DNA of 64,000 nucleotides from Nonlabens sp. YIK11 (GTDB lineage Bacteria > Bacteroidota > Bacteroidia > Flavobacteriales > Flavobacteriaceae). Positions 1 through 64,000 of this stretch are shown one piece after another; position 1 is the stretch's first letter, and every line of letters starts with the position of its first letter. Where the stretch lies: contig NZ_LBMJ01000001.1 of the NCBI RefSeq assembly GCF_001413925.1, forward strand, positions 558,001-622,000, in the 5' to 3' direction. The translations under genes and the position numbers were made by a program. The notes below the pieces were generated by a model. The model saw only the letters and a program-made list of their open reading frames with translations. It was not told the origin of the DNA and searched no databases.

Positions 1-467
1 TCAGTCATGATGGTGTCTGCCTAACTGTTGTGGAATTGTCGGGCAAGCAATATAAGGTAACAGCGATCAATGAAACCTTGAAAAAAACCAATTTAGGCGC
101 TTGGAAGGTTGGTGATCTGGTGAATATGGAAAGAGCCATGCTTATGAATGCCCGGCTTGATGGTCATATCGTGCAGGGTCATGTCGACCAAATAGCTACC
201 TGCATTGAAAAAAGTGAAGAAAATGGTTCGTGGATTTTCTCATTTGAGTATGATCCTAGTTCAAATAATGTCACTATTGAGAAAGGCAGTATTTGTATCA
301 ACGGTGTTAGCTTAACCGTTGTTAACTCAAGAGAGTCTTCGTTTTCCGTAGCCATCATTCCTTACACCTATGAACATACCGGCTTTAAACGATTAGAGGT
401 AAGAGATACGGTGAATTTAGAATTTGATGTTATAGGTAAATATGTCAAGAGGTTGATGTCTCTTTAA
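1..467 (+). CDS. ribE: riboflavin synthase alpha chain, 5'-truncated by window edge
   Basis: Riboflavin synthase dismutates two molecules of 6,7-dimethyl-8-ribityllumazine into riboflavin in the cytoplasm. The reading frame is open from base 3 and has no natural start in the window: the first visible codons read SHDGVCLTVVEL, the GVCLTV motif of the first lumazine-binding barrel. The same motif recurs as GSICINGVSLTVV in the second barrel, which shows the internal duplication typical of the family. About 154 residues are visible, and roughly 40 N-terminal residues are expected upstream of the window. The in-frame GTG at base 30 is not a credible start because it would cut the first barrel. 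The stop is at 465-467, and the next gene is convergent with a few bases of overlap. Confidence 0.93.
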   Translation, partial: SHDGVCLTVVELSGKQYKVTAINETLKKTNLGAWKVGDLVNMERAMLMNARLDGHIVQGHVDQIATCIEKSEENGSWIFSFEYDPSSNNVTIEKGSICINGVSLTVVNSRESSFSVAIIPYTYEHTGFKRLEVRDTVNLEFDVIGKYVKRLMSL

Positions 468-673
468 TTTCCTTTGAAATCTTTTACCCTGCCGGAGTAA
501 AGATGCCAAACTCCAATACAAATAGCGAGTAATACTAATACCAAAATAGACTCATCAATTGGAACAGGATCACCTACTGGTGGGGCTGGACCTCCCATTT
601 TAGGCACCGGCGGAGAATCTGCAGAACCTTGCAGCACCAAAGCTGTGGTGAAGATGTAGAGTTGTATTAGCAT
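464..673 (-). CDS. short secreted or membrane protein with PID-CTERM-like tail
   Basis: A 69-residue protein. Residues 1-18 form a signal-peptide-like segment. A Pro/Gly-rich linker (PPVPKMGGPAPPVGDPVPID) follows, then a hydrophobic helix of about 20 residues and a short basic end (SGRVKDFK). This order (signal, small linker, Pro-Ile-Asp, membrane helix, basic tail) resembles the PID-CTERM sorting-tail proteins annotated in Bacteroidota, where almost the whole mature protein is the tail. I infer an envelope location and know no function. It is convergent with ribE, its 3' end overlapping the ribE stop by four bases. A -7-like element (CAAAAATA on the plus strand) lies at 691-698, upstream of its ATG. 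Confidence 0.65.
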   Translation of the reverse strand: MLIQLYIFTTALVLQGSADSPPVPKMGGPAPPVGDPVPIDESILVLVLLAICIGVWHLYSGRVKDFKGN

Positions 674-852
674 TGATTATTAACTAGTAGCAAAAATAGG
701 GGGTTCTGATAGTTAAATACGTAAAAACGGTCTTTTTAGTTCTTATATCGTTTTTTTCATGCTATACGTCGTATAAGTTAACTTATGTTATTAACAATTT
801 ACGAACATTCGCGTTTGAACGGCAAATTAACAAATAATGTGAAACCCCAAAA

Positions 853-887
853 CGCAAAAAACCTCGAAATATTACATTTCGAGGTTT
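853..887 (-). terminator. rho-independent terminator of the S8 peptidase unit
   Basis: Twelve-base-pair stem (859-870 with 876-887) and a five-base loop. On the minus strand it is followed by a T run, just beyond the stop of the subtilase gene. Confidence 0.8.
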
Positions 888-909
888 ATCTTACAAATTG
901 AGACGTTAT

Positions 910-2559
910 CTACATTTTAGAAGCTAGAATCAAGGCATTGTAAAGGTTTGCCATTTTTCCAGAAACAGTAATCTCATCAAAGCCTTTTTTACTCTCGTCA
1001 CCTAAAACTACATCAATACTGGTTGTCAAACCGCTGTCCAAAATGACTTGCTTAGTCTGTGCCGCTGTTAATTTTGGGAACTGAGATCTTATCACCGCCG
1101 CCACTCCTGCTACTGCTGGTGAGGCCATACTAGTACCACCTGCATTTCTGTACTCGTTTAATGGTGCCGTAGAATATATAGCGACGCCTGGAGCGAAGAT
1201 GTCAACAGAAGATCTTCCATAGTTGGAGAAGTTAGCAACCATCTTTGGACCGTAAGTAGGTGCAAGTGCGCCAACGGTCAAGAAGTTATCAGAAATGTTG
1301 GCTCCTGTTCCTTCTTGGTCTTGTGGGTATACCTGAGTGAAATCCGTATCTATAGACTCATTACCGGCTGCATTTACAATAAGCACATCCTTGCTTGCGG
1401 CATATTTTATCGCATCCCATACCCATTCTGGATTAGGAGAATGATACTTTCCAAAGCTTGTATTAATGACTTTAGCGCCATTGTCTGCTGCATAGCGTAT
1501 TGCTTTAGCAACATCCTTGTCGTACTCATCTGCTTGAGAAACGGCTCTCAATACCATAATCTGTGCATTGTTGGCGACGCCATTAACGCCTAAGCCATTA
1601 TTACGCTCTGCCGCAACGATACCTGCAACGTGAGTCCCATGAAAAGCATCGGCTTTTTTAGGATCTGGTCCAGAATATTCATTATTACCATAAACACCCG
1701 TATCCCAAACATAAGGGTCATCACCTAATATATCTCTACGATAATTGGTTTTAAGCTTATCACCGTTCATAAGACTTGTAGCGCTGTTGATCAATTTAGT
1801 CAACTCTTCTTTAGCTTGGTCTGCAGATTCTAGTCCTTGCGCCATATAGGCTTTCAAGGTAGCAGCTGCCTGCTGCACTTGAGGATCATCAGATTTGGCA
1901 GCCTTTTCTATATCCTCGTTGGTATAGTCATCTTTACCAGAGAATTTCTCAAGCGTTGCATCAACCTGATTGATTTGCTGTAGGATTTGCTCATAAACCA
2001 TTTTGGTCTGGCTCGCCTCGGCAACCTTCTCATCGTATTCAGCTTGAGCTTTTGCAACGATATCTGCAGGTAATTTTGCCTTGTCTCTTACGATTCTCTC
2101 GTACTCAAGGTTTTCATCCACGATGTCTCCCAAAAAGTTCCAGCCGTGAATGTCATCCACATAACCATTCTTGTCATCGTCAATGCCGTTTCCAGGGATT
2201 TCATCCTCATTAGTCCAGATAACACCATCCAGATCTTCATGCTCAATGTCTACACCAGAGTCAATAATGGCTACAATAACAGGCTCACCTTTACGCACTA
2301 CTGTTTTACCGTTTACGGTAGTAGTCAACAGTTCATTATAAGCTCTATCAACAGACATTCCAGGAACAGTGTCCATGGCAAGATCCAGATCCTTCCAGTT
2401 TTTTGCCTCAGCTTCAGAAAGCTCTCCAACTTTTAGTGGTCGTTGATCTATATTTTCAATAGGTGGTGAAGCAATATTCAAGCTGCTACCTCCACAACCA
2501 GCAAGTGTACTAGCTGCTACTACGGCAAGAAAAGTGTATTTAAAAAAGTTTTTATTCAT
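910..2559 (-). CDS. S8 family (subtilisin-like) serine peptidase, lipoprotein
   Basis: Secreted endopeptidase of the subtilase family, 549 residues. The N-terminus is a lipoprotein signal with lipobox LAGC (Cys22), so the enzyme is probably anchored in the envelope. The catalytic triad is visible: Asp100 in VAIIDSGVD, His307 in HGTHVAGIVAA and Ser477 in GGTSMASPAVAG, with the oxyanion Asn400 in NAAGNES. Between Asp and His lies an insertion of about 140 residues (145-285), rich in Glu, Lys, Ala and Gln and probably coiled coil; such inserts are common in Bacteroidota subtilases. It follows the MBL-fold gene by 15 bp on the same strand, so the two are probably co-transcribed. Substrate unknown. 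Confidence 0.93.
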   Translation of the reverse strand: MNKNFFKYTFLAVVAASTLAGCGGSSLNIASPPIENIDQRPLKVGELSEAEAKNWKDLDLAMDTVPGMSVDRAYNELLTTTVNGKTVVRKGEPVIVAIIDSGVDIEHEDLDGVIWTNEDEIPGNGIDDDKNGYVDDIHGWNFLGDIVDENLEYERIVRDKAKLPADIVAKAQAEYDEKVAEASQTKMVYEQILQQINQVDATLEKFSGKDDYTNEDIEKAAKSDDPQVQQAAATLKAYMAQGLESADQAKEELTKLINSATSLMNGDKLKTNYRRDILGDDPYVWDTGVYGNNEYSGPDPKKADAFHGTHVAGIVAAERNNGLGVNGVANNAQIMVLRAVSQADEYDKDVAKAIRYAADNGAKVINTSFGKYHSPNPEWVWDAIKYAASKDVLIVNAAGNESIDTDFTQVYPQDQEGTGANISDNFLTVGALAPTYGPKMVANFSNYGRSSVDIFAPGVAIYSTAPLNEYRNAGGTSMASPAVAGVAAVIRSQFPKLTAAQTKQVILDSGLTTSIDVVLGDESKKGFDEITVSGKMANLYNALILASKM

Positions 2560-2574
2560 TAGTATAGGATTAAA

Positions 2575-3435
2575 TTAATTGTCAAATAATTCTTTGAAGG
2601 TAAAGACTTTATCCAGTCGCACACCTTTATCAGTATGTTTTACAGTGATAATTTCATGAAAAGGATCGTGTTCCAGGATCAAATAGTAGTTATGTGTAGC
2701 TGCTCTGTCCAGGAATTTTGCCTTTTCATCAAGAGTTAACAATGGTCTTGTATCATAGCCCATTACATATGGTAAAGGAATATGACCTGCGGTAGGCAAA
2801 AGGTCTGCCATATAAACAAGGGTTTTACCGTCAACTTCCAGGTGTGGGATCATCATCTTTTCAGTGTGACCATCCACAAACAAAATGCCAAAATCCATCT
2901 CATCACGCTCTTGAAATTCTGAGGTTTGGTCTATAAAATGGAGCTGGCCACTTTCTTCAATGGGTAGAATATTTTCTTTAAGGAAGCTTGCTTTTTCTCT
3001 TTCGTTAGGTTCTGTAGCCCATTTCCAGTGGTTGTGGTTGGTGTGGAATTTCGCTTTCGCGAAAGCGGGCTCATAAATCTTCTTTTCCTTATTATAAACT
3101 ATTGCACCACCAGAATGATCAAAATGTAGATGAGTAAGGAACACGTCTGTGATATCATCCCTAGAAAAACCTAATTTGTTGAGGGAGCTATCCAGATCAT
3201 ATTTATGATCCATGTAATAGTAGCCGAAGAACTTTTCAGACTGTTTATTACCCATTCCCGTATCCAGCAGCGTGAGTCTGTCGCCATTCTCAATCAACAG
3301 GCAGCGCGCCGCCATATCGATCATGTTGTTGGAGTCTGCCGGGTTAGTGCGAGACCATAAAGACTTAGGCACCACGCCAAACATAGCACCGCCATCCAAT
3401 TTGAAATTTCCAGCTTCTACAGGATATATTTTCAT
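2575..3435 (-). CDS. MBL-fold metallo-hydrolase
   Basis: A 286-residue metallo-beta-lactamase-fold hydrolase. The zinc motif THLHFDHSGG occupies about residues 101-110. Further ligand candidates are the His in VDGHTEKM, the Asp in YMADLLP and the His in LEHDP. No signal peptide is seen, so it is probably cytoplasmic. Overall layout is like the lactonase and other small-molecule hydrolase branches of the fold, but the substrate cannot be read from sequence. Residues 124-128 (AFAKA) are encoded by a copy of the 16-bp palindrome at 3052-3067. It is the first gene of a probable two-gene unit with the downstream subtilase. Confidence 0.88.
   Translation of the reverse strand: MKIYPVEAGNFKLDGGAMFGVVPKSLWSRTNPADSNNMIDMAARCLLIENGDRLTLLDTGMGNKQSEKFFGYYYMDHKYDLDSSLNKLGFSRDDITDVFLTHLHFDHSGGAIVYNKEKKIYEPAFAKAKFHTNHNHWKWATEPNEREKASFLKENILPIEESGQLHFIDQTSEFQERDEMDFGILFVDGHTEKMMIPHLEVDGKTLVYMADLLPTAGHIPLPYVMGYDTRPLLTLDEKAKFLDRAATHNYYLILEHDPFHEIITVKHTDKGVRLDKVFTFKELFDN
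3052..3067. repeat. 16-bp palindrome copy 1 (in MBL hydrolase)
   Basis: Perfect CGCTTTCGCGAAAGCG inside the minus-strand gene; it is read as AFAKA. Confidence 0.97.
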
Positions 3436-3506
3436 ATACCTGCAAAATACAAAATAGGTCAGGTTGACGTTAAACTGGCCCTTAATATTATGACTTGTTT
3501 AATACT

Positions 3507-3953
3507 CTAGCGGTTATACAGACTGCTTATTGCAAATGTATTTGCGCTTCTCAAAACTTGACCGTCATTACAGCCATCTTTGCTAGGCCATGTTTCCTTA
3601 GACTTGTCCCTTCTAAAGAAAGTGACATTATTAAGCTTGAGCTTATCAAGGCTGGCCGTGCCAAATGAAAAAGTGTAGATATAATCCTCTCCATTGACAA
3701 ATTTTGAAGTAACATCTTGAAAAACAGACTTTTCCTTACCATTGAAAGTATAGCAGATCATTACTGCATAAACTCCAGAGGTCTTGGTGGTTTCTGAAAC
3801 GTTCCCATCAAAAGTATTGGGTGTTATTCTAAGCCAGTGATCGTTTGTCGTTTTCTCAAACAAAGAATATTTTACTGCTGTAATGTTTTGTGCTGTGGTG
3901 ATAGTGACCGTAAACAGCACTGTGATTACGAATAGGAAAGTTGCTTTTTGCAT
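3507..3953 (-). CDS. hypothetical secreted protein
   Basis: A 148-residue protein with a clear signal peptide (MQKATFLFVITVLFTVTITTAQ, cleavage likely after TAQ). The mature part is polar and beta-rich, with Thr/Asn/Ser-rich strands and two cysteines, one in VMICYTF and one in KDGCNDG. I recognise no family. It sits alone between the MBL-subtilase unit on its own strand and the divergent antiporter gene. An intergenic inverted repeat at 4001-4020 lies upstream of both divergent genes and could regulate either. A 63-residue reading frame inside it on the same strand is a shadow. Confidence 0.7.
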   Translation of the reverse strand: MQKATFLFVITVLFTVTITTAQNITAVKYSLFEKTTNDHWLRITPNTFDGNVSETTKTSGVYAVMICYTFNGKEKSVFQDVTSKFVNGEDYIYTFSFGTASLDKLKLNNVTFFRRDKSKETWPSKDGCNDGQVLRSANTFAISSLYNR

Positions 3954-4000
3954 CTGGTTGGATTTTGAGCTTAAAGCTATTGTCCATGAGATTAAAAACC

Positions 4001-4020
4001 TATACCCTATTCAGGGTATA
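4001..4020. promoter_or_regulatory. operator-like inverted repeat overlapping a -7 element
   Basis: TATACCCT-ATTC-AGGGTATA has perfect 8-bp arms. Its right arm runs into TATATTTG (4017-4024), a match to the Bacteroidota -7 element TAnnTTTG on the plus strand. The following antiporter ATG is about 135 bp downstream. A repressor site is inferred from this overlap. Confidence 0.4.
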
Positions 4021-4159
4021 TTTGAATTGATACATAATTGCAGTTATGTTTTTACAGGTCAAATTATACCCGATGTTATATGCTTATCACGCTTACACTC
4101 GAACTTACTACTTTTCAACCTCATCAAAAGGTTGTAATTTCAGCCCTTATAACTAGCCC

Positions 4160-6022
4160 ATGTTAGAACTTTCTGGAATTATCATATTGGGAATACTGGC
4201 ACAATGGACCGCCTGGAGATTCAAGATTCCCGCCATTTTACCATTGATCATCATAGGACTTTTAGTAGGTCCACTGGCGACACTTTTTACTGCAGAACAT
4301 ACCAAGCTTATCCAACCTGTTTTTGACCTAGAGTCTGAGTTGGGTCTTTTCCCTGGCGACAGCCTGTATTACTTTGTTTCTCTGGCGATTAGCATCATCC
4401 TTTTTGAAGGTGGATTGACCCTTAAACGCGCCGAGATCTTGAACACTGGACCTGTGATAGGTAAATTGATTTCTGTTGCGGTGATCATCACATTTTTAGG
4501 TGCTGGTGTGGCAACACATTTCATTTTTGGATTGTCCTGGGAAATTTCTTTGCTGTTTAGTGCGCTTATCATTGTGACTGGTCCAACGGTAATCACGCCT
4601 ATCTTGCGCAACATACCGCTCAAAAAGGACATAAGTTCCATTCTTAAATGGGAAGGAATATTGATAGACCCAATTGGGGCGCTTTTTGCCGTTTTGGTTT
4701 TTGAATTTATCAGTGCAAATGCTGGAGGCGAGTTTACCGTGGTCGCGCTTCAAGAGTTTGGTAAAATTGTATTGTTTGGGTTCTCTTTTGGATTCTCTTT
4801 TGCTCACGGCCTTGCTTTTATCATAAAGGCGAAACAGGTACCTCACTACCTTTTAAATGTTTTTACACTGGCAACGGTTCTGGGTGTTTTTGTTTTGAGC
4901 GACTCTTTTGCTCACGAGTCTGGACTTCTTGCGGTTGTAGTTATGGGAATGGTGTTAGGTAATATCAATTTACCTAATATTAAAGAGCTGCTTTATTTTA
5001 AGGAGTCGCTTAGTGTCCTTCTTATCTCTATTCTATTTATTCTGCTTGCGGCCAATATTGACATGGCAAACCTAGAATTACTTTATAATTGGAGAACTGC
5101 CTTGTTGTTTGGTGTGGTCGTATTGGTCATCAGGCCATTGGGAGTTTTTGCGAGTAGCATCAATAGTGGGCTCAACCTGAATGAGAAGTTGTTTATTTCT
5201 TGGGTAGGACCGCGTGGTATCGTTGCCGCTGGTATCGCCTCACTTTTCGGATCCAAATTGGTGAGCCAAGGTATTCCTGGAGCAGAGTACATCACGCCAT
5301 TAGTTTTCATGATCGTTCTGGGAACGGTTCTTTTGAATGCAACTACAGCCAGATTATTTGCCAAAATCGTAGGCGTATTCCTCAAGCAATCTGAAGGTAT
5401 CATGATCGTGGGCGCTTCTAAGTTCTCAAGGCTTATCGCCCAATATCTTAAAGAACACGGTAGAAGTGTCGTTCTCATAGATACCAACAATAATAACATA
5501 CGCGCCGCAAAAGAAAGGGGCCTTGATGCCCAGGTTGCCGATATCTACAGCGATGCCTTGACGGACGATATTGAATTCAACAATATAGGATACCTGCTGG
5601 CGCTTACTGGTAACTCGCAAATCAATGATTATGCGATAGAGAGGTTTGGTAAACTATATGGAGAAAATGGCGCCTTTAGATTGGTGCACTCCAGCGAAAT
5701 AAGCAATCCGAATGAGAATCCAGATGCTGGATTATTTTCTGCTACAGACGATTATGTCAACCTGATGGAAGTTGCCCGTCATTACGGCGATATTCATGAG
5801 ATCGAACTGAATAGCACAGAGCATTTCCGTGGGTTGATTGAGATCACTAAAACCGATACCGACATCGTTCCATTATTTATTAGAACCGGCAAAAAGATCG
5901 ATTTGATTCCTTCTAATTCTTTAGAAATTGAGATTGAAGAAGGCAGCCTACTCGTTTACATGGGTAAACAAATTGTAGAACAAGCCAGTGGCGAGGTGAC
6001 CATGGAAAATGTGGAAGAATAA
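4160..6022 (+). CDS. cation:proton antiporter (CPA family) with RCK/TrkA-N domain
   Basis: A 620-residue inner-membrane protein. Residues 1-390 hold about twelve hydrophobic helices with CPA1-type sequence (for example the FEGGLTL and GPTVITPILR stretches). From about residue 400 a cytosolic Rossmann domain begins (GIMIVGASKFSRLIAQYLKE, then VVLIDTNNNNIRAAKERG), an RCK/TrkA-N nucleotide-binding module, followed by a C-terminal regulatory tail. It should exchange Na+ or K+ for H+ for pH and salt homeostasis, gated by a nucleotide; this is family knowledge. ATG at 4160 gives a full-length N-terminus. It is convergent with lepA, with a palindrome between them. Confidence 0.9.
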   Translation: MLELSGIIILGILAQWTAWRFKIPAILPLIIIGLLVGPLATLFTAEHTKLIQPVFDLESELGLFPGDSLYYFVSLAISIILFEGGLTLKRAEILNTGPVIGKLISVAVIITFLGAGVATHFIFGLSWEISLLFSALIIVTGPTVITPILRNIPLKKDISSILKWEGILIDPIGALFAVLVFEFISANAGGEFTVVALQEFGKIVLFGFSFGFSFAHGLAFIIKAKQVPHYLLNVFTLATVLGVFVLSDSFAHESGLLAVVVMGMVLGNINLPNIKELLYFKESLSVLLISILFILLAANIDMANLELLYNWRTALLFGVVVLVIRPLGVFASSINSGLNLNEKLFISWVGPRGIVAAGIASLFGSKLVSQGIPGAEYITPLVFMIVLGTVLLNATTARLFAKIVGVFLKQSEGIMIVGASKFSRLIAQYLKEHGRSVVLIDTNNNNIRAAKERGLDAQVADIYSDALTDDIEFNNIGYLLALTGNSQINDYAIERFGKLYGENGAFRLVHSSEISNPNENPDAGLFSATDDYVNLMEVARHYGDIHEIELNSTEHFRGLIEITKTDTDIVPLFIRTGKKIDLIPSNSLEIEIEEGSLLVYMGKQIVEQASGEVTMENVEE

Positions 6023-6084
6023 ATCATTCCTCCTAAAATGACTATGGTAAAGGCGTGGTAAAAGCTTCAGGTTTTTAGCAAGTT

Positions 6085-6100
6085 CGCTTTCGCGAAAGCG
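6085..6100. repeat. 16-bp palindrome copy 2, extended to 24 bp
   Basis: Intergenic, between the convergent antiporter and lepA genes. Symmetry extends four more bases each side (6081-6104), giving the longest perfect palindrome of the family here. It could form a strong hairpin in either transcript, but no clear T run follows. Confidence 0.95.
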
Positions 6101-6114
6101 AACTCCTCACAAAC

Positions 6115-7914
6115 TTAATCGTTCAATTTGAGAACCGCCATAAACGCCTGTTGTGGGATTTCCACATTTCCTACCTGGCGCATGCGCTTCTTACCCTTCT
6201 TTTGCTTTTCAAGAAGTTTACGTTTACGCGAGATATCACCACCATAACATTTTGCGGTTACGTCCTTACGCAGGGCTTTGATCGTTTCACGAGCGATGAT
6301 CTTTGCTCCAATTGCTGCCTGTACTGGAATATCAAATTGCTGGCGTGGTATGAGTTCCTTGAGTTTTTCCACCATTTTCTTACCTATGGTATAGGCATTG
6401 TCAAAGTGAATCAAAGCGCTTAACGCATCGACCGTTTGGGCATTCAATAAAATATCTACTCTAACCAGTTTTGAAGCGCGCATACCTATAGGTGCGTAAT
6501 CAAACGATGCGTAACCTTTTGAAACGGTTTTCAAACGATCGTAGAAGTCAAAGACGATCTCAGCAAGTGGCATGTCAAATGTCAACTCCACACGCTCTGT
6601 AGTAAGATAGGTCTGATTGGTCACGATTCCTCGTTTCTCGATACACAAGGACATCACGTTACCAACAAAGTCAGATTTTGTGATGATTGTGGCTTTGATG
6701 TAAGGCTCTTCTACCCTATTGAGTGTGGACGGTTCTGGAAGGTCTGACGGGTTGTTCACGATAAGTGGCACGTCGGGCTCCTTGTTAGTGTAGGCAAAAT
6801 AGGAAACGTTAGGTACCGTGGTGATCACGGTCATATCAAACTCACGCTCCAGTCGCTCCTGGATGATTTCTAGGTGCAGCATTCCCAGGAATCCACATCT
6901 AAAACCAAATCCCAGCGCCGCACTACTCTCTGCTTGAAATACTAATGAAGCATCATTGAGTTGCAATTTTTCCATACTGGACCGCAGGTCTTCATAGTCC
7001 TCAGTATCTACCGGATAGATTCCTGCAAAAACCATAGGCTTTACATCTTCAAATCCGCCAATGGGGTTTGTAGTTGGGTGTTCATGGTCTGTGATCGTAT
7101 CACCTACTTTAACTTCCTTGGCTTCTTTGATACCGGTAATAAGGTATCCTACATCACCAGCTTTAATTTCTTGTTTGGGAACTTGATTCAGTTTCAAGGT
7201 TCCTATCTCGTCTGCATAATAGCTCTCGCCCGTTGCAACAAACTTGATGTGTTGGCCTTTTTTGATCGAACCGTTGATAACTCTAAAGATGGTCTCAACA
7301 CCTCTAAACTGGTTGTACTGTGAATCAAAAACTAGAGCCTGCAAAGGCTCATCCACATTACCTTTAGGTGCGGGAACGCGTTCAATAATCGCATCTAATA
7401 TATCTTGAATTCCTTGGCCAGTTTTGGCACTTGCGGGAATCACCTCGCTAGGGTCGCAACCCAATAGGTCCACGATATCATCTGTAACTTCCTCTACGTT
7501 AGCAGATGGTAGATCCACCTTATTCAGTACTGGGATGATCTCTAGATCATTTTCCAGCGCTAGGTAAAGATTTGAAATCGTTTGTGCCTGTATGCTTTGT
7601 GCCGCGTCCACGATTAAAAGAGCGCCTTCACAAGCCGCAATGGAACGGGAAACCTCATAGGAGAAATCCACGTGTCCAGGCGTGTCAATCAAGTTTAGGA
7701 TATACTTCTCGCCGTCAGGTGCGATATAGTCCATCTGGATCGCATGGGATTTGATAGTGATACCACGCTCACGTTCCAGATCCATATTATCAAGCAACTG
7801 CGCCTTTGACTCTCGTGCGGTAACCGTTTGGGTGGCATCCAGCAGGCGATCTGCCAGCGTGCTTTTACCGTGGTCAATATGGGCGATAATACAAAAGTTG
7901 CGTATGTTTTTCAT
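6115..7914 (-). CDS. lepA: elongation factor 4 (LepA) GTPase
   Basis: Ribosome-associated translational GTPase, 599 residues, the usual LepA length. G motifs: AHIDHGKST (11-19), RGIT (50-53), DTPGH (77-81), NKVD (131-134). EF-G-like domains II, III and V follow, and the LepA-specific C-terminal domain ends with the basic stretch [17 protein letters not shown]. The family acts on stalled or early-elongating ribosomes and aids translation fidelity and 30S biogenesis. A -7 element (CAAATATA on the plus strand) at 7931-7938 lies just upstream of the ATG. The gene is divergent from the downstream TonB-type receptor. Confidence 0.98.
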
Positions 7915-7930
7915 AGAAATTTTATCGGTA

Positions 7931-7938
7931 CAAATATA
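7931..7938 (-). promoter_or_regulatory. -7 promoter element of lepA
   Basis: TATATTTG on the minus strand, matching TAnnTTTG, 16 bp before the lepA ATG. No convincing -33 TTTG is visible. Confidence 0.45.
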
Positions 7939-8014
7939 ATCTAAAAGGTTAAGCGCTATAATCTTCCTTTAAACAGGTGGGTTTTATTATTTTTACGAAT
8001 TACAACTTTCCTGT

Positions 8015-10429
8015 ATGAAAATTATTACGCTTATGGTGCTGCTCGTGAGCCTTCAAATCACAGCTCAACATTCCATACAAGGAAACCTGGTAGATGAACA
8101 GAACCAGCCGGTAGCCTATGCCAATGCACTCTTGTTCAAAATGCCTGACAGCACTTATTACAAAGGCACTACTACAGATGAGAATGGTCGGTTTAAGATG
8201 GAAAACATTGCAACGGGCGACTATACTTTTGCAGCGAGTTATGTAGGATATGTAACGCTTTCGCGAAAGCTGACCATCAACAACACCACGAACTTAAACG
8301 ATCTCATTCTTTCCACATCAACAGAATCGCTAGACGGCGTCACCGTCACCGCAAGGCGTCCCACGATTGAAAAACGTCCCGACCGATTGATTTTCAACGT
8401 AGAAAACACCTCATTAAGCACCAGTAATGCCGCTAATATTTTGAAGAACACACCTGGTGTTTTTGAAATGAACGGTTCCTACATGGTACAAAACGCTACG
8501 GCAGTAATCTACATTAATGACAGGCGCGTGTACATCACACAAGACGAGCTCAACGATTTTTTAAGAAGCCAGAGCGGTGATAACATCAAGAGCGTAGAGG
8601 TCATCACAAACCCGTCAGCCAATTATGATGCAGAAGGTGTTGCCGTGATCAACATCAACACCAGTAAAGGCGTGTCTCTAGGTTACAAAGGTTCCATAAA
8701 CGGTAGTTATTCTATTGATGAACTTGCCAAGTATCAAATAGGAACCTCACAATTTTACAAGAACAACTGGGTAAACATCTATGCGAACTACAGTTACAAT
8801 CCACGTAAAGACTTAAAACTGGACGAGGCTCAAGTAGGCTTTTTCAATCCTGACGGCTCTCGCAGCTCGCGATGGTTTACAGATTTTGAAAAGGTGACAG
8901 AAAGTGATGCGCACAACCTCAACACGGCGATCGATTTTACACTTGACGACAGCAACGACATCAGCATTTCCGCAAATTACAGTGCCAACAATAATCAAGA
9001 CGTAAGAACAGATGTGGAAACTTTCATTTTACCCAGCGGCTCCATGAGTTTTGACGGCTTTGATACCAACAGCGACCTAGCTATTGACCGTACCACAGGT
9101 TTTGTAAACGCGGCCTGGAACAACTCTTTTAATGAAGGCGCTGGTCGTTTCTCTCTTGAAGGAAACTACATTTTTACAGATCGTGACAAAACACAAGATT
9201 TGTTGAGCACGTTTTTTGACCAAAACGGTGCCACTACTTCTACCAACAGCTTCTTTACAGATGCTGCACAGACTATTGATATCGCTGTCGCGAAAGCAGA
9301 TTACGAAAACACCGTCGGGAATTACCTGCTTAAAGCTGGTGCCAAATTCTCTGATGTAAGCTCTACCAGCCAGCTGGACTTCTTTGATACAAACACAGGC
9401 TCACGGCAGTTCAACGCCGCTCTGTCTGATCGTTTTATATATGACGAAAATATCTATGCCGCCTATTTCCAGGTAGATCGAGATTGGGATAGGTGGGCCA
9501 TGGCTCTAGGCCTACGTGCAGAACAAACAGATGTGGAAGGCGACAGCCGCTCTTTGGGTCAGGTCAATACACAGGAATATTTTGAGCTATTCCCTAACCT
9601 TTCTGTGACTAACCAAGTAAGCGACAACCACTCCTTGACCTTGAGTTATAGACGCTCTATCGAGCGACCGCGGTATGAGAGTTTGAATCCGTTCACGTAT
9701 TTTATAAATGATAATAATGTGAACACAGGAAATCCTAACCTGCGACCAGCGTTTACCAATAAAGTCAATCTTAATTGGAATATTAAAAATCAGTATTTCT
9801 TTGATGCTTACTATACAAGAACTGACAATGCCTTGGCCATTTTGCCCTTTCAGAACAATCAGACTAATGTCGTGAATTCACAGAATTTCAATATGGATTA
9901 TGAGCTACAGTACAGTCTTGATTTCCAGTTCTACCAATTTCTTGGTAACAGCATCATTTTTCAGGCACAGACCAGCTTGTTTTATATGGAAAATGAGTTT
10001 ACCGCAATCCAGTCAGGCGGCGTAAAGCAAAAGAACGACGTCACTGGTCTTTACGTGAGCACCTTGAGTAGCATCAACCTATCTGACGATAGAACATTTA
10101 GCGCAACACTAGATCTGGGCTATCTTTCTAATATTCTTATAGGTTCCTATGAATTCAAAAACCAGATAACTTCTGGAATAGGATTGCGTAAAAGCATCTG
10201 GAACAACCGTGCCGTGATAACACTGGATTATGATGATATATTTTTGAGTCAGAACCAGCCATTAAAATCACGATACTTGAATCAGGATAATGAGTATCTG
10301 GCACTACCTGAAACCAATCTAATCACCATAGGCTTTACCTACAACTTTGGAAACTTTAGATTGAATAATAATGAGGTTTCCACTCCAGAAGATCAGGAGC
10401 GCACCAATGCTCGTGACAATAGCTTTTAG
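8015..10429 (+). CDS. outer-membrane beta-barrel protein with carboxypeptidase-regulatory-like domain
   Basis: An 804-residue outer-membrane receptor-like protein. Residues 1-18 are a signal peptide ending in ITAQ. A carboxypeptidase-regulatory-like beta domain follows (about 20-105: GNLVDEQNQPVAYANALLFK, TTDENGRFKMENIATGDYTF), then a plug-like region (FNVENTSLSTSNAANILKNTPGV, SVEVITNPSANYDAEG). The rest is a long barrel of alternating Tyr/Asn-rich strands ending near FTYNFGNFRL. This is the OMP_b-brl_3 type of Bacteroidota TonB-dependent-like proteins. No SusD partner is adjacent, so the ligand is unknown. A near copy of the palindrome at 8256-8270 encodes LSRK, and a weaker one at 9283-9298 encodes VAKA. 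Confidence 0.9.
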   Translation: MKIITLMVLLVSLQITAQHSIQGNLVDEQNQPVAYANALLFKMPDSTYYKGTTTDENGRFKMENIATGDYTFAASYVGYVTLSRKLTINNTTNLNDLILSTSTESLDGVTVTARRPTIEKRPDRLIFNVENTSLSTSNAANILKNTPGVFEMNGSYMVQNATAVIYINDRRVYITQDELNDFLRSQSGDNIKSVEVITNPSANYDAEGVAVININTSKGVSLGYKGSINGSYSIDELAKYQIGTSQFYKNNWVNIYANYSYNPRKDLKLDEAQVGFFNPDGSRSSRWFTDFEKVTESDAHNLNTAIDFTLDDSNDISISANYSANNNQDVRTDVETFILPSGSMSFDGFDTNSDLAIDRTTGFVNAAWNNSFNEGAGRFSLEGNYIFTDRDKTQDLLSTFFDQNGATTSTNSFFTDAAQTIDIAVAKADYENTVGNYLLKAGAKFSDVSSTSQLDFFDTNTGSRQFNAALSDRFIYDENIYAAYFQVDRDWDRWAMALGLRAEQTDVEGDSRSLGQVNTQEYFELFPNLSVTNQVSDNHSLTLSYRRSIERPRYESLNPFTYFINDNNVNTGNPNLRPAFTNKVNLNWNIKNQYFFDAYYTRTDNALAILPFQNNQTNVVNSQNFNMDYELQYSLDFQFYQFLGNSIIFQAQTSLFYMENEFTAIQSGGVKQKNDVTGLYVSTLSSINLSDDRTFSATLDLGYLSNILIGSYEFKNQITSGIGLRKSIWNNRAVITLDYDDIFLSQNQPLKSRYLNQDNEYLALPETNLITIGFTYNFGNFRLNNNEVSTPEDQERTNARDNSF

Positions 10430-10436
10430 AAAATTA

Positions 10437-10452
10437 CGCTTTCGCGAAAGCG
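10437..10452. repeat. 16-bp palindrome copy 3 (intergenic)
   Basis: Lies 7 bp after the barrel gene stop and about 60 bp before dusB. It could also act as a transcript-end hairpin. Confidence 0.97.
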
Positions 10453-10498
10453 AACTTCCACAAATTTCTACGCATCATAAATTGTCAAGCAACTGCCC

Positions 10499-10506
10499 TA
10501 TCTTTG
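10499..10506 (+). promoter_or_regulatory. -7 promoter element of dusB
   Basis: TATCTTTG, four bases before the ATG of dusB, so the transcript would have little or no leader. Confidence 0.45.
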
Positions 10507-10510
10507 CAGC

Positions 10511-11503
10511 ATGGTTAAGATAGGCGACATTCAATTACCCGATTTCCCATTACTTCTCGCACCTATGGAAGATGTGAGTGATCCACCATTCCGTACGTTA
10601 TGTAAGGAAAATGGTGCAGATGTCGTTTTTACAGAGTTCATTTCTAGCGAAGGCCTCATAAGAGACGCCGCAAAAAGCACCATGAAGCTGGACATTTATG
10701 AGACGGAGCGCCCAGTTGGCATCCAGATTTTTGGCGCCAATATGGAATCCATGCTACAGTCTGTAGAGATCGTGGAGCGCACCAAGCCAGACATGATTGA
10801 CATCAACTTTGGTTGTCCCGTGAAAAAGGTAGTTTCTAAAGGTGCCGGCGCAGGAATTCTAAAAGATATTGACCTGATGGTGCAACTTTCTGCCGCCATG
10901 GTCAAGCATACTAATTTGCCTATTACCGTAAAAACACGATTGGGTTGGGACCACGACTCCATCAAGATTGTTGAAGTAGCAGAGCGTTTGCAAGACGTAG
11001 GTATCAAGGCCATTAGTATTCACGGTCGCACGCGAGCCCAGATGTATAAAGGCGATGCCGACTGGAAACCCATTGCTGCGGTAAAGAACAACCCACGAAT
11101 GCATATCCCGGTTTTTGGAAACGGTGATGTCAACACACCAGAACGCGCTGTAGAAATGCGTGATGAATATGGACTTGACGGCGCTATGATAGGTCGCGCC
11201 AGTATAGGTTATCCATGGTTTTTTAGAGAAGTCAAGCACTTTTTTAAAACTGGCGAGCACTTGGATCCACCTACCATGCAAGAACGTGTGGAAGTAGCGA
11301 GACGCCATCTGGAAATGGCCATTGCCTGGAAAGGAGAAAAACTGGGCGTTTTTGAAACCCGTCGCCACTATACTAACTATTTCAAAGGCATTCCCAACTT
11401 CAAAGAACACCGCATGAAAATGGTCACTAGCGATGATAGTGCTTCAGTTTTTGCCGCTTTTGAAGAGGTGTTGCAGGAGTTTGGGGATTATAGTTTTGCC
11501 TGA
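10511..11503 (+). CDS. dusB: tRNA-dihydrouridine synthase (DusB type)
   Basis: FMN-dependent enzyme that reduces uridine to dihydrouridine in tRNA D-loops. The 330-residue TIM barrel starts with the family signature LLAPMEDVSDPPFR (15-28) and has the active-site Cys102 in NFGCPVKKV; the flavin-phosphate region reads GNGDVNTPERA and IGRASIGYPW. The C-terminal helical tRNA-binding domain ends EEVLQEFGDYSFA. A diverged second copy of exactly this end (AAIEDILKEFGDYNFA plus stop) occurs about 1.2 kb downstream at 12612-12689. The present 3' end may therefore have been supplied by an inserted cassette, while the older end still lies beside the permease gene. Confidence 0.96.
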   Translation: MVKIGDIQLPDFPLLLAPMEDVSDPPFRTLCKENGADVVFTEFISSEGLIRDAAKSTMKLDIYETERPVGIQIFGANMESMLQSVEIVERTKPDMIDINFGCPVKKVVSKGAGAGILKDIDLMVQLSAAMVKHTNLPITVKTRLGWDHDSIKIVEVAERLQDVGIKAISIHGRTRAQMYKGDADWKPIAAVKNNPRMHIPVFGNGDVNTPERAVEMRDEYGLDGAMIGRASIGYPWFFREVKHFFKTGEHLDPPTMQERVEVARRHLEMAIAWKGEKLGVFETRRHYTNYFKGIPNFKEHRMKMVTSDDSASVFAAFEEVLQEFGDYSFA

Positions 11504-11538
11504 GAAGCAAGTGTTATAATGATAAAAGTGAAAATAGA

Positions 11539-12315
11539 ATGAGTACGGAAGGAATTATATCGATAGCTATTACGCTAATTATAGGCATACCAAGTATCAT
11601 TACTTTTTTTAGAATAAATCAAACTAAGCTAATTCATTTAGAGAAGCGAATCATTAATTTAAAAGATGATTTACTTAAAAATTTTGAAGAGCTTTCTATA
11701 AAATATAAAGGAATTGAAGTTCAAAAAAACATTTATTTTATTAATGGCTTTATTGTTTGTCAAGGAAAGAAGGATATTTCAAATGACGAAAATAGTCTTC
11801 AGATAAATCTGCCGACGAATTGGAAATGGCTTGATTACAAAATAGTCTCTAATTCTAAGGGAATGATATTTCAAAAAAAGCTTAATGATGAGTCAGTATT
11901 CTTAAATTTCGATTTAATAAAAAGTAAAGAATTCGTTGAGTATGAGGGAATAATCGAAATTAATGAGGATATTAAAAAGGAAAATATCGGAGAAAGATTA
12001 GATTTTCATCATCGAATACCCAATGTTCCTTCAATAAAGAAGTTTAGTATAGATATGTTGAAGTCTGGTTTTGGTATATTAATCGTTTGTGCTTTTCTCG
12101 CTTTTACACCAATTTACTTGACATTAGAATACAACGATATTGAAACATACAATCTGGAAGCATATAATGCCAATACAAATGCAATATTACCCTCTTCAAT
12201 TGTTTACCTAAATGATGACTTAGGGCAGTTGGAGAAGAAAATAGCAGAAGAAAATTCCGGGTATAATCTTGTTTTTGAAAGGAAAAACAAAAAATTTTCC
12301 TGTGGAGGTTTTTGA
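11539..12315 (+). CDS. hypothetical membrane protein, 5' part of a frameshifted gene
   Basis: A 258-residue frame of low GC, unlike its neighbours. It has an N-terminal hydrophobic helix (residues 5-25), a Lys/Glu/Asn-rich soluble part, and a second helix near 178-196 (GFGILIVCAFLAFTPIYL). It ends in a run of A and T (about 12288-12300) with a short nonsense tail. The next frame, shifted by one base, continues with a sensible sequence and a third membrane helix, so the two frames look like one interrupted gene of about 315 residues. No family recognised. It sits in a cassette bounded by dusB and a dusB 3' remnant. Confidence 0.55.
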   Translation: MSTEGIISIAITLIIGIPSIITFFRINQTKLIHLEKRIINLKDDLLKNFEELSIKYKGIEVQKNIYFINGFIVCQGKKDISNDENSLQINLPTNWKWLDYKIVSNSKGMIFQKKLNDESVFLNFDLIKSKEFVEYEGIIEINEDIKKENIGERLDFHHRIPNVPSIKKFSIDMLKSGFGILIVCAFLAFTPIYLTLEYNDIETYNLEAYNANTNAILPSSIVYLNDDLGQLEKKIAEENSGYNLVFERKNKKFSCGGF

Positions 12316-12499
12316 TATTGCTGGGAAAAAGAATAAAGAATTAACTTCCGTTTATTTCAAAATGAAAGACTGGTACGTAGTCAGTTGGATAGGCACTATA
12401 TTTTTGGCTATTGTATTTATAATTTCAGTTATAGGAATCATATATTCAATAAGCTTATTATATTATAGAAAAAAATACTTAAACCTTATAAGAAATTAG
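12269..12499 (+). pseudogene. 3' part of the frameshifted membrane gene
   Basis: Frame shifted by one base relative to the preceding frame and overlapping it by 47 bp. It has only a TTG as possible start. From about 12300 it reads PVEVFDIAGKKNKELTSVYF, then a membrane helix and a basic tail (YYRKKYLNLIRN). I read it as the natural C-terminus of the upstream frame, split by a one-base insertion in an A/T homopolymer. A sequencing error or a programmed shift are alternatives. Confidence 0.55.
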
Positions 12500-12611
12500 T
12501 TCAGCTACGTTAATTTTTTTTTAATTATAGAATAATTACTGTTCTTGATTTAGTTTTTTTAAGTTCAATTTTCAATCGCGATTAAATCGTTTACCTGAAA
12601 CATATTGTTCA

Positions 12612-12689
12612 AATAGTGTTGTGGCGGGTGTTAGTTTAGCAGCGATTGAAGACATACTAAAGGAGTTTGGTGATTACAACTTCGCCTGA
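12612..12689 (+). pseudogene. dusB 3'-end remnant
   Basis: In frame, this stretch reads AAIEDILKEFGDYNFA then TGA, matching the last residues of dusB (AAFEEVLQEFGDYSFA then TGA). After the stop, both copies continue GAGAA(A)GCAA. The DNA identity is strongest over the last 35 bp. The remnant overlaps the end of the convergent permease gene (12674), which suggests that this was the original dusB-permease junction before the cassette arrived. Confidence 0.75.
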
Positions 12690-13891
12690 GAAAGCAACCG
12701 GTCGTTGATCCTGCGACTACCTACGTAACTGGCGATAATTCCCAGTACGGCAATCGTCAATAAAGAAACCAAGACATTCAACAGCTCCATGGCAAAAGGA
12801 TAAGGAATGCCAGGAGCAATGTAGATCCAGTTATAATGGATCTGGCCATACACAAAACCTACACCTATCAACAAACCAATGATGCCGCCAGACAGCGTCA
12901 TTAGGGTTCCCTGTAAAAAGAATATGAGGCGTAGTTGACCTACCTCAGCGCCTAGATCTGCCAGGGTTTTGAGGTTTTTCTTTTTGTCTAGAATCATCAT
13001 GATGATCGAACCTACCACATTAAACAGCGCAATGATCAACACCAGTGTAAAGATCAAATACACCGCCAGGTTCTCACTGTTCAACATCTTGTAGAGCGCA
13101 CCGTTAAGCTGCAGCTTGTTTTTAATCTCGAGATCCACATCAAAAAGAGCAGTGATCTCTTCACGCACCTCATCTTCCATCTCAGGATCGGTAAGCTTGA
13201 TCTCAAGCGCCGTGACCGTGGAATCACTATAACTAAGCAACGTTCGTGCAGCACTTAGCCGCATGAAGATATATTTGTTGTCCAGATCCTCATTAACGCT
13301 AAATTGTCCCGTGGCAATCGCATCCAGCGTGCTAAAAGAACGGCTTAAATTCATCGCATTGATCGCATTGGTACCTGGTCGCGGCACCATGATTTGCATA
13401 AAGGTCGAGTAATCGTTGACAGATATGGAAAGGTCGTCTGCAATTCCTGCACCCATGACCACTTGGGGATCATTGTCAGTAAGCCAGCTACCGTAAATTA
13501 GAATGGAATCTGGCGACACGATTTGATCATAATTCTCTGGCACACCTTTAATGTAGGCGATGTCATTTTTTTCAGAATAGCTTAAAAAGGCCTTTTCTTC
13601 AATGACTTCAGAGAGCACTTGGATACCAGTTATGTTTTCGAGAGCACGCTTTCGCGAAAGCGGAACATTCAACGTCTTTCCCTGTACCGCTGTGACCTGC
13701 AGGTCTGGATCAAAATAACCGCTAAAACTGGTGCTAAACTCCTTCAACCCGCTAAAACCAGAAAGCACGATAAACAATGCCGTGGTCCCCACGATTGTGA
13801 TAATAAAACTGAGAATATTAATGATGTTGATGGCATTCTTGCCATTCTTGGAAATCAGGTAACGTCGCGCTATGTAAAACGAAAAGTTCAC
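12674..13891 (-). CDS. ABC transporter permease, FtsX/LolE-like
   Basis: A 405-residue inner-membrane protein of the MacB/FtsX permease type. The N-terminal helix (about 20-45) follows the LolC/E-like start FYIARRYLISKNGKNAINIIN. A periplasmic domain spans about 50-275, and three C-terminal helices fall at about 280-305, 325-350 and 372-392. Family members release lipoproteins from the inner membrane, working with a LolD ATPase; no ATPase gene is adjacent here. The start is GTG at 13889-13891, directly abutting the rbfA stop (TAAGTG), so translation is probably coupled. A palindrome copy at 13647-13662 encodes LSRKR in the periplasmic part. Confidence 0.87.
   Translation of the reverse strand: MNFSFYIARRYLISKNGKNAINIINILSFIITIVGTTALFIVLSGFSGLKEFSTSFSGYFDPDLQVTAVQGKTLNVPLSRKRALENITGIQVLSEVIEEKAFLSYSEKNDIAYIKGVPENYDQIVSPDSILIYGSWLTDNDPQVVMGAGIADDLSISVNDYSTFMQIMVPRPGTNAINAMNLSRSFSTLDAIATGQFSVNEDLDNKYIFMRLSAARTLLSYSDSTVTALEIKLTDPEMEDEVREEITALFDVDLEIKNKLQLNGALYKMLNSENLAVYLIFTLVLIIALFNVVGSIIMMILDKKKNLKTLADLGAEVGQLRLIFFLQGTLMTLSGGIIGLLIGVGFVYGQIHYNWIYIAPGIPYPFAMELLNVLVSLLTIAVLGIIASYVGSRRINDRLLSQAKL
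13647..13662. repeat. 16-bp palindrome copy 4 (in permease)
   Basis: Read on the minus strand as LSRKR, in the periplasmic domain of the LolE-like permease. Confidence 0.97.
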
Positions 13892-14287
13892 TTATGACTT
13901 CTTGCGTCGTGGCAGGATATCAGGATTTTCAATAGGGTTGTTCTCGCCCTTCAACTCCTTATCGATCTGGTCCATATATTCCAGGCTATCGTCATTGTAG
14001 AATTGCAGCTCTGGCATACGACGAAACTGGTGGCGCACCTTTGCCGCAACCTCATACCGTATATCGCTCGTCATCTCCTTGATCTCATTCACCACGGCAT
14101 CTGCCTTTTCTGGCGGGAAAACTGAGATAAAAGCCTTGGCATAACCCAGGTCTGGCGTGACCGTCACCTTAGTAACAGACACCAGCAGGTTTTTAACGGC
14201 ATTCTCCCGCATTTTCTCCTGCAACACATTCGAGATATCCTCTTGCAGGATACCGGCGATTTTCTTCTGACGTTGAGTTTCTTCCAT
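13892..14287 (-). CDS. rbfA: 30S ribosome-binding factor RbfA
   Basis: Cold-adaptation factor that binds immature 30S subunits and helps 16S rRNA 5'-end maturation. Length is 131 residues. Family signatures are the N-terminal RQKKIAGILQEDISNVL, the central VTVTPDLGYAKAFISVFP and RHQFRRMPELQFYNDDSLEYMDQID near the C-terminus. The C-terminus carries a basic tail (PRRKKS). It is first in a unit with the LolE-like permease (zero spacing), a pairing often seen in flavobacteria. A -7 match (CAAAGGTA on the plus strand, 14292-14299) is just upstream. Confidence 0.95.
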   Translation of the reverse strand: MEETQRQKKIAGILQEDISNVLQEKMRENAVKNLLVSVTKVTVTPDLGYAKAFISVFPPEKADAVVNEIKEMTSDIRYEVAAKVRHQFRRMPELQFYNDDSLEYMDQIDKELKGENNPIENPDILPRRKKS

Positions 14288-14324
14288 GCTACAAAGGTAA
14301 CTAGATTCTATAATTATAATGATT

Positions 14325-14450
14325 AGGGCGTTACGGCAAACTTTCCCTGGCGCTCAAGGTTGCCGTCGGGCTATGCGCTACAATCTTTTCAAGCCCAGCT
14401 TGACTATGAAGATGGCTTGAAAAGGATTTACGCTACTATCCCTAACGCAG
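14325..14450 (-). repeat. dispersed flavobacterial hairpin repeat, copy A
   Basis: Intergenic element between rbfA and the epimerase gene. On the minus strand it reads GTTAGGGATAGTAGCGTAA, a hairpin (arms 14382-14395 and 14414-14428), then AGCGCATAGCCCGACGG and a GAGCGCC end. It matches copy B at 15694-15793 in the opposite orientation over the same ordered blocks, while the loop differs. The rest of the 14288-14571 gap shows no gene. Confidence 0.65.
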
Positions 14451-14571
14451 GTTTGATGTTTTAATTACCACTTAAAGTTCATGAGTTGAACAATGAGTAT
14501 TTTGGATTCCATCAAGGATAAATCGAGAGCTGCCAATTTCTGAAATCATTATTTTTGATCAAAACAATACC

Positions 14572-14979
14572 ATGCTGGGAAAAATTGAACATCTAGGAAT
14601 TGCCGTCAAGGATTTAGAGGCTTCCAATAATCTATACGAAAAGCTGCTGGGAACCGCATCCTATAAAATGGAAGAAGTCAAAACTGAAAACGTGATCACC
14701 AGCTTTTTCAAAGCTGGTGAGAATAAGATAGAACTACTAGCCGCCACAGATCCTGAAAGCGCCATTGCAAAGTTTATCGACAAGCGAGGTGAAGGCATTC
14801 ATCACGTCGCCTTTGCGGTAGAGGATATTAAAAAAGAGTTGGCCCGACTGGAAAAAGAAGGCTTCACCATACTGAACAAAGAGCCCAAAAAAGGAGCTGA
14901 CAACAAACTCGTTGCCTTTTTGCATCCTAAAGGGACTAATGGCGTACTGGTAGAACTATGTCAGGAAATCAATGAATAG
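14572..14979 (+). CDS. mce: methylmalonyl-CoA epimerase
   Basis: Interconverts (R)- and (S)-methylmalonyl-CoA in the propionate/succinyl-CoA pathway. The 135 residues show a vicinal-oxygen-chelate fold with two beta-alpha-beta repeats: IEHLGIAVKDLEASNNLYEKLLG and GIHHVAFAVEDIKKELARLEKEGF. Likely metal ligands are His7, His77 and Glu128, as in the family; the end GTNGVLVELCQ is typical. No mutase genes are adjacent. It sits alone upstream of the CAU tRNA, whose promoter begins at the end of this gene. Confidence 0.94.
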   Translation: MLGKIEHLGIAVKDLEASNNLYEKLLGTASYKMEEVKTENVITSFFKAGENKIELLAATDPESAIAKFIDKRGEGIHHVAFAVEDIKKELARLEKEGFTILNKEPKKGADNKLVAFLHPKGTNGVLVELCQEINE

Positions 14980-15010
14980 TTTGGTGAAACGAGCGGATAG
15001 TGTAAATTTG
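14980..15010 (+). promoter_or_regulatory. promoter of the CAU tRNA (TTTG-N19-TAAATTTG)
   Basis: TTTG at 14980-14983, a 19-bp spacer and TAAATTTG at 15003-15010: a textbook Bacteroidota housekeeping promoter, 39 bp upstream of the tRNA 5' end. It is the best full match I found in the window. Confidence 0.8.
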
Positions 15011-15049
15011 CAGACTTTTAAATCAGTATATCGCGCTGCGATATTTTGA

Positions 15050-15123
15050 GGGCCTATAACTCAGCTGGTTAGAGTATCTGACTCATAATCAGAAAGTCCC
15101 TGGTTCGAGCCCAGGTGGGCCCA
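15050..15123 (+). tRNA. tRNA with CAU anticodon (elongator Met or Ile2)
   Basis: A 74-nt cloverleaf. The acceptor stem pairs GGGCCTA with TGGGCCC (one T-G wobble), with discriminator A at 15123. The anticodon arm is TCTGA-CTCATAA-TCAGA, giving anticodon CAU. The T arm is CCTGG-TTCGAGC-CCAGG. No CCA is encoded. CAU serves elongator Met, or Ile2 after lysidine modification; the sequence alone does not let me choose. A terminator follows at once. The 3' half is repeated 392 bp downstream, beyond the GIY-YIG ORF. Confidence 0.93.
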
Positions 15124-15131
15124 CAACAAAG

Positions 15132-15158
15132 ACCTCAGCTTTTTAGCTGAGGTTTTTT
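15132..15158 (+). terminator. terminator after the CAU tRNA
   Basis: Nine-bp stem ACCTCAGCT/AGCTGAGGT (15132-15140, 15145-15153), TTTT loop, then a T run. Confidence 0.88.
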
Positions 15159-15196
15159 ATTTTTAGGAATGGCTTGTATTTATTTACAGCGAGATC

Positions 15197-15460
15197 TTGA
15201 AAAAGAACTACATAGGCGCTTGTCAAGCAAGTCTTGAAGATAGAATTAGCGCTCACAACTCTGGTGCATATGGATCGCATCGCTTTACAGCCAAAGCCAA
15301 TGATTGGAAACTTATTTTGAAACTTGAGTGTCATGATTACAACCATGCGCTAAGACTCGAGAAGAAGATAAAACGAATGAAGAGTAGTACGTACATTAAA
15401 AATCTTATTCGGTACGAGGAAATGCGAGAAAAAGTCATCAATGAAACTAAAAATATCTGA
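15197..15460 (+). CDS. GIY-YIG nuclease family protein, probably 5'-disrupted
   Basis: Small GIY-YIG endonuclease-like protein. In this frame the sequence upstream of the TTG at 15197 reads FIYSEILKKNYIGACQASLE, the GIY-YIG motif in the variant FIY...YIG. It then continues with DRISAHNSG, HRFTAKANDWKL and the conserved ALRLEKKIKRMKSSTYIKNLI. No normal start lies in frame before the motif: an ATG at 15169 reads MAC and then is out of frame, so a small indel has probably broken the 5' end. If TTG 15197 is used, the first beta strand and Tyr are lost. It lies between an intact tRNA and a duplicated tRNA 3' half, which suggests a mobile or formerly mobile unit. Confidence 0.75.
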   Translation: MKKNYIGACQASLEDRISAHNSGAYGSHRFTAKANDWKLILKLECHDYNHALRLEKKIKRMKSSTYIKNLIRYEEMREKVINETKNI

Positions 15461-15515
15461 CTCTCCCGATAGCTATCGGGACAGAAAGTCCCTGGTTCGA
15501 GCCCAGGTGGGCCCA
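15454..15515 (+). pseudogene. duplicated tRNA 3' half with anticodon replaced
   Basis: Ten bases (15454-15463) match the tRNA anticodon-stem region, and 15482-15527 is identical over 46 bp to 15090-15135, covering the T arm, the acceptor 3' strand and flank. In between, the five bases ATAAT of the intact gene are replaced by the 18-bp palindrome TCCCGATAGCTATCGGGA (15464-15481), so no CAU anticodon remains. No 5' acceptor or D arm is present. Confidence 0.88.
15464..15481. repeat. 18-bp perfect palindrome in the tRNA remnant
   Basis: TCCCGATAGCTATCGGGA sits exactly at the anticodon-loop position of the tRNA fragment and directly after the stop region of the GIY-YIG ORF. Confidence 0.9.
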
Positions 15516-15522
15516 CAACAAA

Positions 15523-15552
15523 GACCTTAGCAATCGCTAGGGTCTTTTTTTT
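15523..15552 (+). terminator. terminator after the tRNA remnant
   Basis: Nine-bp stem GACCTTAGC/GCTAGGGTC (one T-G pair) with AATC loop, then eight T. It occupies the same place relative to the remnant as the terminator after the intact tRNA, but the stem sequence has diverged. Confidence 0.82.
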
Positions 15553-15693
15553 GCTCATACTTCTCGAATTAAAAGATGCTCTTAGCTTTTGAGCCTAATT
15601 AAACAAATCTTGATTTTCAGATATCATTTTTATCATCAAGCCGTCTAACCGCAGTAACGATAAAATAGCAATCAAATGTTTGAAACATCGTTG

Positions 15694-15793
15694 CGCGTTA
15701 AGGATTGAAGCGTACATCCTTTTTGAGCCTCTGCCGTGTTGCATTTGGGCTCAAAAAGATGGCAGCGTAAAGCCTGACCGTAGGGAACGCCCA
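15694..15793 (+). repeat. dispersed flavobacterial hairpin repeat, copy B
   Basis: Plus-strand order GTTAAGGATTGAAGCGTA, hairpin arms 15716-15729 and 15747-15760 (ATCCTTTTTGAGCC with GGGCTCAAAAAGAT), AGCGTAAAGCCTGACC, and GGGAACGCCCA. It lies in the 410-bp gap before the M1 peptidase, which otherwise holds only the tRNA remnant, a terminator and a short leader. Confidence 0.65.
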
Positions 15794-15869
15794 CTAAATG
15801 ACGCGTATCTTTTGTGCCTTAAAACAGTGCTTTCAAATTTGTATCTTTATCTCTTACTAAAAATTATAC

Positions 15870-17753
15870 ATGAAAAGGATTTTTTTAATGTTCACCGTTG
15901 GTGTTTTTCTGGCCAGCTGTAGCTCTACCCAAAACACGAAACCTTCAAATACAACAGACTCTTCTGTACCTGGTTACTGGCAGCAACATGTTGACTACAC
16001 CATGGATGTGGATATGAATGTTGACAATTATCAATATACTGGTAAGCAAAAATTGGTGTATACCAACAACTCACCTGAAACTCTGGACCGTGTGTATTAC
16101 CATTTGTTCTTCAACGCGTTCCAGCCAGGCAGCCAGATGGATGTGCGTTCCCGTACCATCGCAGATCCTGATCGTCGTGTAGGTTCTAGAATTGCAGGTT
16201 TACAACCTAACGAGCAAGGACAACTACATGTGAAAAATATGATGCAGGATGGCGTACCGCTTAACCCAATAGAAGAAGGTACCATTCTTATTGTACCGCT
16301 CGCGAAAGCTTTGAAGCCTGGACAGTCCACGACTTTTGAACTGGATTTTAACGGTCAGGTACCCGTACAAATACGCCGCAGCGGTCGTAATAATGCAGAA
16401 GGTGTGGCACTTTCCATGACACAATGGTTCCCTAAAATGGCCGAATTTGATCGTGATGGATGGAATGCAACGCCGTACGTAGGTCGTGAGTTTCATGGCG
16501 TTTGGGGAGATTTTGATGTAAAACTTACTATCGATAAGGATTACACTATTGGTGGTACAGGCTACCTCCAAAACCCTAAAGAAATAGGACATGGTTATGA
16601 TCGCCCTAATTCTGGCCCTGCAGAAGGTAAGGATGGTAAATTGACCTGGCACTTTAAGGCGCCTATGGTACATGATTTCGCCTGGGGCGCAGATCCTGAT
16701 TACATACATGATATCTACAAAGGAGCTAATGGAGTCGACCTTCACTTCTTTTACAAAGACAACGAGGCGATTAAGGCCAACTGGAAAAAACTACAGCCAG
16801 ATACCAACAAGATGTTGGAGTTCTACAATGAAAATGTAGGGTTGTATCCTTACAAACAATATTCTGTGATTCAAGGTGGTGATGGTGGTATGGAATATGC
16901 CATGGCAACGTTAATTACAGGCGAGCGCAGCTACGGCAGCCTTGCCGGCGTTACGGCACACGAGTTCGCACACTCATGGTTCAACCATATCCTTGCGACT
17001 AACGAGGCAAAACATGAATGGATGGATGAAGGCTTTACCACCTATATTTCAAATCTTGCCATGAACGAGATCTACAACGAGGGCAAGGAAAATCCAAATG
17101 CAGGCTCTTTTAGAGGTTATGCACAGCTGGCAAACTCTGGTGTAGAGCAGCCCCAAACCACACATGCAGATCGCTACAACCTCAACGGCGCCTATGGAAC
17201 CAGCGCCTATTCTAAAGGTGCGGTTTTCATGTCACAACTAGGTTATATCGTGGGCGAAGACGTCCGTGACCAGATCATCAAAGAGTATTTCAACACCTGG
17301 AAATTCAAGCACCCTAATCCTAATGATTTCAAACGCGTGGCAGAGCGTGTGAGCGGTTTTGAATTGGACTGGTACCTCATAGACTGGACGCAAACTACAA
17401 ACACCATTGATTATGCGATTGATGATTTGAAAGATGTGAATGGCGTGGCCACTGTATCGCTTTCGCGAAAGGGTCTTATGCCTATGCCACTTGATATTCA
17501 AGTGACCATGAATGATGGCACTAGCAAAATGTACTATGTACCACTGGAATTCATGTATAATCAGAAAAAAGTGCCTGCAGACTGGACTGTGGCAGCAGAT
17601 TGGGCTTGGGCTTACCCAACTTATGAACTTCAATTAAGTGGATTGAGCAAAAAAGACATTAGTAATGTAACTATCGACCCTAAGAATATGATGGCAGATG
17701 TTGACAGAGAAAACAACAAATACCAAGTGTTCACACTGATGCAGAATAACTAA
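15870..17753 (+). CDS. M1 family zinc metallopeptidase, lipoprotein
   Basis: Gluzincin aminopeptidase-like protein, 627 residues. The N-terminus MKRIFLMFTVGVFLASCSS is a lipoprotein signal (LASC). The zinc motif HEFAH is at 364-368, with the third ligand Glu387 in WMDEGF, as in the M1 HExxH-18-E pattern. Upstream, GGDGGMEYAM takes the place of the family's GAMEN exopeptidase motif. The N-terminal part is the usual M1 beta domain. The predicted site is the periplasmic face or cell surface. The near palindrome copy at 17458 encodes LSRK, and a weaker one near 16299 encodes LAKA. It is followed by a terminator and rnpA. Confidence 0.93.
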   Translation: MKRIFLMFTVGVFLASCSSTQNTKPSNTTDSSVPGYWQQHVDYTMDVDMNVDNYQYTGKQKLVYTNNSPETLDRVYYHLFFNAFQPGSQMDVRSRTIADPDRRVGSRIAGLQPNEQGQLHVKNMMQDGVPLNPIEEGTILIVPLAKALKPGQSTTFELDFNGQVPVQIRRSGRNNAEGVALSMTQWFPKMAEFDRDGWNATPYVGREFHGVWGDFDVKLTIDKDYTIGGTGYLQNPKEIGHGYDRPNSGPAEGKDGKLTWHFKAPMVHDFAWGADPDYIHDIYKGANGVDLHFFYKDNEAIKANWKKLQPDTNKMLEFYNENVGLYPYKQYSVIQGGDGGMEYAMATLITGERSYGSLAGVTAHEFAHSWFNHILATNEAKHEWMDEGFTTYISNLAMNEIYNEGKENPNAGSFRGYAQLANSGVEQPQTTHADRYNLNGAYGTSAYSKGAVFMSQLGYIVGEDVRDQIIKEYFNTWKFKHPNPNDFKRVAERVSGFELDWYLIDWTQTTNTIDYAIDDLKDVNGVATVSLSRKGLMPMPLDIQVTMNDGTSKMYYVPLEFMYNQKKVPADWTVAADWAWAYPTYELQLSGLSKKDISNVTIDPKNMMADVDRENNKYQVFTLMQNN

Positions 17754-17773
17754 GCGTATTTAATTTATTATGG

Positions 17774-17805
17774 AATAGGCGTCTCAACTGGGGCGCCTAT
17801 TTTTT
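17774..17805 (+). terminator. terminator of the M1 peptidase gene
   Basis: Eight-bp core stem AATAGGCG/CGCCTATT (17774-17781, 17794-17801), extended inside, with a T run to 17805. Confidence 0.8.
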
Positions 17806-17831
17806 ATTGCTGGTTTCAAATATGCCTCCAG

Positions 17832-17839
17832 TATCTTTG
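17832..17839 (+). promoter_or_regulatory. -7 promoter element of rnpA
   Basis: TATCTTTG, four bases before the rnpA ATG. A TTG lies 22 bp upstream. Confidence 0.45.
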
Positions 17840-17843
17840 TCAC

Positions 17844-18227
17844 ATGCGCTACACACTAGGCAAAGACAAAAAACTAAAAAGTAAAAAAGCTATTACAGAG
17901 CTTTTTACGCAGGGTACTACCATCAGGAAAGGTGCGTTGTTGCTTAAATATGCCTTAAAAGAAGAACCTGGTGTACATAGATCGGGTTTCAGTGTGCCTA
18001 AGCGGTTCTTCAAACTTGCCGTAGATCGCAACAGAGTGAAAAGATTGTTGCGGGAAGCGTACCGTTTGGAGCAGCACAATTTACCTCAGTTAGAAGACAG
18101 GCACTTCCATTTTATGTGGATCTATCAATCCCACAAACTTCCAGATCAGGACCATGTCAAGCAGCTTTTGCAGGGAATTATCAAGCAATTGCATAAATCC
18201 CATACCTGCACAACTACGGAATCATAA
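17844..18227 (+). CDS. rnpA: ribonuclease P protein component
   Basis: Protein subunit that binds the RNase P RNA and helps cleave pre-tRNA 5' leaders. It has 127 residues with the N-terminal YTLGKDKKLKSKKAITELFTQG, the central SGFSVPKRFFKLAVDRNRVKRLLREAYR (the RNR motif) and a basic C-terminus. rpmH, the usual partner elsewhere, is not next to it. The downstream C-terminal processing protease follows after 66 bp on the same strand, a flavobacterial arrangement. The -7 element touching the start suggests a leaderless or very short-leader mRNA. Confidence 0.96.
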   Translation: MRYTLGKDKKLKSKKAITELFTQGTTIRKGALLLKYALKEEPGVHRSGFSVPKRFFKLAVDRNRVKRLLREAYRLEQHNLPQLEDRHFHFMWIYQSHKLPDQDHVKQLLQGIIKQLHKSHTCTTTES

Positions 18228-18293
18228 TTGCACTAAAATTAGTGTAAGCTCGTTTTGAGTATATTAGTATAACATTTTAGCACACAATCCTTT

Positions 18294-19940
18294 ATGGCAT
18301 CTACTTCTCACAAGATCAAAAGACAAATTCTGGTTCCGGTTTTAGGGGCTGTATTTTTTCTATCACTAGCCAGTTTCAAAAATGACTTTTTTGAAATCGC
18401 CAAGCAGATCGAAATCTTTACAGAGATGTATAAGCAGCTCAACATGAACTATGTAGATGAAACCAATCCTGCGCAACTCATGGATGACGCGATAGAAGGA
18501 ATGTTATCAGATCTAGATCCGTACACCACTTTCTGGACAGAGCAAGAAGTAGAACGTGCCAAGATCAATTCGCGTGGCGAGTTTACCGGTATAGGTGCTA
18601 ACGTGAGTTCCAGAGCAGACAAACTCATTATAGTGGAGCCCTGGAAAGATTATCCAGCAGATAAAGCTGGTCTTAAAGCTGGTGACGAAATCATCGTCAT
18701 TGACGGTGTCAAGGTTTCGGATTATGACGAGAACGCAGGCCAATTGTTAGAAGGATCTGCAGATACTCAAGTGGAAGTAACTTATTTAAGACAAGGCAAG
18801 GAGATGAAGGCCACCCTCAAAAGGGCTGCGGTAGAAATAAAAGCAGTGCCGTTTTTTGAGATGGCTACACCTAGCATAGGCTATGTTGTGCTTTCCAAAT
18901 TCAACGAAAAAGCTTCCAGAGAGACTAAAGAGGCCATCAAACAGCTTAAAGAACAGGGCGCGACTAAAATTATCCTGGACTTAAGAGGTAATCCAGGCGG
19001 CTTGCTGAGCGAAGCGGTCAATGTTTCCAATCTTTTTATTGAAAAGGACAAGCTCATCACCAGCACGCAATCCAGTATAGAGAAATTCAACAGGACGTAC
19101 CTCACAAAACGCAACGCCTTTGATGCAGACATACCGCTAGCTGTTTTGATCAATGGCCGCAGTGCGAGTGCCAGTGAGATCGTGAGTGGTAGCGTCCAGG
19201 ATTATGATCGTGGAGTGGTGATAGGTGCGCGCAGTTTTGGAAAAGGTCTCGTCCAGCGTCCCAAAGAATTGAGTTATGGAACGCAAGTGAAAATTACCAT
19301 TTCTAGATATTACACGCCCAGCGGTCGTTGCATACAGGCTTTGGATTACTGGAACCGCGATGCAGATGGCAATGCGGTAAGAACTAAAAAAGAAGACTAC
19401 AAAGCTTTTAAAACGGTCAACAGCGGTCGTACCGTTTATGATGGTGGTGGCGTGGATCCAGATATCAAATTAGCAAGTGCCGCCTATTCACCTATTACCA
19501 CATCCTTACTGCGTGAAAATGCCATTTTTGACTACGCCACACAGTATTATTACGCTCATCAATACGATGATCTTGAAAAGATCCAACTTACTGATGCAGA
19601 TTTCAATGATTTTATCGCTTGGGTAGAAGCTCGTGGATTTGACTTTGAGACGGTTACGGAGTCCGCTTTCGCGAAAGCGTACAAAACAGCTGTCAATGAA
19701 GAACTTGATGACGACATTGCCACCAGTTATAAAGGCATGATGCAGGCCATTCAAAACGCCAAAAAGAAAGACATGCGTGACAAAAAAGAAGAGCTCATGT
19801 CCCTTCTTACCGATGAAATCGTGAAGCGCTATTTCTATCGTGAAGGATTGTACAACTACCAGTTAAAATTTAGTCCAGAGATTCAAGAGGCCATTAAAGT
19901 ATTGAATGACGAGACCAGATACCGCAAGATTTTGAGCTAA
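18294..19940 (+). CDS. ctpA: S41 family C-terminal processing peptidase
   Basis: Tail-specific serine protease, 548 residues, acting on envelope proteins. There is an N-terminal membrane anchor at about 12-28. A PDZ domain falls at about 95-175 (GIGANVSSRADKLIIVEP, DKAGLKAGDEIIVIDG). The catalytic domain has the Ser of the SASASE run (290-295) and Lys317 in SFGKGLVQ, the Ser-Lys dyad of the family. The C-terminal 130 residues are helical and charged. An exact palindrome at 19664-19679 encodes AFAKA there. The stop and the ATG of the tandem-OmpA gene overlap by one base (TAATG), so the two are coupled. Confidence 0.94.
   Translation: MASTSHKIKRQILVPVLGAVFFLSLASFKNDFFEIAKQIEIFTEMYKQLNMNYVDETNPAQLMDDAIEGMLSDLDPYTTFWTEQEVERAKINSRGEFTGIGANVSSRADKLIIVEPWKDYPADKAGLKAGDEIIVIDGVKVSDYDENAGQLLEGSADTQVEVTYLRQGKEMKATLKRAAVEIKAVPFFEMATPSIGYVVLSKFNEKASRETKEAIKQLKEQGATKIILDLRGNPGGLLSEAVNVSNLFIEKDKLITSTQSSIEKFNRTYLTKRNAFDADIPLAVLINGRSASASEIVSGSVQDYDRGVVIGARSFGKGLVQRPKELSYGTQVKITISRYYTPSGRCIQALDYWNRDADGNAVRTKKEDYKAFKTVNSGRTVYDGGGVDPDIKLASAAYSPITTSLLRENAIFDYATQYYYAHQYDDLEKIQLTDADFNDFIAWVEARGFDFETVTESAFAKAYKTAVNEELDDDIATSYKGMMQAIQNAKKKDMRDKKEELMSLLTDEIVKRYFYREGLYNYQLKFSPEIQEAIKVLNDETRYRKILS
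19664..19679. repeat. 16-bp palindrome copy 5 (in S41 peptidase)
   Basis: Read in frame as AFAKA, in the C-terminal helical part. Confidence 0.97.
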
Positions 19941-20953
19941 TGAAACACCTTGCCACATATCTATTTACCATATGTTTTGTGGCAACCACTGCGGCTCAAC
20001 TCACCGTGCAGCACAGCATTTATTTTGATCTTGATAAATATGATTTCAAGAGCAGCGAGCTTCAAGCATTTGAATCCTTTTTCAATGATTTGATCTATCT
20101 GCCTATTCTAGAGGTAGAGATTCTAGGCTATTGTGACGATCGCGGCACACTGGAATACAATCAAAAGCTATCAGAAAATAGAGTGGAAACCGTAGCCATG
20201 TGGCTGCTGGATCACGATATCAACATGATGAACATCTACAAGCAGGTGGCTGGAAAAGGTGAGGTAGCGCTGGCAGATGCCAGCAATCGCATGGAAATCA
20301 TCCAGACCAGAGCTCGCAACAGGCGAGTAGATGTAACTTTTACACTTCAAGAGCCTGCAGCCAGTAGGCTTGCCATGCGTACCCTTCAAAAGAGCCAACT
20401 CACACCAGATCAAAAAGCCGTGATTGATGAATATGAGGAAAAAGTAATTTATCAAGTGCGCAAGAAAAAGAGTAGTGCTGACTTGATCACCATTGACGAT
20501 CTGGAAGAATACATTGAGGTTCCCACAAGTATAAGTCCGCCAGTGAATGGTAGGGAAGAACCTTTTAGGTCATTATTACGCAAGAACATTGAGACTGACG
20601 AGGTCATCATTCTTAAAGACATTCATTTCTTGAGAGGTAGATCCACATTGAATCCAGAATCCATCCCATTGATGAAGAGAGTGATTGAGATACTTGTAGC
20701 GCGTCCAAACATCCATTTTGAGATACGCGGCCATGTGTGCTGCATCAATCCCATGTTTGACGACGCACTGGATCGCAACACCATGAGATCAGACTTGTCA
20801 TATGCTAGGGCAAAATTAATTTACAATATTCTGTCAGAATATGGAGTCGATCCCAGTCGCATGTCATTTGCGGGTTATGGCCGCACAAAACCTTTAGGTG
20901 GTAGCGATAAGGACGACCGTCGTGTAGAATTGTATATCACAAAAGTGGACTAA
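19940..20953 (+). CDS. secreted protein with two OmpA-like domains
   Basis: A 337-residue periplasmic protein: signal peptide to about residue 19 (ATTAAQ), then two OmpA/MotB-type peptidoglycan-binding domains. The first (about 25-135) has YFDLDKYDFKSSELQ and GYCDDRGTLEYNQKLSENRVETV. The second (about 225-335) has IHFLRGRSTLNPESIPLMKRV, a GHVCC variant of the usual GHTD, YARAKLIYNILSEYGV and GYGRTKPL. A linker of about 80 charged residues joins them. There is no beta-barrel. It is translationally coupled to the CtpA-like protease, so the two may act together in peptidoglycan-linked processing (inference). Confidence 0.83.
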   Translation: MKHLATYLFTICFVATTAAQLTVQHSIYFDLDKYDFKSSELQAFESFFNDLIYLPILEVEILGYCDDRGTLEYNQKLSENRVETVAMWLLDHDINMMNIYKQVAGKGEVALADASNRMEIIQTRARNRRVDVTFTLQEPAASRLAMRTLQKSQLTPDQKAVIDEYEEKVIYQVRKKKSSADLITIDDLEEYIEVPTSISPPVNGREEPFRSLLRKNIETDEVIILKDIHFLRGRSTLNPESIPLMKRVIEILVARPNIHFEIRGHVCCINPMFDDALDRNTMRSDLSYARAKLIYNILSEYGVDPSRMSFAGYGRTKPLGGSDKDDRRVELYITKVD

Positions 20954-20995
20954 AACCCTTTTTTTAGAATTATTCATCGTAATATTACGATCAAT

Positions 20996-21328
20996 ATGGG
21001 AACTACCAAAACATCCGTTTTTTCTAAAGAGCTTAATGAGGTGGCCGCTTTCGCGAAAGCGATATCACATCCAGCTCGTGTAGCTATTATTCAGCATTTA
21101 TTAAGTCGACAGACCTGCGTTTGTGGCGATCTTGTGGATGAGATTGATCTTGCTCAAGCTACCATCTCGCAACACCTCAAGGCGCTTAAGGAAATAGGCA
21201 TCATTAAAGGAAGCGTAGAAGGTACCAGCACTTGTTATTGCATGAATATGGAACGCTGGAACGCTTTAAAAAGTCAGCTGGAGTCCCAATTATTAAGCGT
21301 CGAGCATTGCTCTATTGATTGTTGTTAA
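20996..21328 (+). CDS. arsR: ArsR family metalloregulator
   Basis: A 110-residue winged-helix repressor heading an arsenic operon. The helix-turn-helix region reads QTCVCGDLVDEIDLAQATISQHLKALKEIGII; the CVCGDLV segment carries the cysteines that bind As(III) in ArsR proteins. Extra cysteines are in TSTCYC and at the end (EHCSIDCC). Family role: dissociates from the operator on binding arsenite. The sequence just before the recognition fold (AAFAKAISHPAR) contains an exact palindrome copy (21046-21061), yet the spacing to the SHPAR helix is normal. Confidence 0.92.
   Translation: MGTTKTSVFSKELNEVAAFAKAISHPARVAIIQHLLSRQTCVCGDLVDEIDLAQATISQHLKALKEIGIIKGSVEGTSTCYCMNMERWNALKSQLESQLLSVEHCSIDCC
21046..21061. 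repeat. 16-bp palindrome copy 6 (in arsR)
   Basis: Read as AFAKA immediately before the conserved SHPAR helix of ArsR. Confidence 0.97.
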
Positions 21329-21339
21329 AGACAAAAACC

Positions 21340-21837
21340 ATGAAACTATCCCAATTTACAGAACAACTTAGTAATCTTAACCGTATCAGCTTTCAGCTGG
21401 AAGATGGAACAGAAGTTCCTGGTCATTTTCATGTAACCGAAGTTGGTAAAGTGCACCGTCATTTTATCGATTGTGGTGGCAAGGAACGTGAGGAAACGGT
21501 GGTGAATTTCCAATTATGGAACGCTAATGATTATGATCATAGATTACATCCAGAGAAGCTGGCTCAAATTGTAGCATTGTCAAAAGAGCGTTTGAACCTA
21601 CCAGATGCCGAAATAGAAGTAGAGTATCAAGCTGGTACCATAGGCAAATACGGTCTTGAATTTAAAGAAGGTCGTTTTGTTCTTACCAACAAACAAACAG
21701 CTTGCCTTGCCGAGGATGCCTGCGGAATTCCAAATCAAAAAACAGCAGTCACTGAGCCAGGCCGAAGTGAAAAACCAAAAATCAAATTCTCTGAATTACA
21801 AGCCAACTCCTGCGCACCAGGCTCTGGTTGTTGCTAA
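21340..21837 (+). CDS. DUF6428 family protein of the arsenic operon
   Basis: A 165-residue cytoplasmic protein of unknown function, regularly found between arsR and arsC in flavobacteria. I chose ATG 21340 over the longer frame, which begins inside arsR. Core: EDGTEVPGHFHVTEVGKVHRHFIDCGG, VVNFQLWNANDYDHRLHPEKL and EYQAGTIGKYGLEF. The tail is Cys-rich (TACLAEDACGIP, and CAPGSGCC at the end), suggesting metal or metalloid binding; this is an inference. Its stop is 10 bp before the arsC ATG. Confidence 0.85.
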   Translation: MKLSQFTEQLSNLNRISFQLEDGTEVPGHFHVTEVGKVHRHFIDCGGKEREETVVNFQLWNANDYDHRLHPEKLAQIVALSKERLNLPDAEIEVEYQAGTIGKYGLEFKEGRFVLTNKQTACLAEDACGIPNQKTAVTEPGRSEKPKIKFSELQANSCAPGSGCC

Positions 21838-21847
21838 GATCCTACCT

Positions 21848-22453
21848 ATGTTTCCAACATTAAAACAGTATATCGATCAGATTGGTGCGAATACAGTTCC
21901 AGAAAACCGTAAAGAGGTTCTAGACCAACTGGCGGCCTACATAATCTATCAACAGAAGGAAGATAAACCTATCAACCTCAATTTTATATGCACCCACAAC
22001 TCCAGACGCAGTCATTTGGGACAAGTCTGGGCTCAAGTCATGGCTTCATATTATAAAATTCCGGACGTGCTTACCTTCTCTGGAGGAACCGAAACTACCG
22101 CAGTTTTCCCTATGATTATTAAAACGCTCGAGTCTCAGCACTTTAAGGTTACCATGGTGGACGAATCTGAGAATCCTTTATACGAAGCGGCCTATGGCAA
22201 GGACGATGCTTTATACCTTTTTTCTAAAGCGTACGATGATGAAAGTAATCCCACCGAAGATTTTGCAGCCATCATGACCTGTTCACAAGCCGATGAAGAT
22301 TGCCCGCTTATTGTAGGAGCAGACCAAAGGATCGCGATTACCTATGATGATCCAAAAGTCTCTGATGGCACAGATCATCAAAAGCAAACCTATCTGGAAC
22401 GTAGCCTTCAAATCGCTACCGAAATGAAATACGTCTTCTCTCAGATCAAATAA
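21848..22453 (+). CDS. arsC: arsenate reductase-like low-molecular-weight phosphatase
   Basis: A 201-residue protein with the LMW protein-tyrosine-phosphatase P-loop FICTHNSRRSHLGQ (Cys-x5-Arg) at about residues 47-60. It has further cysteines in MTCSQADEDC, which could supply the redox relay of thioredoxin-coupled arsenate reductases. It should reduce As(V) to As(III) for export. The start is ATG 21848; an open frame continues upstream but overlaps the DUF6428 gene. The stop is 3 bp before the acr3 ATG, so the genes are co-transcribed. Confidence 0.9.
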   Translation: MFPTLKQYIDQIGANTVPENRKEVLDQLAAYIIYQQKEDKPINLNFICTHNSRRSHLGQVWAQVMASYYKIPDVLTFSGGTETTAVFPMIIKTLESQHFKVTMVDESENPLYEAAYGKDDALYLFSKAYDDESNPTEDFAAIMTCSQADEDCPLIVGADQRIAITYDDPKVSDGTDHQKQTYLERSLQIATEMKYVFSQIK

Positions 22454-22456
22454 GAA

Positions 22457-23506
22457 ATGGCGCAATTAAAAAAGCTGGACTTTTTAAGCAGGTATTTGAC
22501 CCTATGGATCTTTGTCGCGATGGTGATGGGCGTCCTACTGGGCAATATCATTCCAGAAATCGAAGCATCTATTAACCAGTTCACCTATGGAACGACCAAT
22601 ATTCCAATTGCCATTGGTTTGATATTGATGATGTATCCACCACTGGCCAAAGTGAATTATGCACTGCTTCCTAAAGTATTTACCAACTTCAAGATACTCG
22701 GCATATCTCTCGTGCTCAACTGGATTGTAGGTCCTGTCTTAATGTTTATTCTCGCGATGATCTTCCTTCAAGATCACCCAGAATACTTGATAGGCTTGAT
22801 CCTGATAGGCCTTGCCCGTTGCATTGCCATGGTGCTCGTCTGGAACGATCTTGCAGATGGTAACAAGGAATATGGCGCAGCGCTGGTGGCGCTCAACAGT
22901 ATTTTTCAGGTGTTTGCCTATTCCTTTTATGCATGGCTGTTTATAACGGTGTTGCCGCCCTATTTTGGAATGGAAGGAGCAATTGTGGATATAGAACTTT
23001 CTACCATCGCCATGAGTGTTCTCATTTATTTAGGGATACCTTTTGCATTAGGTTTTTTAAGCCGATTAATTTTGGTGCCCGCATTTTCAAAAACCTGGTA
23101 TGAGGAGAAATTCCTGCCATTTATTAGTCCTATCACTTTGATCGCTTTATTGTTTACCATCATTGTAATGTTCTCCTTGAAGGGAAAAATGATGGTGGAA
23201 ATTCCGTTTGATGTGTTGTTGATTGCCATACCGTTGATGATCTACTTTGCGATCATGTTCCTGATTGGCTTTTTTGTGAGTAAATGGAACGGCGCTACTT
23301 ATGATGAAAATGCTGCCATTTCCTTTACCGCAGCCGGCAATAATTTTGAGCTGGCCATTGCTGTAGCGATTGCCGTTTTTGGGATCAACTCTGGGCAAGC
23401 GTTTACAGGCGTGATAGGACCTTTAGTAGAGGTTCCTGCGCTAATTTTATTGGTAAGGTTTTCATTTTGGTTGAAAGGGAAATATTACCCCATAAGCAAA
23501 ACTTAA
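22457..23506 (+). CDS. acr3: ACR3 family arsenite efflux transporter
   Basis: Inner-membrane As(III)/H+ exporter, 349 residues with ten hydrophobic helices. Family signatures are [11 protein letters not shown] in the third helix region, [30 protein letters not shown] (with the conserved Cys) in the middle, and [21 protein letters not shown] toward the end. It completes the pathway started by the upstream reductase. The CDF gene that follows after 45 bp may share the transcript. Confidence 0.95.
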
Positions 23507-23551
23507 ATTAAGTTTAGAATCCATTTTGCGTACAAATGTTACCTTTAAACA

Positions 23552-24442
23552 ATGGGTCACAACCACGCGCACGATCACAATTCTACCGGCAACATACGCT
23601 TTGCTTTTTTCCTCAATTTAGGCTTTACCATTTTAGAAATTATTGGTGGTATTTATACCAATAGCATCGCTATAGTAAGTGATGCGGTTCACGATCTGGG
23701 CGATACCCTATCGCTGGGCAGCAGTTGGTATCTACAACATAAAAGCGAGAAGAAATCTGACCAAAAATTCAGTTATGGATATCGCAGATTGTCCCTTTTA
23801 GGAGCTTTTATCAATGGTGTAGTACTGATTTTAGGTAGCGCTTATGTTATTTATGAAGCTGTCAAACGCCTGCAAAATCCAGAACCTAGTGATGCCCAAG
23901 GCATGATCATTTTTGCCTTAATAGGAGTTGTCGTCAATGGATATGCCGCATATAAATTGACTCACGGTACATCCATGAATGAGAAAGTTATGTCATGGCA
24001 CATGATCGAGGATGTACTGGGTTGGGCTGCGATACTCATAGCAGCAATCGTTCTTTATTTCTATGAAAATCAATACATAGATCCTGTTTTATCCTTGTTA
24101 ATCACGGCCTATATCTTGTTCAATGCCTTTAAAAGACTGCGAGAAACGGTGTACCTATTTCTACAAGGAATACCACTGGATGTGGATCTGGAACAAATAA
24201 AATCTGGGTTGCTTAATCTTGATCACGTATGCTCTTTACACCACACACATATCTGGTCCCAAGATGGCCAGCATCACGTTTTTAGCACACACGTGATTTT
24301 AGAAAACGTGGAAACGCTTGAGCAGATGTCAAGCGTGAAGAAAAAGATTTTAGAATCTTTGGACGCTTACGACTTTGAACATCTCACCATTGAAATAGAA
24401 GTAAATCAACAGGATTGTAGTGTGCGAATCTTAGAAAAGTAA
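23552..24442 (+). CDS. cation diffusion facilitator family transporter
   Basis: A 296-residue CDF protein, probably a Zn2+/Cd2+ exporter. It has a His-rich start (MGHNHAHDHNS) and six helices. The zinc-site motif SIAIVSDAVHDLGD lies in helix 2 and WHMIEDVLGW in helix 5. A cytosolic C-terminal domain follows (LLNLDHVCSLHHTHIWSQDGQHHVFSTHVIL). The GHxH-rich sequence and motifs are closest to the CzcD/ZitB group. The location after the arsenic genes suggests a metal-resistance block. Confidence 0.94.
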   Translation: MGHNHAHDHNSTGNIRFAFFLNLGFTILEIIGGIYTNSIAIVSDAVHDLGDTLSLGSSWYLQHKSEKKSDQKFSYGYRRLSLLGAFINGVVLILGSAYVIYEAVKRLQNPEPSDAQGMIIFALIGVVVNGYAAYKLTHGTSMNEKVMSWHMIEDVLGWAAILIAAIVLYFYENQYIDPVLSLLITAYILFNAFKRLRETVYLFLQGIPLDVDLEQIKSGLLNLDHVCSLHHTHIWSQDGQHHVFSTHVILENVETLEQMSSVKKKILESLDAYDFEHLTIEIEVNQQDCSVRILEK

Positions 24443-24459
24443 TTATACTGGTATCAAAA

Positions 24460-24903
24460 CTACTCAGGATTTGCAATCATTTGCATGTGTGGGATGCCGT
24501 CTTCCAGGTATCTTTTCCCAGTTTCTTCAAAGCCTAGATCTTCATAGAATTTCTTGAGATAGACCTGTGCAGATATCTTTATGGGTTGTTTCGCTTTCGC
24601 GAAAGCGAACTCCATACTAGCCTTCATAATCTCTTTGCCATAGTCCTTGCGTCGATGTTGTGGGCTCACCACCACGCGACCTATACTCGCCATATTAAAA
24701 TAATCGCCTGCCTTGAAAACGCGCGTGTATGCAGCAAGCTGATCACCTTCATGACCCAAGATGTGTATGGCTTTTTGATCCTTTCCATCCACATCCTGAT
24801 AGACACAGTCTTGTTCTACCACAAAAACCTCGCTGCGCAATCGCAAGAGATCGTATAATTCTGTGGTGTTGAGTTGGTCAAAAGATTTAATGGATATGTC
24901 CAT
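24460..24903 (-). CDS. GNAT family N-acetyltransferase (ElaA-like)
   Basis: A 147-residue acetyltransferase. Features of the ElaA branch: ELYDLLRLRSEVFVVEQDCVYQDVDGKD near the N-terminus, the acetyl-CoA-binding IGRVVVSPQHRRKDYGKEIM (Q/R-x-x-G-x-G/A region), and YLKKFYEDLGFEETGKRYLEDGIPHMQM. An exact palindrome encodes AFAKA in the helix after the CoA site. Substrate unknown. It is last of a minus-strand cluster starting at rpiB, two bases after an 86-residue gene. Confidence 0.9.
   Translation of the reverse strand: MDISIKSFDQLNTTELYDLLRLRSEVFVVEQDCVYQDVDGKDQKAIHILGHEGDQLAAYTRVFKAGDYFNMASIGRVVVSPQHRRKDYGKEIMKASMEFAFAKAKQPIKISAQVYLKKFYEDLGFEETGKRYLEDGIPHMQMIANPE
24592..24607. repeat. 16-bp palindrome copy 7 (in GNAT gene)
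   Basis: Read on the minus strand as AFAKA, within EFAFAKAKQPIK. Confidence 0.97.
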
Positions 24904-24905
24904 GT

Positions 24906-25166
24906 CTAGAAGCGTTTTGGGACATTTTTAGGCTGCGGCGGCTTGATGCCTATTCTTATATCAGTGATGATCTTTTCCAGCATATTACCAAATTCCTCAT
25001 CGCCTTGCGCCATGAATTCCTGGCGTTTCGTGTCCAGATCGGCTAGAGTTTCCTCTTTCTCATCATCTTCATAGAGCTCCAATTCTCGCCAGATTTCCAT
25101 GAGTTTTTTTTCAGGATGTACAGCCGTGCGCAGCTGGTGTATAATGATGGAGGCTTCTTTTTTCAT
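24906..25166 (-). CDS. hypothetical small acidic protein
   Basis: An 86-residue soluble protein, highly charged, mostly helical (KKLMEIWRELELYEDDEKEETLADLDTKRQEF). It ends in a basic proline-rich tail (KPPQPKNVPKRF). No signal peptide or known domain. The ATG is at 25164-25166 and the stop lies two bases before the GNAT start, which implies co-translation. Function unknown. Confidence 0.6.
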   Translation of the reverse strand: MKKEASIIIHQLRTAVHPEKKLMEIWRELELYEDDEKEETLADLDTKRQEFMAQGDEEFGNMLEKIITDIRIGIKPPQPKNVPKRF

Positions 25167-25247
25167 CTTTGGCAGCCGCGGTAGCGGCGATTTTCATTTA
25201 TAAAGTGTGGTGTGTCTATTTTCTATGCTGGACCGGCATGTCAAGAT

Positions 25248-25526
25248 CTATAATTTTCCACGCCATTTTAAACTGTCGCGATTATGCTGGTCAAGCAGCT
25301 TCTCATCCTGCTGATAGCTTTTCAAATGACTTACCACATCTTCCAATTGTTGATCACTCAAATTCTTATAAGCTGGACTGGAAATATGCCGGTTCCATTG
25401 GTCACCTACTGCCTGATCTAGCGCGATGCGCCAGTAGCAATGGTTTTTGAAGTTAAGGTCTGGATACTGCATTGGGAGCTGGTTGCCCAACTCCTTGTAT
25501 TGTTGCTCCAGATCCTTTCGCTTCAT
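25248..25526 (-). CDS. hypothetical protein linked to rpiB
   Basis: A 92-residue cytoplasmic protein with a helical, charged composition: MKRKDLEQQYKELGNQLPM, then the aromatic NFKNHCYWRIALDQAVGDQWNRHI and PAYKNLSDQQLEDVVSHLKSYQQDEKLLDQHNRDSLKWRGK. I recognise the pattern as a conserved flavobacterial orphan but know no function. It begins four bases after the rpiB stop, so it is surely in the same transcript. The 81-bp gap to the next gene holds nothing I can name. Confidence 0.7.
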   Translation of the reverse strand: MKRKDLEQQYKELGNQLPMQYPDLNFKNHCYWRIALDQAVGDQWNRHISSPAYKNLSDQQLEDVVSHLKSYQQDEKLLDQHNRDSLKWRGKL

Positions 25527-25530
25527 GACA

Positions 25531-25959
25531 CTAGCAGCTTATCTTTTTCACACGGCGATCGTGTCTTCCACCTTCAAATGGAGTGTTGATAAAGGTTTCT
25601 ACCAGGCCTACTGCTTGTGGTATGGATGTAAATCGCGCTGGAATACAAATGATGTTAGCATCATTATGTTGTCTGGCTAGAAATGCTATTTCCTTAGACC
25701 AGCATACCGCGCCACGTACTTCTGCATACTTATTCACTGTCATGGATACACCTTGTGCACTACCGCAAATAACTACGGCAAGATCTGCTTTACCATTAAC
25801 GATATCTTGAGCTACTGGATGTGCAAAGTCTGGATAATCGACGCTGTCTGATGAGTCTGTACCGTGATTTGTTACCACATGGCCTTTCTCTTCAAGAAAT
25901 GCCACAATAGCCTTTTTATAGTCTGGTCCTGCGTGATCGTTACCTATGGATATATTCAT
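25531..25959 (-). CDS. rpiB: ribose 5-phosphate isomerase B
   Basis: Interconverts ribose 5-phosphate and ribulose 5-phosphate in the pentose phosphate pathway. The 142 residues show all RpiB landmarks: the start MNISIGNDHAGPDYK, the GTDSSDSVDYPDFAHPVA loop, the anion-hole ICGSAQGVSMTVNK (serine in place of the more usual catalytic Cys-x-GT/SG), NDANIICIPAR and the end FEGGRHDRRVKKI. First gene of a minus-strand cluster; the oriC-like region lies upstream. A -7-like CAAAAATA is at 25980-25987. Confidence 0.95.
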   Translation of the reverse strand: MNISIGNDHAGPDYKKAIVAFLEEKGHVVTNHGTDSSDSVDYPDFAHPVAQDIVNGKADLAVVICGSAQGVSMTVNKYAEVRGAVCWSKEIAFLARQHNDANIICIPARFTSIPQAVGLVETFINTPFEGGRHDRRVKKISC

Positions 25960-26000
25960 GTCTTGTTCATTTTAAGCCACAAAAATAAGGGCTGGCCAAC

Positions 26001-26450
26001 GTTTTACAGTTATTAACAACGAATGATTAACAGGATGCAACAACCCTTGCATTACTTGTTAAGAAAAACTAAAAGAAAGTTCTTGCTTTATCCAATTAAA
26101 AAAGCATATGAAAATTTACATCCAGATAACCTTAAGATAACCTTGGTTTTTTCTAGTGAGTTTTCAGCGGTAAAATGATCGTAGTTAACAACGGTATTTT
26201 TTCAGATTTGTAAACAATAAACAGTGAATAGCAGTTATTGACAACTGTGGATGAAAATGAGTAATCTACTGAAAATTATAAGTGTATGCGTCTTATAAAC
26301 TGTGTATAACTGCTCATAAACTCATATGAAAGACTAAAGCAAAAATTAGGGCACAAACTTATACCGCTATCCACACTACATCATCATCATCATTTTTATT
26401 TTGAAAAATTAGAAAAAGAAAATATGATATATATAAATGTTGAAAACAAA
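26001..26450. other. candidate replication origin (DnaA-box cluster, AT-rich)
   Basis: This is part of a 545-bp stretch (25960-26504) without a gene, between divergent rpiB and rnr. Sites one base from the DnaA box TTATCCACA or its complement: TGTGGATGA (26246-26254), TGTGTATAA (26301-26309), CTATCCACA (26367-26375). Weaker ones: TTATCCAAT (26088-26096), TTATTAACA (26010-26018), TTATTGACA (26235-26243). Next to them is a very AT-rich run (about 26386-26450) that could be an unwinding element. Two parS sites lie about 17 kb away. dnaA is not adjacent. Confidence 0.5.
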
Positions 26451-26452
26451 AA

Positions 26453-26473
26453 AGTCCCCTTGATAAGGAGACT
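26453..26473 (-). terminator. terminator of the 36-residue membrane protein gene
   Basis: Arms AGTCCCCTT (26453-26461) and AAGGAGACT (26465-26473), mostly paired. On the minus strand a T run follows, about 30 bp after the small gene's stop. Confidence 0.7.
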
Positions 26474-26504
26474 GTATCGTATTGAATAATGGATGAGTGT
26501 CTAG

Positions 26505-26615
26505 CTAGATAGATTTCAGGCTCACAAAATAGAACGCGAGTACTCCTAGAATCAAAATGGATACAAATAAGACTATCGCTAGATTAGATATGCTAAATAG
26601 ATTCTTGGTTCTCAT
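26505..26615 (-). CDS. small (36-residue) single-pass membrane protein
   Basis: ATG at 26613-26615, stop TAG at 26505-26507. The peptide begins MRTKNLFSISNLAIVLFV. A basic start is followed by one helix of about 20 hydrophobic residues (Ile, Val, Leu, Phe) and a short polar end (VSLKSI). It is too short for default gene calling. Support comes from a coherent basic-helix-polar layout and a terminator just downstream. It sits between the oriC-like segment and rnr and is transcribed toward the former. Homology unknown. Confidence 0.55.
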   Translation of the reverse strand: MRTKNLFSISNLAIVLFVSILILGVLAFYFVSLKSI

Positions 26616-26756
26616 GGTTGGTGCTCGCCTTTGAGGCTTTAAACAAAAGCTTAACAAAATTAAGATAATTTCCTAAAATAAAGTTAATTAAAGGTAAACA
26701 ATACTTTACCAAAATGCTTTAATATCTTCTTATTAACTATGCCAGTTTGAATAGAT

Positions 26757-26764
26757 TAACTTTG
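26757..26764 (+). promoter_or_regulatory. -7 promoter element of rnr
   Basis: TAACTTTG, seven bases before the rnr ATG. Confidence 0.4.
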
Positions 26765-26771
26765 CTATCGT

Positions 26772-28973
26772 ATGAATAACAAGAAGAAGAAAAAAAGCGG
26801 TAAGACTAAGTTTCAAAATCTTACGCAGTCCATCATCAACGTTTTGAAGTCTGATGAGAATACTACCTATAACTACAAGCAGATTTGCTCAAGGCTGGGA
26901 ATTACAGATAGCAGCACACGCAATCAAGTCATAAAGAAATTACACCAACTCAAGTCCAAAGGTAAGATTGAAGAAATCGACCGTGGTAAGTTCAAGCTTA
27001 TCAAGGCCATCGATCACTATACTGGTAAGATTGATGTGAGTTCTAGAGGTACTGGCTATGTCGTTACCAACGAGCTACAGGAAGATATCATGGTACCACG
27101 CAAGTCGTTGGGACAAGCACTTAACGGTGATGAAGTAGAAGTCTTTGTTTATCATAGACGTCGCGGTCAACAACCAGAAGGTGAGATTACCAGAATTATA
27201 AAACGTGCCAAAACCGAGTTTGTAGGAACCATTCAAATCCATGAAAAGTTTGCTTTTGTAAACGTTACGGACCATAAAATCCAAACTGATTTCTTCGTAC
27301 CCAAAAAGTATATCAATGGTGCCAAAGACGGTCAAGTAGTCCTGGTAGAATTCCTGGACTGGAACGATAAACAAGATTCACCAACAGGAAAAGTCAAATC
27401 CATTCTAGGTGATCCTGGCGAGCACGACACAGAGATCCACGCCATCCTAGCACAATATGGCTTACCGTATGAATTCCCACCAGAAGTAGAGAAATATGCA
27501 GAAAAACTGGATACTTCTATTTCCGATCAAGAAATTTCCAAGCGTCGCGATATGCGTGATACACTCACATATACGATTGATCCAGCAGATGCAAAGGATT
27601 TTGACGATGCCCTTTCTTTCAAACGAATGGAAGACGGTAAGTACGAGATAGGAATTCACATCGCAGACGTTTCGCATTATGTAGATAAGGACTCTGTGTT
27701 GGATCAAGAGGCCTACGATCGCGCTACATCGGTTTATCTGGTAGATCGTGTGGTGCCCATGTTGCCAGAGGTACTCTCAAATGGTGTTTGTTCGTTGAAC
27801 CCGCATGAGGATAAATTGACCTTTTCGGCCGTGTTTATTATGGACGATAATGGCAAGGTGTATAAAGAATGGTTTGGTCGTACGATCATCCATTCAGACC
27901 AGCGATTTGCCTATGAAGAAGCGCAGCACATCATTGAAACCGGTAAAGGAGAAATACCTGAGGATATATCGCTTTCGCGAAAGCGAACTACCATCAAACC
28001 TGAAATCGTCGATGCGACTTTAACGCTAGATTCTATTGCCAAGAAAATGCGCAACCAGCGCATGCGTGATGGAGCCTTAAGTTTTGATAAGACGGAAGTC
28101 AAATTTGAGCTCAATGACAATGCGGTGCCTACTGGCGTGTATTTTAAAACGTCAAAAGATGCCAATAAACTCATTGAAGAATTTATGTTGCTGGCCAATA
28201 GAAAAGTAGCGGCATTTATCGGTAAACGTAATCCTAAACAAACCTTCATTTACAGGATTCACGACGAGCCTAATGATGAAAAACTAGGTGCGTTATCAAA
28301 GTTTGTAACCCGATTTGGCCACCGTTTGGACCTGCGCGATCGCAAGACAATAACCTCATCCTTAAATAAATTATTGGATGATGTCAAAGGTCAAAAAGAG
28401 CAAAACATGATCGATACACTTGCGATCAGGACGATGTCTAAAGCCGTGTATTCTACAGATAACATAGGCCACTACGGTCTTGCCTTTGATTACTATTCAC
28501 ATTTTACCAGTCCTATACGACGTTATCCTGATGTGATGGTGCACCGTTTGTTGCAGCACTACTTGGATGGTGGGAAATCGGTGAGTGAAGAGCAGTATGA
28601 AGAGAAATGCCAGCATTCTACTGAGATGGAAATTCTTGCCACTAAGGCAGAACGCGACAGCATCAAATACATGCAGGTCAAGTTCATGAAAGACCATGCC
28701 GATGAGGAATTCCTAGGCGTTATTTCTGGCGTGACTGATTGGGGAATTTACGTAGAAATTCTTTCCAACAAATGTGAAGGAATGATACGTCTGGGCGATC
28801 TAGACGATGATTCCTATGAGTTTGTAGAAGATGAATATGCCGTGATAGGTCGACGTACCAAGAACGCTTACCGTCTAGGTGATGAAGTCTATGTAAAAGT
28901 CAAGAATGCAGATCTTGTGAAGAAGCATCTGGATTTCTGGATGGTAGGATCAAGAGCTGAGGTGGAGAAGTAG
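26772..28973 (+). CDS. rnr: ribonuclease R
   Basis: Processive 3'-5' exoribonuclease, 733 residues. The start is very basic (MNNKKKKKSGKTKFQ), followed by a winged-helix region (about 20-65), two cold-shock-like OB folds (about 70-220) and the RNB catalytic domain. The acidic metal-binding motif TIDPADAKDFDDALSF is near residues 270-285, and SHFTSPIRRYPDVMVHRLL is the RNB C-terminal signature. A C-terminal S1 domain spans about 645-720. The palindrome at 27970-27985 encodes LSRKR inside RNB. A 55-residue Cys-rich gene begins one base after the stop. Confidence 0.96.
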   Translation: MNNKKKKKSGKTKFQNLTQSIINVLKSDENTTYNYKQICSRLGITDSSTRNQVIKKLHQLKSKGKIEEIDRGKFKLIKAIDHYTGKIDVSSRGTGYVVTNELQEDIMVPRKSLGQALNGDEVEVFVYHRRRGQQPEGEITRIIKRAKTEFVGTIQIHEKFAFVNVTDHKIQTDFFVPKKYINGAKDGQVVLVEFLDWNDKQDSPTGKVKSILGDPGEHDTEIHAILAQYGLPYEFPPEVEKYAEKLDTSISDQEISKRRDMRDTLTYTIDPADAKDFDDALSFKRMEDGKYEIGIHIADVSHYVDKDSVLDQEAYDRATSVYLVDRVVPMLPEVLSNGVCSLNPHEDKLTFSAVFIMDDNGKVYKEWFGRTIIHSDQRFAYEEAQHIIETGKGEIPEDISLSRKRTTIKPEIVDATLTLDSIAKKMRNQRMRDGALSFDKTEVKFELNDNAVPTGVYFKTSKDANKLIEEFMLLANRKVAAFIGKRNPKQTFIYRIHDEPNDEKLGALSKFVTRFGHRLDLRDRKTITSSLNKLLDDVKGQKEQNMIDTLAIRTMSKAVYSTDNIGHYGLAFDYYSHFTSPIRRYPDVMVHRLLQHYLDGGKSVSEEQYEEKCQHSTEMEILATKAERDSIKYMQVKFMKDHADEEFLGVISGVTDWGIYVEILSNKCEGMIRLGDLDDDSYEFVEDEYAVIGRRTKNAYRLGDEVYVKVKNADLVKKHLDFWMVGSRAEVEK
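27970..27985. repeat. 16-bp palindrome copy 8 (in rnr)
   Basis: Read as LSRKR in a loop of the RNB domain, after a GEIPEDI stretch. Confidence 0.97.
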
Positions 28974-28974
28974 T

Positions 28975-29142
28975 GTGAAAACTAAAACCTGCCATACCTG
29001 TCATCAAGAGCATACTACTTTGTATCGCATCCAGATCATCAAAGGTGGCGAGTGGATTTTTTGTTGCAAGTTGTGTACAGAGCGCCATCAGGCATTACCA
29101 GATTATAGATATGGCGGCACCTGGAAAGGTTATAGGCATTGA
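28975..29142 (+). CDS. small Cys-rich (zinc-ribbon-like) protein
   Basis: A 55-residue frame starting with GTG at 28975, one base after the rnr stop. It begins MKTKTCHTCHQEHTTLYRIQ and continues with GEWIFCCKLCTERHQ and a conserved-looking aromatic end (DYRYGGTWKG). Paired CxxC motifs (CHTC and CKLC) predict a structural zinc site. The layout matches small flavobacterial proteins I recall as hypothetical. The tight spacing to rnr argues for co-translation and perhaps an RNA-related role (inference). The stop is at 29140-29142, three bases before the next ATG. Confidence 0.75.
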   Translation: MKTKTCHTCHQEHTTLYRIQIIKGGEWIFCCKLCTERHQALPDYRYGGTWKGYRH

Positions 29143-29145
29143 GAT

Positions 29146-29589
29146 ATGAAGTATTATATATTTCTACTATTCATAGTAGTTACTGCGTGTAAAGTTAGTA
29201 ATCAACCAATGAAGAAATACTCTTACGACTGGTTGCTAGGTTCATGGGAAAGAACTAACGACCGTAGCGGAAAACGAACTTTTGAGGTTTGGCAAAAATG
29301 GAATAGTAATTTTTACCATGGCAAAAGTTATACATTGTCTCAGAACGACACGATATACAAGGAAATAAAGCGATTGTTTTACTACGATGGTAAGTGGAAT
29401 ATAGAAGTCAATGATAAAAATGGCTTAACACTTTTCAAAGCTCAAAAAAATATACCAAACTCATTTTCAGTCTACAATCCTGATCATGATTTTCCAAAAG
29501 AAATCCATTATTGGATTCAAAATGATACTCTTAGGGCTTCTGTTGGTAATGATGGAGAGAAAAACGAATTTAGCTTTGTGAAGCTATAG
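29146..29589 (+). CDS. hypothetical lipoprotein
   Basis: A 147-residue protein with a lipoprotein signal (MKYYIFLLFIVVTACK, lipobox TAC). The mature part has the WLLGSWERTNDRSGKRTFEVWQKW start seen in small lipocalin-like DUF6265-type proteins, then beta-rich sequence (GKSYTLSQNDTIYKEIKRLFYYDGKWN) and a Phe-rich end. This suggests a small envelope beta-barrel; no ligand is known. It begins three bases after the upstream Cys-rich gene and has lower GC than rnr. Confidence 0.7.
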   Translation: MKYYIFLLFIVVTACKVSNQPMKKYSYDWLLGSWERTNDRSGKRTFEVWQKWNSNFYHGKSYTLSQNDTIYKEIKRLFYYDGKWNIEVNDKNGLTLFKAQKNIPNSFSVYNPDHDFPKEIHYWIQNDTLRASVGNDGEKNEFSFVKL

Positions 29590-29664
29590 TTCAAATTTCC
29601 CATGAATTTATAGCGTTGACTGTAACAACTTTCCAGGAGTTACATCTTTAATAAAACACCTATC

Positions 29665-30336
29665 ATGAAAAACATACTTGCCATACTAGCATTAACCATC
29701 TCATTTGCGGTTAACGCTCAAGGCGAAAGAGAAATCAACATCGACAACTTTCACACAATTAAAGCCTTTGATCTTATCAATGTTCAATTGATAAAATCTG
29801 ATGTCAATAAGTTGGAAATAAAAGGAAAGGATTCAGAGAATGTGACCTATGTTTTTAAGGATGGATTGCTCAAACTACGCATGGATACAGACAAGATATT
29901 TGATGGTAACAATACCTACGTGACGGTTTATTACACTAACATCAAAACCATTGATGCTAATGAAGGTGCAGAGATCTATGCTAAAGATATTTCTGGACAG
30001 GACGCAGTAGAAATCAGAACTCAAGAAGGCGCACGAGTAGTGGCAGGTATCGATCTCAATAAGGTAGATGTACGTGCGGTAACTGGTGGTATTGTCGAGC
30101 TTTCAGGAAAAGTCATCAAGCAAAATGTAGTCGTCAATACTGGTGGTATTGTAGAGAATAGAGATCTCAAATCAGAAACTACAGATGTTAAGGTACAAGC
30201 TGGTGGTGAGGTTGAAGTTTATGCCAGTGCATCCATAGATGCTGTGGTTCGTGCTGGTGGTGATATTATTGTGTATGGCAATCCTACAAACGTCAACAAG
30301 AAGACCACATTTGGTGGTGATATCGTTATCAAATAG
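29665..30336 (+). CDS. GIN domain (DUF2807) secreted protein
   Basis: A 223-residue exported protein: signal peptide to about residue 19 (SFAVNAQ), then a right-handed beta-helix-like head domain (FHTIKAFDLINVQLIKSDVNKLEI, YVTVYYTNIKTIDANEGAEI, VEIRTQEGARVVAGIDLNKVDVRAVTGGIVEL). Repeated GG turns near TGGIVE, AGGEVE and AGGDII match the GIN fold. The role in Bacteroidota is unknown, and polysaccharide contact has been suggested from fold. It appears to be a single gene. Confidence 0.88.
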   Translation: MKNILAILALTISFAVNAQGEREINIDNFHTIKAFDLINVQLIKSDVNKLEIKGKDSENVTYVFKDGLLKLRMDTDKIFDGNNTYVTVYYTNIKTIDANEGAEIYAKDISGQDAVEIRTQEGARVVAGIDLNKVDVRAVTGGIVELSGKVIKQNVVVNTGGIVENRDLKSETTDVKVQAGGEVEVYASASIDAVVRAGGDIIVYGNPTNVNKKTTFGGDIVIK

Positions 30337-30405
30337 ATAAGCACACATAGCTTTCTTCATTTTAAGCGCTATTGCATACCTTTGGTAGTCTAGCCTTATG
30401 ACTAC

Positions 30406-31305
30406 ATGGTAGAAGATATTATTAGCGCTATACCGTTAGGATTTGTTATCGCATTCCTGATAGGTCCGGTATTTTTTGCATTGTTGGAAACAAGCGCCAT
30501 AAAAGGTTTTAGGGCTGCGCTTGCCTTTGATATAGGCGTCATCGTTGCAGACATCATCTTTTTGATGGTCGCTTATTTCATGACATCTTCCATATTGGAA
30601 AAACTCAAGGATGACCCTAGTCTATTCATATTTGGTGGCGGTATACTCGCTGCCTATGGTGTAATCTCCTTTGCCCAAACCCGTAAATCCTATCTCAAAG
30701 AAGTAGATCCCAATGTTCTCATTGTGCAGAACAACAACTATTTCAAATTAGCGATGAAAGGGTTTTTACTCAACTTTATCAACGTTGGTGTGTTGGGTTT
30801 CTGGTTGGGATTGATTGTGGTATTTAGTCCGCAGTTGGAAGGTGATGGTGATAGAATTTTGATCTTCTTTTCAACGACATTGATTGTCTATTTCATTGTG
30901 GACATCTTCAAGATTTTACTCGCCAAAAGTCTAAATAGATACCTCACTCCATTGCGCATTTTTTGGTTAAAGCGCATCATTGCCATCATTATGATGGTTT
31001 GCGGTGCCGTATTGATATTCAAAGGTGTTTTTCCTAAAACCACAGAACAATTTGAAGATCGCATTCACATCATGCCAGATATTGTGGATCCTGAAAAATT
31101 GAATGATATCGAGGACGCCATGAAAGAAGAACTAGAACAAAAGCAAGAGGTTAAAAAACCAGCTTCCAAAGTCCCAGAAACCAAGACAGATCAAGAATCT
31201 GTTTTTGATCCTAGTTCTCAAGGCAATAAACCAGAAATCCCGCTGGAGGAAGAGGACGATATCCTAAAACTCATAGATAGTACAAAACAAAATCCCCAGC
31301 CGTAA
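30406..31305 (+). CDS. LysE family transporter
   Basis: A 299-residue inner-membrane protein. Six helices fill residues 1-215: IPLGFVIAFLIGPVFFALLETSAIKGFRAALAFDIGVIVADIIFLMVAYF is the typical LysE start, with FLLNFINVGVLGFWLGLIVVF in the middle. The family exports amino acids or related small molecules. The last 75 residues are an acidic, Pro/Glu/Lys-rich cytoplasmic tail (QKQEVKKPASKVPETK, PEIPLEEEDD), which is unusual for LysE proteins and may be regulatory. The terminator hairpin starts inside the last codons. Confidence 0.87.
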   Translation: MVEDIISAIPLGFVIAFLIGPVFFALLETSAIKGFRAALAFDIGVIVADIIFLMVAYFMTSSILEKLKDDPSLFIFGGGILAAYGVISFAQTRKSYLKEVDPNVLIVQNNNYFKLAMKGFLLNFINVGVLGFWLGLIVVFSPQLEGDGDRILIFFSTTLIVYFIVDIFKILLAKSLNRYLTPLRIFWLKRIIAIIMMVCGAVLIFKGVFPKTTEQFEDRIHIMPDIVDPEKLNDIEDAMKEELEQKQEVKKPASKVPETKTDQESVFDPSSQGNKPEIPLEEEDDILKLIDSTKQNPQP

Positions 31306-31319
31306 GACTAGGGATTTTT
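31290..31319. terminator. bidirectional terminator between lysE-type gene and tRNA-Cys
   Basis: Seven-bp stem AAATCCC/GGGATTT (31290-31296, 31311-31317), T run on plus strand and A run before the stem, so it can serve both converging transcripts. The left arm overlaps the end of the LysE-type gene. Confidence 0.7.
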
Positions 31320-31323
31320 GTAG

Positions 31324-31394
31324 AGGCGTCAAGCGGATTCGAACCGCTGTACAAGGTTTTGCAGACCTTTGCCTAGCCACTCGGCCATGACGCC
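31324..31394 (-). tRNA. tRNA-Cys (GCA)
   Basis: A 71-nt cloverleaf on the minus strand. Acceptor GGCGTCA pairs with TGACGCC, with discriminator U as required for cysteine identity. The anticodon loop CTGCAAA gives anticodon GCA, and the T arm contains GTTCGAATC. A -7 element CAAAAGTA (plus strand 31412-31419) is 17 bp upstream. Confidence 0.96.
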
Positions 31395-31411
31395 CTAAAT
31401 TATTGGGACTG

Positions 31412-31419
31412 CAAAAGTA
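31412..31419 (-). promoter_or_regulatory. -7 promoter element of tRNA-Cys
   Basis: TACTTTTG on the minus strand, 17 bp before the tRNA 5' end. Confidence 0.5.
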
Positions 31420-31479
31420 GTAAATTATATAGATGTACCGTGATGGCTTGAGATAGATATTTTTAAATACCTCAAATAT

Positions 31480-31836
31480 CTAACGCGATTGCTCCATTTG
31501 TATGGTGACCATCTCCACATCACCGCCTAGTGGTGGATTCAATTTTGAGACCTTTACCTGTATTTCCTTCACCATGTTTTCATCCGTAAAGATTCGATCA
31601 ATGATGCGTTGGGCCACGTGTTCCAGTAGTTTGGAACGCACCGCCATTTCTTCTTTGATGACTTTATTGAGGTATACATAATCCACGGTATCGTTCAAGT
31701 CGTCTGTTTGCGAGCTTTTGGTAAGATCTGTGGTAACTTCAAGATCTACTCGATATTCACTGCCTATCAGTTCTTCTTCGGTCAGACAGCCGTGATTGGT
31801 ATAGACGCGAACGTTGTTCAGGATAATTTTATGCAT
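31480..31836 (-). CDS. folB: dihydroneopterin aldolase
   Basis: Folate pathway enzyme that splits 7,8-dihydroneopterin into 6-hydroxymethyl-dihydropterin and glycolaldehyde. The 118 residues contain the family landmarks: the N-terminal KIILNNVRVYTNHGCLTEEELIGSEYRVDLEV, then DTVDYVYLNKVIKEEMAVRSKLLEHVAQRIIDRIF, and VKVSKLNPPLGGDVEMVTI with the Lys and Pro of the active site. It is monocistronic, convergent to no gene, with tRNA-Cys downstream on the same strand. Confidence 0.94.
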   Translation of the reverse strand: MHKIILNNVRVYTNHGCLTEEELIGSEYRVDLEVTTDLTKSSQTDDLNDTVDYVYLNKVIKEEMAVRSKLLEHVAQRIIDRIFTDENMVKEIQVKVSKLNPPLGGDVEMVTIQMEQSR

Positions 31837-31905
31837 GTGGTAAAGATAGAATCAAGAAATGAGAATCAATAGCCTTACAAGAATGGAAATAGGGTAGAAG
31901 TGGTC

Positions 31906-31921
31906 CGCTTTCGCGAAAGCG
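31906..31921. repeat. 16-bp palindrome copy 9 (intergenic)
   Basis: Between divergent folB and glnS, about 70 bp upstream of folB and 160 bp upstream of glnS. Right flank GAACT matches the extended form. Confidence 0.97.
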
Positions 31922-32056
31922 AACTATTTCTCCATCAACCACACACGAGAAAAGATATAGTTTTCTCTGAAACTTACGTACATTTTATAAAAATGAACCT
32001 CAAAAAGAGTCGCTGAAGTGATGGTTGAAACGCTCTAATATCAATGTGCTAATCCT

Positions 32057-32064
32057 TAACTTTG
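32057..32064 (+). promoter_or_regulatory. -7 promoter element of glnS
   Basis: TAACTTTG, 19 bp before the glnS ATG. Confidence 0.45.
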
Positions 32065-32083
32065 TAAGTTAAACGTCACGGTT

Positions 32084-33769
32084 ATGAGCGATACGGTAAA
32101 GCGCAACAATTTTATAGAAGACATCATTGACGAGGACCTAGAAAATGGCCTTGAAAAAGAAAAATTACGGTTTAGATTCCCACCAGAACCTAACGGTTTT
32201 CTTCACATAGGACATGCCAGTGCCATCTGCCTCAACTTTGGGTTGGGAGAAAAATATGGCCAGCCAGTCAATTTGCGTTTTGACGATACCAATCCTGCAA
32301 AGGAAGAAGCCAAATTTGTCGACGCCATCAAGAATGACGTGGAATGGTTGGGTTACAAATGGGACAATCTATGCTATGCTTCAGATTACTTTCAGCAGTT
32401 ATATGATTGGGCGATACAGCTTATCAAGGATGGAAAAGCCTATGTAGATTCCCAATCCAGCGCCACCATTGCAGAACAAAAAGGAACGCCTACAGAACCT
32501 GGTGTGGACAGCCCATATAGAAACCGTAGCGTAGAAGAAAACCTGGAGCTATTTGAAGGCATGAAGAATGGCGAGTATGGTGAGTCAGAACACGTGCTGC
32601 GTGCCAAAATCGATATGAAATCCACCAACATGCTCATGCGGGATCCCATCATGTATCGTGTGGTAGACCGTGCACATCATCGTACGGGAACAGATTGGAA
32701 AATCTATCCTATGTATGACTGGACGCATGGTGAGAGCGACTACATAGAGCAGATCACACATTCCTTTTGTACCCTAGAGTTTTTACCACATAGAGAATTG
32801 TATAATTGGTTTCTCGATCAATTGGTAGATCCTAATAAAATAAGACCTAAGCAGCGTGAGTTTGCCAGACGCAACGTATCGCATACGGTAACGAGCAAGC
32901 GCAAGTTGCAGCAGTTGGTAGAGCAAGGCGTTGTCAATGGATGGGACGACCCTAGAATGACCACTATTAGTGGATTGCGAAGACGTGGCTACACGGCAGA
33001 TGCCATCAAGAACTTTGCAGAATCTGTTGGTATTGCAAGAAGAGAGAACCTTGTAGATATGAATCACCTAGAGTTTCATTTGCGGGAAGACCTTAACAAA
33101 AAAGCAGATCGCGTGATGTGTGTGCTGGATCCCGTAAAATTGGTCATTACCAACTATCCAGATGGACAAACTGAAATGCTGGACGCAGAGAACAGCCAGG
33201 AAGATGAGTCTCGCGGTTACCGCGAAGTCCCTTTTTCCAAAGAGCTCTACATCGAGCGTGAGGACTTTAAAGAAAGTGCCAACAAGAAATATTTTAGACT
33301 CTCCATAGGTAAAGAGGTCAGGCTCAAAAATGCCTACATTATCAAGGGAGAATCCTGTGTCAAGGATGCTGATGGTAACATCACAGAAATCCATGCTACC
33401 TATGATCCAGATTCTAAAAGCGGTAGCGGTACTGAGGCTAGCATGCGCCGTGTGAAAGGAACTTTACACTGGGTAAGTAAAGAACATGCCGTGCCAGTAG
33501 AGGTTCGCTTGTATGATCGATTATTCACCGTTCCGTCACCAGATACCGATAAGGAAAAGGATTTTATGGAATTTGTCAATAAGGATTCTCTAGAAACGAT
33601 CACCGCAATGGCAGAACCTGCCATGAAGAACCTCAAAGTAGGAGAAACGGTCCAGTTCCAGCGTTTGGGATACTTCTGTGTGGATCCAGACACCACTGCA
33701 GACCATATGGTATTTAACCGTACGGTGACCTTGCGGGATACTTGGGCAAAAGTCGAGAACGCTGATTAA
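32084..33769 (+). CDS. glnS: glutamine--tRNA ligase
   Basis: Class I synthetase charging tRNA-Gln directly, 561 residues. The HIGH-type motif is in RFRFPPEPNGFLHIGHASAICLNFG (about residues 27-50). DDTNPAKEE follows, and the KMSKS equivalent is VTSKRKLQQLVEQG near 268-281. The GlnRS-specific C-terminal beta-barrels contain YPDGQTEML and ALRRVKGTLHW-like sequence (SMRRVKGTLHWVSKEHAVPVEVRLYDRLFT). Its presence beside gltX indicates that glutaminyl-tRNA is made without an amidotransferase route. Preceded by a -7 element and a palindrome. Confidence 0.97.
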   Translation: MSDTVKRNNFIEDIIDEDLENGLEKEKLRFRFPPEPNGFLHIGHASAICLNFGLGEKYGQPVNLRFDDTNPAKEEAKFVDAIKNDVEWLGYKWDNLCYASDYFQQLYDWAIQLIKDGKAYVDSQSSATIAEQKGTPTEPGVDSPYRNRSVEENLELFEGMKNGEYGESEHVLRAKIDMKSTNMLMRDPIMYRVVDRAHHRTGTDWKIYPMYDWTHGESDYIEQITHSFCTLEFLPHRELYNWFLDQLVDPNKIRPKQREFARRNVSHTVTSKRKLQQLVEQGVVNGWDDPRMTTISGLRRRGYTADAIKNFAESVGIARRENLVDMNHLEFHLREDLNKKADRVMCVLDPVKLVITNYPDGQTEMLDAENSQEDESRGYREVPFSKELYIEREDFKESANKKYFRLSIGKEVRLKNAYIIKGESCVKDADGNITEIHATYDPDSKSGSGTEASMRRVKGTLHWVSKEHAVPVEVRLYDRLFTVPSPDTDKEKDFMEFVNKDSLETITAMAEPAMKNLKVGETVQFQRLGYFCVDPDTTADHMVFNRTVTLRDTWAKVENAD

Positions 33770-33793
33770 TGTAGCTATTGTTGAAAGTGAGTT

Positions 33794-33809
33794 CGCTTTC
33801 GCGAAAGCG
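33794..33809. repeat. 16-bp palindrome copy 10 (intergenic, extended to 20 bp)
   Basis: Flanks TT and AA extend the symmetry to 20 bp (33792-33811), 25 bp after the glnS stop. Confidence 0.97.
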
Positions 33810-34021
33810 AAACATACTCAAACATTTCACGATTTAAAAGCGTTGAATTCTTCATTCTGTCATTCTCTAGCTCTTGCGGTACAAGGCTTTTGATGATAAC
33901 CTGTGATAAAATCCGCTGGGTTTTAACAAGAATTTTAGGTAATTCTGAATTTTGGGATTGATTTAATAGTTTTTGCCTGTAAGGTTAACGACCCATTAAC
34001 GAACCTCGCATTTGTCTGCTT

Positions 34022-34029
34022 TATCTTTG
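34022..34029 (+). promoter_or_regulatory. -7 promoter element of the YtxH-holin trio
   Basis: TATCTTTG, 33 bp before the ATG of the YtxH-domain gene. Confidence 0.5.
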
Positions 34030-34062
34030 TAATCAACAATTAATCAATTTAATATTACAAAA

Positions 34063-34434
34063 ATGGCAAAGTCAGGAAACGCAATTATAGCATTAGCAGC
34101 AGGTGCTGCAATAGGAGCAGTAGCAGCTTTATTATACGCACCAGATAGTGGTGAGAAAACCAGAAAAAAATTAACGAGACAAGCAAAAAAGACTCAATCT
34201 GACATTGAGAAGAAAACTCGTGAGACTTACAACAGTTTGACCCACAAGGCAACTGAATTGAAAGGAACCGTAAGCGAGCGCATCGACAGTGCTTTATCTA
34301 GCGCTAGTTACAAAGCAGATGATGCTATTGTTGCTCTAGAAGACAAACTAGAACAATTAAGAGCAAAAAACGCTAAGTTGCAAAAGCCAGGTACTGTACA
34401 AGAAGCAGTAGACAAGGTAAAAGCTAACGTATAA
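34063..34434 (+). CDS. YtxH domain-containing protein
   Basis: A 123-residue protein. The hydrophobic N-terminal helix AIIALAAGAAIGAVAALLYAPDSGEKTRKKL (about 6-37) is the YtxH/gas-vesicle-like signature. It is followed by a long Lys/Glu/Ala-rich helix, probably coiled coil, resembling LEA-like stress proteins. It heads a three-gene unit with a holin-like membrane protein (9 bp downstream) and a 70-residue protein. General-stress or desiccation association is family knowledge from Firmicutes; here it is inferred. Confidence 0.85.
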   Translation: MAKSGNAIIALAAGAAIGAVAALLYAPDSGEKTRKKLTRQAKKTQSDIEKKTRETYNSLTHKATELKGTVSERIDSALSSASYKADDAIVALEDKLEQLRAKNAKLQKPGTVQEAVDKVKANV

Positions 34435-34443
34435 GCCATCGAT

Positions 34444-34860
34444 TTGAGCAAAAGCATTAAAGAAAATTTTGAGGATTTAACAACGACGGCTCAAACTTAT
34501 ATTGAGTCGTCGATTGCTTATTACAGGCTGGACTTTTTTAAGAAAAGCATGAAGTTTGCAATTGATGGTGCTCACAAGTTTGTACTAGCATTTTTCCTAT
34601 TGATCGCACTTTTATTCATGAGTGTGGCTGGAGCATTATATCTAGGTGTATTACTCAACAGTCAGGCCTTAGGGTATTTGATTATTGGGATCTTGTATGT
34701 AGGTATTATGATACTTTGTGCCATTTTCCTTAAACCAGTTCTTAGAAAACTAATTTTAACGAGAGCAAGTATCGCTTACTTCAACGATAAGAAAGAAGTA
34801 GGTATTGACGATATTTCTCCATTTCCAAAACCAACGAATGAGCTTGAAGATCTACGATAA
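34444..34860 (+). CDS. phage-holin-family (YqjE-like) membrane protein
   Basis: A 138-residue inner-membrane protein starting at TTG (34444). The amphipathic N-terminus (SIKENFEDLTTTAQTYIESSIAYYRLDFFKKSMKFAIDGA) precedes two close transmembrane helices (about 46-68 and 74-96) and a cytoplasmic tail. This is the layout of the YqjE / holin superfamily III proteins, which in chromosomes accompany YqjD/YtxH-like partners and are not lytic. The stop overlaps the next gene's start by 23 bp. Confidence 0.8.
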   Translation: MSKSIKENFEDLTTTAQTYIESSIAYYRLDFFKKSMKFAIDGAHKFVLAFFLLIALLFMSVAGALYLGVLLNSQALGYLIIGILYVGIMILCAIFLKPVLRKLILTRASIAYFNDKKEVGIDDISPFPKPTNELEDLR

Positions 34861-35050
34861 TTTTGAACAGATTGATAGGGATTTACAAATTCTTGAACTT
34901 GAACGTAAGATCGATTTTGAGAAGATGAAGATGGATATTGATGACGTTAAAAGGAGTTTTTCACCTATTACCATGGTCACAAATGCTTTGGGAAGCATAG
35001 GTAAAAATGCTTTGATTCTTAAGTTGACCAATAAGCTTATTGGTAAATAG
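34838..35050 (+). CDS. small hypothetical protein of the YtxH-holin unit
   Basis: A 70-residue protein using the ATG at 34838, 23 bp inside the preceding gene; the longer frame from 34805 overlaps it more and has no better start. It begins MSLKIYDNFEQIDRDLQILEL, with a charged helical first half (ERKIDFEKMKMDIDDVKRSF) and an amphipathic second half (SPITMVTNALGSIGKNALILK). This resembles the third member of the YqjD-YqjE-YqjK arrangement by position only. Terminator follows. Confidence 0.75.
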   Translation: MSLKIYDNFEQIDRDLQILELERKIDFEKMKMDIDDVKRSFSPITMVTNALGSIGKNALILKLTNKLIGK

Positions 35051-35074
35051 GACTTTTAATTACTATAAAATTAA

Positions 35075-35107
35075 AAACCGCTGATCGAGAGATCAGCGGT
35101 TTTTTGT
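35075..35107. terminator. bidirectional terminator
   Basis: Twelve-bp stem AAACCGCTGATC/GATCAGCGGTTT with GAGA loop, a T run on the plus side and an A run before it, serving the YtxH unit and the converging SPFH gene. Confidence 0.9.
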
Positions 35108-35130
35108 TTATAAGAAATGACCATATTTAT

Positions 35131-36114
35131 TTAGTCATCATATCCAGATTCCTCAGCTGGTGGTTGCTGCTTGCGTTTCGGCTTGGCCTCAATTCCCTTG
35201 TTGCTGTTCTCTTTCTTCATTTCTTCACCTATACGGGCACTTGCTGTAAAGCTGGCGATCATGTTGTTTAACATGTCACTACCGGCTTGTGGCGAGTTGG
35301 GTAATAGGATAAGATTGGAATTCGTATGCTCACCGATTGATTGTAGCGTATCATAATGTTGGGTAACAACGATAAGCGCACTGGCTTCTTGAGAATTGAT
35401 ACCAACATTGTTCAGTACATCTACGGACTCTTCAAGACCACGAGCGATCTCGCGACGCTGGTCTGCGATACCTTGACCTTGTAGACGCTTGGATTCTGCT
35501 TCGGCGCGAGCTTTTGCAACGATTTTGATACGTTCTGCTTCTGCCTCATATTCTGCAGCTGTTTTTTCACGTTCTGAGGCATTAATACGGTTCATGGCAG
35601 CCTTAACCTGTACATCAGGATCAATGTCTGTTACAAGCGTTTTAATGATGTCATAACCATAATCCATCATGGCTTCGTTCAATTCACGTTTTACGGCAAT
35701 CGCAATATCATCCTTCTTTTCAAAAACATAATCCAGTTTCATCTTAGGAACCTCGGCACGTACCACGTCAAATACATAAGCTGTGATTTGATCGTGTGGA
35801 TTTTGTAGTCTATAGAAGGCATCATAAACCTTCTCGCGACGTACCTGGAATTGTACAGAAATCTTCAAACGGACGAATACGTCATCCTTAGTTTTGGTTT
35901 CTACAATAACATCCAGTTGCTGAATTTTTAAATTGATGCGTCCAGCTACCTTGTCAATGAGTGGTACTTTTAACTGCAGTCCAGAATTACGAATGCTAGT
36001 AAATCTTCCAAAACGTTCAATGATGGCAGACGTCTGCTGCTTCACCGTGAAAAACACGCTGAATAATAAAAAAATACCGATGACGACAATGACCGGTAAA
36101 ATAAATAAGTCCAT
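35131..36114 (-). CDS. SPFH/band 7 domain protein (stomatin/QmcA-like)
   Basis: A 327-residue membrane-anchored scaffold protein. One N-terminal helix (about 2-22) precedes the SPFH domain (QTSAIIERFGRFTSIRNSGLQLKVPLIDKV, RLKISVQFQV). A coiled-coil region follows (ASEREKTAAEYEAEAERIKIVAKARAEAESKRLQGQGIADQRREI), then an amphipathic stretch and a Lys/Pro/Gln-rich tail. Stomatin-like proteins form membrane microdomain rings and influence membrane proteases. No NfeD partner gene is adjacent. Confidence 0.92.
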   Translation of the reverse strand: MDLFILPVIVVIGIFLLFSVFFTVKQQTSAIIERFGRFTSIRNSGLQLKVPLIDKVAGRINLKIQQLDVIVETKTKDDVFVRLKISVQFQVRREKVYDAFYRLQNPHDQITAYVFDVVRAEVPKMKLDYVFEKKDDIAIAVKRELNEAMMDYGYDIIKTLVTDIDPDVQVKAAMNRINASEREKTAAEYEAEAERIKIVAKARAEAESKRLQGQGIADQRREIARGLEESVDVLNNVGINSQEASALIVVTQHYDTLQSIGEHTNSNLILLPNSPQAGSDMLNNMIASFTASARIGEEMKKENSNKGIEAKPKRKQQPPAEESGYDD

Positions 36115-36183
36115 AGAAATTAGATTTGATTAGCGTTAATATACATACGATTAGTCTTATGTTTACCCAAATAGTAACACTTT

Positions 36184-36816
36184 ATGAAGCCCTATTTAGT
36201 CCTGATCATCGCGTTTCTTGCTTTAAATCAAAGCAATGCCCAACGCTTTTCTAGTAAAATCAACCGTCTAGGTTTAGGTGCAGATGCGACCTTTTTACAA
36301 TTGGATAGCGATCAGGTAGCCAGTCAAACTCAAGTAGGCTACTCGGGTTATTTTGATACTCGTGGGGAATTCAACAGGTTTTTTGATGTGGTGTATTCCA
36401 TCGGGATCTTCAATCATAATATCGATTTTGAAGAATTTGGCACTGGCCAGACGATTTCGTCCAGCATGCTAGGCGCAGAAGTCAAACTTTTAGCTGCTTT
36501 TAGGCCTTTTCAAACCGAATATTTCACACTTGAAGCTGGTCCAGCATTGATGCTTAATGGTGAGTTCAAATTTGACGATGTCGATAGCTCTAGGTTAGTA
36601 GGAACAGATGTACCAGTAATACTGGAAGAATTTGAGAAAACCAATCCTATCAATCTTAATGGTGTCGTTGGTTTTAGTGCAGGAACGAACGGCATAAGAC
36701 TTACCGCACATTACCATTACGCTTTTTTTGACGCGTTGGATAGTGTGGATACCTTAGGGAACGAGCTTGAGGGTAATTTAGGTTACTTAAGCGCTGGTGT
36801 AAGGGTTTACTTCTAA
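36184..36816 (+). CDS. hypothetical outer-membrane-barrel-like protein
   Basis: A 210-residue exported protein with a signal peptide (MKPYLVLIIAFLALNQSNAQ). The mature part alternates polar and aromatic residues in about eight strands (RLGLGADATFLQLD, VGYSGYFDTRGEF, VGFSAGTNGIRLTAHYHYAFFD) and ends LGYLSAGVRVYF, a typical C-terminal barrel strand with terminal Phe. This fits a small outer-membrane beta-barrel. I do not recognise a family. It is flanked by divergent SPFH and convergent gltX. Confidence 0.72.
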   Translation: MKPYLVLIIAFLALNQSNAQRFSSKINRLGLGADATFLQLDSDQVASQTQVGYSGYFDTRGEFNRFFDVVYSIGIFNHNIDFEEFGTGQTISSSMLGAEVKLLAAFRPFQTEYFTLEAGPALMLNGEFKFDDVDSSRLVGTDVPVILEEFEKTNPINLNGVVGFSAGTNGIRLTAHYHYAFFDALDSVDTLGNELEGNLGYLSAGVRVYF

Positions 36817-36844
36817 ATCTTCCTATTTAAAAAAGGACAGAAGT

Positions 36845-38359
36845 TTACCCAAGCTTTTCAATAGCATAGGAAATTCTAGAAACGGTTTCCTGCTTTCCTA
36901 TCAGACTTGCGATTTCAAAAACATCAGGTCCAATAAGACTTCCCACAAGGGATAGACGCAACGGCATCATCACTTTGCCAAAACCCATTTCTTGTTCCTT
37001 GATCCATCCTTTTACGGCATCACTCAATCCTACCGCGCTATCGTCGTCTGTATTAATGATTACTTCGATGACATTTTTCATGATTCCTGAAGTGTCTTCT
37101 TTCCAAGATTTAGAAGCGGCTTTCTCATCAAATTCTTTGGGAGCAATAAAGAAAAATCCGGCCAGTTCAAAAAGATCTTCCACAAACACGGCTCGCTCTT
37201 TTACCAGCCCAACGACGATGTTGACATAATCTTGCGAACCGTAATCAATGTTTTTGGATTGTAACGCTTTCGCGAAAGCGTCACCCACAACAGCATCATC
37301 CTGCTGTACAAACCACTGCTGCTGGAACCATTTGGTTTTCTCTGGATCAAACTTTGCTCCAGAATTATTGACATGTTCGAGGGAAAACGCTTGTACCAGC
37401 TCTTCCAAAGAGAAAATCTCTTGTTCTGTTCCAGGATTCCAACCTAAAAAGGCCAGCATGTTCACGACGGCTTCTGGTAGGTAGCCGTCCTCACGATAAC
37501 CGCTGCTCTTCTCACCGTTTTCTGGATTCCATTCCAATGGGAATACGGGAAAGCCCATTTTATCACCGTCGCGCTTGCTTAGTTTTCCTTTACCGGTAGG
37601 TTTAAGGATCAATGGTAAATGCGCAAACTTAGGAGCTTCCCATTTTAGGCTCTCGTAAAGCAAAACGTGTAGCGCCATGCTAGGCAACCATTCTTCTCCA
37701 CGAATCACATGCGAGATTTCCATCTCATGATCGTCTACAATATTAGCCAGGTGATAGGTAGGCATGCCGTCACTTTTGAACAACACTTTGTCATCCAACA
37801 AGCTGGTATCGATCTCAATGCCCTTACGTATCTCGTCAAACATAAAGAGCGTCTTGATCTCTGGCTTGAACCTTATCACATAATCATCACCACGATCTAT
37901 TCTTTCCTGTACTTCACCTTCGGTAAGTGTTAGGGAATTTTTGAATTGTAGTCTATTGTGATGGTTATAGATAAAGGTCTCTTTGTTCGCTTCAGCAGTG
38001 GTTCTGGCATCTGCGAGTTCTTCTGCAGTGTCAAAGGCATAATAAGCAGCGCCATTTTCAATGAGTTGCAGGGCATATTTTTTATAGCGGTCCTTGCGCT
38101 CACTTTGACGATACGGTCCGTGGCCACCATCTTTTCCTGGTCCTTCATCATAAGGGATGTTGCACCAGTTAAGAGATTCAACGATATAATCTTCGGCTCC
38201 TTCAACATATCTATTCTGGTCGGTATCTTCAATACGTAGTATGAAGGTTCCGTTATGTTTTTTCGCGAACAAATAGTTGAATAGGGCAGTGCGTACACCA
38301 CCTATATGTAAAGGTCCGGTTGGACTAGGAGCAAATCTTACACGTACATTGGTACTCAT
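36845..38359 (-). CDS. gltX: glutamate--tRNA ligase
   Basis: Class I synthetase, 504 residues. HIGH-type motif in VRFAPSPTGPLHIGGVRTALFNYLFAKK (residues 6-33), then FILRIEDTDQNRYVEGAEDYI. The KMSKS equivalent is GKLSKRDGDKMGFPVFPL near residue 256, followed by the helical anticodon-binding domain. The exact palindrome at 37265-37280 encodes AFAKA in the C-terminal domain (GDAFAKALQSK). Its start has a -7 element (TATCTTTG on the minus strand, 38383-38390) 23 bp upstream. Confidence 0.97.
   Translation of the reverse strand: MSTNVRVRFAPSPTGPLHIGGVRTALFNYLFAKKHNGTFILRIEDTDQNRYVEGAEDYIVESLNWCNIPYDEGPGKDGGHGPYRQSERKDRYKKYALQLIENGAAYYAFDTAEELADARTTAEANKETFIYNHHNRLQFKNSLTLTEGEVQERIDRGDDYVIRFKPEIKTLFMFDEIRKGIEIDTSLLDDKVLFKSDGMPTYHLANIVDDHEMEISHVIRGEEWLPSMALHVLLYESLKWEAPKFAHLPLILKPTGKGKLSKRDGDKMGFPVFPLEWNPENGEKSSGYREDGYLPEAVVNMLAFLGWNPGTEQEIFSLEELVQAFSLEHVNNSGAKFDPEKTKWFQQQWFVQQDDAVVGDAFAKALQSKNIDYGSQDYVNIVVGLVKERAVFVEDLFELAGFFFIAPKEFDEKAASKSWKEDTSGIMKNVIEVIINTDDDSAVGLSDAVKGWIKEQEMGFGKVMMPLRLSLVGSLIGPDVFEIASLIGKQETVSRISYAIEKLG
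37265..37280. repeat. 16-bp palindrome copy 11 (in gltX)
   Basis: Read on the minus strand as AFAKA, in a helix of the anticodon-binding domain. Confidence 0.97.
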
Positions 38360-38382
38360 AACTTAGGCAATTTTTGAGGTTG

Positions 38383-38390
38383 CAAAGATA
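38383..38390 (-). promoter_or_regulatory. -7 promoter element of gltX
   Basis: TATCTTTG on the minus strand; a TTTG lies 22 bp further upstream (plus-strand CAAA at 38413-38416), slightly more than the usual 19 bp. Confidence 0.5.
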
Positions 38391-38619
38391 GGCAGTAGAG
38401 ATGGAAAGGAATCAAACTTCATGGCGTGTAAAGAACGGTCGGTGCAAATGCATAATCGGTAAGATATTTGAAGCTATCCATGTGGTAGCTCAAATAGATG
38501 AAAGATTAATAGCATTTAAGTAATTCACTACTAAAACGACTGTAATAGCGTATTGTATGCCAGCTAGATATGCGCTATACTTGTGTAACACTGGCACCAA
38601 CAGAAAATCGAATTAAGGA

Positions 38620-41600
38620 ATGACCAATTTCCAGATCATAGAACAAAAACTCAACCGCTTCATACGCAAGTATTATGTGAATGAATTGATACGTGGTGTG
38701 ATCTTGTTTCTAGCGATAGGTTTGTTGTATTTCATTACTGTTGCGGTAGTAGAATATTTTTTCTGGTTGAATAAGTTGGGACGTACCATTTTGTTTTGGT
38801 CGTTTATCCTGGTAGAGTTGGGACTGCTCTTCAAGTTTGTTGCGATTCCTATTGCGCGATTGGTCAAGCTTTTCTCAGGTATAGATTTCCGGGACGCTAG
38901 CGAGATGATAGGCAATCATTTTCCCGAAGTTTCTGATAAGCTGGTTAATGTATTACAGCTGCATGCCAATGGTGGCGATGACGAACTCACATGGGCAAGT
39001 ATCAATCAAAAAAGCGAGGATCTTAAGCCCATTCCTTTTAGCCTCGCGATCGATTTTAATAATAACAAGCAGTATCTCAAATATCTAGCTGTTCCCATTA
39101 TCATCATAGGCGCGCTTATCGCCACGGGAAACAATGATGTGATTACAAGTGCCTCGAGAGTGGCAGATTATAAAACCGATTACATACCGCCAGCACCTTT
39201 TCGCTTTGAAGTAACTAATGAGAACCTAGATGCTCTGGAAAACGCTCCTTTTATATTAAACGTAAAGGTTGCCGGTACTCGATTGCCAGAAAACGCATCT
39301 ATCGTAGTAGATGGTCAGAGCTTTTATTTGAATCAGCAGGATTTAGAAACATATTCATTCACATTTGAGCGACCGACTTCCAACACATCGTTTTACTTGA
39401 TGGCTAATGAGTTGCGTAGTACAGATTATGTCCTCAATGTAGATAAGGTGCCTACCATACAAGGATTTGAGCTGCAAATGGACTATCCATCTTACACGGG
39501 TAAGAAAGATGAGATTTTAAAAAGTACCGGAAATGCGCTGGTGCCTCAAGGTACCAATATAATCTGGCGTGTTAACACTACTGCCACAGATCTAGTGCAG
39601 TTTAGAACAGCAGACAAAAACTCCAATTTTGAAAATGAGGCTGGTGGTTTGTTCGCTTTCGCGAAAGCGATATCACAACCGCTATCATACTCCATTGTGA
39701 CTTCAAACAACAAAGTACGAGATCATGAACAATTGGATTTCAAGATCGAGGTGGTTGCAGACGAGTATCCAGAACTTTCCATGGAAATGAAGCGCGATTC
39801 CCTAGACGACCGCATCATGTACTTTAAAGGTCAAGCTGCCGACGATTATGGAATTCGATTCTTGCAACTAGTGTATTATAAGAATAACGAAGCCAATGAC
39901 AAGAAGGTGATTGCCTTGCCTAACTCCGGCGGTACGTACCAGCAATTTGTGCAATCTTTTCCTGGGAATCTCGCTTTAGAACCAGGCAACACCTATAACT
40001 TTTATTTTGAAGTCATTGATAATGACGCTGTTAATCGTTTTAAATCCACGAAATCAGAGGTTTATAGCTTTAATAAAGCCACTATGGACCAAGAAGAGGA
40101 CTTGCAGCTTCAAGAACAAAAGGAATCTTTGTCCAATCTTGAGAAGGCGCTAAAAGAACAACAAAAGGAACAAGATGTTATCAAAGAGTTGTCTCAAGAC
40201 CAGATTGAAAAGGACGATCGCAGCTTTAATGATAAGCGTAAATTAGATCAAGCGGTCAAGAACCAGCAAAAGAAGGAACAGGACATTCAAAAACAGCTCA
40301 ATCGTCTGGAGAATCAATTGGATAAGACAGCTCCCAAGGATGATCCCAAAAAGGCAAAACTGCAGGAACGACTTCAAGAAACCGCCGCAGAATCCAAGAA
40401 GAATGAAGAGTTACTCAAACAAATAGAGGAGTATCAAGACAAGCTTTCTAAAGAGGAGCTTCAAGAGCAATTAGAAAAATCCCAAAAGAAAACCAGGGAA
40501 CAACAACGAAGCTTAAAACAGTTGCTGGAATTGACCAAACGTTATTACGTAGCCCAAAAGTATGAGCAATTGGGTCGCAAACTTATGGAGATGGCTGAAC
40601 GTCAAGAAGAACAATCCAAGAAGGATGCTGCTGGCAATACCAAGCAAGATCAAGACAAACTTAATCAAGAATATGAACAATGGGAGAAAGAGCTGCGTGA
40701 ATTAGAGAAAGAGAATAACGACTTACAGAAGCCTATGGACCTAGAATTTGATCCACAGGAATCTGATGATATAAAGTCTGATCAAAAAGATGCCTCAGAA
40801 TCTTTGAAAAATAAGAACGCGCAACAAGCCAAGCCTAAACAAAAAAGTGCAGCAGATAAGATGAAAAAGCAAGCCGCTGCCATGGAACAGGACATGAATT
40901 CCATGGAAGGCGAGCAAATGGAAGAGGATCTGGAAATGTTAAGACAAATATTGGATAATTTGGTGTTGTTTTCTCAGTCCCAAGAGACCGTTTTAGAGGA
41001 TGTAAAATCTTTGAAATCCAACAGTCCAAGATTGGGCAAGAGCCTTAGATCTCAAAAGGAGTTGGAGCTCGCTTTCAAACACGTCGATGATAGTCTTTTC
41101 ACCCTTTCATCACGCAACGCAGATCTTGGTAAGGAAATTAACGAAGAAGTCGTAGATATCTATTATTACATGGATAAGTCCATGGAACAGCTCGCAGAGT
41201 TTGACCTTAATCAAGGTCAGGTTTCCCAGCAGTTCACCTTAGGAAGCGCTAATACGCTAGCTGTCTTACTTAGTGATGTTCTGGATAGTGCCAACAATCC
41301 TAATATTGGCCCTGGAAAACCAGGTAAATCTGGTCAAGGAGCAGGATTCCAGTTACCCGATTTGATTCGTCAACAGGAAAGTCTCCAAAAGGAAGGTGAA
41401 GAGGGCAAGGAAGGAAACAAAGGAAAGGAAGGTCAACAAGGAAAGGAAAGAAAGCAAGGCAACAAGGGAGAACAAGGTAATAAACCGGGTCAAGGAAAAG
41501 CAGGTGAGTCTGGGCAGGAAGGTCAATCGGGTAAAGCTGGGCAGCAAGGTTCAAGCGGAACGACAGGAACTAACGGCAAATCTGGTGAAGGTTCTACCAG

Positions 41601-42162
41601 TGAAGGTAAGTCTGGTGAATCTAAAGGTAAAGGTCGCGAAGGTCAAAATGGAACTGGAGCTAAAGGCGACGGAAAGGAAGGTGATGGAAAAGGGTCAGGA
41701 AATGGATCCAATGATGGTGATGAGGAAGAAAATTCTTATAGAGAAAGCGAGGAGGAAAGCCAACGTATTTATGAAATCTACAAGCAGCAACAGGATTTGC
41801 GCAATCAGCTTGAGGACATGATCATTCATGAAGGTCTTCAAAAGAAGGTAGATGAGATTACAGGCGCCATGAAAGGTGTTGAACGAAAGTTACTGGATCA
41901 AGGCTTTAATAGAGAAGTTCAACAACAAATGAGTGAAATCATTCATGATCTTTTGAAGTTGAAGGATGCCAATGCAGAACAAGGTGAGGAGAATCAACGC
42001 CAATCTCAAACCAATTTCAATCAGTTTGAAAATCCTTTAAAGCTAGATGAAGAGCTTATACAGCGATACTTTAATAATAAGGAGATTCTCAACCGACAGG
42101 TATTACCTTTGCAGCCACATTACCGCAGTAAGGTAAAGGAGTACTTTAAGACAGATGATTGA
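38620..42162 (+). CDS. DUF4175 family large membrane protein with collagen-like tract
   Basis: A 1180-residue protein. Two N-terminal membrane helices (about 22-45 and 52-75) and a third near 148-166 precede an extracytoplasmic region with Ig-like strands (about 190-480), then a very long Gln/Lys/Glu coiled coil (about 490-770). Residues about 895-1032 are a Gly-x-y tract (GKEGNKGKEGQQGKE, GQEGQSGKAGQQGSS, GKGREGQNGTGAKGDGKEG), followed by a helical C-terminus. DUF4175 is a conserved Bacteroidota protein of unknown function. The ybeY start overlaps its end by 8 bp. An exact palindrome encodes AFAKA at 39654-39669. Confidence 0.88.
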   Translation: MTNFQIIEQKLNRFIRKYYVNELIRGVILFLAIGLLYFITVAVVEYFFWLNKLGRTILFWSFILVELGLLFKFVAIPIARLVKLFSGIDFRDASEMIGNHFPEVSDKLVNVLQLHANGGDDELTWASINQKSEDLKPIPFSLAIDFNNNKQYLKYLAVPIIIIGALIATGNNDVITSASRVADYKTDYIPPAPFRFEVTNENLDALENAPFILNVKVAGTRLPENASIVVDGQSFYLNQQDLETYSFTFERPTSNTSFYLMANELRSTDYVLNVDKVPTIQGFELQMDYPSYTGKKDEILKSTGNALVPQGTNIIWRVNTTATDLVQFRTADKNSNFENEAGGLFAFAKAISQPLSYSIVTSNNKVRDHEQLDFKIEVVADEYPELSMEMKRDSLDDRIMYFKGQAADDYGIRFLQLVYYKNNEANDKKVIALPNSGGTYQQFVQSFPGNLALEPGNTYNFYFEVIDNDAVNRFKSTKSEVYSFNKATMDQEEDLQLQEQKESLSNLEKALKEQQKEQDVIKELSQDQIEKDDRSFNDKRKLDQAVKNQQKKEQDIQKQLNRLENQLDKTAPKDDPKKAKLQERLQETAAESKKNEELLKQIEEYQDKLSKEELQEQLEKSQKKTREQQRSLKQLLELTKRYYVAQKYEQLGRKLMEMAERQEEQSKKDAAGNTKQDQDKLNQEYEQWEKELRELEKENNDLQKPMDLEFDPQESDDIKSDQKDASESLKNKNAQQAKPKQKSAADKMKKQAAAMEQDMNSMEGEQMEEDLEMLRQILDNLVLFSQSQETVLEDVKSLKSNSPRLGKSLRSQKELELAFKHVDDSLFTLSSRNADLGKEINEEVVDIYYYMDKSMEQLAEFDLNQGQVSQQFTLGSANTLAVLLSDVLDSANNPNIGPGKPGKSGQGAGFQLPDLIRQQESLQKEGEEGKEGNKGKEGQQGKERKQGNKGEQGNKPGQGKAGESGQEGQSGKAGQQGSSGTTGTNGKSGEGSTSEGKSGESKGKGREGQNGTGAKGDGKEGDGKGSGNGSNDGDEEENSYRESEEESQRIYEIYKQQQDLRNQLEDMIIHEGLQKKVDEITGAMKGVERKLLDQGFNREVQQQMSEIIHDLLKLKDANAEQGEENQRQSQTNFNQFENPLKLDEELIQRYFNNKEILNRQVLPLQPHYRSKVKEYFKTDD
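39654..39669. repeat. 16-bp palindrome copy 12 (in DUF4175 gene)
   Basis: Read as AFAKA in the Ig-like extracytoplasmic region (GLFAFAKAISQP). Confidence 0.97.
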
Positions 42163-42574
42163 TTTTTCATACCAGAAAGAGTTCCAGTTAAAACATGAGC
42201 AGGATCACGTTCGATGGCTTAATAAAGTTGCCGATTTTCATGATGCTACTGTTGATGTTTTAGGGTATGTTTTTTGTGATGATGAGTACGTTCATTCCAT
42301 CAACCTGCAACACTTAAACCACGATACCTATACTGATATTATCACGTTTGATTATGGAACAGATACTGTCCTTGAAGGTGAAATTTACATCAGTGTTGAT
42401 AGAGTAGAAGATAATGCTAATGATTTAGAGGAGGATTTTGATACTGAGTTGCGCAGAGTAATGTGTCATGGTCTGCTTCATATGATAGGTTATGATGATG
42501 ACACCGTAGAAAAGAAAGCAAAAATGCGAGCCTTAGAAAATGAAGCATTACAAATGTTTCACGTGAAACAATAG
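42155..42574 (+). CDS. ybeY: endoribonuclease YbeY (16S rRNA maturation)
   Basis: Zinc-dependent single-strand RNase for 16S rRNA 3'-end maturation and 70S quality control, 139 residues. The zinc motif is MCHGLLHMIGYDDDT (HGxxHxxGxDH family, with Asp in the last ligand region), and the substrate region reads LNHDTYTDIITFDYG. The final codons, MFHVKQ-stop, lie inside a perfect parS site (42555-42570), so the DNA site sets the protein's C-terminus. The gene overlaps the DUF4175 gene and is two bases from mnmG. Confidence 0.95.
   Translation: MIDFSYQKEFQLKHEQDHVRWLNKVADFHDATVDVLGYVFCDDEYVHSINLQHLNHDTYTDIITFDYGTDTVLEGEIYISVDRVEDNANDLEEDFDTELRRVMCHGLLHMIGYDDDTVEKKAKMRALENEALQMFHVKQ
42555..42570. 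promoter_or_regulatory. parS centromere-like site 1
   Basis: TGTTTCACGTGAAACA is a 16/16 match to the conserved chromosomal parS consensus bound by ParB. It lies within the last codons of ybeY, seven bases before the mnmG ATG. Confidence 0.9.
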
Positions 42575-42576
42575 AT

Positions 42577-44448
42577 ATGTTCCAAGATAAATATGATGTA
42601 ATTGTTGTGGGTGCTGGTCACGCTGGTAGCGAGGCTGCGGCCGTTGCGGCTAATATGGGTGCAACTACACTACTTGTTACCATGAATCTTCAAACGATAG
42701 GGCAGATGTCATGCAATCCCGCTATGGGCGGCATTGCAAAGGGTCAAATCGTTAGAGAAATTGACGCTTTAGGCGGACTAAGCGGTATTGTTAGTGATAA
42801 CAGTGCGATACAATTTAAGATGCTTAATAAATCCAAGGGCCCAGCGATGTGGTCTCCACGCACCCAAAATGATCGTATGAGATTTGCCGAGGAATGGCGC
42901 AAAGAATTGGAAGCTATCCCAACCTTGGATTTTTATCAAGAGATGGTTTCTGGATTGATTATCGAAAAAGGTAAAGTGGTAGGTGTTAAATCTTCCTTGG
43001 GAATCGAGATAAGAGCTAAATCTGTAGTGTTGACAAACGGCACCTTTTTAAATGGGCTTATCCATATTGGTGAAAAGCAGTTTGGTGGAGGTAGAGCAGG
43101 AGAACGTAACAGTACTGGTATAACAGAACAGCTCATTGATTTAGGTTTTGAATCGGGTAGAATGAAAACGGGAACGCCGCCACGTGTGGATGGTAGGTCG
43201 TTGGACTATTCAAAAATGAGCGTTCAGCCTGGTGATGATGTGGTTTCCAAATTTAGTTATACGGACCGTTCTAGTAAACTTTCGCGACAGCGAGATTGCC
43301 ACATGACCTACACGAGTCCATTAGTCCATGATTTGTTGCGGGAAGGTTTTGATCGCAGTCCAATGTTTAATGGTAGAATCAAAAGTGTTGGTCCTAGATA
43401 TTGTCCATCCATCGAAGATAAAATTGACCGTTTTGCAACTAAGGATAGACATCAAATGTTTATTGAACCAGAAGGTTGGGATACCGTTGAGGTATATGTC
43501 AATGGCTTTAGTACGTCGTTGCCAGAAGATGTCCAGTTTAAAGCCTTACGTTCTGTCGTAGGTTTTGAGAAAGTGAAGTTTTTCCGTCCTGGGTATGCTA
43601 TAGAATACGATTATTTCCCACCTACGCAATTAAAGCACACGCTGGAAACCAAGATTATCGAGAACCTGTATTTCGCAGGTCAGATCAATGGCACTACCGG
43701 TTATGAAGAGGCTGCCTCTCAAGGAATGATGGCCGGTATCAATGCGGTACGTAAAATAAGGGAAGAGGAAGCTTTTATTTTACGTAGGGATGATGCCTAT
43801 ATCGGAGTTCTTATTGATGACTTGATTACTAAAGGAACGGAAGAGCCTTATAGAATGTTTACCTCGCGAGCAGAATATAGAACGCTTTTGCGTCAGGATA
43901 ATGCTGATTTACGTCTGACTCCATCTGCTTACAAATTAGGAATCGTAGGAGAAGATAGACTACGAACAGTAGAGCGCAAAAAAGAGGAAACTGAAAAAAT
44001 GATTCAGTTTTTTAGAAATACCAGCTACAGTTATCCTGAAATGAATGAACTGTTGGAAGAGAAAAACTCGGCCACCGTGACTCAAGACGACAAGTTATTT
44101 AAGGTGTTTGCACGTCCACAAATCGGCATGGATGACTTGAGAAGATTTGATGAGGTCGAGAATTATATTCAAGAGCATGATCTTAGTGAGGATATTCTGG
44201 AACAAGTAGAAGTACAAGTCAAATATTCTGGTTACATAAATAAAGAGAAAGAGAACGCTGATAAATTGAATCGACTAGAAGATATCAAGATTCCAGAGAA
44301 CTTTGATTTCAGCAAAATTCAGTCTATTTCTATAGAGGCGCGCCAAAAGTTGAAGGCGGTTCAGCCCGTAACTATTTCTCAAGCCTCTAGAATTTCTGGC
44401 GTAAACCCTAATGACATTTCAGTTTTATTGGTTCACATGGGCCGATAG
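42577..44448 (+). CDS. mnmG: tRNA uridine-5-carboxymethylaminomethyl modification enzyme MnmG
   Basis: FAD-binding half of the MnmE-MnmG complex that makes the cmnm5U34 modification of tRNA wobble uridine. It has 623 residues, the full family length. FAD site YDVIVVGAGHAGSEAAAVAANMG (residues 5-27). Signatures: GGIAKGQIVREIDALGG, RVDGRSLDYS with TGTPPR before it, GPRYCPSIEDKI (catalytic-region Cys) and GQINGTTGYEEAASQGMMAGINA. The C-terminal helical domain contacts MnmE. mnmE is not adjacent. It is bracketed by parS sites at both ends. Confidence 0.98.
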   Translation: MFQDKYDVIVVGAGHAGSEAAAVAANMGATTLLVTMNLQTIGQMSCNPAMGGIAKGQIVREIDALGGLSGIVSDNSAIQFKMLNKSKGPAMWSPRTQNDRMRFAEEWRKELEAIPTLDFYQEMVSGLIIEKGKVVGVKSSLGIEIRAKSVVLTNGTFLNGLIHIGEKQFGGGRAGERNSTGITEQLIDLGFESGRMKTGTPPRVDGRSLDYSKMSVQPGDDVVSKFSYTDRSSKLSRQRDCHMTYTSPLVHDLLREGFDRSPMFNGRIKSVGPRYCPSIEDKIDRFATKDRHQMFIEPEGWDTVEVYVNGFSTSLPEDVQFKALRSVVGFEKVKFFRPGYAIEYDYFPPTQLKHTLETKIIENLYFAGQINGTTGYEEAASQGMMAGINAVRKIREEEAFILRRDDAYIGVLIDDLITKGTEEPYRMFTSRAEYRTLLRQDNADLRLTPSAYKLGIVGEDRLRTVERKKEETEKMIQFFRNTSYSYPEMNELLEEKNSATVTQDDKLFKVFARPQIGMDDLRRFDEVENYIQEHDLSEDILEQVEVQVKYSGYINKEKENADKLNRLEDIKIPENFDFSKIQSISIEARQKLKAVQPVTISQASRISGVNPNDISVLLVHMGR

Positions 44449-44462
44449 TTTCACGTGAAACA
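44447..44462. promoter_or_regulatory. parS centromere-like site 2
   Basis: AGTTTCACGTGAAACA matches the consensus at 15 of 16 positions. It overlaps the mnmG stop codon and ends at the methyltransferase ATG. Confidence 0.85.
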
Positions 44463-45299
44463 ATGATTAAAAAAACCGATTTATATTTAGAGACGCGTGA
44501 TCATTTCTTAACCCAAAAGAGGTTTGAAATAAGTAAAACTTCCATAGAAGGTTTGTTAATCACAACGCCACAACCTAGAAATCTGGATAAGTATTATGAC
44601 ACCTCAGAATACTTATCCCATGATGATTCCAATAATTCATTATTTGCAAGTTTATATCGCTTTGCGCGAAAACTGAACATCAAGTCAAAATTTAAACTCA
44701 TTTCTAAATTTGATGCTGGTGGTCGTATTCTCGATGTAGGTGCAGGAAATGGAGAGCTGGTTAAGTATCTAGTTCAAGAACGACTAGACGCTCAAGGCTA
44801 TGAGCCAAGTGAATTAGCTCGAAAAGTTGCCTATCAAAAAGGAGTGCGGTTATTAGACCATTTGCCGGTTCGTAACAAACAACATTATCAGGTCATCCAA
44901 ATGTTTCATGTACTGGAACATGTAAAAGATCCTCAAAAATTATTGGAAGATCTTTACTCGATGTTGACCGATGACGGCATTTTAATAATTGCATTGCCCA
45001 ACTATGAAAGTCTGGACGCAAAGATTTTTAAAAGCTTTTGGGCAGGATATGATGTTCCCAGACACTTATATCATTTCAATGAAAAAGGGATTTCCAATTT
45101 TACTTCATCAAAATTCAATCTTATAGAAAAGCGACCTATGTGGTTCGATAGTTTTTACGTGTCCATACTTTCGGCACGATATAAAAGACTACCGCTGGCG
45201 TTTCTATGTGGGATTTTTATTGGAATCTGCTCAAATATCATGAGCTTACTCTCTTCAGAGCCTTCTTCAAGGATTTACGTCTTCAAAAAATCAAAATAA
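44463..45299 (+). CDS. class I SAM-dependent methyltransferase
   Basis: A 278-residue methyltransferase. An N-terminal segment (KYYDTSEYLSHDDSNNSLF) resembles the start of UbiG-like and surface-glycan methyltransferases. Motif I is GGRILDVGAGNGELVKYL (about 86-103), and later motifs are VIQMFHVLEHVKDPQKLLEDLYSMLTDDGILIIALPNYESLDAKIFKSFW and YDVPRHLYHFNEKGI. The C-terminus has a hydrophobic hairpin (about 243-262). Substrate unknown. Its ATG directly follows parS site 2, so ribosome and ParB binding share DNA. Confidence 0.88.
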   Translation: MIKKTDLYLETRDHFLTQKRFEISKTSIEGLLITTPQPRNLDKYYDTSEYLSHDDSNNSLFASLYRFARKLNIKSKFKLISKFDAGGRILDVGAGNGELVKYLVQERLDAQGYEPSELARKVAYQKGVRLLDHLPVRNKQHYQVIQMFHVLEHVKDPQKLLEDLYSMLTDDGILIIALPNYESLDAKIFKSFWAGYDVPRHLYHFNEKGISNFTSSKFNLIEKRPMWFDSFYVSILSARYKRLPLAFLCGIFIGICSNIMSLLSSEPSSRIYVFKKSK

Positions 45300-45415
45300 A
45301 GCGCTTTAAAGCTGTTTTTCGAGCTGCAGCGTACAATTTGCTGCCTGAAGCGAGAATCTTCGACAAGCGCTTTATATTAAAGCCAAATTTAATTGAAGGC
45401 GTTTATAGCGATCTT

Positions 45416-45823
45416 TCAAGTGATAGATATTATCGATTCTAACCAATATAGGCCAAAAATGGAAATAAGAAAGTAAATCCCAACTCTGGATGCGCCTTTG
45501 TAATCATCAATCATTCTAAGGCCAATTAGAAATATCAAGCAAAGAATACTAGAACCTAAAAATGTGCTTCTGGCAATTTCAAAATCCTCTGCATAAATAA
45601 TATCCCATATTCCTAATGCGGCCAATGTGACAATAATTATTTCAAACGCGATAATAAACGTGATGATGGGAATAATTGCTTTTCCTATTAGCGTTTTAGC
45701 ATACATCAACTTGAAATTCTCTTGAGTAGATTTCCAGCCATTGATCTTCTCATATGCAGATATGATGTAAGTGATCAATAGAAAGAACAAGATAAGGATC
45801 AGTCCTGCGTGAGATATATTCAT
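45416..45823 (-). CDS. DoxX-like hypothetical membrane protein
   Basis: A 135-residue inner-membrane protein with four helices (about 6-24, 50-74, 90-106, 115-132). The loop after the first helix (YEKINGWKSTQENFKLMYAKTLIGK) resembles the DoxX-family pattern of a charged loop with Trp followed by a second helix. Function unknown. It is AT-rich, converges on the methyltransferase gene and stands alone. Confidence 0.65.
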   Translation of the reverse strand: MNISHAGLILILFFLLITYIISAYEKINGWKSTQENFKLMYAKTLIGKAIIPIITFIIAFEIIIVTLAALGIWDIIYAEDFEIARSTFLGSSILCLIFLIGLRMIDDYKGASRVGIYFLISIFGLYWLESIISIT

Positions 45824-45903
45824 CTATATAGTAATTGCCGCAAATCTATTGCCTTACAGATGAATACATAGCAAAATGACACAAATGTTACCGTTTGTCG
45901 ATT

Positions 45904-47031
45904 TTAGGCCTTTTTGTGTAGGATTTTAGTCATACCTATGCTCAAATCCGTGAATACAATTTTTGCATTAGCTTTTCTATCGATATGCATTAATGCCGTT
46001 TCAAAACTCTCGCTTATTTCGGTTAGTCTATGACCGTCAATAAAAGCAGCGAATTTTGACAAATCAAATCCGGTTTTGGTTTCAAAATATACAGCACTCT
46101 CTGCACGGTAATTAAGCAACATCGCTTGCCTGAACAATTCTAGGGCAAAGTTTAAAAAGCGCTTTTGTGTTTCTCGGTTTACCGCGGCAATCGTTTCGGC
46201 CCATTCAATGAGACCTGTAATTGCGCTAGGTTTCCCTTTGGCACTAAATGCGGTGCGTACCCAATGGACAAACCACTCTTCAAAAAGCACGTCTTCACTA
46301 TCGTTTTCAACGAGTTTTAGCGCGCGACCGTAGCTGCCATTGGACTGTCTAGCAGCAATATAGGCTTGATTTTCGCTAATCTGCTTTTCGTTTTGTAAAG
46401 CTTTCGCAATAGCGGTAGTAGATAGTTTTGGAATGTGCAACACCTGACAGCGAGACCTAATGGTGTTAAGTATAAGATTCTCATTTTCAGTCAATAAAAT
46501 AAGAACGGTGCCACCTGGTGGTTCTTCAATGAGCTTCAATAGTTTATTGGAAGCGGCCGTATTTAGGAACTCTGCACCCCAAATAATGCAGACTTTGGCG
46601 CCACCTTCATAGGATTTAAGACTCAGTTTACGACTTATGTCAGTGGCTTCATGCACCCTAATCTCACAGGATTTCTTCTCAATGTCTGCCAATTGGTACC
46701 AATCCTCCATAGCTCCATAGGGATTGGATTGTAAAAATTGCCGCCATTCCGAAGCAAAGTCATCAGAAACCGGTTTTGTAGAAGATTTTGAAGTGCTGGC
46801 GACTGGATAGGCAAAGTGAAGGTCTGGATGTGAAAGATCGTGCACCCTTTTGTCACATACTTGATCACCTTGCTTACATAAAATCAAATTAGCATAATAA
46901 TGGGCTAATGGCAACGCACCACTACCAGAAGGTCCCACAAACAGCTGCGCATGTGCAATGCGGTTGTTTGCAACAGTGGTCTGCAAGTGTTTTTTAAGAT
47001 GTTCCAGTCCTATGATATCGTGCTCCTGCAT
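45904..47031 (-). CDS. holB: DNA polymerase III subunit delta'
   Basis: Clamp-loader subunit of the replicative polymerase. I use the ATG at 47029-47031 (375 residues, start MQEHDIIGLEHLKKHLQTTV). The open frame extends to 47148, but that part crosses a divergent promoter and reads as non-family sequence. AAA+ features: AHAQLFVGPSGSGALPLAHYYANLILC (modified P loop, as expected for delta'), KVCIIWGAEFLNTAASNKLLKLIEEPPGGTVLILLT (the family's SRC region follows as RSRCQVLHI). The C-terminal collar domain is helical. Divergent from pgk. Confidence 0.93.
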   Translation of the reverse strand: MQEHDIIGLEHLKKHLQTTVANNRIAHAQLFVGPSGSGALPLAHYYANLILCKQGDQVCDKRVHDLSHPDLHFAYPVASTSKSSTKPVSDDFASEWRQFLQSNPYGAMEDWYQLADIEKKSCEIRVHEATDISRKLSLKSYEGGAKVCIIWGAEFLNTAASNKLLKLIEEPPGGTVLILLTENENLILNTIRSRCQVLHIPKLSTTAIAKALQNEKQISENQAYIAARQSNGSYGRALKLVENDSEDVLFEEWFVHWVRTAFSAKGKPSAITGLIEWAETIAAVNRETQKRFLNFALELFRQAMLLNYRAESAVYFETKTGFDLSKFAAFIDGHRLTEISESFETALMHIDRKANAKIVFTDLSIGMTKILHKKA

Positions 47032-47035
47032 AATG

Positions 47036-47043
47036 CAAATATA
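47036..47043 (-). promoter_or_regulatory. -7 promoter element of holB
   Basis: TATATTTG on the minus strand, four bases before the chosen holB ATG; it supports that start. Confidence 0.5.
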
Positions 47044-47075
47044 GAAGTCTGGAAAGCAGGTTGAGCCATATCGGT

Positions 47076-47083
47076 TATATTTG
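47076..47083 (+). promoter_or_regulatory. -7 promoter element of pgk
   Basis: TATATTTG, 25 bp before the pgk ATG, back to back with the holB element. Confidence 0.5.
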
Positions 47084-47108
47084 TGAGACGCATAAAAACG
47101 ACTTAAAC

Positions 47109-48293
47109 ATGAAAATAGATCAAATATCTTTCGAAAATAAAACCGCACTCATTAGAGTGGATTTCAATGTGCCTCTTAATGAGGACTTAAAGGTGACTGA
47201 CACCACTCGTATTCAGGCTGCAAAAGACACCATCATCCATGTGTTGGAACATGGCGGATCTGTAGTTCTGATGTCACACCTGGGAAGACCGGATGGAACG
47301 GTTCAGGATAAATATTCCTTGAAACATATTGTGGACACGGCATCTGATATTTTAGGTGTACAAGTACAATTTATTGAAGAAAGCACTGGAGAAGCGGTAA
47401 GGGAAAAAGCTAAAAACCTACATCCTGGTGAGGTTTTGATGATTGAAAACCTAAGATTCCATAAAGAGGAAACAGACGGTGATGAAGAATTTGCAAAACA
47501 ACTTGCTCAATTAGGTGATGTTTACATCAACGACGCTTTTGGAACGGCTCACAGAGCACATGCATCGACCACCGTTGTAGCACAGTTTTTTGAAGAAAAA
47601 TGTTACGGTAAACTCATGTCCAAAGAGATTGATAGCCTTAATAAAGTACTTGAAACACCTACAAAACCAGTAATTGCCATTTTAGGTGGTGCCAAGGTCT
47701 CTTCTAAAATCACGGTAATTGAAAACATCTTGGAAAAAGTGGATCACTTGATTCTTGCTGGTGGTATGGCTTATACATTCATCAAGGCCAAAGGTGGAAA
47801 TATAGGCGACTCGCTAGTGGAAGAAGACAAGCAGGAACTAGCGTTAGAAATTCTTAAAAAGGCCGAAGAGCTGAATACAAAAATCCACTTGCCGGTTGAC
47901 TCTATTACAGCAGATGCCTTTTCTGAGCAGGCCACTCGCGATGTGGCACCTATCGACAACATTCCTGACGGTTGGATGGGACTGGACATAGGCGAGCAAT
48001 CCAGAAAGCAATTTGCTGAAGTAATTAAAAACTGCAAGACCATCTTGTGGAATGGTCCAGCAGGTGTTTTTGAAATGGAACCTTTTTCTCATGGAACGAT
48101 CGCATTGGGAGATGCCGTAGCAGAGGCTACCGCAAACGGTGCGTTTTCTCTCGTAGGTGGTGGTGATTCGGTGAGTGCCGTAAAGCAATTTGGATTTGAA
48201 AACAAGGTAAGTTATGTCTCTACCGGCGGCGGCGCGATGCTAGAAATGCTGGAAGGAAAAACTTTACCAGGAATTAAAGCCATCCAAGAGTAA
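47109..48293 (+). CDS. pgk: phosphoglycerate kinase
   Basis: Glycolytic kinase transferring phosphate from 1,3-bisphosphoglycerate to ADP. The start at ATG 47109 gives 394 residues, the family length (MKIDQISFENKTALIRVDFNVP). Signatures: RVDFNVPLNEDLKVTDTTRI, SHLGRPDG, FGTAHRAHAST, ILGGAKVSSKI and WNGPAGVFEMEPFSHGT, with the ATP-site GGGDSVSAVKQFGFENKVSYVSTGGGAMLEMLEG. The open frame upstream to 47061 is discarded because it runs through the promoter. The LysM transglycosylase gene follows after 31 bp on the same strand. Confidence 0.98.
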   Translation: MKIDQISFENKTALIRVDFNVPLNEDLKVTDTTRIQAAKDTIIHVLEHGGSVVLMSHLGRPDGTVQDKYSLKHIVDTASDILGVQVQFIEESTGEAVREKAKNLHPGEVLMIENLRFHKEETDGDEEFAKQLAQLGDVYINDAFGTAHRAHASTTVVAQFFEEKCYGKLMSKEIDSLNKVLETPTKPVIAILGGAKVSSKITVIENILEKVDHLILAGGMAYTFIKAKGGNIGDSLVEEDKQELALEILKKAEELNTKIHLPVDSITADAFSEQATRDVAPIDNIPDGWMGLDIGEQSRKQFAEVIKNCKTILWNGPAGVFEMEPFSHGTIALGDAVAEATANGAFSLVGGGDSVSAVKQFGFENKVSYVSTGGGAMLEMLEGKTLPGIKAIQE

Positions 48294-48324
48294 AAATGGC
48301 AGGAACATTGATCAATCAAGTTTC

Positions 48325-49821
48325 ATGAATAGAATCAAAAAAGTATCTCTATGCGTTTTGGGCTGTTCCATGTTTGCGGCAACCGCACAACAGCCGGCCG
48401 TTGAAACCGTACTCAAGGACACGATTCAAATAAAACAACTGGAAGGTAACCTTGAGATCCAACCGGTAAAAGCCAGTGATACCTTGGGAATGGCAACGTT
48501 CCCAGAGGTTGACACCTATGACCAGCGATTTCAAGAACTCTTGTACAGTCACGATGGTTTTGAATATATGTTTGACCGAGAAGACGAGGTTGAGGACATG
48601 GATTTGAGTGATGTTGAATTGTCAACGGACACGCTTAAGGCTAGGTTGCAGCGTATCAATCAGGGCACACCGTTCCAGATAGATTACAACCCTATACTTG
48701 AGAACCTTATCAAGAAAAAGCTCAAGTATAATCGTGTTTACCTAGAACGCATCATGACCTTGAGCGATTATTATTTTCCACTGTTTGAAGAACAGCTGGA
48801 TCGATTTGATGTGCCTCTAGAAATGAAGTATCTCGCGATTGTAGAGAGCGCTCTGGACCCTAAGATCAAAAGTAGGGTAGGAGCGACAGGATTGTGGCAG
48901 TTCATGTTGCCTACGGGACGCTTGATGGGTCTTGAGGTTGATTCTTACGTGGATGAGCGTATGGACCCTATGAAATCTACCATTGCAGCCTGTAAATATC
49001 TTAACAAGCTCTATGACATTTATGAGGATTGGGATCTGGCGCTTGCCGCCTATAACAGCGGTGCTGGAAATGTCAACAAGGCGATACGACGCAGCGGTGG
49101 CCGCAAGAACTATTGGAACCTGAGACCTTATTTACCACGTGAAACGGCAGACTACGTGCCACAGTTTCAAGCGATGATGTACTTGTACACCTATGCTGCA
49201 GAACATGGATTCAAGCCACAACGTCCATCCAGATTGATGATGGGAACTGATACAGTGCTGGTCAAGAAAAAGATTCACTTTGACCACATTGCACAGGCTT
49301 TGGATGTGGATACAGAAATGATTCAATATTACAACCCGAGTTATAAACTGGATATCATCCCAGTGATTGAAGGAAAGCCGCATTATTTAAGACTTCCTAA
49401 GGATCAAATCGCTTCGTTTGTGGGCAATGAGGAGAAAGTGTACGCTTTCGCGAAAGCGGAATCTGAAAAAGCAGAAAAGCCAGACCCTAATCTATTGGTG
49501 CCTCAATCCAGCATTACTTACACGGTGCGAAAGGGTGATTATTTGGGTAAAATCGCCAATAAATATAGGGTAAACGTGAGCCAAATCAAAAGATGGAACG
49601 GTTTACGCAGCAATAATCTGAAAATAGGCCAGCGCCTTAAGATCATGACACGTGGCTCGGTCGCCACAACGGCATCGACTAGCAGCACGTACAAGGTTAA
49701 AAGTGGTGATAGTCTATGGGAAATAGGTAAGAAGCACGGTGTTAGTGTGGCGCAGCTCAAAAAGCTCAACCCTGACAAAACATCAACCCTTAAGCCTGGA
49801 ATGACTCTCAACTTAAAGTAA
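48325..49821 (+). CDS. mltD: lytic transglycosylase with LysM repeats (MltD-like)
   Basis: Periplasmic murein-cleaving enzyme, 498 residues. Signal peptide to about residue 21 (MFAATAQQ). The SLT domain at about 145-265 has the catalytic Glu in LAIVESALDPKIKSRVGATGLWQFMLPTGR, then AALAYNSGAGNVNKAIRRSG. A linker follows, then two LysM peptidoglycan-binding repeats (YTVRKGDYLGKIANKYRVNVSQIKRWNGL and YKVKSGDSLWEIGKKHGVSVAQLKKLNP). An exact palindrome at 49443-49458 encodes AFAKA in the linker before the first LysM. Four bases from the DUF4837 gene. Confidence 0.95.
   Translation: MNRIKKVSLCVLGCSMFAATAQQPAVETVLKDTIQIKQLEGNLEIQPVKASDTLGMATFPEVDTYDQRFQELLYSHDGFEYMFDREDEVEDMDLSDVELSTDTLKARLQRINQGTPFQIDYNPILENLIKKKLKYNRVYLERIMTLSDYYFPLFEEQLDRFDVPLEMKYLAIVESALDPKIKSRVGATGLWQFMLPTGRLMGLEVDSYVDERMDPMKSTIAACKYLNKLYDIYEDWDLALAAYNSGAGNVNKAIRRSGGRKNYWNLRPYLPRETADYVPQFQAMMYLYTYAAEHGFKPQRPSRLMMGTDTVLVKKKIHFDHIAQALDVDTEMIQYYNPSYKLDIIPVIEGKPHYLRLPKDQIASFVGNEEKVYAFAKAESEKAEKPDPNLLVPQSSITYTVRKGDYLGKIANKYRVNVSQIKRWNGLRSNNLKIGQRLKIMTRGSVATTASTSSTYKVKSGDSLWEIGKKHGVSVAQLKKLNPDKTSTLKPGMTLNLK
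49443..49458. repeat. 16-bp palindrome copy 13 (in mltD)
   Basis: Read as AFAKA in the linker between the transglycosylase and LysM parts. Confidence 0.97.
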
Positions 49822-49825
49822 CAGC

Positions 49826-50794
49826 ATGAAATATTATATCTATTTATTATTGTCTTTAATCATGATTTCTTGTAATGAGAAATCGGTACGTATTAATGAC
49901 AGTGCCGGTAAACTTAACGATATACTGGTCGTTATTGACAGTGATAATTGGGACGGTCAGATAGGCGACAGCATAAGAGCAGTTCTCGCGAGACCTATTG
50001 ATGGTATTGTACGTGAGGAGCCTATGTTTACGCTCAATCAGGTAAAACCAGAGTCGTTTAGCGGCATGCTTAAAAAATCCCGTAACTACCTGTTTATTCA
50101 AAAATCAGACAGTACTGGTGTTGCGATAAGAAAGGATAAATATGCGATGCCTCAGTTGGGCGTTATCGTTAGAGGACCCAACACACAAGCCATTGCTACG
50201 GCTATAAGCGACAATGCAGACGATATCATCAACATTTTTAATGACAGCGAGATTGCGGAAAAACAGCGTCTTATAAAGCAAGTGCAACTAAATACAGACG
50301 GTATTAAAGATCGATTTGGCATTGTGATTACTGTACCCCAAGCGTATTTTGAAGCAAAACGAGAAGATCCTGATTTTGTTTGGCTTAGACGTCCGATACC
50401 GGAAGGAACCATGGACATCATGATTTATGAAGTTCCTTTAAATGAAATTAACAGAGACAGCACAGTAGCACAGGATATTGTTAGAGTAAGAGACTCTATA
50501 GGCAGTAGAAAAATTCCAGTAGATAACGGGACGTTTCTAACAGAGCCTGCGTTTTCTCCTTTTGTAAATGAAACGCAGATCGATGGCAAGTTTGCCTTTG
50601 AAACTAAGGGAACTTGGTATGTCAAAAATAAATTTATGGCGGGTCCTTTTGTGAACTATGCCGTATACAACGAATCCAAAGAGAACTGGCTTATTATAGA
50701 AGGATACGTATCTGCTCCTAATGCAGAACAGCGCAACTATCTTTTTGAGCTGGATGCCATATTGAAGAGCATTGATTTTGTGAACCTAGAGTAA
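49826..50794 (+). CDS. DUF4837 family lipoprotein
   Basis: A 322-residue lipoprotein of Bacteroidota (MKYYIYLLLSLIMISCNEK, lipobox ISC). It begins with SAGKLNDILVVIDSDNWDGQIGDSIRAVLARPIDGIVREEPMFTLNQV, the conserved DUF4837 start. Two similar alpha/beta halves follow; the second has FGIVITVPQAYFEAKREDPDFVWLRRPIPEGTMDIMIYEVPL and WYVKNKFMAGPFVNYA. Function unknown. The spacing of four bases after mltD suggests a joint role in peptidoglycan or envelope upkeep. Confidence 0.9.
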   Translation: MKYYIYLLLSLIMISCNEKSVRINDSAGKLNDILVVIDSDNWDGQIGDSIRAVLARPIDGIVREEPMFTLNQVKPESFSGMLKKSRNYLFIQKSDSTGVAIRKDKYAMPQLGVIVRGPNTQAIATAISDNADDIINIFNDSEIAEKQRLIKQVQLNTDGIKDRFGIVITVPQAYFEAKREDPDFVWLRRPIPEGTMDIMIYEVPLNEINRDSTVAQDIVRVRDSIGSRKIPVDNGTFLTEPAFSPFVNETQIDGKFAFETKGTWYVKNKFMAGPFVNYAVYNESKENWLIIEGYVSAPNAEQRNYLFELDAILKSIDFVNLE

Positions 50795-50802
50795 GCGTTA
50801 TT

Positions 50803-51642
50803 ATGAATAAACTTATTCTTTTTGCTTTTCTAATTTTCATTTCCTTCTCTTTATGCTTTTCTCAAATTCCAGTAGAAAAGTACAGGGAAGAAATCCAAAA
50901 CCTTAAAACGGAAAAGCAAATTGATGATTATTGGAATAGATTAGAGAAAATAGACCAAGAAATGCTTGTGTTTATGAATGATATCCATGAAAGCGATAGT
51001 CTTTCCATAAGTAATATGATAAGAACCGCACTAATTTTTGAGATTCATGGGAATCAAGCTTATGATCAGAATAATGTGGTCCCTATCCTAAATTTATCAC
51101 ACAATTGGGTAAACGAATCCCAAATTGCATTTTGGCCAATTATTGAAAAATGTAGAGAAGTAGGTGGTGTTATAGAAAGTTTTGGCGGCAAATATCCGGC
51201 CTATGAACTTGAAAGTATTTCCTTATCATTTTACGATTATTCTTTAGTTGGTCAAGAATCAAAATATCCATCTTTAATGAAGAAACTTAAAGAGCATGAG
51301 AGCGATTATATAGTTGATTCACTTATAAAGTCTTTTAATAATCTAGAAAGGCTTAAGGAATTATCAGAAATAAATATATTACATAATTGGAAGCGACAAT
51401 CATTTAAAGGAACGACTGGTGCAGGCATATTTTCATTCGTAACCATGTCTGATAATGAGGTTTATTTGAAGAGGAATGGAAGAATTGAAAAACTTATTTT
51501 AATAGAAACTGGGATCAATGAAAAGATCTTCAGATTAGTGAATGAGCCTTTTGGGTGGACTTATGTTTATGGCTCTGAGGGAAGCTTGTCTCTAGTTGAT
51601 GAGCAGAGAAATATCCTAATAGAATATACCCTTTCAAAATAA
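50803..51642 (+). CDS. hypothetical secreted protein
   Basis: A 279-residue exported protein (signal peptide MNKLILFAFLIFISFSLCFSQ). The mature part is low in GC and helical, with YREEIQNLKTEKQIDDYWNRLEKIDQEMLVF and SHNWVNESQIAFWPIIEKCREVGGVIESFGGKYPAYELESISLSFYDYS. The C-terminal 70 residues are beta-rich (YLKRNGRIEKLILIETG). No family recognised. It follows DUF4837 by eight bases, yet its base composition differs, so it may be a later addition to the unit. It ends in a strong bidirectional terminator. Confidence 0.68.
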   Translation: MNKLILFAFLIFISFSLCFSQIPVEKYREEIQNLKTEKQIDDYWNRLEKIDQEMLVFMNDIHESDSLSISNMIRTALIFEIHGNQAYDQNNVVPILNLSHNWVNESQIAFWPIIEKCREVGGVIESFGGKYPAYELESISLSFYDYSLVGQESKYPSLMKKLKEHESDYIVDSLIKSFNNLERLKELSEINILHNWKRQSFKGTTGAGIFSFVTMSDNEVYLKRNGRIEKLILIETGINEKIFRLVNEPFGWTYVYGSEGSLSLVDEQRNILIEYTLSK

Positions 51643-51672
51643 CTCATCTTGTTAGAATCGTTTCCAACGTAA

Positions 51673-51704
51673 AAAAGCCCTAGAAAGTTATTTCTAGGGC
51701 TTTT
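51673..51704. terminator. bidirectional terminator
   Basis: Fourteen-bp perfect stem (51673-51686 with 51691-51704) and GTTA loop, with A/T runs at both ends, between the converging secreted-protein gene and tatA. Confidence 0.92.
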
Positions 51705-51728
51705 CAAATATTGTTATGAGATGAAATT

Positions 51729-51932
51729 TTACTTAGAATTGATTCCTTTAGTAGAATCTTCTTTTTCATCTTCTTTAGTGGCATCCTTGAATTCTTTGAT
51801 ACCGCCGCCTAGACCGCGCATCAATTCGGGTATTTTTTTACCGCCAAAAAGCAGTACCAAAACCAGCACGATAAGAACTACCTGCCACACGCCGAACATT
51901 CCCAAAATAAAACCAGTTATCATAATTTCCAT
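51729..51932 (-). CDS. tatA: Sec-independent translocase subunit TatA
   Basis: A 67-residue membrane protein forming the Tat translocation pore. One helix (about 5-29) runs into FGGKKIPELMRGLGGGIKEFKDATKEDEKED, the amphipathic helix with the FGxKKLPEL signature. A second in-frame Met at position 4 could also be the start. No tatC is next to it. The -7 element CAAAGATA (plus strand 51946-51953) is just upstream. Confidence 0.95.
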   Translation of the reverse strand: MEIMITGFILGMFGVWQVVLIVLVLVLLFGGKKIPELMRGLGGGIKEFKDATKEDEKEDSTKGINSK

Positions 51933-51945
51933 TTTTTATAGATTA

Positions 51946-51953
51946 CAAAGATA
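51946..51953 (-). promoter_or_regulatory. -7 promoter element of tatA
   Basis: TATCTTTG on the minus strand, 13 bp before the tatA ATG. Confidence 0.45.
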
Positions 51954-52036
51954 CAAAACGACCTACTTCTAATCATTACCCTTAACATTCAATAATTGGA
52001 CCGCTTAAACAATCCATTATCGATGGGTGCGTTTGT

Positions 52037-52044
52037 TATATTTG
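52037..52044 (+). promoter_or_regulatory. -7 promoter element of the M23-GH3 unit
   Basis: TATATTTG, nine bases before the M23 gene ATG. Confidence 0.45.
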
Positions 52045-52053
52045 TAAAGACTC

Positions 52054-52914
52054 ATGGAAAAACCTAAAAAGAAATACAAAGGCAAGTGGCGCAATCATTA
52101 TAGGCTTGTGGTGCTTAATGACGATACCTTTGAAGAGCGTTTTAGCCTTAAGCTTACCAGGCTTAATGTATTCACGGTAACTTTAGTAAGCGCCGTTTTG
52201 CTAGTAGGGCTTACCACCTTTTTTATTGCATTTACACCTATCCGTGAATTTATTCCAGGTTATTCCAGCAGTGAGGTGCGCAATGAAACCACCGCTCTGC
52301 TTAGAGAAACAGACTCCCTTAAAGCAAAGCTGGCCTTGAATGAGCAGCAATACAGCCGTATAAAAATGGTGTTGAGTGGTGATATCACCAGCGAGGAATA
52401 TGCTCGCATTGACAGCATTGCACAGGTGGAAACTACCATATCCTTATCAGATTTTGCACCTAGCAAAGAGGATAGCCTGCTACGGGAAGAAGTCGCTCGC
52501 GAGGATAAATACAACCTGATTGAAGGCGCAAAAGCCAGAACCAACTTTGTCTTTTTTAATCCATTAAAGGGTAAGATTTCAAACGGTTACAACCCAAAAG
52601 AAAAACATTACGGTGTTGACGTCACCGCAGCGGTCAATACACCTATCAAGGCCGCAGCAGCTGGAACGGTCATCTTCTCAGGCTGGAGCGCAGAAACCGG
52701 TTACACCATTTTGCTGGAGCATTCCTATGGACTGCTCACCGTCTATAAACATTGCGGTACTCTTACTAAAAGCCAAAACGATAAAGTCCTGGCCGGTGAG
52801 GTCATTGCCAGTGTGGGCAATACCGGCGAACTCACAAATGGTCCGCATCTACATTTTGAGCTTTGGAGTGATGGCTATGCGCTGGATCCCATCAACTTTA
52901 TAAATTTCGAGTAA
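52054..52914 (+). CDS. M23 family metallopeptidase
   Basis: A 286-residue inner-membrane-anchored peptidoglycan endopeptidase-like protein. A basic start and a helix at about 37-58 are followed by a coiled-coil region (TTALLRETDSLKAKLALNEQQYSRIKM). The lysostaphin-type domain spans about 170-286: HYGVDVTAAVNTPIKAAAAGTVIFSGW supplies the first His and Asp ligands, and GPHLHFELW the HxH. The sites look intact, so it may be active and not just an activator. The stop overlaps the GH3 ATG (TAATG). Confidence 0.93.
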   Translation: MEKPKKKYKGKWRNHYRLVVLNDDTFEERFSLKLTRLNVFTVTLVSAVLLVGLTTFFIAFTPIREFIPGYSSSEVRNETTALLRETDSLKAKLALNEQQYSRIKMVLSGDITSEEYARIDSIAQVETTISLSDFAPSKEDSLLREEVAREDKYNLIEGAKARTNFVFFNPLKGKISNGYNPKEKHYGVDVTAAVNTPIKAAAAGTVIFSGWSAETGYTILLEHSYGLLTVYKHCGTLTKSQNDKVLAGEVIASVGNTGELTNGPHLHFELWSDGYALDPINFINFE

Positions 52915-54419
52915 TGTCCATTAAGTCCATTGCAGCAAAGGTTTTTGCGGCTACTGTCCACAAAAAAACCCAAAAATGGGCGAGCAACCCAGTCAAATCA
53001 CAGCAAAAGGTTTTTCATGATTTGCTCAAAATGGCTGGAGATACCGCTTTCGCGAAAGCGCACTCTTTCTCCAACATAAAAACACATCAAGACTTCATTA
53101 ATCAAGTACCCATACGCGATTATGAGCAGCTGAAGCCCTTTGTCGATCGAGTAGTGGCCGGAGAAGAAGACGTTTTATGGCCGGGCAAGCCACTCTATTT
53201 TGCTAAAACTTCTGGAACTACCAGCGGTGCCAAATACATACCGCTGACCAAGGAATCCATGCCAGAGCACATAAAGGCCGCTCGCAATGCGATCTTGAGT
53301 TACATTCATGAGACTGGCAACTCGAGGTTTGTGGATGGAAAAATGATCTTTCTTCAAGGCAGCCCAGAACTTGAAGAAAAAAACGGAATACAACTGGGAC
53401 GCTTAAGCGGTATCGTCGCTCATTTTGTACCAGATTACCTGCAACGCAATCGCATGCCCAGCTGGGAAACTAACTGCATTGAGGACTGGGAAACAAAGGT
53501 TGAGGCCGTGATTGACGAGACCTTAAGGGAAAACATGACGGTAATCTCTGGAATTCCCAGCTGGTTGCAAATGTATTTTGAACGTATCGTGGCGAGAACC
53601 GGTAAGAAAGTAGGCGAGGTTTTCCCAAATCTAGAATTATTGATTTATGGTGGCGTCAACTTTGAGCCCTATAAAGCAAAATTTGATTCTCTAATAGGAC
53701 GACCTATAAATAGTATCGAGCTCTTCCCAGCCAGCGAAGGGTTTTTTGCCTATCAGGACGAACAAACCGAAAAAGGAATGCTCCTACTGCTGGATGCGGG
53801 AATTTTCTACGAGTTCATCCCAGCAGATCAATTCCACGACGAGAACCCACTAAGGTTAACAATTGGTGAAGTAGAAATTGGTGTCAATTATGTGATGATC
53901 ATATCAACTACCGCAGGCTTATGGGCGTATGATCTAGGTGACACCATAGCTTTTACTTCAACAGATCCGTATCGGGTAGTGGTAACAGGAAGAATCAAGC
54001 ATTACATTAGTGCCAGCGGTGAGCATGTGATAGGGAAAGAGGTAGAAGAAGCGATGAAAGCTGCTATATCACATACAAACTTAGTCGTTAATGAATTTAC
54101 GGTAGCACCACAACTGGATCCACCAGCTGGTGAGCTGCCATTTCACGAGTGGTTTGTCGAGATGGACACCGCACCAGATAAAGCACAACTTAAAGCATTT
54201 GCCGCCCAGCTAGACCGCGAAATGCGTGAGCAAAACAGTTATTACGACGACCTTATTAAAGGAAAAGTGCTACAACCGCTACAGATTCAAGTACTCAAAA
54301 CAGGTGCTTTCAAGGAGTATATGAAAAGCATCGGCAAATTAGGCGGTCAAAACAAACTGCCGAGACTATCCAACGATAGGAAGATTGCTGGATTGCTAAC
54401 AGGAAAAGTAATTAATTAA
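52914..54419 (+). CDS. GH3-like acyl-adenylating enzyme
   Basis: A 501-residue cytoplasmic protein of the GH3 family (ANL-type adenylate-forming enzymes known from plant auxin conjugation). Motifs: ATP-binding FAKTSGTTSGAKYIPLT (about 94-110), LELLIYGGVNFEPYKAKF, ELFPASEGFFAYQD, YDLGDTIAFTSTDPYRVVVTGRIKHYISASGEHVIGKEVEEAM. Bacterial substrates are unknown. An exact palindrome encodes AFAKA at residues 45-49 (GDTAFAKAHSF), where GH3 proteins usually have a TAFG-like helix. Coupled to the M23 gene. Confidence 0.92.
   Translation: MSIKSIAAKVFAATVHKKTQKWASNPVKSQQKVFHDLLKMAGDTAFAKAHSFSNIKTHQDFINQVPIRDYEQLKPFVDRVVAGEEDVLWPGKPLYFAKTSGTTSGAKYIPLTKESMPEHIKAARNAILSYIHETGNSRFVDGKMIFLQGSPELEEKNGIQLGRLSGIVAHFVPDYLQRNRMPSWETNCIEDWETKVEAVIDETLRENMTVISGIPSWLQMYFERIVARTGKKVGEVFPNLELLIYGGVNFEPYKAKFDSLIGRPINSIELFPASEGFFAYQDEQTEKGMLLLLDAGIFYEFIPADQFHDENPLRLTIGEVEIGVNYVMIISTTAGLWAYDLGDTIAFTSTDPYRVVVTGRIKHYISASGEHVIGKEVEEAMKAAISHTNLVVNEFTVAPQLDPPAGELPFHEWFVEMDTAPDKAQLKAFAAQLDREMREQNSYYDDLIKGKVLQPLQIQVLKTGAFKEYMKSIGKLGGQNKLPRLSNDRKIAGLLTGKVIN
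53045..53060. repeat. 16-bp palindrome copy 14 (in GH3-like gene)
   Basis: Read as AFAKA in the N-terminal TAFxxxHxF helix typical of the family. Confidence 0.97.
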
Positions 54420-54739
54420 CGATAAGTTTTCCGCATTCCATGTTGAATTTAAATGGGTATTTTAACATTGCCTATTATAGTTTACGCTCAGTAGGAATTT
54501 TATATTCATTACTATTTGAAATGTTTAGATAGAGCCTGCATTATTTGAATGTTGAGAAATTATCAATCCCTGAAGAATAGGATTAATTAGAACATTTACT
54601 TCCTATAGGAAATGTTTTGAATTGATGTCAATTCTTAATGTTTAGTTTCAATAATGACGGAATTTAAATAAAAGCATTAATACTGGCACTCTAGACACTA
54701 TTTTTGAATTCATGTTTTCGCAGGATTAAAAATTTCAAA
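54420..54739. other. AT-rich intergenic segment with a possible promoter
   Basis: About 320 bp without a credible gene. A -7 match TATTTTTG lies at 54699-54706, about 34 bp before the ATG at 54740. No repeat or hairpin of note. Confidence 0.5.
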
Positions 54740-57688
54740 ATGCTATATTTTCAAATTATTTTATTGGTCATATTGTTTGTAAGCTTGTTAACTATTTTAA
54801 AGAACAAGATGTTTAAGTCGATAGGTGCACTCTTAGGTGGAATTTTTATATCACTTCAAGTAGTTTCGATCTATCTTACTAATAACATAGGCGATTATAA
54901 ATTTTACGAGCACTTCAAATGGAGTGTTGTTTCAAATATCTACCAAGAATTTCTTCCAGAGTTCCTATTGGCTGTTTGTTTTTTAGTGATTATTACATTT
55001 ATATTATACTGGTTATCAAGTATTTTATCAAAATTGTCCAGTAAGATTAGTGTGCCTACATCGATCATTTGTACAATTCTTTTGAGTCTTAACTCTCATG
55101 TTTTCTATAATTTGTATGAAACCATTTCTTTAAAAAGTGGCAACTCATATACCTTAACAAAAGCAATTAGTAAACTTCCTTTACAAAAAGCGGAATTGTT
55201 GACTAACCGAGATGTTAGTGCTTCTGCTGGGAGAAACATCATTTTTTTGTCACTGGAATCTTTTGAAAAAGGATTTATTAATGAGCGGCCTGATTTAACG
55301 CCTCACCTCAATCAGCTCAAGAAGGAATATCATTATTATGACCTGCTCCCTTCATCTGGTGGAGGTTGGACTAGCGCATCGGCATACATGGCCTTGACAG
55401 GAATGCCGGCTTATTTTGGAAATAAGTACAATGATATATTTCAAGGAAGCAATAAAATACAGATTAATAACATAGGTAACGTGCTTGAAACAGCGGGTTA
55501 TGATATGCAGTATCTAATTGCGAACAAGGACTTTTCTGGTATGAAGGATATGTTAGAGACGCTAGGTTTTAATGTCAAATCAGAGGATGATTTTGAAACT
55601 AAATATGAAAAAATTCCCTGGGGAATACATGACAAAGATTTATTTGATGAAATAGAAAAAGAAGCTATTGCTCTAAGTGAGAAAGAACGACCATTTGCTC
55701 TGTTTGCCAGTACTATTTCAACTCACTACCCTGATGGTATCTATGACAGCCGAATGGAAAGTTTGATAGCACCAAAAAACTCAGAATTAGAGTTCATGGT
55801 AGCTGCTGTTGATTATTACATTGGCAATTTATTCTCCACATTGAAAGAAAAGAACCTTCTTGAAAATACAACTGTAATTATTGTTCCTGATCATCAATTT
55901 ATGGGTAAACATAAGGTGATTGATGATTTAGAAGACAGGGGTTTATTTGTTCTATCAACTACTCCTATTGATGAAATGGAAACAAAAAACCTGTCGCAGG
56001 TATCTATGCCCAACATAGTTTTGGATGTGGCAGATATTGAAACGGACGCTGTTTTTCTTGACGATTTGATTCAAGGAAATAAAAACCAATTCGTATACAA
56101 TTATAAAAAAGAACTCAGGGATGTCAATATCGCATCACTCAACACTATCACTATGAAAGATGGCTTTAATGTTGTGCGTATGGACTCCTTAATTTCTGTG
56201 GCATACAAAAATGATTCAAATCTCATTTTTGCACAAACAGATTTAACCAAAGCTTCTAAAAAACTTTTCCAAATTAATGTTGATAGATACTTCAGATATT
56301 ATAGCTCTAGGCATATACCTATAGCAGATATAAAGACTGCCGTTAAAAAGCCAAATACCATAAACATCATTTATGTTAATGATACCATACACACTTATTA
56401 TAGTGATCAAGATGGATTGGTTTCTTTTAAAAAGGATGCAAATAGGGTAGTTTTTGAAAACACTGAGTTGATTCCTAAGTTTCAATTTTTACAACCTTCT
56501 TCCAATGAAGAAGAATTAGACAAAAAACTTCAATTTCTTGTTATACGTAGCTCTGGTTTCAACTCCAAGGAAACAAGTTACTATCAATACGGTGGTAACA
56601 CATATCGATTTTCACGTGGAGTTAATGTAATTTCAATTAATTCTAAGGGTAGTTATACTCTGGAAAACTTTGACACCTATGCAAATTATGAAGCTAGAAA
56701 TGAACTTTTGACTTACTTGAAACAAATAAAAAAATCAAAATTTCGAAGTTTTATTATTGTTCATGATACTGCAGGAGAGGTTTTTGGAGAATTTGAACAA
56801 GAACTTAATGCGATAGGACTTTTTAAATTAATTGATATTAAAAATCGCCAGGCTTACATAGCTTCCTATGAACAAGGTGGTTTCTTAGAATATTTGGATG
56901 ACTTTACAATAGAAAAAAAATATGCGGTACCTAATTTAAAGCTAGAAGCAAAAAGAAATACTGATGATGAAATCACAACTTATAGTAAACAAGTAGATAG
57001 GTTCATAGCACATGCTGGAGGTAAAATTGATGGTAAGGTTTACACAAATTCTTTAGAGGCCCTAAATAAGAGCTATCAAGCAGGATTTCGCTTATTTGAG
57101 CTTGACATAATCAAAACTAGCGATGGGCATTTTGTGGCTGCTCATGATTGGGACACTTGGAAGAGGCTATCTAATTATTCAGGGGAGACACCAGTTACCC
57201 TTAAGATTTTTAACTCACAAAAACTCTTTGGTGAGTATACACCGCTTGATATGACAGCTATAAATAGTTGGTTTGAAACTCATAAGGATGCAATACTTGT
57301 TACCGACAAAACCAGGGAAATAAAGAGGTTTAGTACAGAATTCTTAGACAAGAGCAGGTTGATAATGGAAGTGTTCAATGTTGAGGATGCAGAACTCGCA
57401 TCAGTTTATAGGGTGGAACCTATTCTATCAGAGAGCATTATTGCCAGCATGAATTTAAATTTAGTCCCGTTTATGAAGGACAGGGATTTTAAGTATATTA
57501 CTTTCTCAAGGAATTCAATTTCAAAATTTAAGGGTGTTTTGAAAATGGCTAAGGAAAACGGTATTAAATCCTATGTTTACCACGTCAACTTTCAAGGAGG
57601 AAAGGACGAAAAATATGTGGTAGAATATGAACTAGGTCAGGTTTACGGACTTTATGCAGATGAGTGGGATTTTAAAACTCCAGAATAA
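54740..57688 (+). CDS. OpgB-like phosphoglycerol transferase fused to ILEI and GDPD-like domains
   Basis: A 982-residue protein from ATG 54740; a TTG at 54704 overlaps the -7 element and is less likely. Four membrane helices (1-20, 24-45, 75-98, 107-128) precede a sulfatase-fold domain (about 165-460) like E. coli OpgB: Glu173 in FLSLESF, Thr211 in GGGWTSAS (presumed nucleophile), His329 in THYPDG, Asp384-His385 in VPDHQF. Residues about 596-712 resemble the ILEI/FAM3 fold (GVNVISINSKGSYTLENFDTY). About 754-982 resemble a glycerophosphodiester phosphodiesterase (His758 in FIAHAGG, Glu787 and Asp789, His802 in AAHDWD), but the usual Arg after the first His is missing. A DAG kinase gene follows with zero spacing. 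Glycerophosphate transfer to a glycan is inferred. Confidence 0.8.
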   Translation: MLYFQIILLVILFVSLLTILKNKMFKSIGALLGGIFISLQVVSIYLTNNIGDYKFYEHFKWSVVSNIYQEFLPEFLLAVCFLVIITFILYWLSSILSKLSSKISVPTSIICTILLSLNSHVFYNLYETISLKSGNSYTLTKAISKLPLQKAELLTNRDVSASAGRNIIFLSLESFEKGFINERPDLTPHLNQLKKEYHYYDLLPSSGGGWTSASAYMALTGMPAYFGNKYNDIFQGSNKIQINNIGNVLETAGYDMQYLIANKDFSGMKDMLETLGFNVKSEDDFETKYEKIPWGIHDKDLFDEIEKEAIALSEKERPFALFASTISTHYPDGIYDSRMESLIAPKNSELEFMVAAVDYYIGNLFSTLKEKNLLENTTVIIVPDHQFMGKHKVIDDLEDRGLFVLSTTPIDEMETKNLSQVSMPNIVLDVADIETDAVFLDDLIQGNKNQFVYNYKKELRDVNIASLNTITMKDGFNVVRMDSLISVAYKNDSNLIFAQTDLTKASKKLFQINVDRYFRYYSSRHIPIADIKTAVKKPNTINIIYVNDTIHTYYSDQDGLVSFKKDANRVVFENTELIPKFQFLQPSSNEEELDKKLQFLVIRSSGFNSKETSYYQYGGNTYRFSRGVNVISINSKGSYTLENFDTYANYEARNELLTYLKQIKKSKFRSFIIVHDTAGEVFGEFEQELNAIGLFKLIDIKNRQAYIASYEQGGFLEYLDDFTIEKKYAVPNLKLEAKRNTDDEITTYSKQVDRFIAHAGGKIDGKVYTNSLEALNKSYQAGFRLFELDIIKTSDGHFVAAHDWDTWKRLSNYSGETPVTLKIFNSQKLFGEYTPLDMTAINSWFETHKDAILVTDKTREIKRFSTEFLDKSRLIMEVFNVEDAELASVYRVEPILSESIIASMNLNLVPFMKDRDFKYITFSRNSISKFKGVLKMAKENGIKSYVYHVNFQGGKDEKYVVEYELGQVYGLYADEWDFKTPE

Positions 57689-58525
57689 GTGACTAGAATA
57701 GCGTTTTTAGTGAATCCCATATCTGGAAGACAAGAAAACGTCCTAACCATAGAAGAGGTAAAATCTATTTTTAGCGAACAGGATTTTGAAATCCAGCTAC
57801 AATATTCTTCTTCAAAAGAAAATCTTGAATATTTAACCCAGAGCTGTATTCAAAATAAGGTGGAAATTATTGTAGCTTGTGGTGGAGACGGTACCATAAA
57901 TACAATTGCAAATCATTTGATTGATTCATCCGTTTCCCTAGCTGTCCTACCTAGAGGCTCGGGTAATGGCTTAGCGACCCATTTAAATATTAAACATTCC
58001 TTACCTAGACTACATGAGAATATTTCAAAGTCGAAATACAAACTAATAGATTGTGGTTCAGTCAACGGTATTTATTTCTTTTCCAACTTTGCTTTAGGCT
58101 ATCCAGCAGATGTTATAGAAAGATACGACAAAGACAATAGTCGAGGCTTTATCACATATTTTAAACATAGTGTTTTGTCTTTTCTGTCCTTTCGCAGAAA
58201 AAAGATAGGTTTACTTGAACGTTTTACGAAGACCTACAGCGTTCTGATCTCAAACACTAAATACATGGGCTATGACTTATCGTTAACGCCAGGAGCCAAA
58301 TTAGATAGTGGTAAATTAGAGTTAGTGCATGCAAATTCACGTCTAGGGTTAATCAGAATCATGATTTCTACGTTATTACTAGGGAATAATCATGCACAGA
58401 CTATAGACAGTACTGTAATTGAAGTGCCTTATGGTTTTCCAGCTCAAATCGATGGAGAGCCTCTCCAGCTGCGGCCACCTTATGTTATTTCATCCCATGT
58501 TAGCAAGCTTAAAGTGATTGCCTAG
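57689..58525 (+). CDS. diacylglycerol kinase family lipid kinase
   Basis: A 278-residue cytoplasmic lipid kinase of the DagK/YegS type, starting at GTG 57689 right after the preceding stop. It begins MTRIAFLVNPISGR. The ATP-site GGDGTINTIANHL is at 65-77, and LAVLPRGSGNGLATHLNI follows; the second beta domain includes the GYPADVIERYDKD region and AQIDGEPLQL. It should phosphorylate diacylglycerol or a related lipid to phosphatidic acid. Coupling to an OpgB-like enzyme, which releases diacylglycerol from phosphatidylglycerol, makes a recycling role very plausible. Confidence 0.92.
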   Translation: MTRIAFLVNPISGRQENVLTIEEVKSIFSEQDFEIQLQYSSSKENLEYLTQSCIQNKVEIIVACGGDGTINTIANHLIDSSVSLAVLPRGSGNGLATHLNIKHSLPRLHENISKSKYKLIDCGSVNGIYFFSNFALGYPADVIERYDKDNSRGFITYFKHSVLSFLSFRRKKIGLLERFTKTYSVLISNTKYMGYDLSLTPGAKLDSGKLELVHANSRLGLIRIMISTLLLGNNHAQTIDSTVIEVPYGFPAQIDGEPLQLRPPYVISSHVSKLKVIA

Positions 58526-58550
58526 CTATTTTACTAGCATCGTATGATTC

Positions 58551-58582
58551 TTTCAAATAACACCGTTAGAATTCTATCTTTG
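58551..58582 (+). promoter_or_regulatory. promoter of the AMP-nucleosidase-like gene
   Basis: TATCTTTG at 58575-58582 with TTTC at 58551-58554, 20 bp spacer, 16 bp before the ATG. Confidence 0.55.
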
Positions 58583-58598
58583 TAAAGAAATTACATTT

Positions 58599-60329
58599 AT
58601 GCCCATTATTAACGTAGAACCCAGAACCAGAGCTCAAGAAAGCACCAATGCTATTGAACGTATGTACATTACCATGCGGCACTTATTCAACCGTGGTTTT
58701 TATAAGCCCATGGGCGTGAGCGGTGAGTCCTTGAGAGAATCTTTGCTGACGATACGACCAGAAATATATGGTTCTATTGCAGAGGACAAGATTGAGCTGA
58801 GCGGTTTATTATACGTTATGGATAGGCTACCCATGGGAATTGAAGAATGTACCTATATCAACCTAACCAGTGATGAAGGCTATAGCAGTTCGCATTTCAA
58901 GGCCATCATACCAAAAAAGCGCCGTCGCAACTGCTATCGCATTGATAAACACCAGATGAATATCGAGATCACTCGCGGTCGCTCAGAGATCTACGATATA
59001 CTGACACACCTTACCTTCTTGATGGTAGAATCCCACAAGATCATGAAGCGTGTGATTATCAACGACGACGGCAGTACCACAAGGGACTGGAAGTGCCTGG
59101 AAGATGCTGTAGCTAAAGATGAACTTACCCAAGAAGAGAAGGAAGTTGCGGTAATTCATACCGCAAACATTCTGGGAAGAACCTTTGATGAGGTCATGCA
59201 GGTGTACGGCTCCTTTGCCACGCCCCAGAACCCCAATCAGTTTTTGAGTACGATTTATTACCTAGGACTTTTGGGTAAACACGAGATCATGGATGAGCAA
59301 AAGCGCATTATTACATTCTCTCCTGTGTTGCGGGAGCGATTGGGACACCATATCCATGGTGATCGATGGGCCATGCGCATCAAGAAACATTTGATAGACA
59401 ACAATTTATTTGACCGTCCATTACACATCATCAGTGCAAATTTGCACTCGGTTATGAATTCTGTTTATGGACCTAAGGTACTTGCGGCACAGATAAGCAA
59501 AAAAGGGCGCATGGAGGTTTTTGCCTCGTTGAGTGAGGCCGCCGGTAAAAAGAACCGTGATGCCATTAAGAAATATGCCTTGCAAAATGGAATGCAGGAG
59601 CTTCAGGATCAAAGTGGGACCAACATTGATGTGCAGATTTTTGACACGGCAAAAACAACCTTTGAGCACGTAGGCTTTTGTGAAGATCGCTTTCGCGAAA
59701 GCGATAACAACCACAAGCCCGTTCTTATCGTTATGGACTACGCTTTTGGTGAGCAGGCCTATGAAACATTGGACGAATTGCTAAAGCCTTACAACGACGG
59801 TAGTAACCCTAGACACATGAATATCAAAAGCGTCAGTATCATGGGTAAGGCTGGAATACTTGAAGGCGAGAAAGGTGATATCATGGTGCCAGATGCCCAC
59901 GTATTTGAGGGAACGGCAGATAATTATCCGTTCAAAAACCGACTTTCCAAAAAGGATCTCGCCACTGAAGGACTTAACGTGGTTTCTGGTTCTATGGTCA
60001 CAGTTTTGGGTACATCATTACAAAACAAGGATGTGCTGGAGTATTTCTATAATTCAAGCTGGCGCGTGATAGGTCTTGAAATGGAAGGTGCACATTATCA
60101 AAAGGCCATTCAAGCAGCCTCTAAGGTGCGCCGTAGCATCTCCAAAAAGGTGCGAGTAAGATATGCGTACTATGCGAGTGATAATCCTTTAAAAACAGGC
60201 CATACGCTTGCTAGCGGCGGTTTGGGTCTAACCGGTGTCAAACCCGTTTATGTGATTACAGAAAAGATTCTGGAGCAGATCCTTAAGGAAAGCCTACCCA
60301 AAACGGAATCTGAAAAGGCAAGTCAATAA
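58599..60329 (+). CDS. AMP nucleosidase-like / nucleoside phosphorylase-fold protein
   Basis: A 576-residue cytoplasmic protein. The C-terminal third has the nucleoside-phosphorylase fold, with GKAGILEGEKGDIMVPDAHVFEGTADNYPF, VVSGSMVTVLGTS and VIGLEMEGAHYQKAIQ (the ExEG signature of phosphorylases and AMP nucleosidases). The N-terminal two thirds (RAQESTNAIERMYITMRHLFNRGFYKPMGVSGESLRESLL) match the Bacteroidota AMP-nucleosidase/DUF6909 type as I remember it. It probably releases adenine from AMP or acts on a related nucleotide. It carries the only exact palindrome copy in the RFRES frame (CEDRFRESDNN). Confidence 0.8.
   Translation: MPIINVEPRTRAQESTNAIERMYITMRHLFNRGFYKPMGVSGESLRESLLTIRPEIYGSIAEDKIELSGLLYVMDRLPMGIEECTYINLTSDEGYSSSHFKAIIPKKRRRNCYRIDKHQMNIEITRGRSEIYDILTHLTFLMVESHKIMKRVIINDDGSTTRDWKCLEDAVAKDELTQEEKEVAVIHTANILGRTFDEVMQVYGSFATPQNPNQFLSTIYYLGLLGKHEIMDEQKRIITFSPVLRERLGHHIHGDRWAMRIKKHLIDNNLFDRPLHIISANLHSVMNSVYGPKVLAAQISKKGRMEVFASLSEAAGKKNRDAIKKYALQNGMQELQDQSGTNIDVQIFDTAKTTFEHVGFCEDRFRESDNNHKPVLIVMDYAFGEQAYETLDELLKPYNDGSNPRHMNIKSVSIMGKAGILEGEKGDIMVPDAHVFEGTADNYPFKNRLSKKDLATEGLNVVSGSMVTVLGTSLQNKDVLEYFYNSSWRVIGLEMEGAHYQKAIQAASKVRRSISKKVRVRYAYYASDNPLKTGHTLASGGLGLTGVKPVYVITEKILEQILKESLPKTESEKASQ
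59688..59703. repeat. 16-bp palindrome copy 15 (in AMP-nucleosidase-like gene)
   Basis: Read as RFRES, the third possible frame of the palindrome and the only exact copy so read here. Confidence 0.97.
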
Positions 60330-60346
60330 AACGCGCCTAGTTACGT

Positions 60347-60354
60347 TATATTTG
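60347..60354 (+). promoter_or_regulatory. -7 promoter element of the polysaccharide cluster
   Basis: TATATTTG, 23 bp before the Wzz-like gene ATG. Confidence 0.45.
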
Positions 60355-60377
60355 GGTTTTCATTAACAAAAGTAGAT

Positions 60378-61415
60378 ATGAATCAAAACGACCCTCAAAA
60401 TAGAGAGGAGCAGGAAGTGGACCTGGTTCCTGTTTTTGTCTGGATAGGCGATGGAATTAAGGGATTTTTTAGAGCGATCGGGAATTTCTTTAAGGCGATA
60501 GGGCATGCATTTATTCTCTTCTTGATCTTTTTACAAAAGAACATCATTCTTATAGGCGCATTCGTTGTCTTGGGAATCGTTTTAGGTTATTATATGGAAT
60601 CTGCATCCAAGGGTAGCTATTCTGCACAATTGCGAGTGCAGCCTAATTTTAATAGTGCATCTCAACTTATATCAAATATTAATTATTATAGGGCTTTAGC
60701 ATCTGAAGAGGAACATGACCGCCTTGCCAAGGAATTGGGAATCACAACTCAAGAAGCAGAACAACTCAGTTCATTTGAGATAGAGCCTATATACAATGAT
60801 ACGGAGCTATTGGAAGAGTATGATCAACTTGCAAGATCTGCAGATACCATGGCACTGGACAATTTTACATTTGAAGGCTTTAAGGAAGCAAAACGAGAGT
60901 TTGATTATGAGTTTTATGAGATTGTTGCTAGAGCAGAAAGCAGGGCAATTTTGGAAAAGGTGGTCCCCAAAATTGTAGAGGTAAAAGAAAATTCTGGCAT
61001 TAAGGCAGCACGATTATCATTTCTAGAAAATACAGATTTTAATATTAGTTCAAAAAAAAACCAACTATCTGAAATAGACTCATTGATTACCTCCTATCAA
61101 AAGATGATTGCTACAAATCAGTCTTCAAGTGGTAACACGAACCTTTTCGTGGGAGACCAAAGATCTTCCGATAACTTGGCTAATTTATTTTACCTCAAAC
61201 AATCATTGTTGGAGGACCTTGAAGACTTGCGAGAAGATAAATATTCATCTGAAAACACAGTAAATATTGTATCGAAATATTCCGTTCAGGGAACGGTCAA
61301 AAAGGAATATACCTTGCTTAAATGGGCACTCATATTATTTGTCTTAGGTGTTCTTGTAGCTTTTATTCCAGTTCTTTGGAGGTTTTTAAAGTCATACTCG
61401 CAACAGGTATCTTAA
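60378..61415 (+). CDS. Wzz-like polysaccharide chain-length/co-polymerase protein
   Basis: A 345-residue inner-membrane protein with the Wzz layout: an amphipathic N-terminal part (about 20-45), a first helix (about 46-72, ending GIVLGYYMESASKG), a periplasmic coiled-coil-rich domain (about 75-305) with SYSAQLRVQPNFNSASQLISNINYYRAL, and a last helix (about 315-336) ending VAFIPVLWRFLKSY. No kinase domain. It should control chain length of a surface glycan made by the following genes. The rfbD start follows after 9 bp. Confidence 0.8.
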   Translation: MNQNDPQNREEQEVDLVPVFVWIGDGIKGFFRAIGNFFKAIGHAFILFLIFLQKNIILIGAFVVLGIVLGYYMESASKGSYSAQLRVQPNFNSASQLISNINYYRALASEEEHDRLAKELGITTQEAEQLSSFEIEPIYNDTELLEEYDQLARSADTMALDNFTFEGFKEAKREFDYEFYEIVARAESRAILEKVVPKIVEVKENSGIKAARLSFLENTDFNISSKKNQLSEIDSLITSYQKMIATNQSSSGNTNLFVGDQRSSDNLANLFYLKQSLLEDLEDLREDKYSSENTVNIVSKYSVQGTVKKEYTLLKWALILFVLGVLVAFIPVLWRFLKSYSQQVS

Positions 61416-61424
61416 AAGGCTCAT

Positions 61425-62273
61425 GTGAAAAAAGTAATGATTATAGGTGCCCGCGGTATGCTAGGCACGAGTATGGTTCATGGCTTAACGGGATGTGATC
61501 TTGTGGCCTTCAATCGATCAGAACTTGACATCACATGTTATTCAACAGTCAGACAAAAACTCTATCAATACAAGCCGGACTACATCATTAATTGTGCTGC
61601 TTACACCGCAGTAGATCAAGCGGAGGTTGAGCCTGAAACAGCTTATAAAATAAATGCAAGTGCGGTAGGAATGCTTGCTTCTATGGCAAAGCAGATCGAC
61701 GCCACACTCATTCATTTCTCGACAGACTATGTTTTCAATGGATCTTCAAAGACACCTTACAAGCCTGATGACCCTGTAAATCCCATCAATACTTATGGAC
61801 GCAGTAAATGGTTGGGAGAAAGAGCTATAGTGTCAAGTGGTGTCAAACATTACATTTTGAGAACTTCATGGCTGTATGCGCCGCACGGCAAAAATTTTTT
61901 CCGTTGGGTCATGGAGAACGACCAAGAAGAGATGAAGGTAGTGGATACCCAAGTGGGCTGTCCTACGAGCGCCATTGATGTGGCAGACTTTATACGGCAT
62001 TTAATAAATACAGATCCAGAAAGATACGGGACCTATTACTTTTGCAATAAAGGTAGTATGACATGGTACGCTTTCGCGAAAGCGATATCAGAAAAAGCTG
62101 GGTTGCAGAAGAAAATAAGTCGAGTAAAAACATTTCCAAGCCTTGCGGAGAGACCAGAATACAGCGTTTTGGATTGCAGTAATATATTGAGTGTTTTTGA
62201 TTATCAAATCTCTATACAGGAAGGAGCAATGAATAAGGTGCTGGATGCTTACAGAGAATTAATAGCTTCCTAA
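61425..62273 (+). CDS. rfbD: dTDP-4-dehydrorhamnose reductase
   Basis: Last enzyme of dTDP-L-rhamnose synthesis, 282 residues, GTG start at 61425. Short-chain-dehydrogenase features: MKKVMIIGARGMLGTSMVHGL (NADPH site), NCAAYTAVDQAEVEPETAYKIN, STDYVFNGSSKTPY, YGRSKWLGERAI (Tyr-x3-Lys), LRTSWLYAPHGKNFFRWV. The exact palindrome at 62069-62084 encodes AFAKA in GSMTWYAFAKAISEKAG, where family members have a W-Y-x-F-A-x-x-I helix. rfbA, rfbB and rfbC are not in the window and may lie elsewhere. Confidence 0.93.
   Translation: MKKVMIIGARGMLGTSMVHGLTGCDLVAFNRSELDITCYSTVRQKLYQYKPDYIINCAAYTAVDQAEVEPETAYKINASAVGMLASMAKQIDATLIHFSTDYVFNGSSKTPYKPDDPVNPINTYGRSKWLGERAIVSSGVKHYILRTSWLYAPHGKNFFRWVMENDQEEMKVVDTQVGCPTSAIDVADFIRHLINTDPERYGTYYFCNKGSMTWYAFAKAISEKAGLQKKISRVKTFPSLAERPEYSVLDCSNILSVFDYQISIQEGAMNKVLDAYRELIAS
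62069..62084. repeat. 16-bp palindrome copy 16 (in rfbD)
   Basis: Read as AFAKA at the position of the conserved W-Y-x-F-A helix. Confidence 0.97.
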
Positions 62274-62306
62274 GAAATCCTCTTCCAAAATATTGAGAAA
62301 CTAATT

Positions 62307-63590
62307 ATGAAGAGGCATCTTAAAAGGCTTGATGATGAACAAAAAACGGTAGCAAAAAACTATAGCGCCTTGATGATACTACAGGGCTTAAACTATGTAT
62401 TGCCGTTTGTAATAATTCCATTTTTAGAGAGAACCCTCGAGTTAGAGCGATTTGGTCTTGTTATGCTCGCCCAATATCTAATGGCACTTTGCATCGCTGC
62501 AACAGATTTTGGGTTTAGTACTACCGCAGTTCGAGAAATATCAGTTCTCAAATCTAAACGCGAGGACTATTCTACGATATATTTCAAGGTGTTTTGGGCT
62601 CGTGCAATTCTGCTGGTATTGGTCTTTGCAGCTCTTTGTGTCTTTGTATTTACCATCCCTAGATTTGCTAAGGAATGGGAAGTTTATTTACTAAGCTATG
62701 GAATGGTTGTTGGCCAAACGATGCTGGGTGATTGGTTTTTTCAAGGTATAGAACGTATGCGAATTTTGACCGCTGTAAATGCTGTTTCTAAGATACTGTT
62801 CACCCTTCTACTGTTTTTGTTTATAAGTAGTCCATCAGACTATATATTAGTCCCAATTTTTAATTCTATTGGCTATCTATTTGCTGGTGTCATCATGTTC
62901 GGTCTAAGTTTTAGGTATGTTTCATGGCAATGGCCTAATTTTAGAAATACCAACGGTTTTTATCGCGACAGCTTTCAAATTTTCATTTCTGATCTTTCAT
63001 CTCAATTCACATATGCTGCAAATGGTGTTGTTTTAGGACTTTTTGCGGGTGATAGCGTCGTCGGGATTTTTAGTGCATTCGATAAATTAATACTGGCAGC
63101 ACGAAAAATGTATATACCTATTAGCCAGGCTTTTTACCCTTATTTATCTAGAAAGCCTTATCAAGAAAAGCGCAGCATGATGAAGAAACTAGCGCTAGGC
63201 ACTTTGACTATAGGTACAATTGGAATGCTTATATTGGTGTTCTTTGGATCTTTCATCTTAAACATTTTATACGCTGATCCTGCTATAGCTGCGAATGATT
63301 ATTTATTAAAGTGGATGGGAATCTCAGTATTATTTGTAGGGTTGAGTTTACTTTTCACAAATCTGTACGCGCCGGCAAGAAAACTTTTTCACCAGCGGCT
63401 TAAGATACTGACAAGTGCGACAGTCTTTAATCTTATATTAGGTTTTTTGCTGGTTCCCAAGTTAGGCTTAACAGGAACTATCGTTACAACTATCTTTACT
63501 GAGTTGTTGATGGTAATAATTGCAGCATATTATTATTGGGGTGATGCTTCATCGAATAGCGAGGAAAATCAACAATTGAATAAACGATAG
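62307..63590 (+). CDS. oligosaccharide flippase (Wzx/RfbX-like)
   Basis: A 427-residue membrane protein with about twelve helices, belonging to the polysaccharide-transport branch of the MOP superfamily. The N-terminus reads NYSALMILQGLNYVLPFVIIPFLERTLELERFGLVMLAQYLMAL, close to RfbX starts, then FGFSTTAVREISVLKSKREDYSTIYF and GDWFFQGIERMRILTAVNAVSKILFTLLLF. It should flip undecaprenyl-linked glycan units across the inner membrane. It sits between rfbD and a Wzy-like protein, typical of a Wzx/Wzy-dependent locus. Confidence 0.9.
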   Translation: MKRHLKRLDDEQKTVAKNYSALMILQGLNYVLPFVIIPFLERTLELERFGLVMLAQYLMALCIAATDFGFSTTAVREISVLKSKREDYSTIYFKVFWARAILLVLVFAALCVFVFTIPRFAKEWEVYLLSYGMVVGQTMLGDWFFQGIERMRILTAVNAVSKILFTLLLFLFISSPSDYILVPIFNSIGYLFAGVIMFGLSFRYVSWQWPNFRNTNGFYRDSFQIFISDLSSQFTYAANGVVLGLFAGDSVVGIFSAFDKLILAARKMYIPISQAFYPYLSRKPYQEKRSMMKKLALGTLTIGTIGMLILVFFGSFILNILYADPAIAANDYLLKWMGISVLFVGLSLLFTNLYAPARKLFHQRLKILTSATVFNLILGFLLVPKLGLTGTIVTTIFTELLMVIIAAYYYWGDASSNSEENQQLNKR

Positions 63591-63597
63591 GGTTTCT

Positions 63598-64000
63598 ATG
63601 CTGCTACGCAATATTTTCATCTTCATATATTTATTGTCGACCTTAATTTTGTTTGCAACATTTGACGCAACAATTGAATTGTGGTTCGCGTTTTTTGGAA
63701 ATGCAATAATTCTCACATTTATAACATACTACCATATTTTTATTGAGAAGAAATACAGTCCTTTTTTGAGTACTTACATTGTATTCAGCTATCTTTTTTT
63801 CTTAGTGGCACCCATAGTTCAAGCAGGCGTTCTTGCTCCACTAGCAAATGGTGAATTCGATCATTTTTTTCCATATAAAGAAGATCTATTTCTTAAAACC
63901 AATGGTTTAGTTGCCATCTTCCACATTGTGTTCTTCTTGTTTTATGTTGCTCTCAAGGGGTATATTAAGAATAAGCCTAGATCATCACAGGTTAATTTGC
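63598..64000 (+). CDS. multi-helix membrane protein, probable O-antigen polymerase (partial)
   Basis: Open frame from ATG 63598 to the window end, seven bases after the flippase stop. The visible 134 residues start MLLRNIFIFIYLLSTLILFA and hold at least four hydrophobic helices with short polar loops (IEKKYSPFLS, LANGEFDHFFPYKED). The position after a flippase and the helix density fit Wzy, but no diagnostic loop is visible, so the assignment rests on context. The 3' end lies outside the window. Confidence 0.6.
   Translation, partial: MLLRNIFIFIYLLSTLILFATFDATIELWFAFFGNAIILTFITYYHIFIEKKYSPFLSTYIVFSYLFFLVAPIVQAGVLAPLANGEFDHFFPYKEDLFLKTNGLVAIFHIVFFLFYVALKGYIKNKPRSSQVNL

Follow-up and report, generated by a model that had tools for sequence, protein, structure and literature searches.

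Within the window, a 64,000-nucleotide stretch of the Nonlabens sp. YIK11 genome, we found a single polypeptide that joins a membrane anchor, an LtaS/OpgB-type phosphoglycerol-transferase-like domain, an ILEI/FAM3 domain and a GDPD domain, with a lipid kinase gene directly behind it (Table 1), confirming as a real observation the domain architecture and linkage that a first-pass annotation had described. Our preferred reading, held with moderate confidence, sees in it a phosphoglycerol transferase, anchored in the membrane, that has a sugar-binding domain and a phosphodiesterase built in and whose by-product would be recycled by the neighbouring kinase.

Table 1. Features of the fusion-kinase cassette, with positions in the window.
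Feature	Position	Strand	Remark
Cassette (fusion and kinase)	54420..58598		Between GH3 (52914-54419) and DUF6909 (58599-60329)
Three-domain fusion protein	54740..57688	+	982 aa from ATG
N-terminal membrane anchor, residues 1-132	54740..55135	+	About four helices in AlphaFold model
LtaS/OpgB-type phosphoglycerol-transferase-like domain, residues 146-470	55175..56149	+	Glu173, Thr211, His329, Asp384, His385
Beta-rich linker region, residues ~476-590	56165..56509	+	Missing from two-domain relatives
ILEI/FAM3 domain, residues 597-732	56528..56935	+	Arg626, Asp676, Arg703
GDPD domain, residues 747-982	56978..57688	+	HAGG replacing HRG
DAGK_cat-family lipid kinase	57689..58525	+	GTG start directly after fusion stop

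The mechanical reading frame of the fusion opens at a TTG (54704), and alignment of homologues favours the ATG at 54740. Structure modelling predicted all three expected folds (sulfatase-type, ILEI and GDPD) together with helices at residues 2-19, 23-47, 68-96, 101-115 and 121-132, agreeing with the four-helix anchor proposed earlier, and hydropathy gave three separate candidate segments in the same region. Residues 165-386 match the Sulfatase Pfam family above its cut-off (E 7.8e-18), and the alkaline-phosphatase fold of this first domain is nearest to LtaS/LtaP by structure comparison, the nearest solved structures being LtaS, LtaP and VP1736; GacH is matched by the fold, and MCR-1 and sulfatases are also among the matches, with LtaS/LtaP clearly ahead in sequence and structure. 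The active-site positions align with those of LtaS and LtaP and are conserved almost completely over 53 fusion rows (Glu173 in 52, the lone exception being a cut-off row with a gap there; Thr211 in 51, with one gap and one Ser; His329, Asp384 and His385 in all 53), bearing out the claim of an OpgB/LtaS-like domain with its Glu, Thr, His and Asp-His residues, whose roles, including that of the substrate His, we take to be those of LtaS. By fold and residues the first domain looks like a phosphoglycerol transferase of the LtaS/OpgB type, and its donor reaction would presumably draw glycerophosphate from phosphatidylglycerol. As a family member it matches OpgB only in part, missing the equivalog cut-offs by far (NF009027, E 6.8e-23, 81 versus 572 bits; NF003000, 57 versus 574 bits). 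The alkaline-phosphatase fold is also used by sulfatases and phosphoethanolamine transferases, which counts against the main explanation.

The ILEI fold was found by structure comparison of the model, with the GlcNAc-binding stem of POMGnT1 nearest; Foldseek alone returned no match at E <= 0.001 and unrelated folds among the 50 matches listed, so that the assignment comes from a second structural look. Arg626, Asp676 and Arg703, conserved in 37, 37 and 35 of 39 ILEI rows, fall, both by register and in the FAM3A and TMEM2 alignments, on Arg129, Asp179 and Arg207 of POMGnT1, which bind GlcNAc in the stem according to the available text of PMC9802357. The earlier assignment of an ILEI/FAM3-like domain is therefore supported by structure, though the protein's own Pfam match (residues 626-708, E 1.2e-4) scores 22.9 bits against a cut-off of 27, and this counts against the main explanation. 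Two of eight relatives scanned exceed the ILEI cut-off (L049, 34.6 bits; L076, 27.5 bits), L052 falls under it (25.0 bits), and five are without an ILEI match at E <= 1, three of these being three-domain fusions (L034, L041, L044); a precomputed ILEI label was found on one of 25 search-hit proteins (P0003). For ILEI in bacteria, the open-access literature gave unrelated papers among the matches listed.

At the C terminus, residues 769-852 match GDPD above the Pfam cut-off (E 1.7e-7) and a TIM-barrel fold is present. None of the 75 GDPD rows departs from His758, Glu787, Asp789, His802, Lys857 and Glu877. Directly behind His758, 73 rows have Ala and 2 have Gly, and the usual Arg of HRG is never present; the host genome's other GDPD keeps HRG. 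The active site is intact but unusual. Its HAGG motif is as non-canonical as first described but not unique, since HAGG also occurs in solved lysoplasmalogenase chains, and the best PDB match of the GDPD-domain profile (E 0.003) is a lysoplasmalogenase carrying MAHAGG, probably the Thermocrispum enzyme described in PMC8016129, whose available text does not mention HAGG.

We evaluated how widely this architecture occurs. Searching at the protein level yielded 25 hits, counting the window's own protein, and 22 of these together with the window's protein formed alignment A1, which matched at E <= 1e-30 in 38 of 397 genomes of the host's family (fusions and stand-alone forms combined). Scanning named genomes with the single window sequence found no relatives; the same scan with A1 gave 159, of which the best 80 were used. 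Layouts were counted over these best 80 of 159, 18 stretches from other genomes and the window, minus 10 duplicate stretches, revealing 22 three-domain loci, the window's among them, 12 transferase-GDPD loci lacking the ILEI region and 55 further loci with a GDPD and no fused transferase, one of which (L086, from a mussel symbiont) is a split fusion. A midpoint-rooted tree of the GDPD domain (45 of 89 sequences, with every fifth of the 55 stand-alone loci) placed the stand-alone Flavobacteriaceae clade within a group of three-domain fusions (support 100/99), which suggests that the genes of this clade arose by splitting and that late fusion is the less likely course for them. The tree also held a cross-phylum clade (100/99) of records labelled Gammaproteobacteria, Campylobacterota, Myxococcota, a gill symbiont and one unplaced bacterium, in which binning errors are possible because most members are metagenome or symbiont assemblies. 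Outside Bacteroidota, we observed the fusion in records L086:2491-5582, L040, L041, L044, L047 and L104 (mussel gill symbiont, Sulfurospirillum, Gammaproteobacteria, Myxococcota), which group in a single well-supported clade.

Both within the fusion and, in most cases, as a separate gene, the ILEI-GDPD unit accompanies a phosphoglycerol-transferase-like enzyme. For 41 of the 54 genuine stand-alone ILEI-GDPD genes, the L076:10464-12845 cluster has a member at most four genes away, and these loci also carry YaiO (41), a family-2 glycosyltransferase (39) and a HEAT protein (36). The one cluster member scanned has a Sulfatase match (E 9.2e-34) plus TPR repeats, and matches solved glycerol phosphate lipoteichoic acid synthase 2 (E 7.4e-12) and VP1736 (1.1e-15), the remaining LtaS-like members being assigned by similarity cluster. 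Twelve of the other 13 stand-alone genes sit between GH3/M23 genes and a DUF6909 gene, occupying the slot of the window's cassette in the opposite orientation, and the L055 gene is cut by a contig end beside YaiO. As an observation in its own right, L076:9148-16601 and 40 like loci in Maribacter and kin form a conserved, operon-like run (YaiO-TPR, LtaS-like-TPR, family-2 glycosyltransferase, HEAT), and this run beside the stand-alone gene looks like an exopolysaccharide system.

The kinase matches DAGK_cat (E 1.6e-24; 86.3 bits against a cut-off of 23.6), and the zero spacing reported for it holds, its gene beginning right behind the fusion's TAA. Across relatives, 7 of the 22 three-domain loci have a kinase as the next gene downstream on the same strand, with gaps of 0-14 bases in five, 132 bases beside the broken G005 fusion and 224 bases in L037, where the kinase is only a 124-aa frame; a kinase adjoins none of 12 two-domain and none of 54 stand-alone loci (Fisher 2.7e-5, on the assumption, untrue here, that related loci are independent). 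A kinase of this family does not adjoin the other 15 three-domain loci, three of which have no gene called downstream, and these loci, with the short frame of L037, count against the main explanation. The seven kinase loci split over two separate fusion clades, with kinase identities of 32-34% between clades (six of seven compared) and 49-57% and 59-76% within them. Among 23 Nonlabens genomes, the kinase was found only in G000, G005, G009 and G010 (49-51% identity to the window's), exactly those with a fusion match (4/23; Fisher 1.1e-4), a strict co-occurrence within the genus. Of these four genomes, the window's fusion is the sole certainly intact copy: that of G010 is split between contigs, two in number, and has an in-frame stop close to the edge of one, that of G005 (G005:C1:1075902-1078709) looks disrupted and that of G009 (G009:C1:951183-951690) is reduced to remnants. 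Full-length relatives recorded as Nonlabens are P0004, P0006 and P0008. The kinase frames beside the decayed G005 and G009 fusions are open, which counts against an exclusive partnership, and the kinase may also serve a purpose apart from the fusion. All 23 Nonlabens genomes have DgkA-type kinases and a further DAGK_cat kinase scores above cut-off in G000, G004, G019 and G020, making the window's kinase an extra; its substrate would presumably be diacylglycerol.

Fusion and kinase together form an optional cassette at the edge of a polysaccharide cluster, absent from most congeners. DUF6909 is matched in 17 of 19 Nonlabens congeners without the module, and GH3 adjoins it in 16 of these 17, with 76 to 831 bases between aligned parts (in G017, GH3 was not found in the stretch around DUF6909); the nearest relative, G004, whose DUF6909 is 99% identical, has an empty site with ends alignable on both sides. 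Cassette G+C is 33.6%, and none of 120 overlapping same-size windows (mean 40.6, sd 1.8) is lower. This empty site, the base composition and the patchy presence make the case for mobility, and the cassette may have been gained by transfer or be of old presence with many losses, both being possible. A mobile element around it was considered and rejected: there is no Rfam match in 54000-59000, no mobile gene inside the cassette, and no convincing flanking repeats were found.

Downstream of the cassette, DUF6909 (58599) is followed by a gene without Pfam match (60378), RmlD (61425) and a flippase (62307), such that the surface polysaccharide cluster described earlier is present but begins two genes further on, with the cassette optional there. 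The DUF6909 protein and the 345-aa Pfam-less gene (58599-61415) belong to clusters that are found again, in this order, in several further genera. Sugar genes lie near 13 of 22 three-domain loci (some by cluster membership), namely the three Nonlabens ones, L032, L034, L037, L045 and L046 (sugar-nucleotide enzyme, glycosyltransferases, MBOAT, Wzy), L033 and L035 (flippase, UDP-GlcNAc 2-epimerase family), L040 (UDP-glucose/GDP-mannose dehydrogenase), L041 (SIS and glutamine amidotransferase domains, as in glucosamine-6-phosphate synthase) and L044 (double glycosyltransferase). The other nine have different neighbours, among those annotated: threonyl-tRNA synthetase (L036, L038, L039), MatE and NMO (L043, L146), PALP (L042), CotH (L053) or genes without a Pfam match (L047, L057). 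Sugar genes occur near 3 of 12 two-domain loci (L048, L069, L150), the others examined having housekeeping or transport neighbours or no match. The glycan link is therefore not universal, which weighs against the main explanation. An E. coli-type glucan is ruled out as acceptor, because OpgG (MdoG, PF04349) has no match in the host genome while the E. coli control was positive. Elsewhere in G000, seven sulfatase genes fall within one 15-kb run (G000:C1:1874227-1888999), possibly a locus for use of sulfated polysaccharide.

Under the preferred reading, the periplasmic LtaS/OpgB-type domain would take glycerophosphate from phosphatidylglycerol, using, by analogy with LtaS, Thr211 and a metal bound to Glu173, Asp384 and His385, and pass it to a glycan, either a surface one while it is being assembled or a periplasmic one. 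The ILEI domain would grip this glycan, probably at a GlcNAc-like sugar, and the GDPD domain, acting on the same type of bond, would remove, thin out or move glycerophosphate, such that one protein would set the level of decoration, with leftover diacylglycerol phosphorylated by the neighbouring kinase for re-use. The glycerophosphate-decoration module of the first-pass annotation is thus partly supported, with folds, residues, linkage, co-occurrence and cassette established, and we infer the donor, the acceptor, the direction of the GDPD reaction and the kinase substrate. It is plausible and better supported than at proposal, its logic holding because of the LtaS/LtaP-nearest fold, the GlcNAc-stem-nearest ILEI fold, the intact GDPD site, the genus-level kinase co-occurrence, the sugar genes at 13 of 22 loci and, in other genera, the LtaS-like gene near stand-alone ILEI-GDPD genes.

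A bolder form of this idea, which we advance tentatively, is a polypeptide that would write and erase one and the same glycan mark as an anionic-charge rheostat, in which the lectin domain presents a GlcNAc-containing surface glycan to both transferase and glycerophosphodiesterase and the cassette is passed between bacteria with a dedicated diacylglycerol kinase. Other readings appear improbable. The protein might instead polymerise glycerophosphate in LtaS fashion onto a glycan or lipid anchor, with the GDPD fixing chain length; a single transfer of the OpgB or LtaP type fits equally, and we know of no poly-glycerophosphate of the LtaS kind in Bacteroidota (nor did we find a paper on it in the open-access literature), which counts against such a chain maker. 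We give similarly low odds to a lipid head-group system that makes or remodels a phosphoglycerol lipid, for example on ceramide, with a ceramide or sphingoid kinase. Bacterial ceramide and dihydrosphingosine kinases, related enzymes whose substrates are ceramide or sphingoid bases, belong to the wider kinase family, and Porphyromonas gingivalis is known to contain phosphoglycerol dihydroceramide (all in the accessible part of PMC10331486). The HAGG site of a solved lysoplasmalogenase fits such a system too, but the lipid reading leaves unexplained both the sugar-gene neighbours and the ILEI domain, some of whose solved relatives bind sugars. Lower still we place a GDPD that is a second transferase rather than a hydrolase, moving glycerophosphate from glycan to glycan or closing a cyclic phosphate: E. 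coli phosphoglycerol transferase II shifts phosphoglycerol among glucans (PMC3818809, in the text available). The missing HRG arginine is in keeping with this, although the conserved His and acidic positions resemble those of a hydrolase. Sphingomyelinase D enzymes, of the same superfamily as GDPD, form cyclic phosphates, which also counts in its favour. Finally, a phosphoethanolamine transferase or sulfatase-like hydrolase as first domain shares the fold and has MCR-1 and sulfatases among its matches, but is very unlikely given the lead of LtaS/LtaP and a Thr at the nucleophile position, which in sulfatases is Cys or Ser.

Glycerophosphate decoration is already known on E. coli glucans and Gram-positive glycans; in the open-access literature, the matches listed included none for such decoration in Bacteroidota and no paper on a transferase fused to a GDPD. 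If the preferred reading is true, a writer and possible eraser in one chain, separated by a sugar-binding domain of animal-like type, would offer a direct handle on surface-charge tuning and a bacterial setting for testing ILEI/FAM3 domain function.

Compared with known systems, LtaS/LtaP are, with VP1736, the closest solved structures of the first domain, but they are producers of lipoteichoic acid. To our knowledge, neither they nor OpgB nor GacH contain an ILEI or GDPD domain. OpgB (MdoB) of E. coli shares the membrane anchor, the periplasmic transferase domain and the partial NF009027 match; it moves phosphoglycerol from phosphatidylglycerol onto glucans, and its diacylglycerol by-product requires the kinase Dgk, diacylglycerol being toxic without the kinase once arbutin drives the OpgB reaction (PMC3818809, available portion), whereas its glucan enzyme OpgG is absent from the host. 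GacH of Streptococcus pyogenes, matched by fold, decorates a surface glycan on its GlcNAc side chains with glycerophosphate drawn from phosphatidylglycerol (PMC12282279, in the part accessible), but in a Gram-positive system. WhyD, a GlpQ-type wall teichoic acid hydrolase in which an anchored outside phosphodiesterase tailors a surface polymer (PMC9208761, as far as its text is available), likewise combines membrane anchor and outside phosphodiesterase domain, yet it is a hydrolase only, with seven predicted helices. The POMGnT1 stem and FAM3 (ILEI) share the fold and, by register, the three GlcNAc-binding positions; unlike in those animal proteins, ILEI is here joined to bacterial phosphodiester enzymes.
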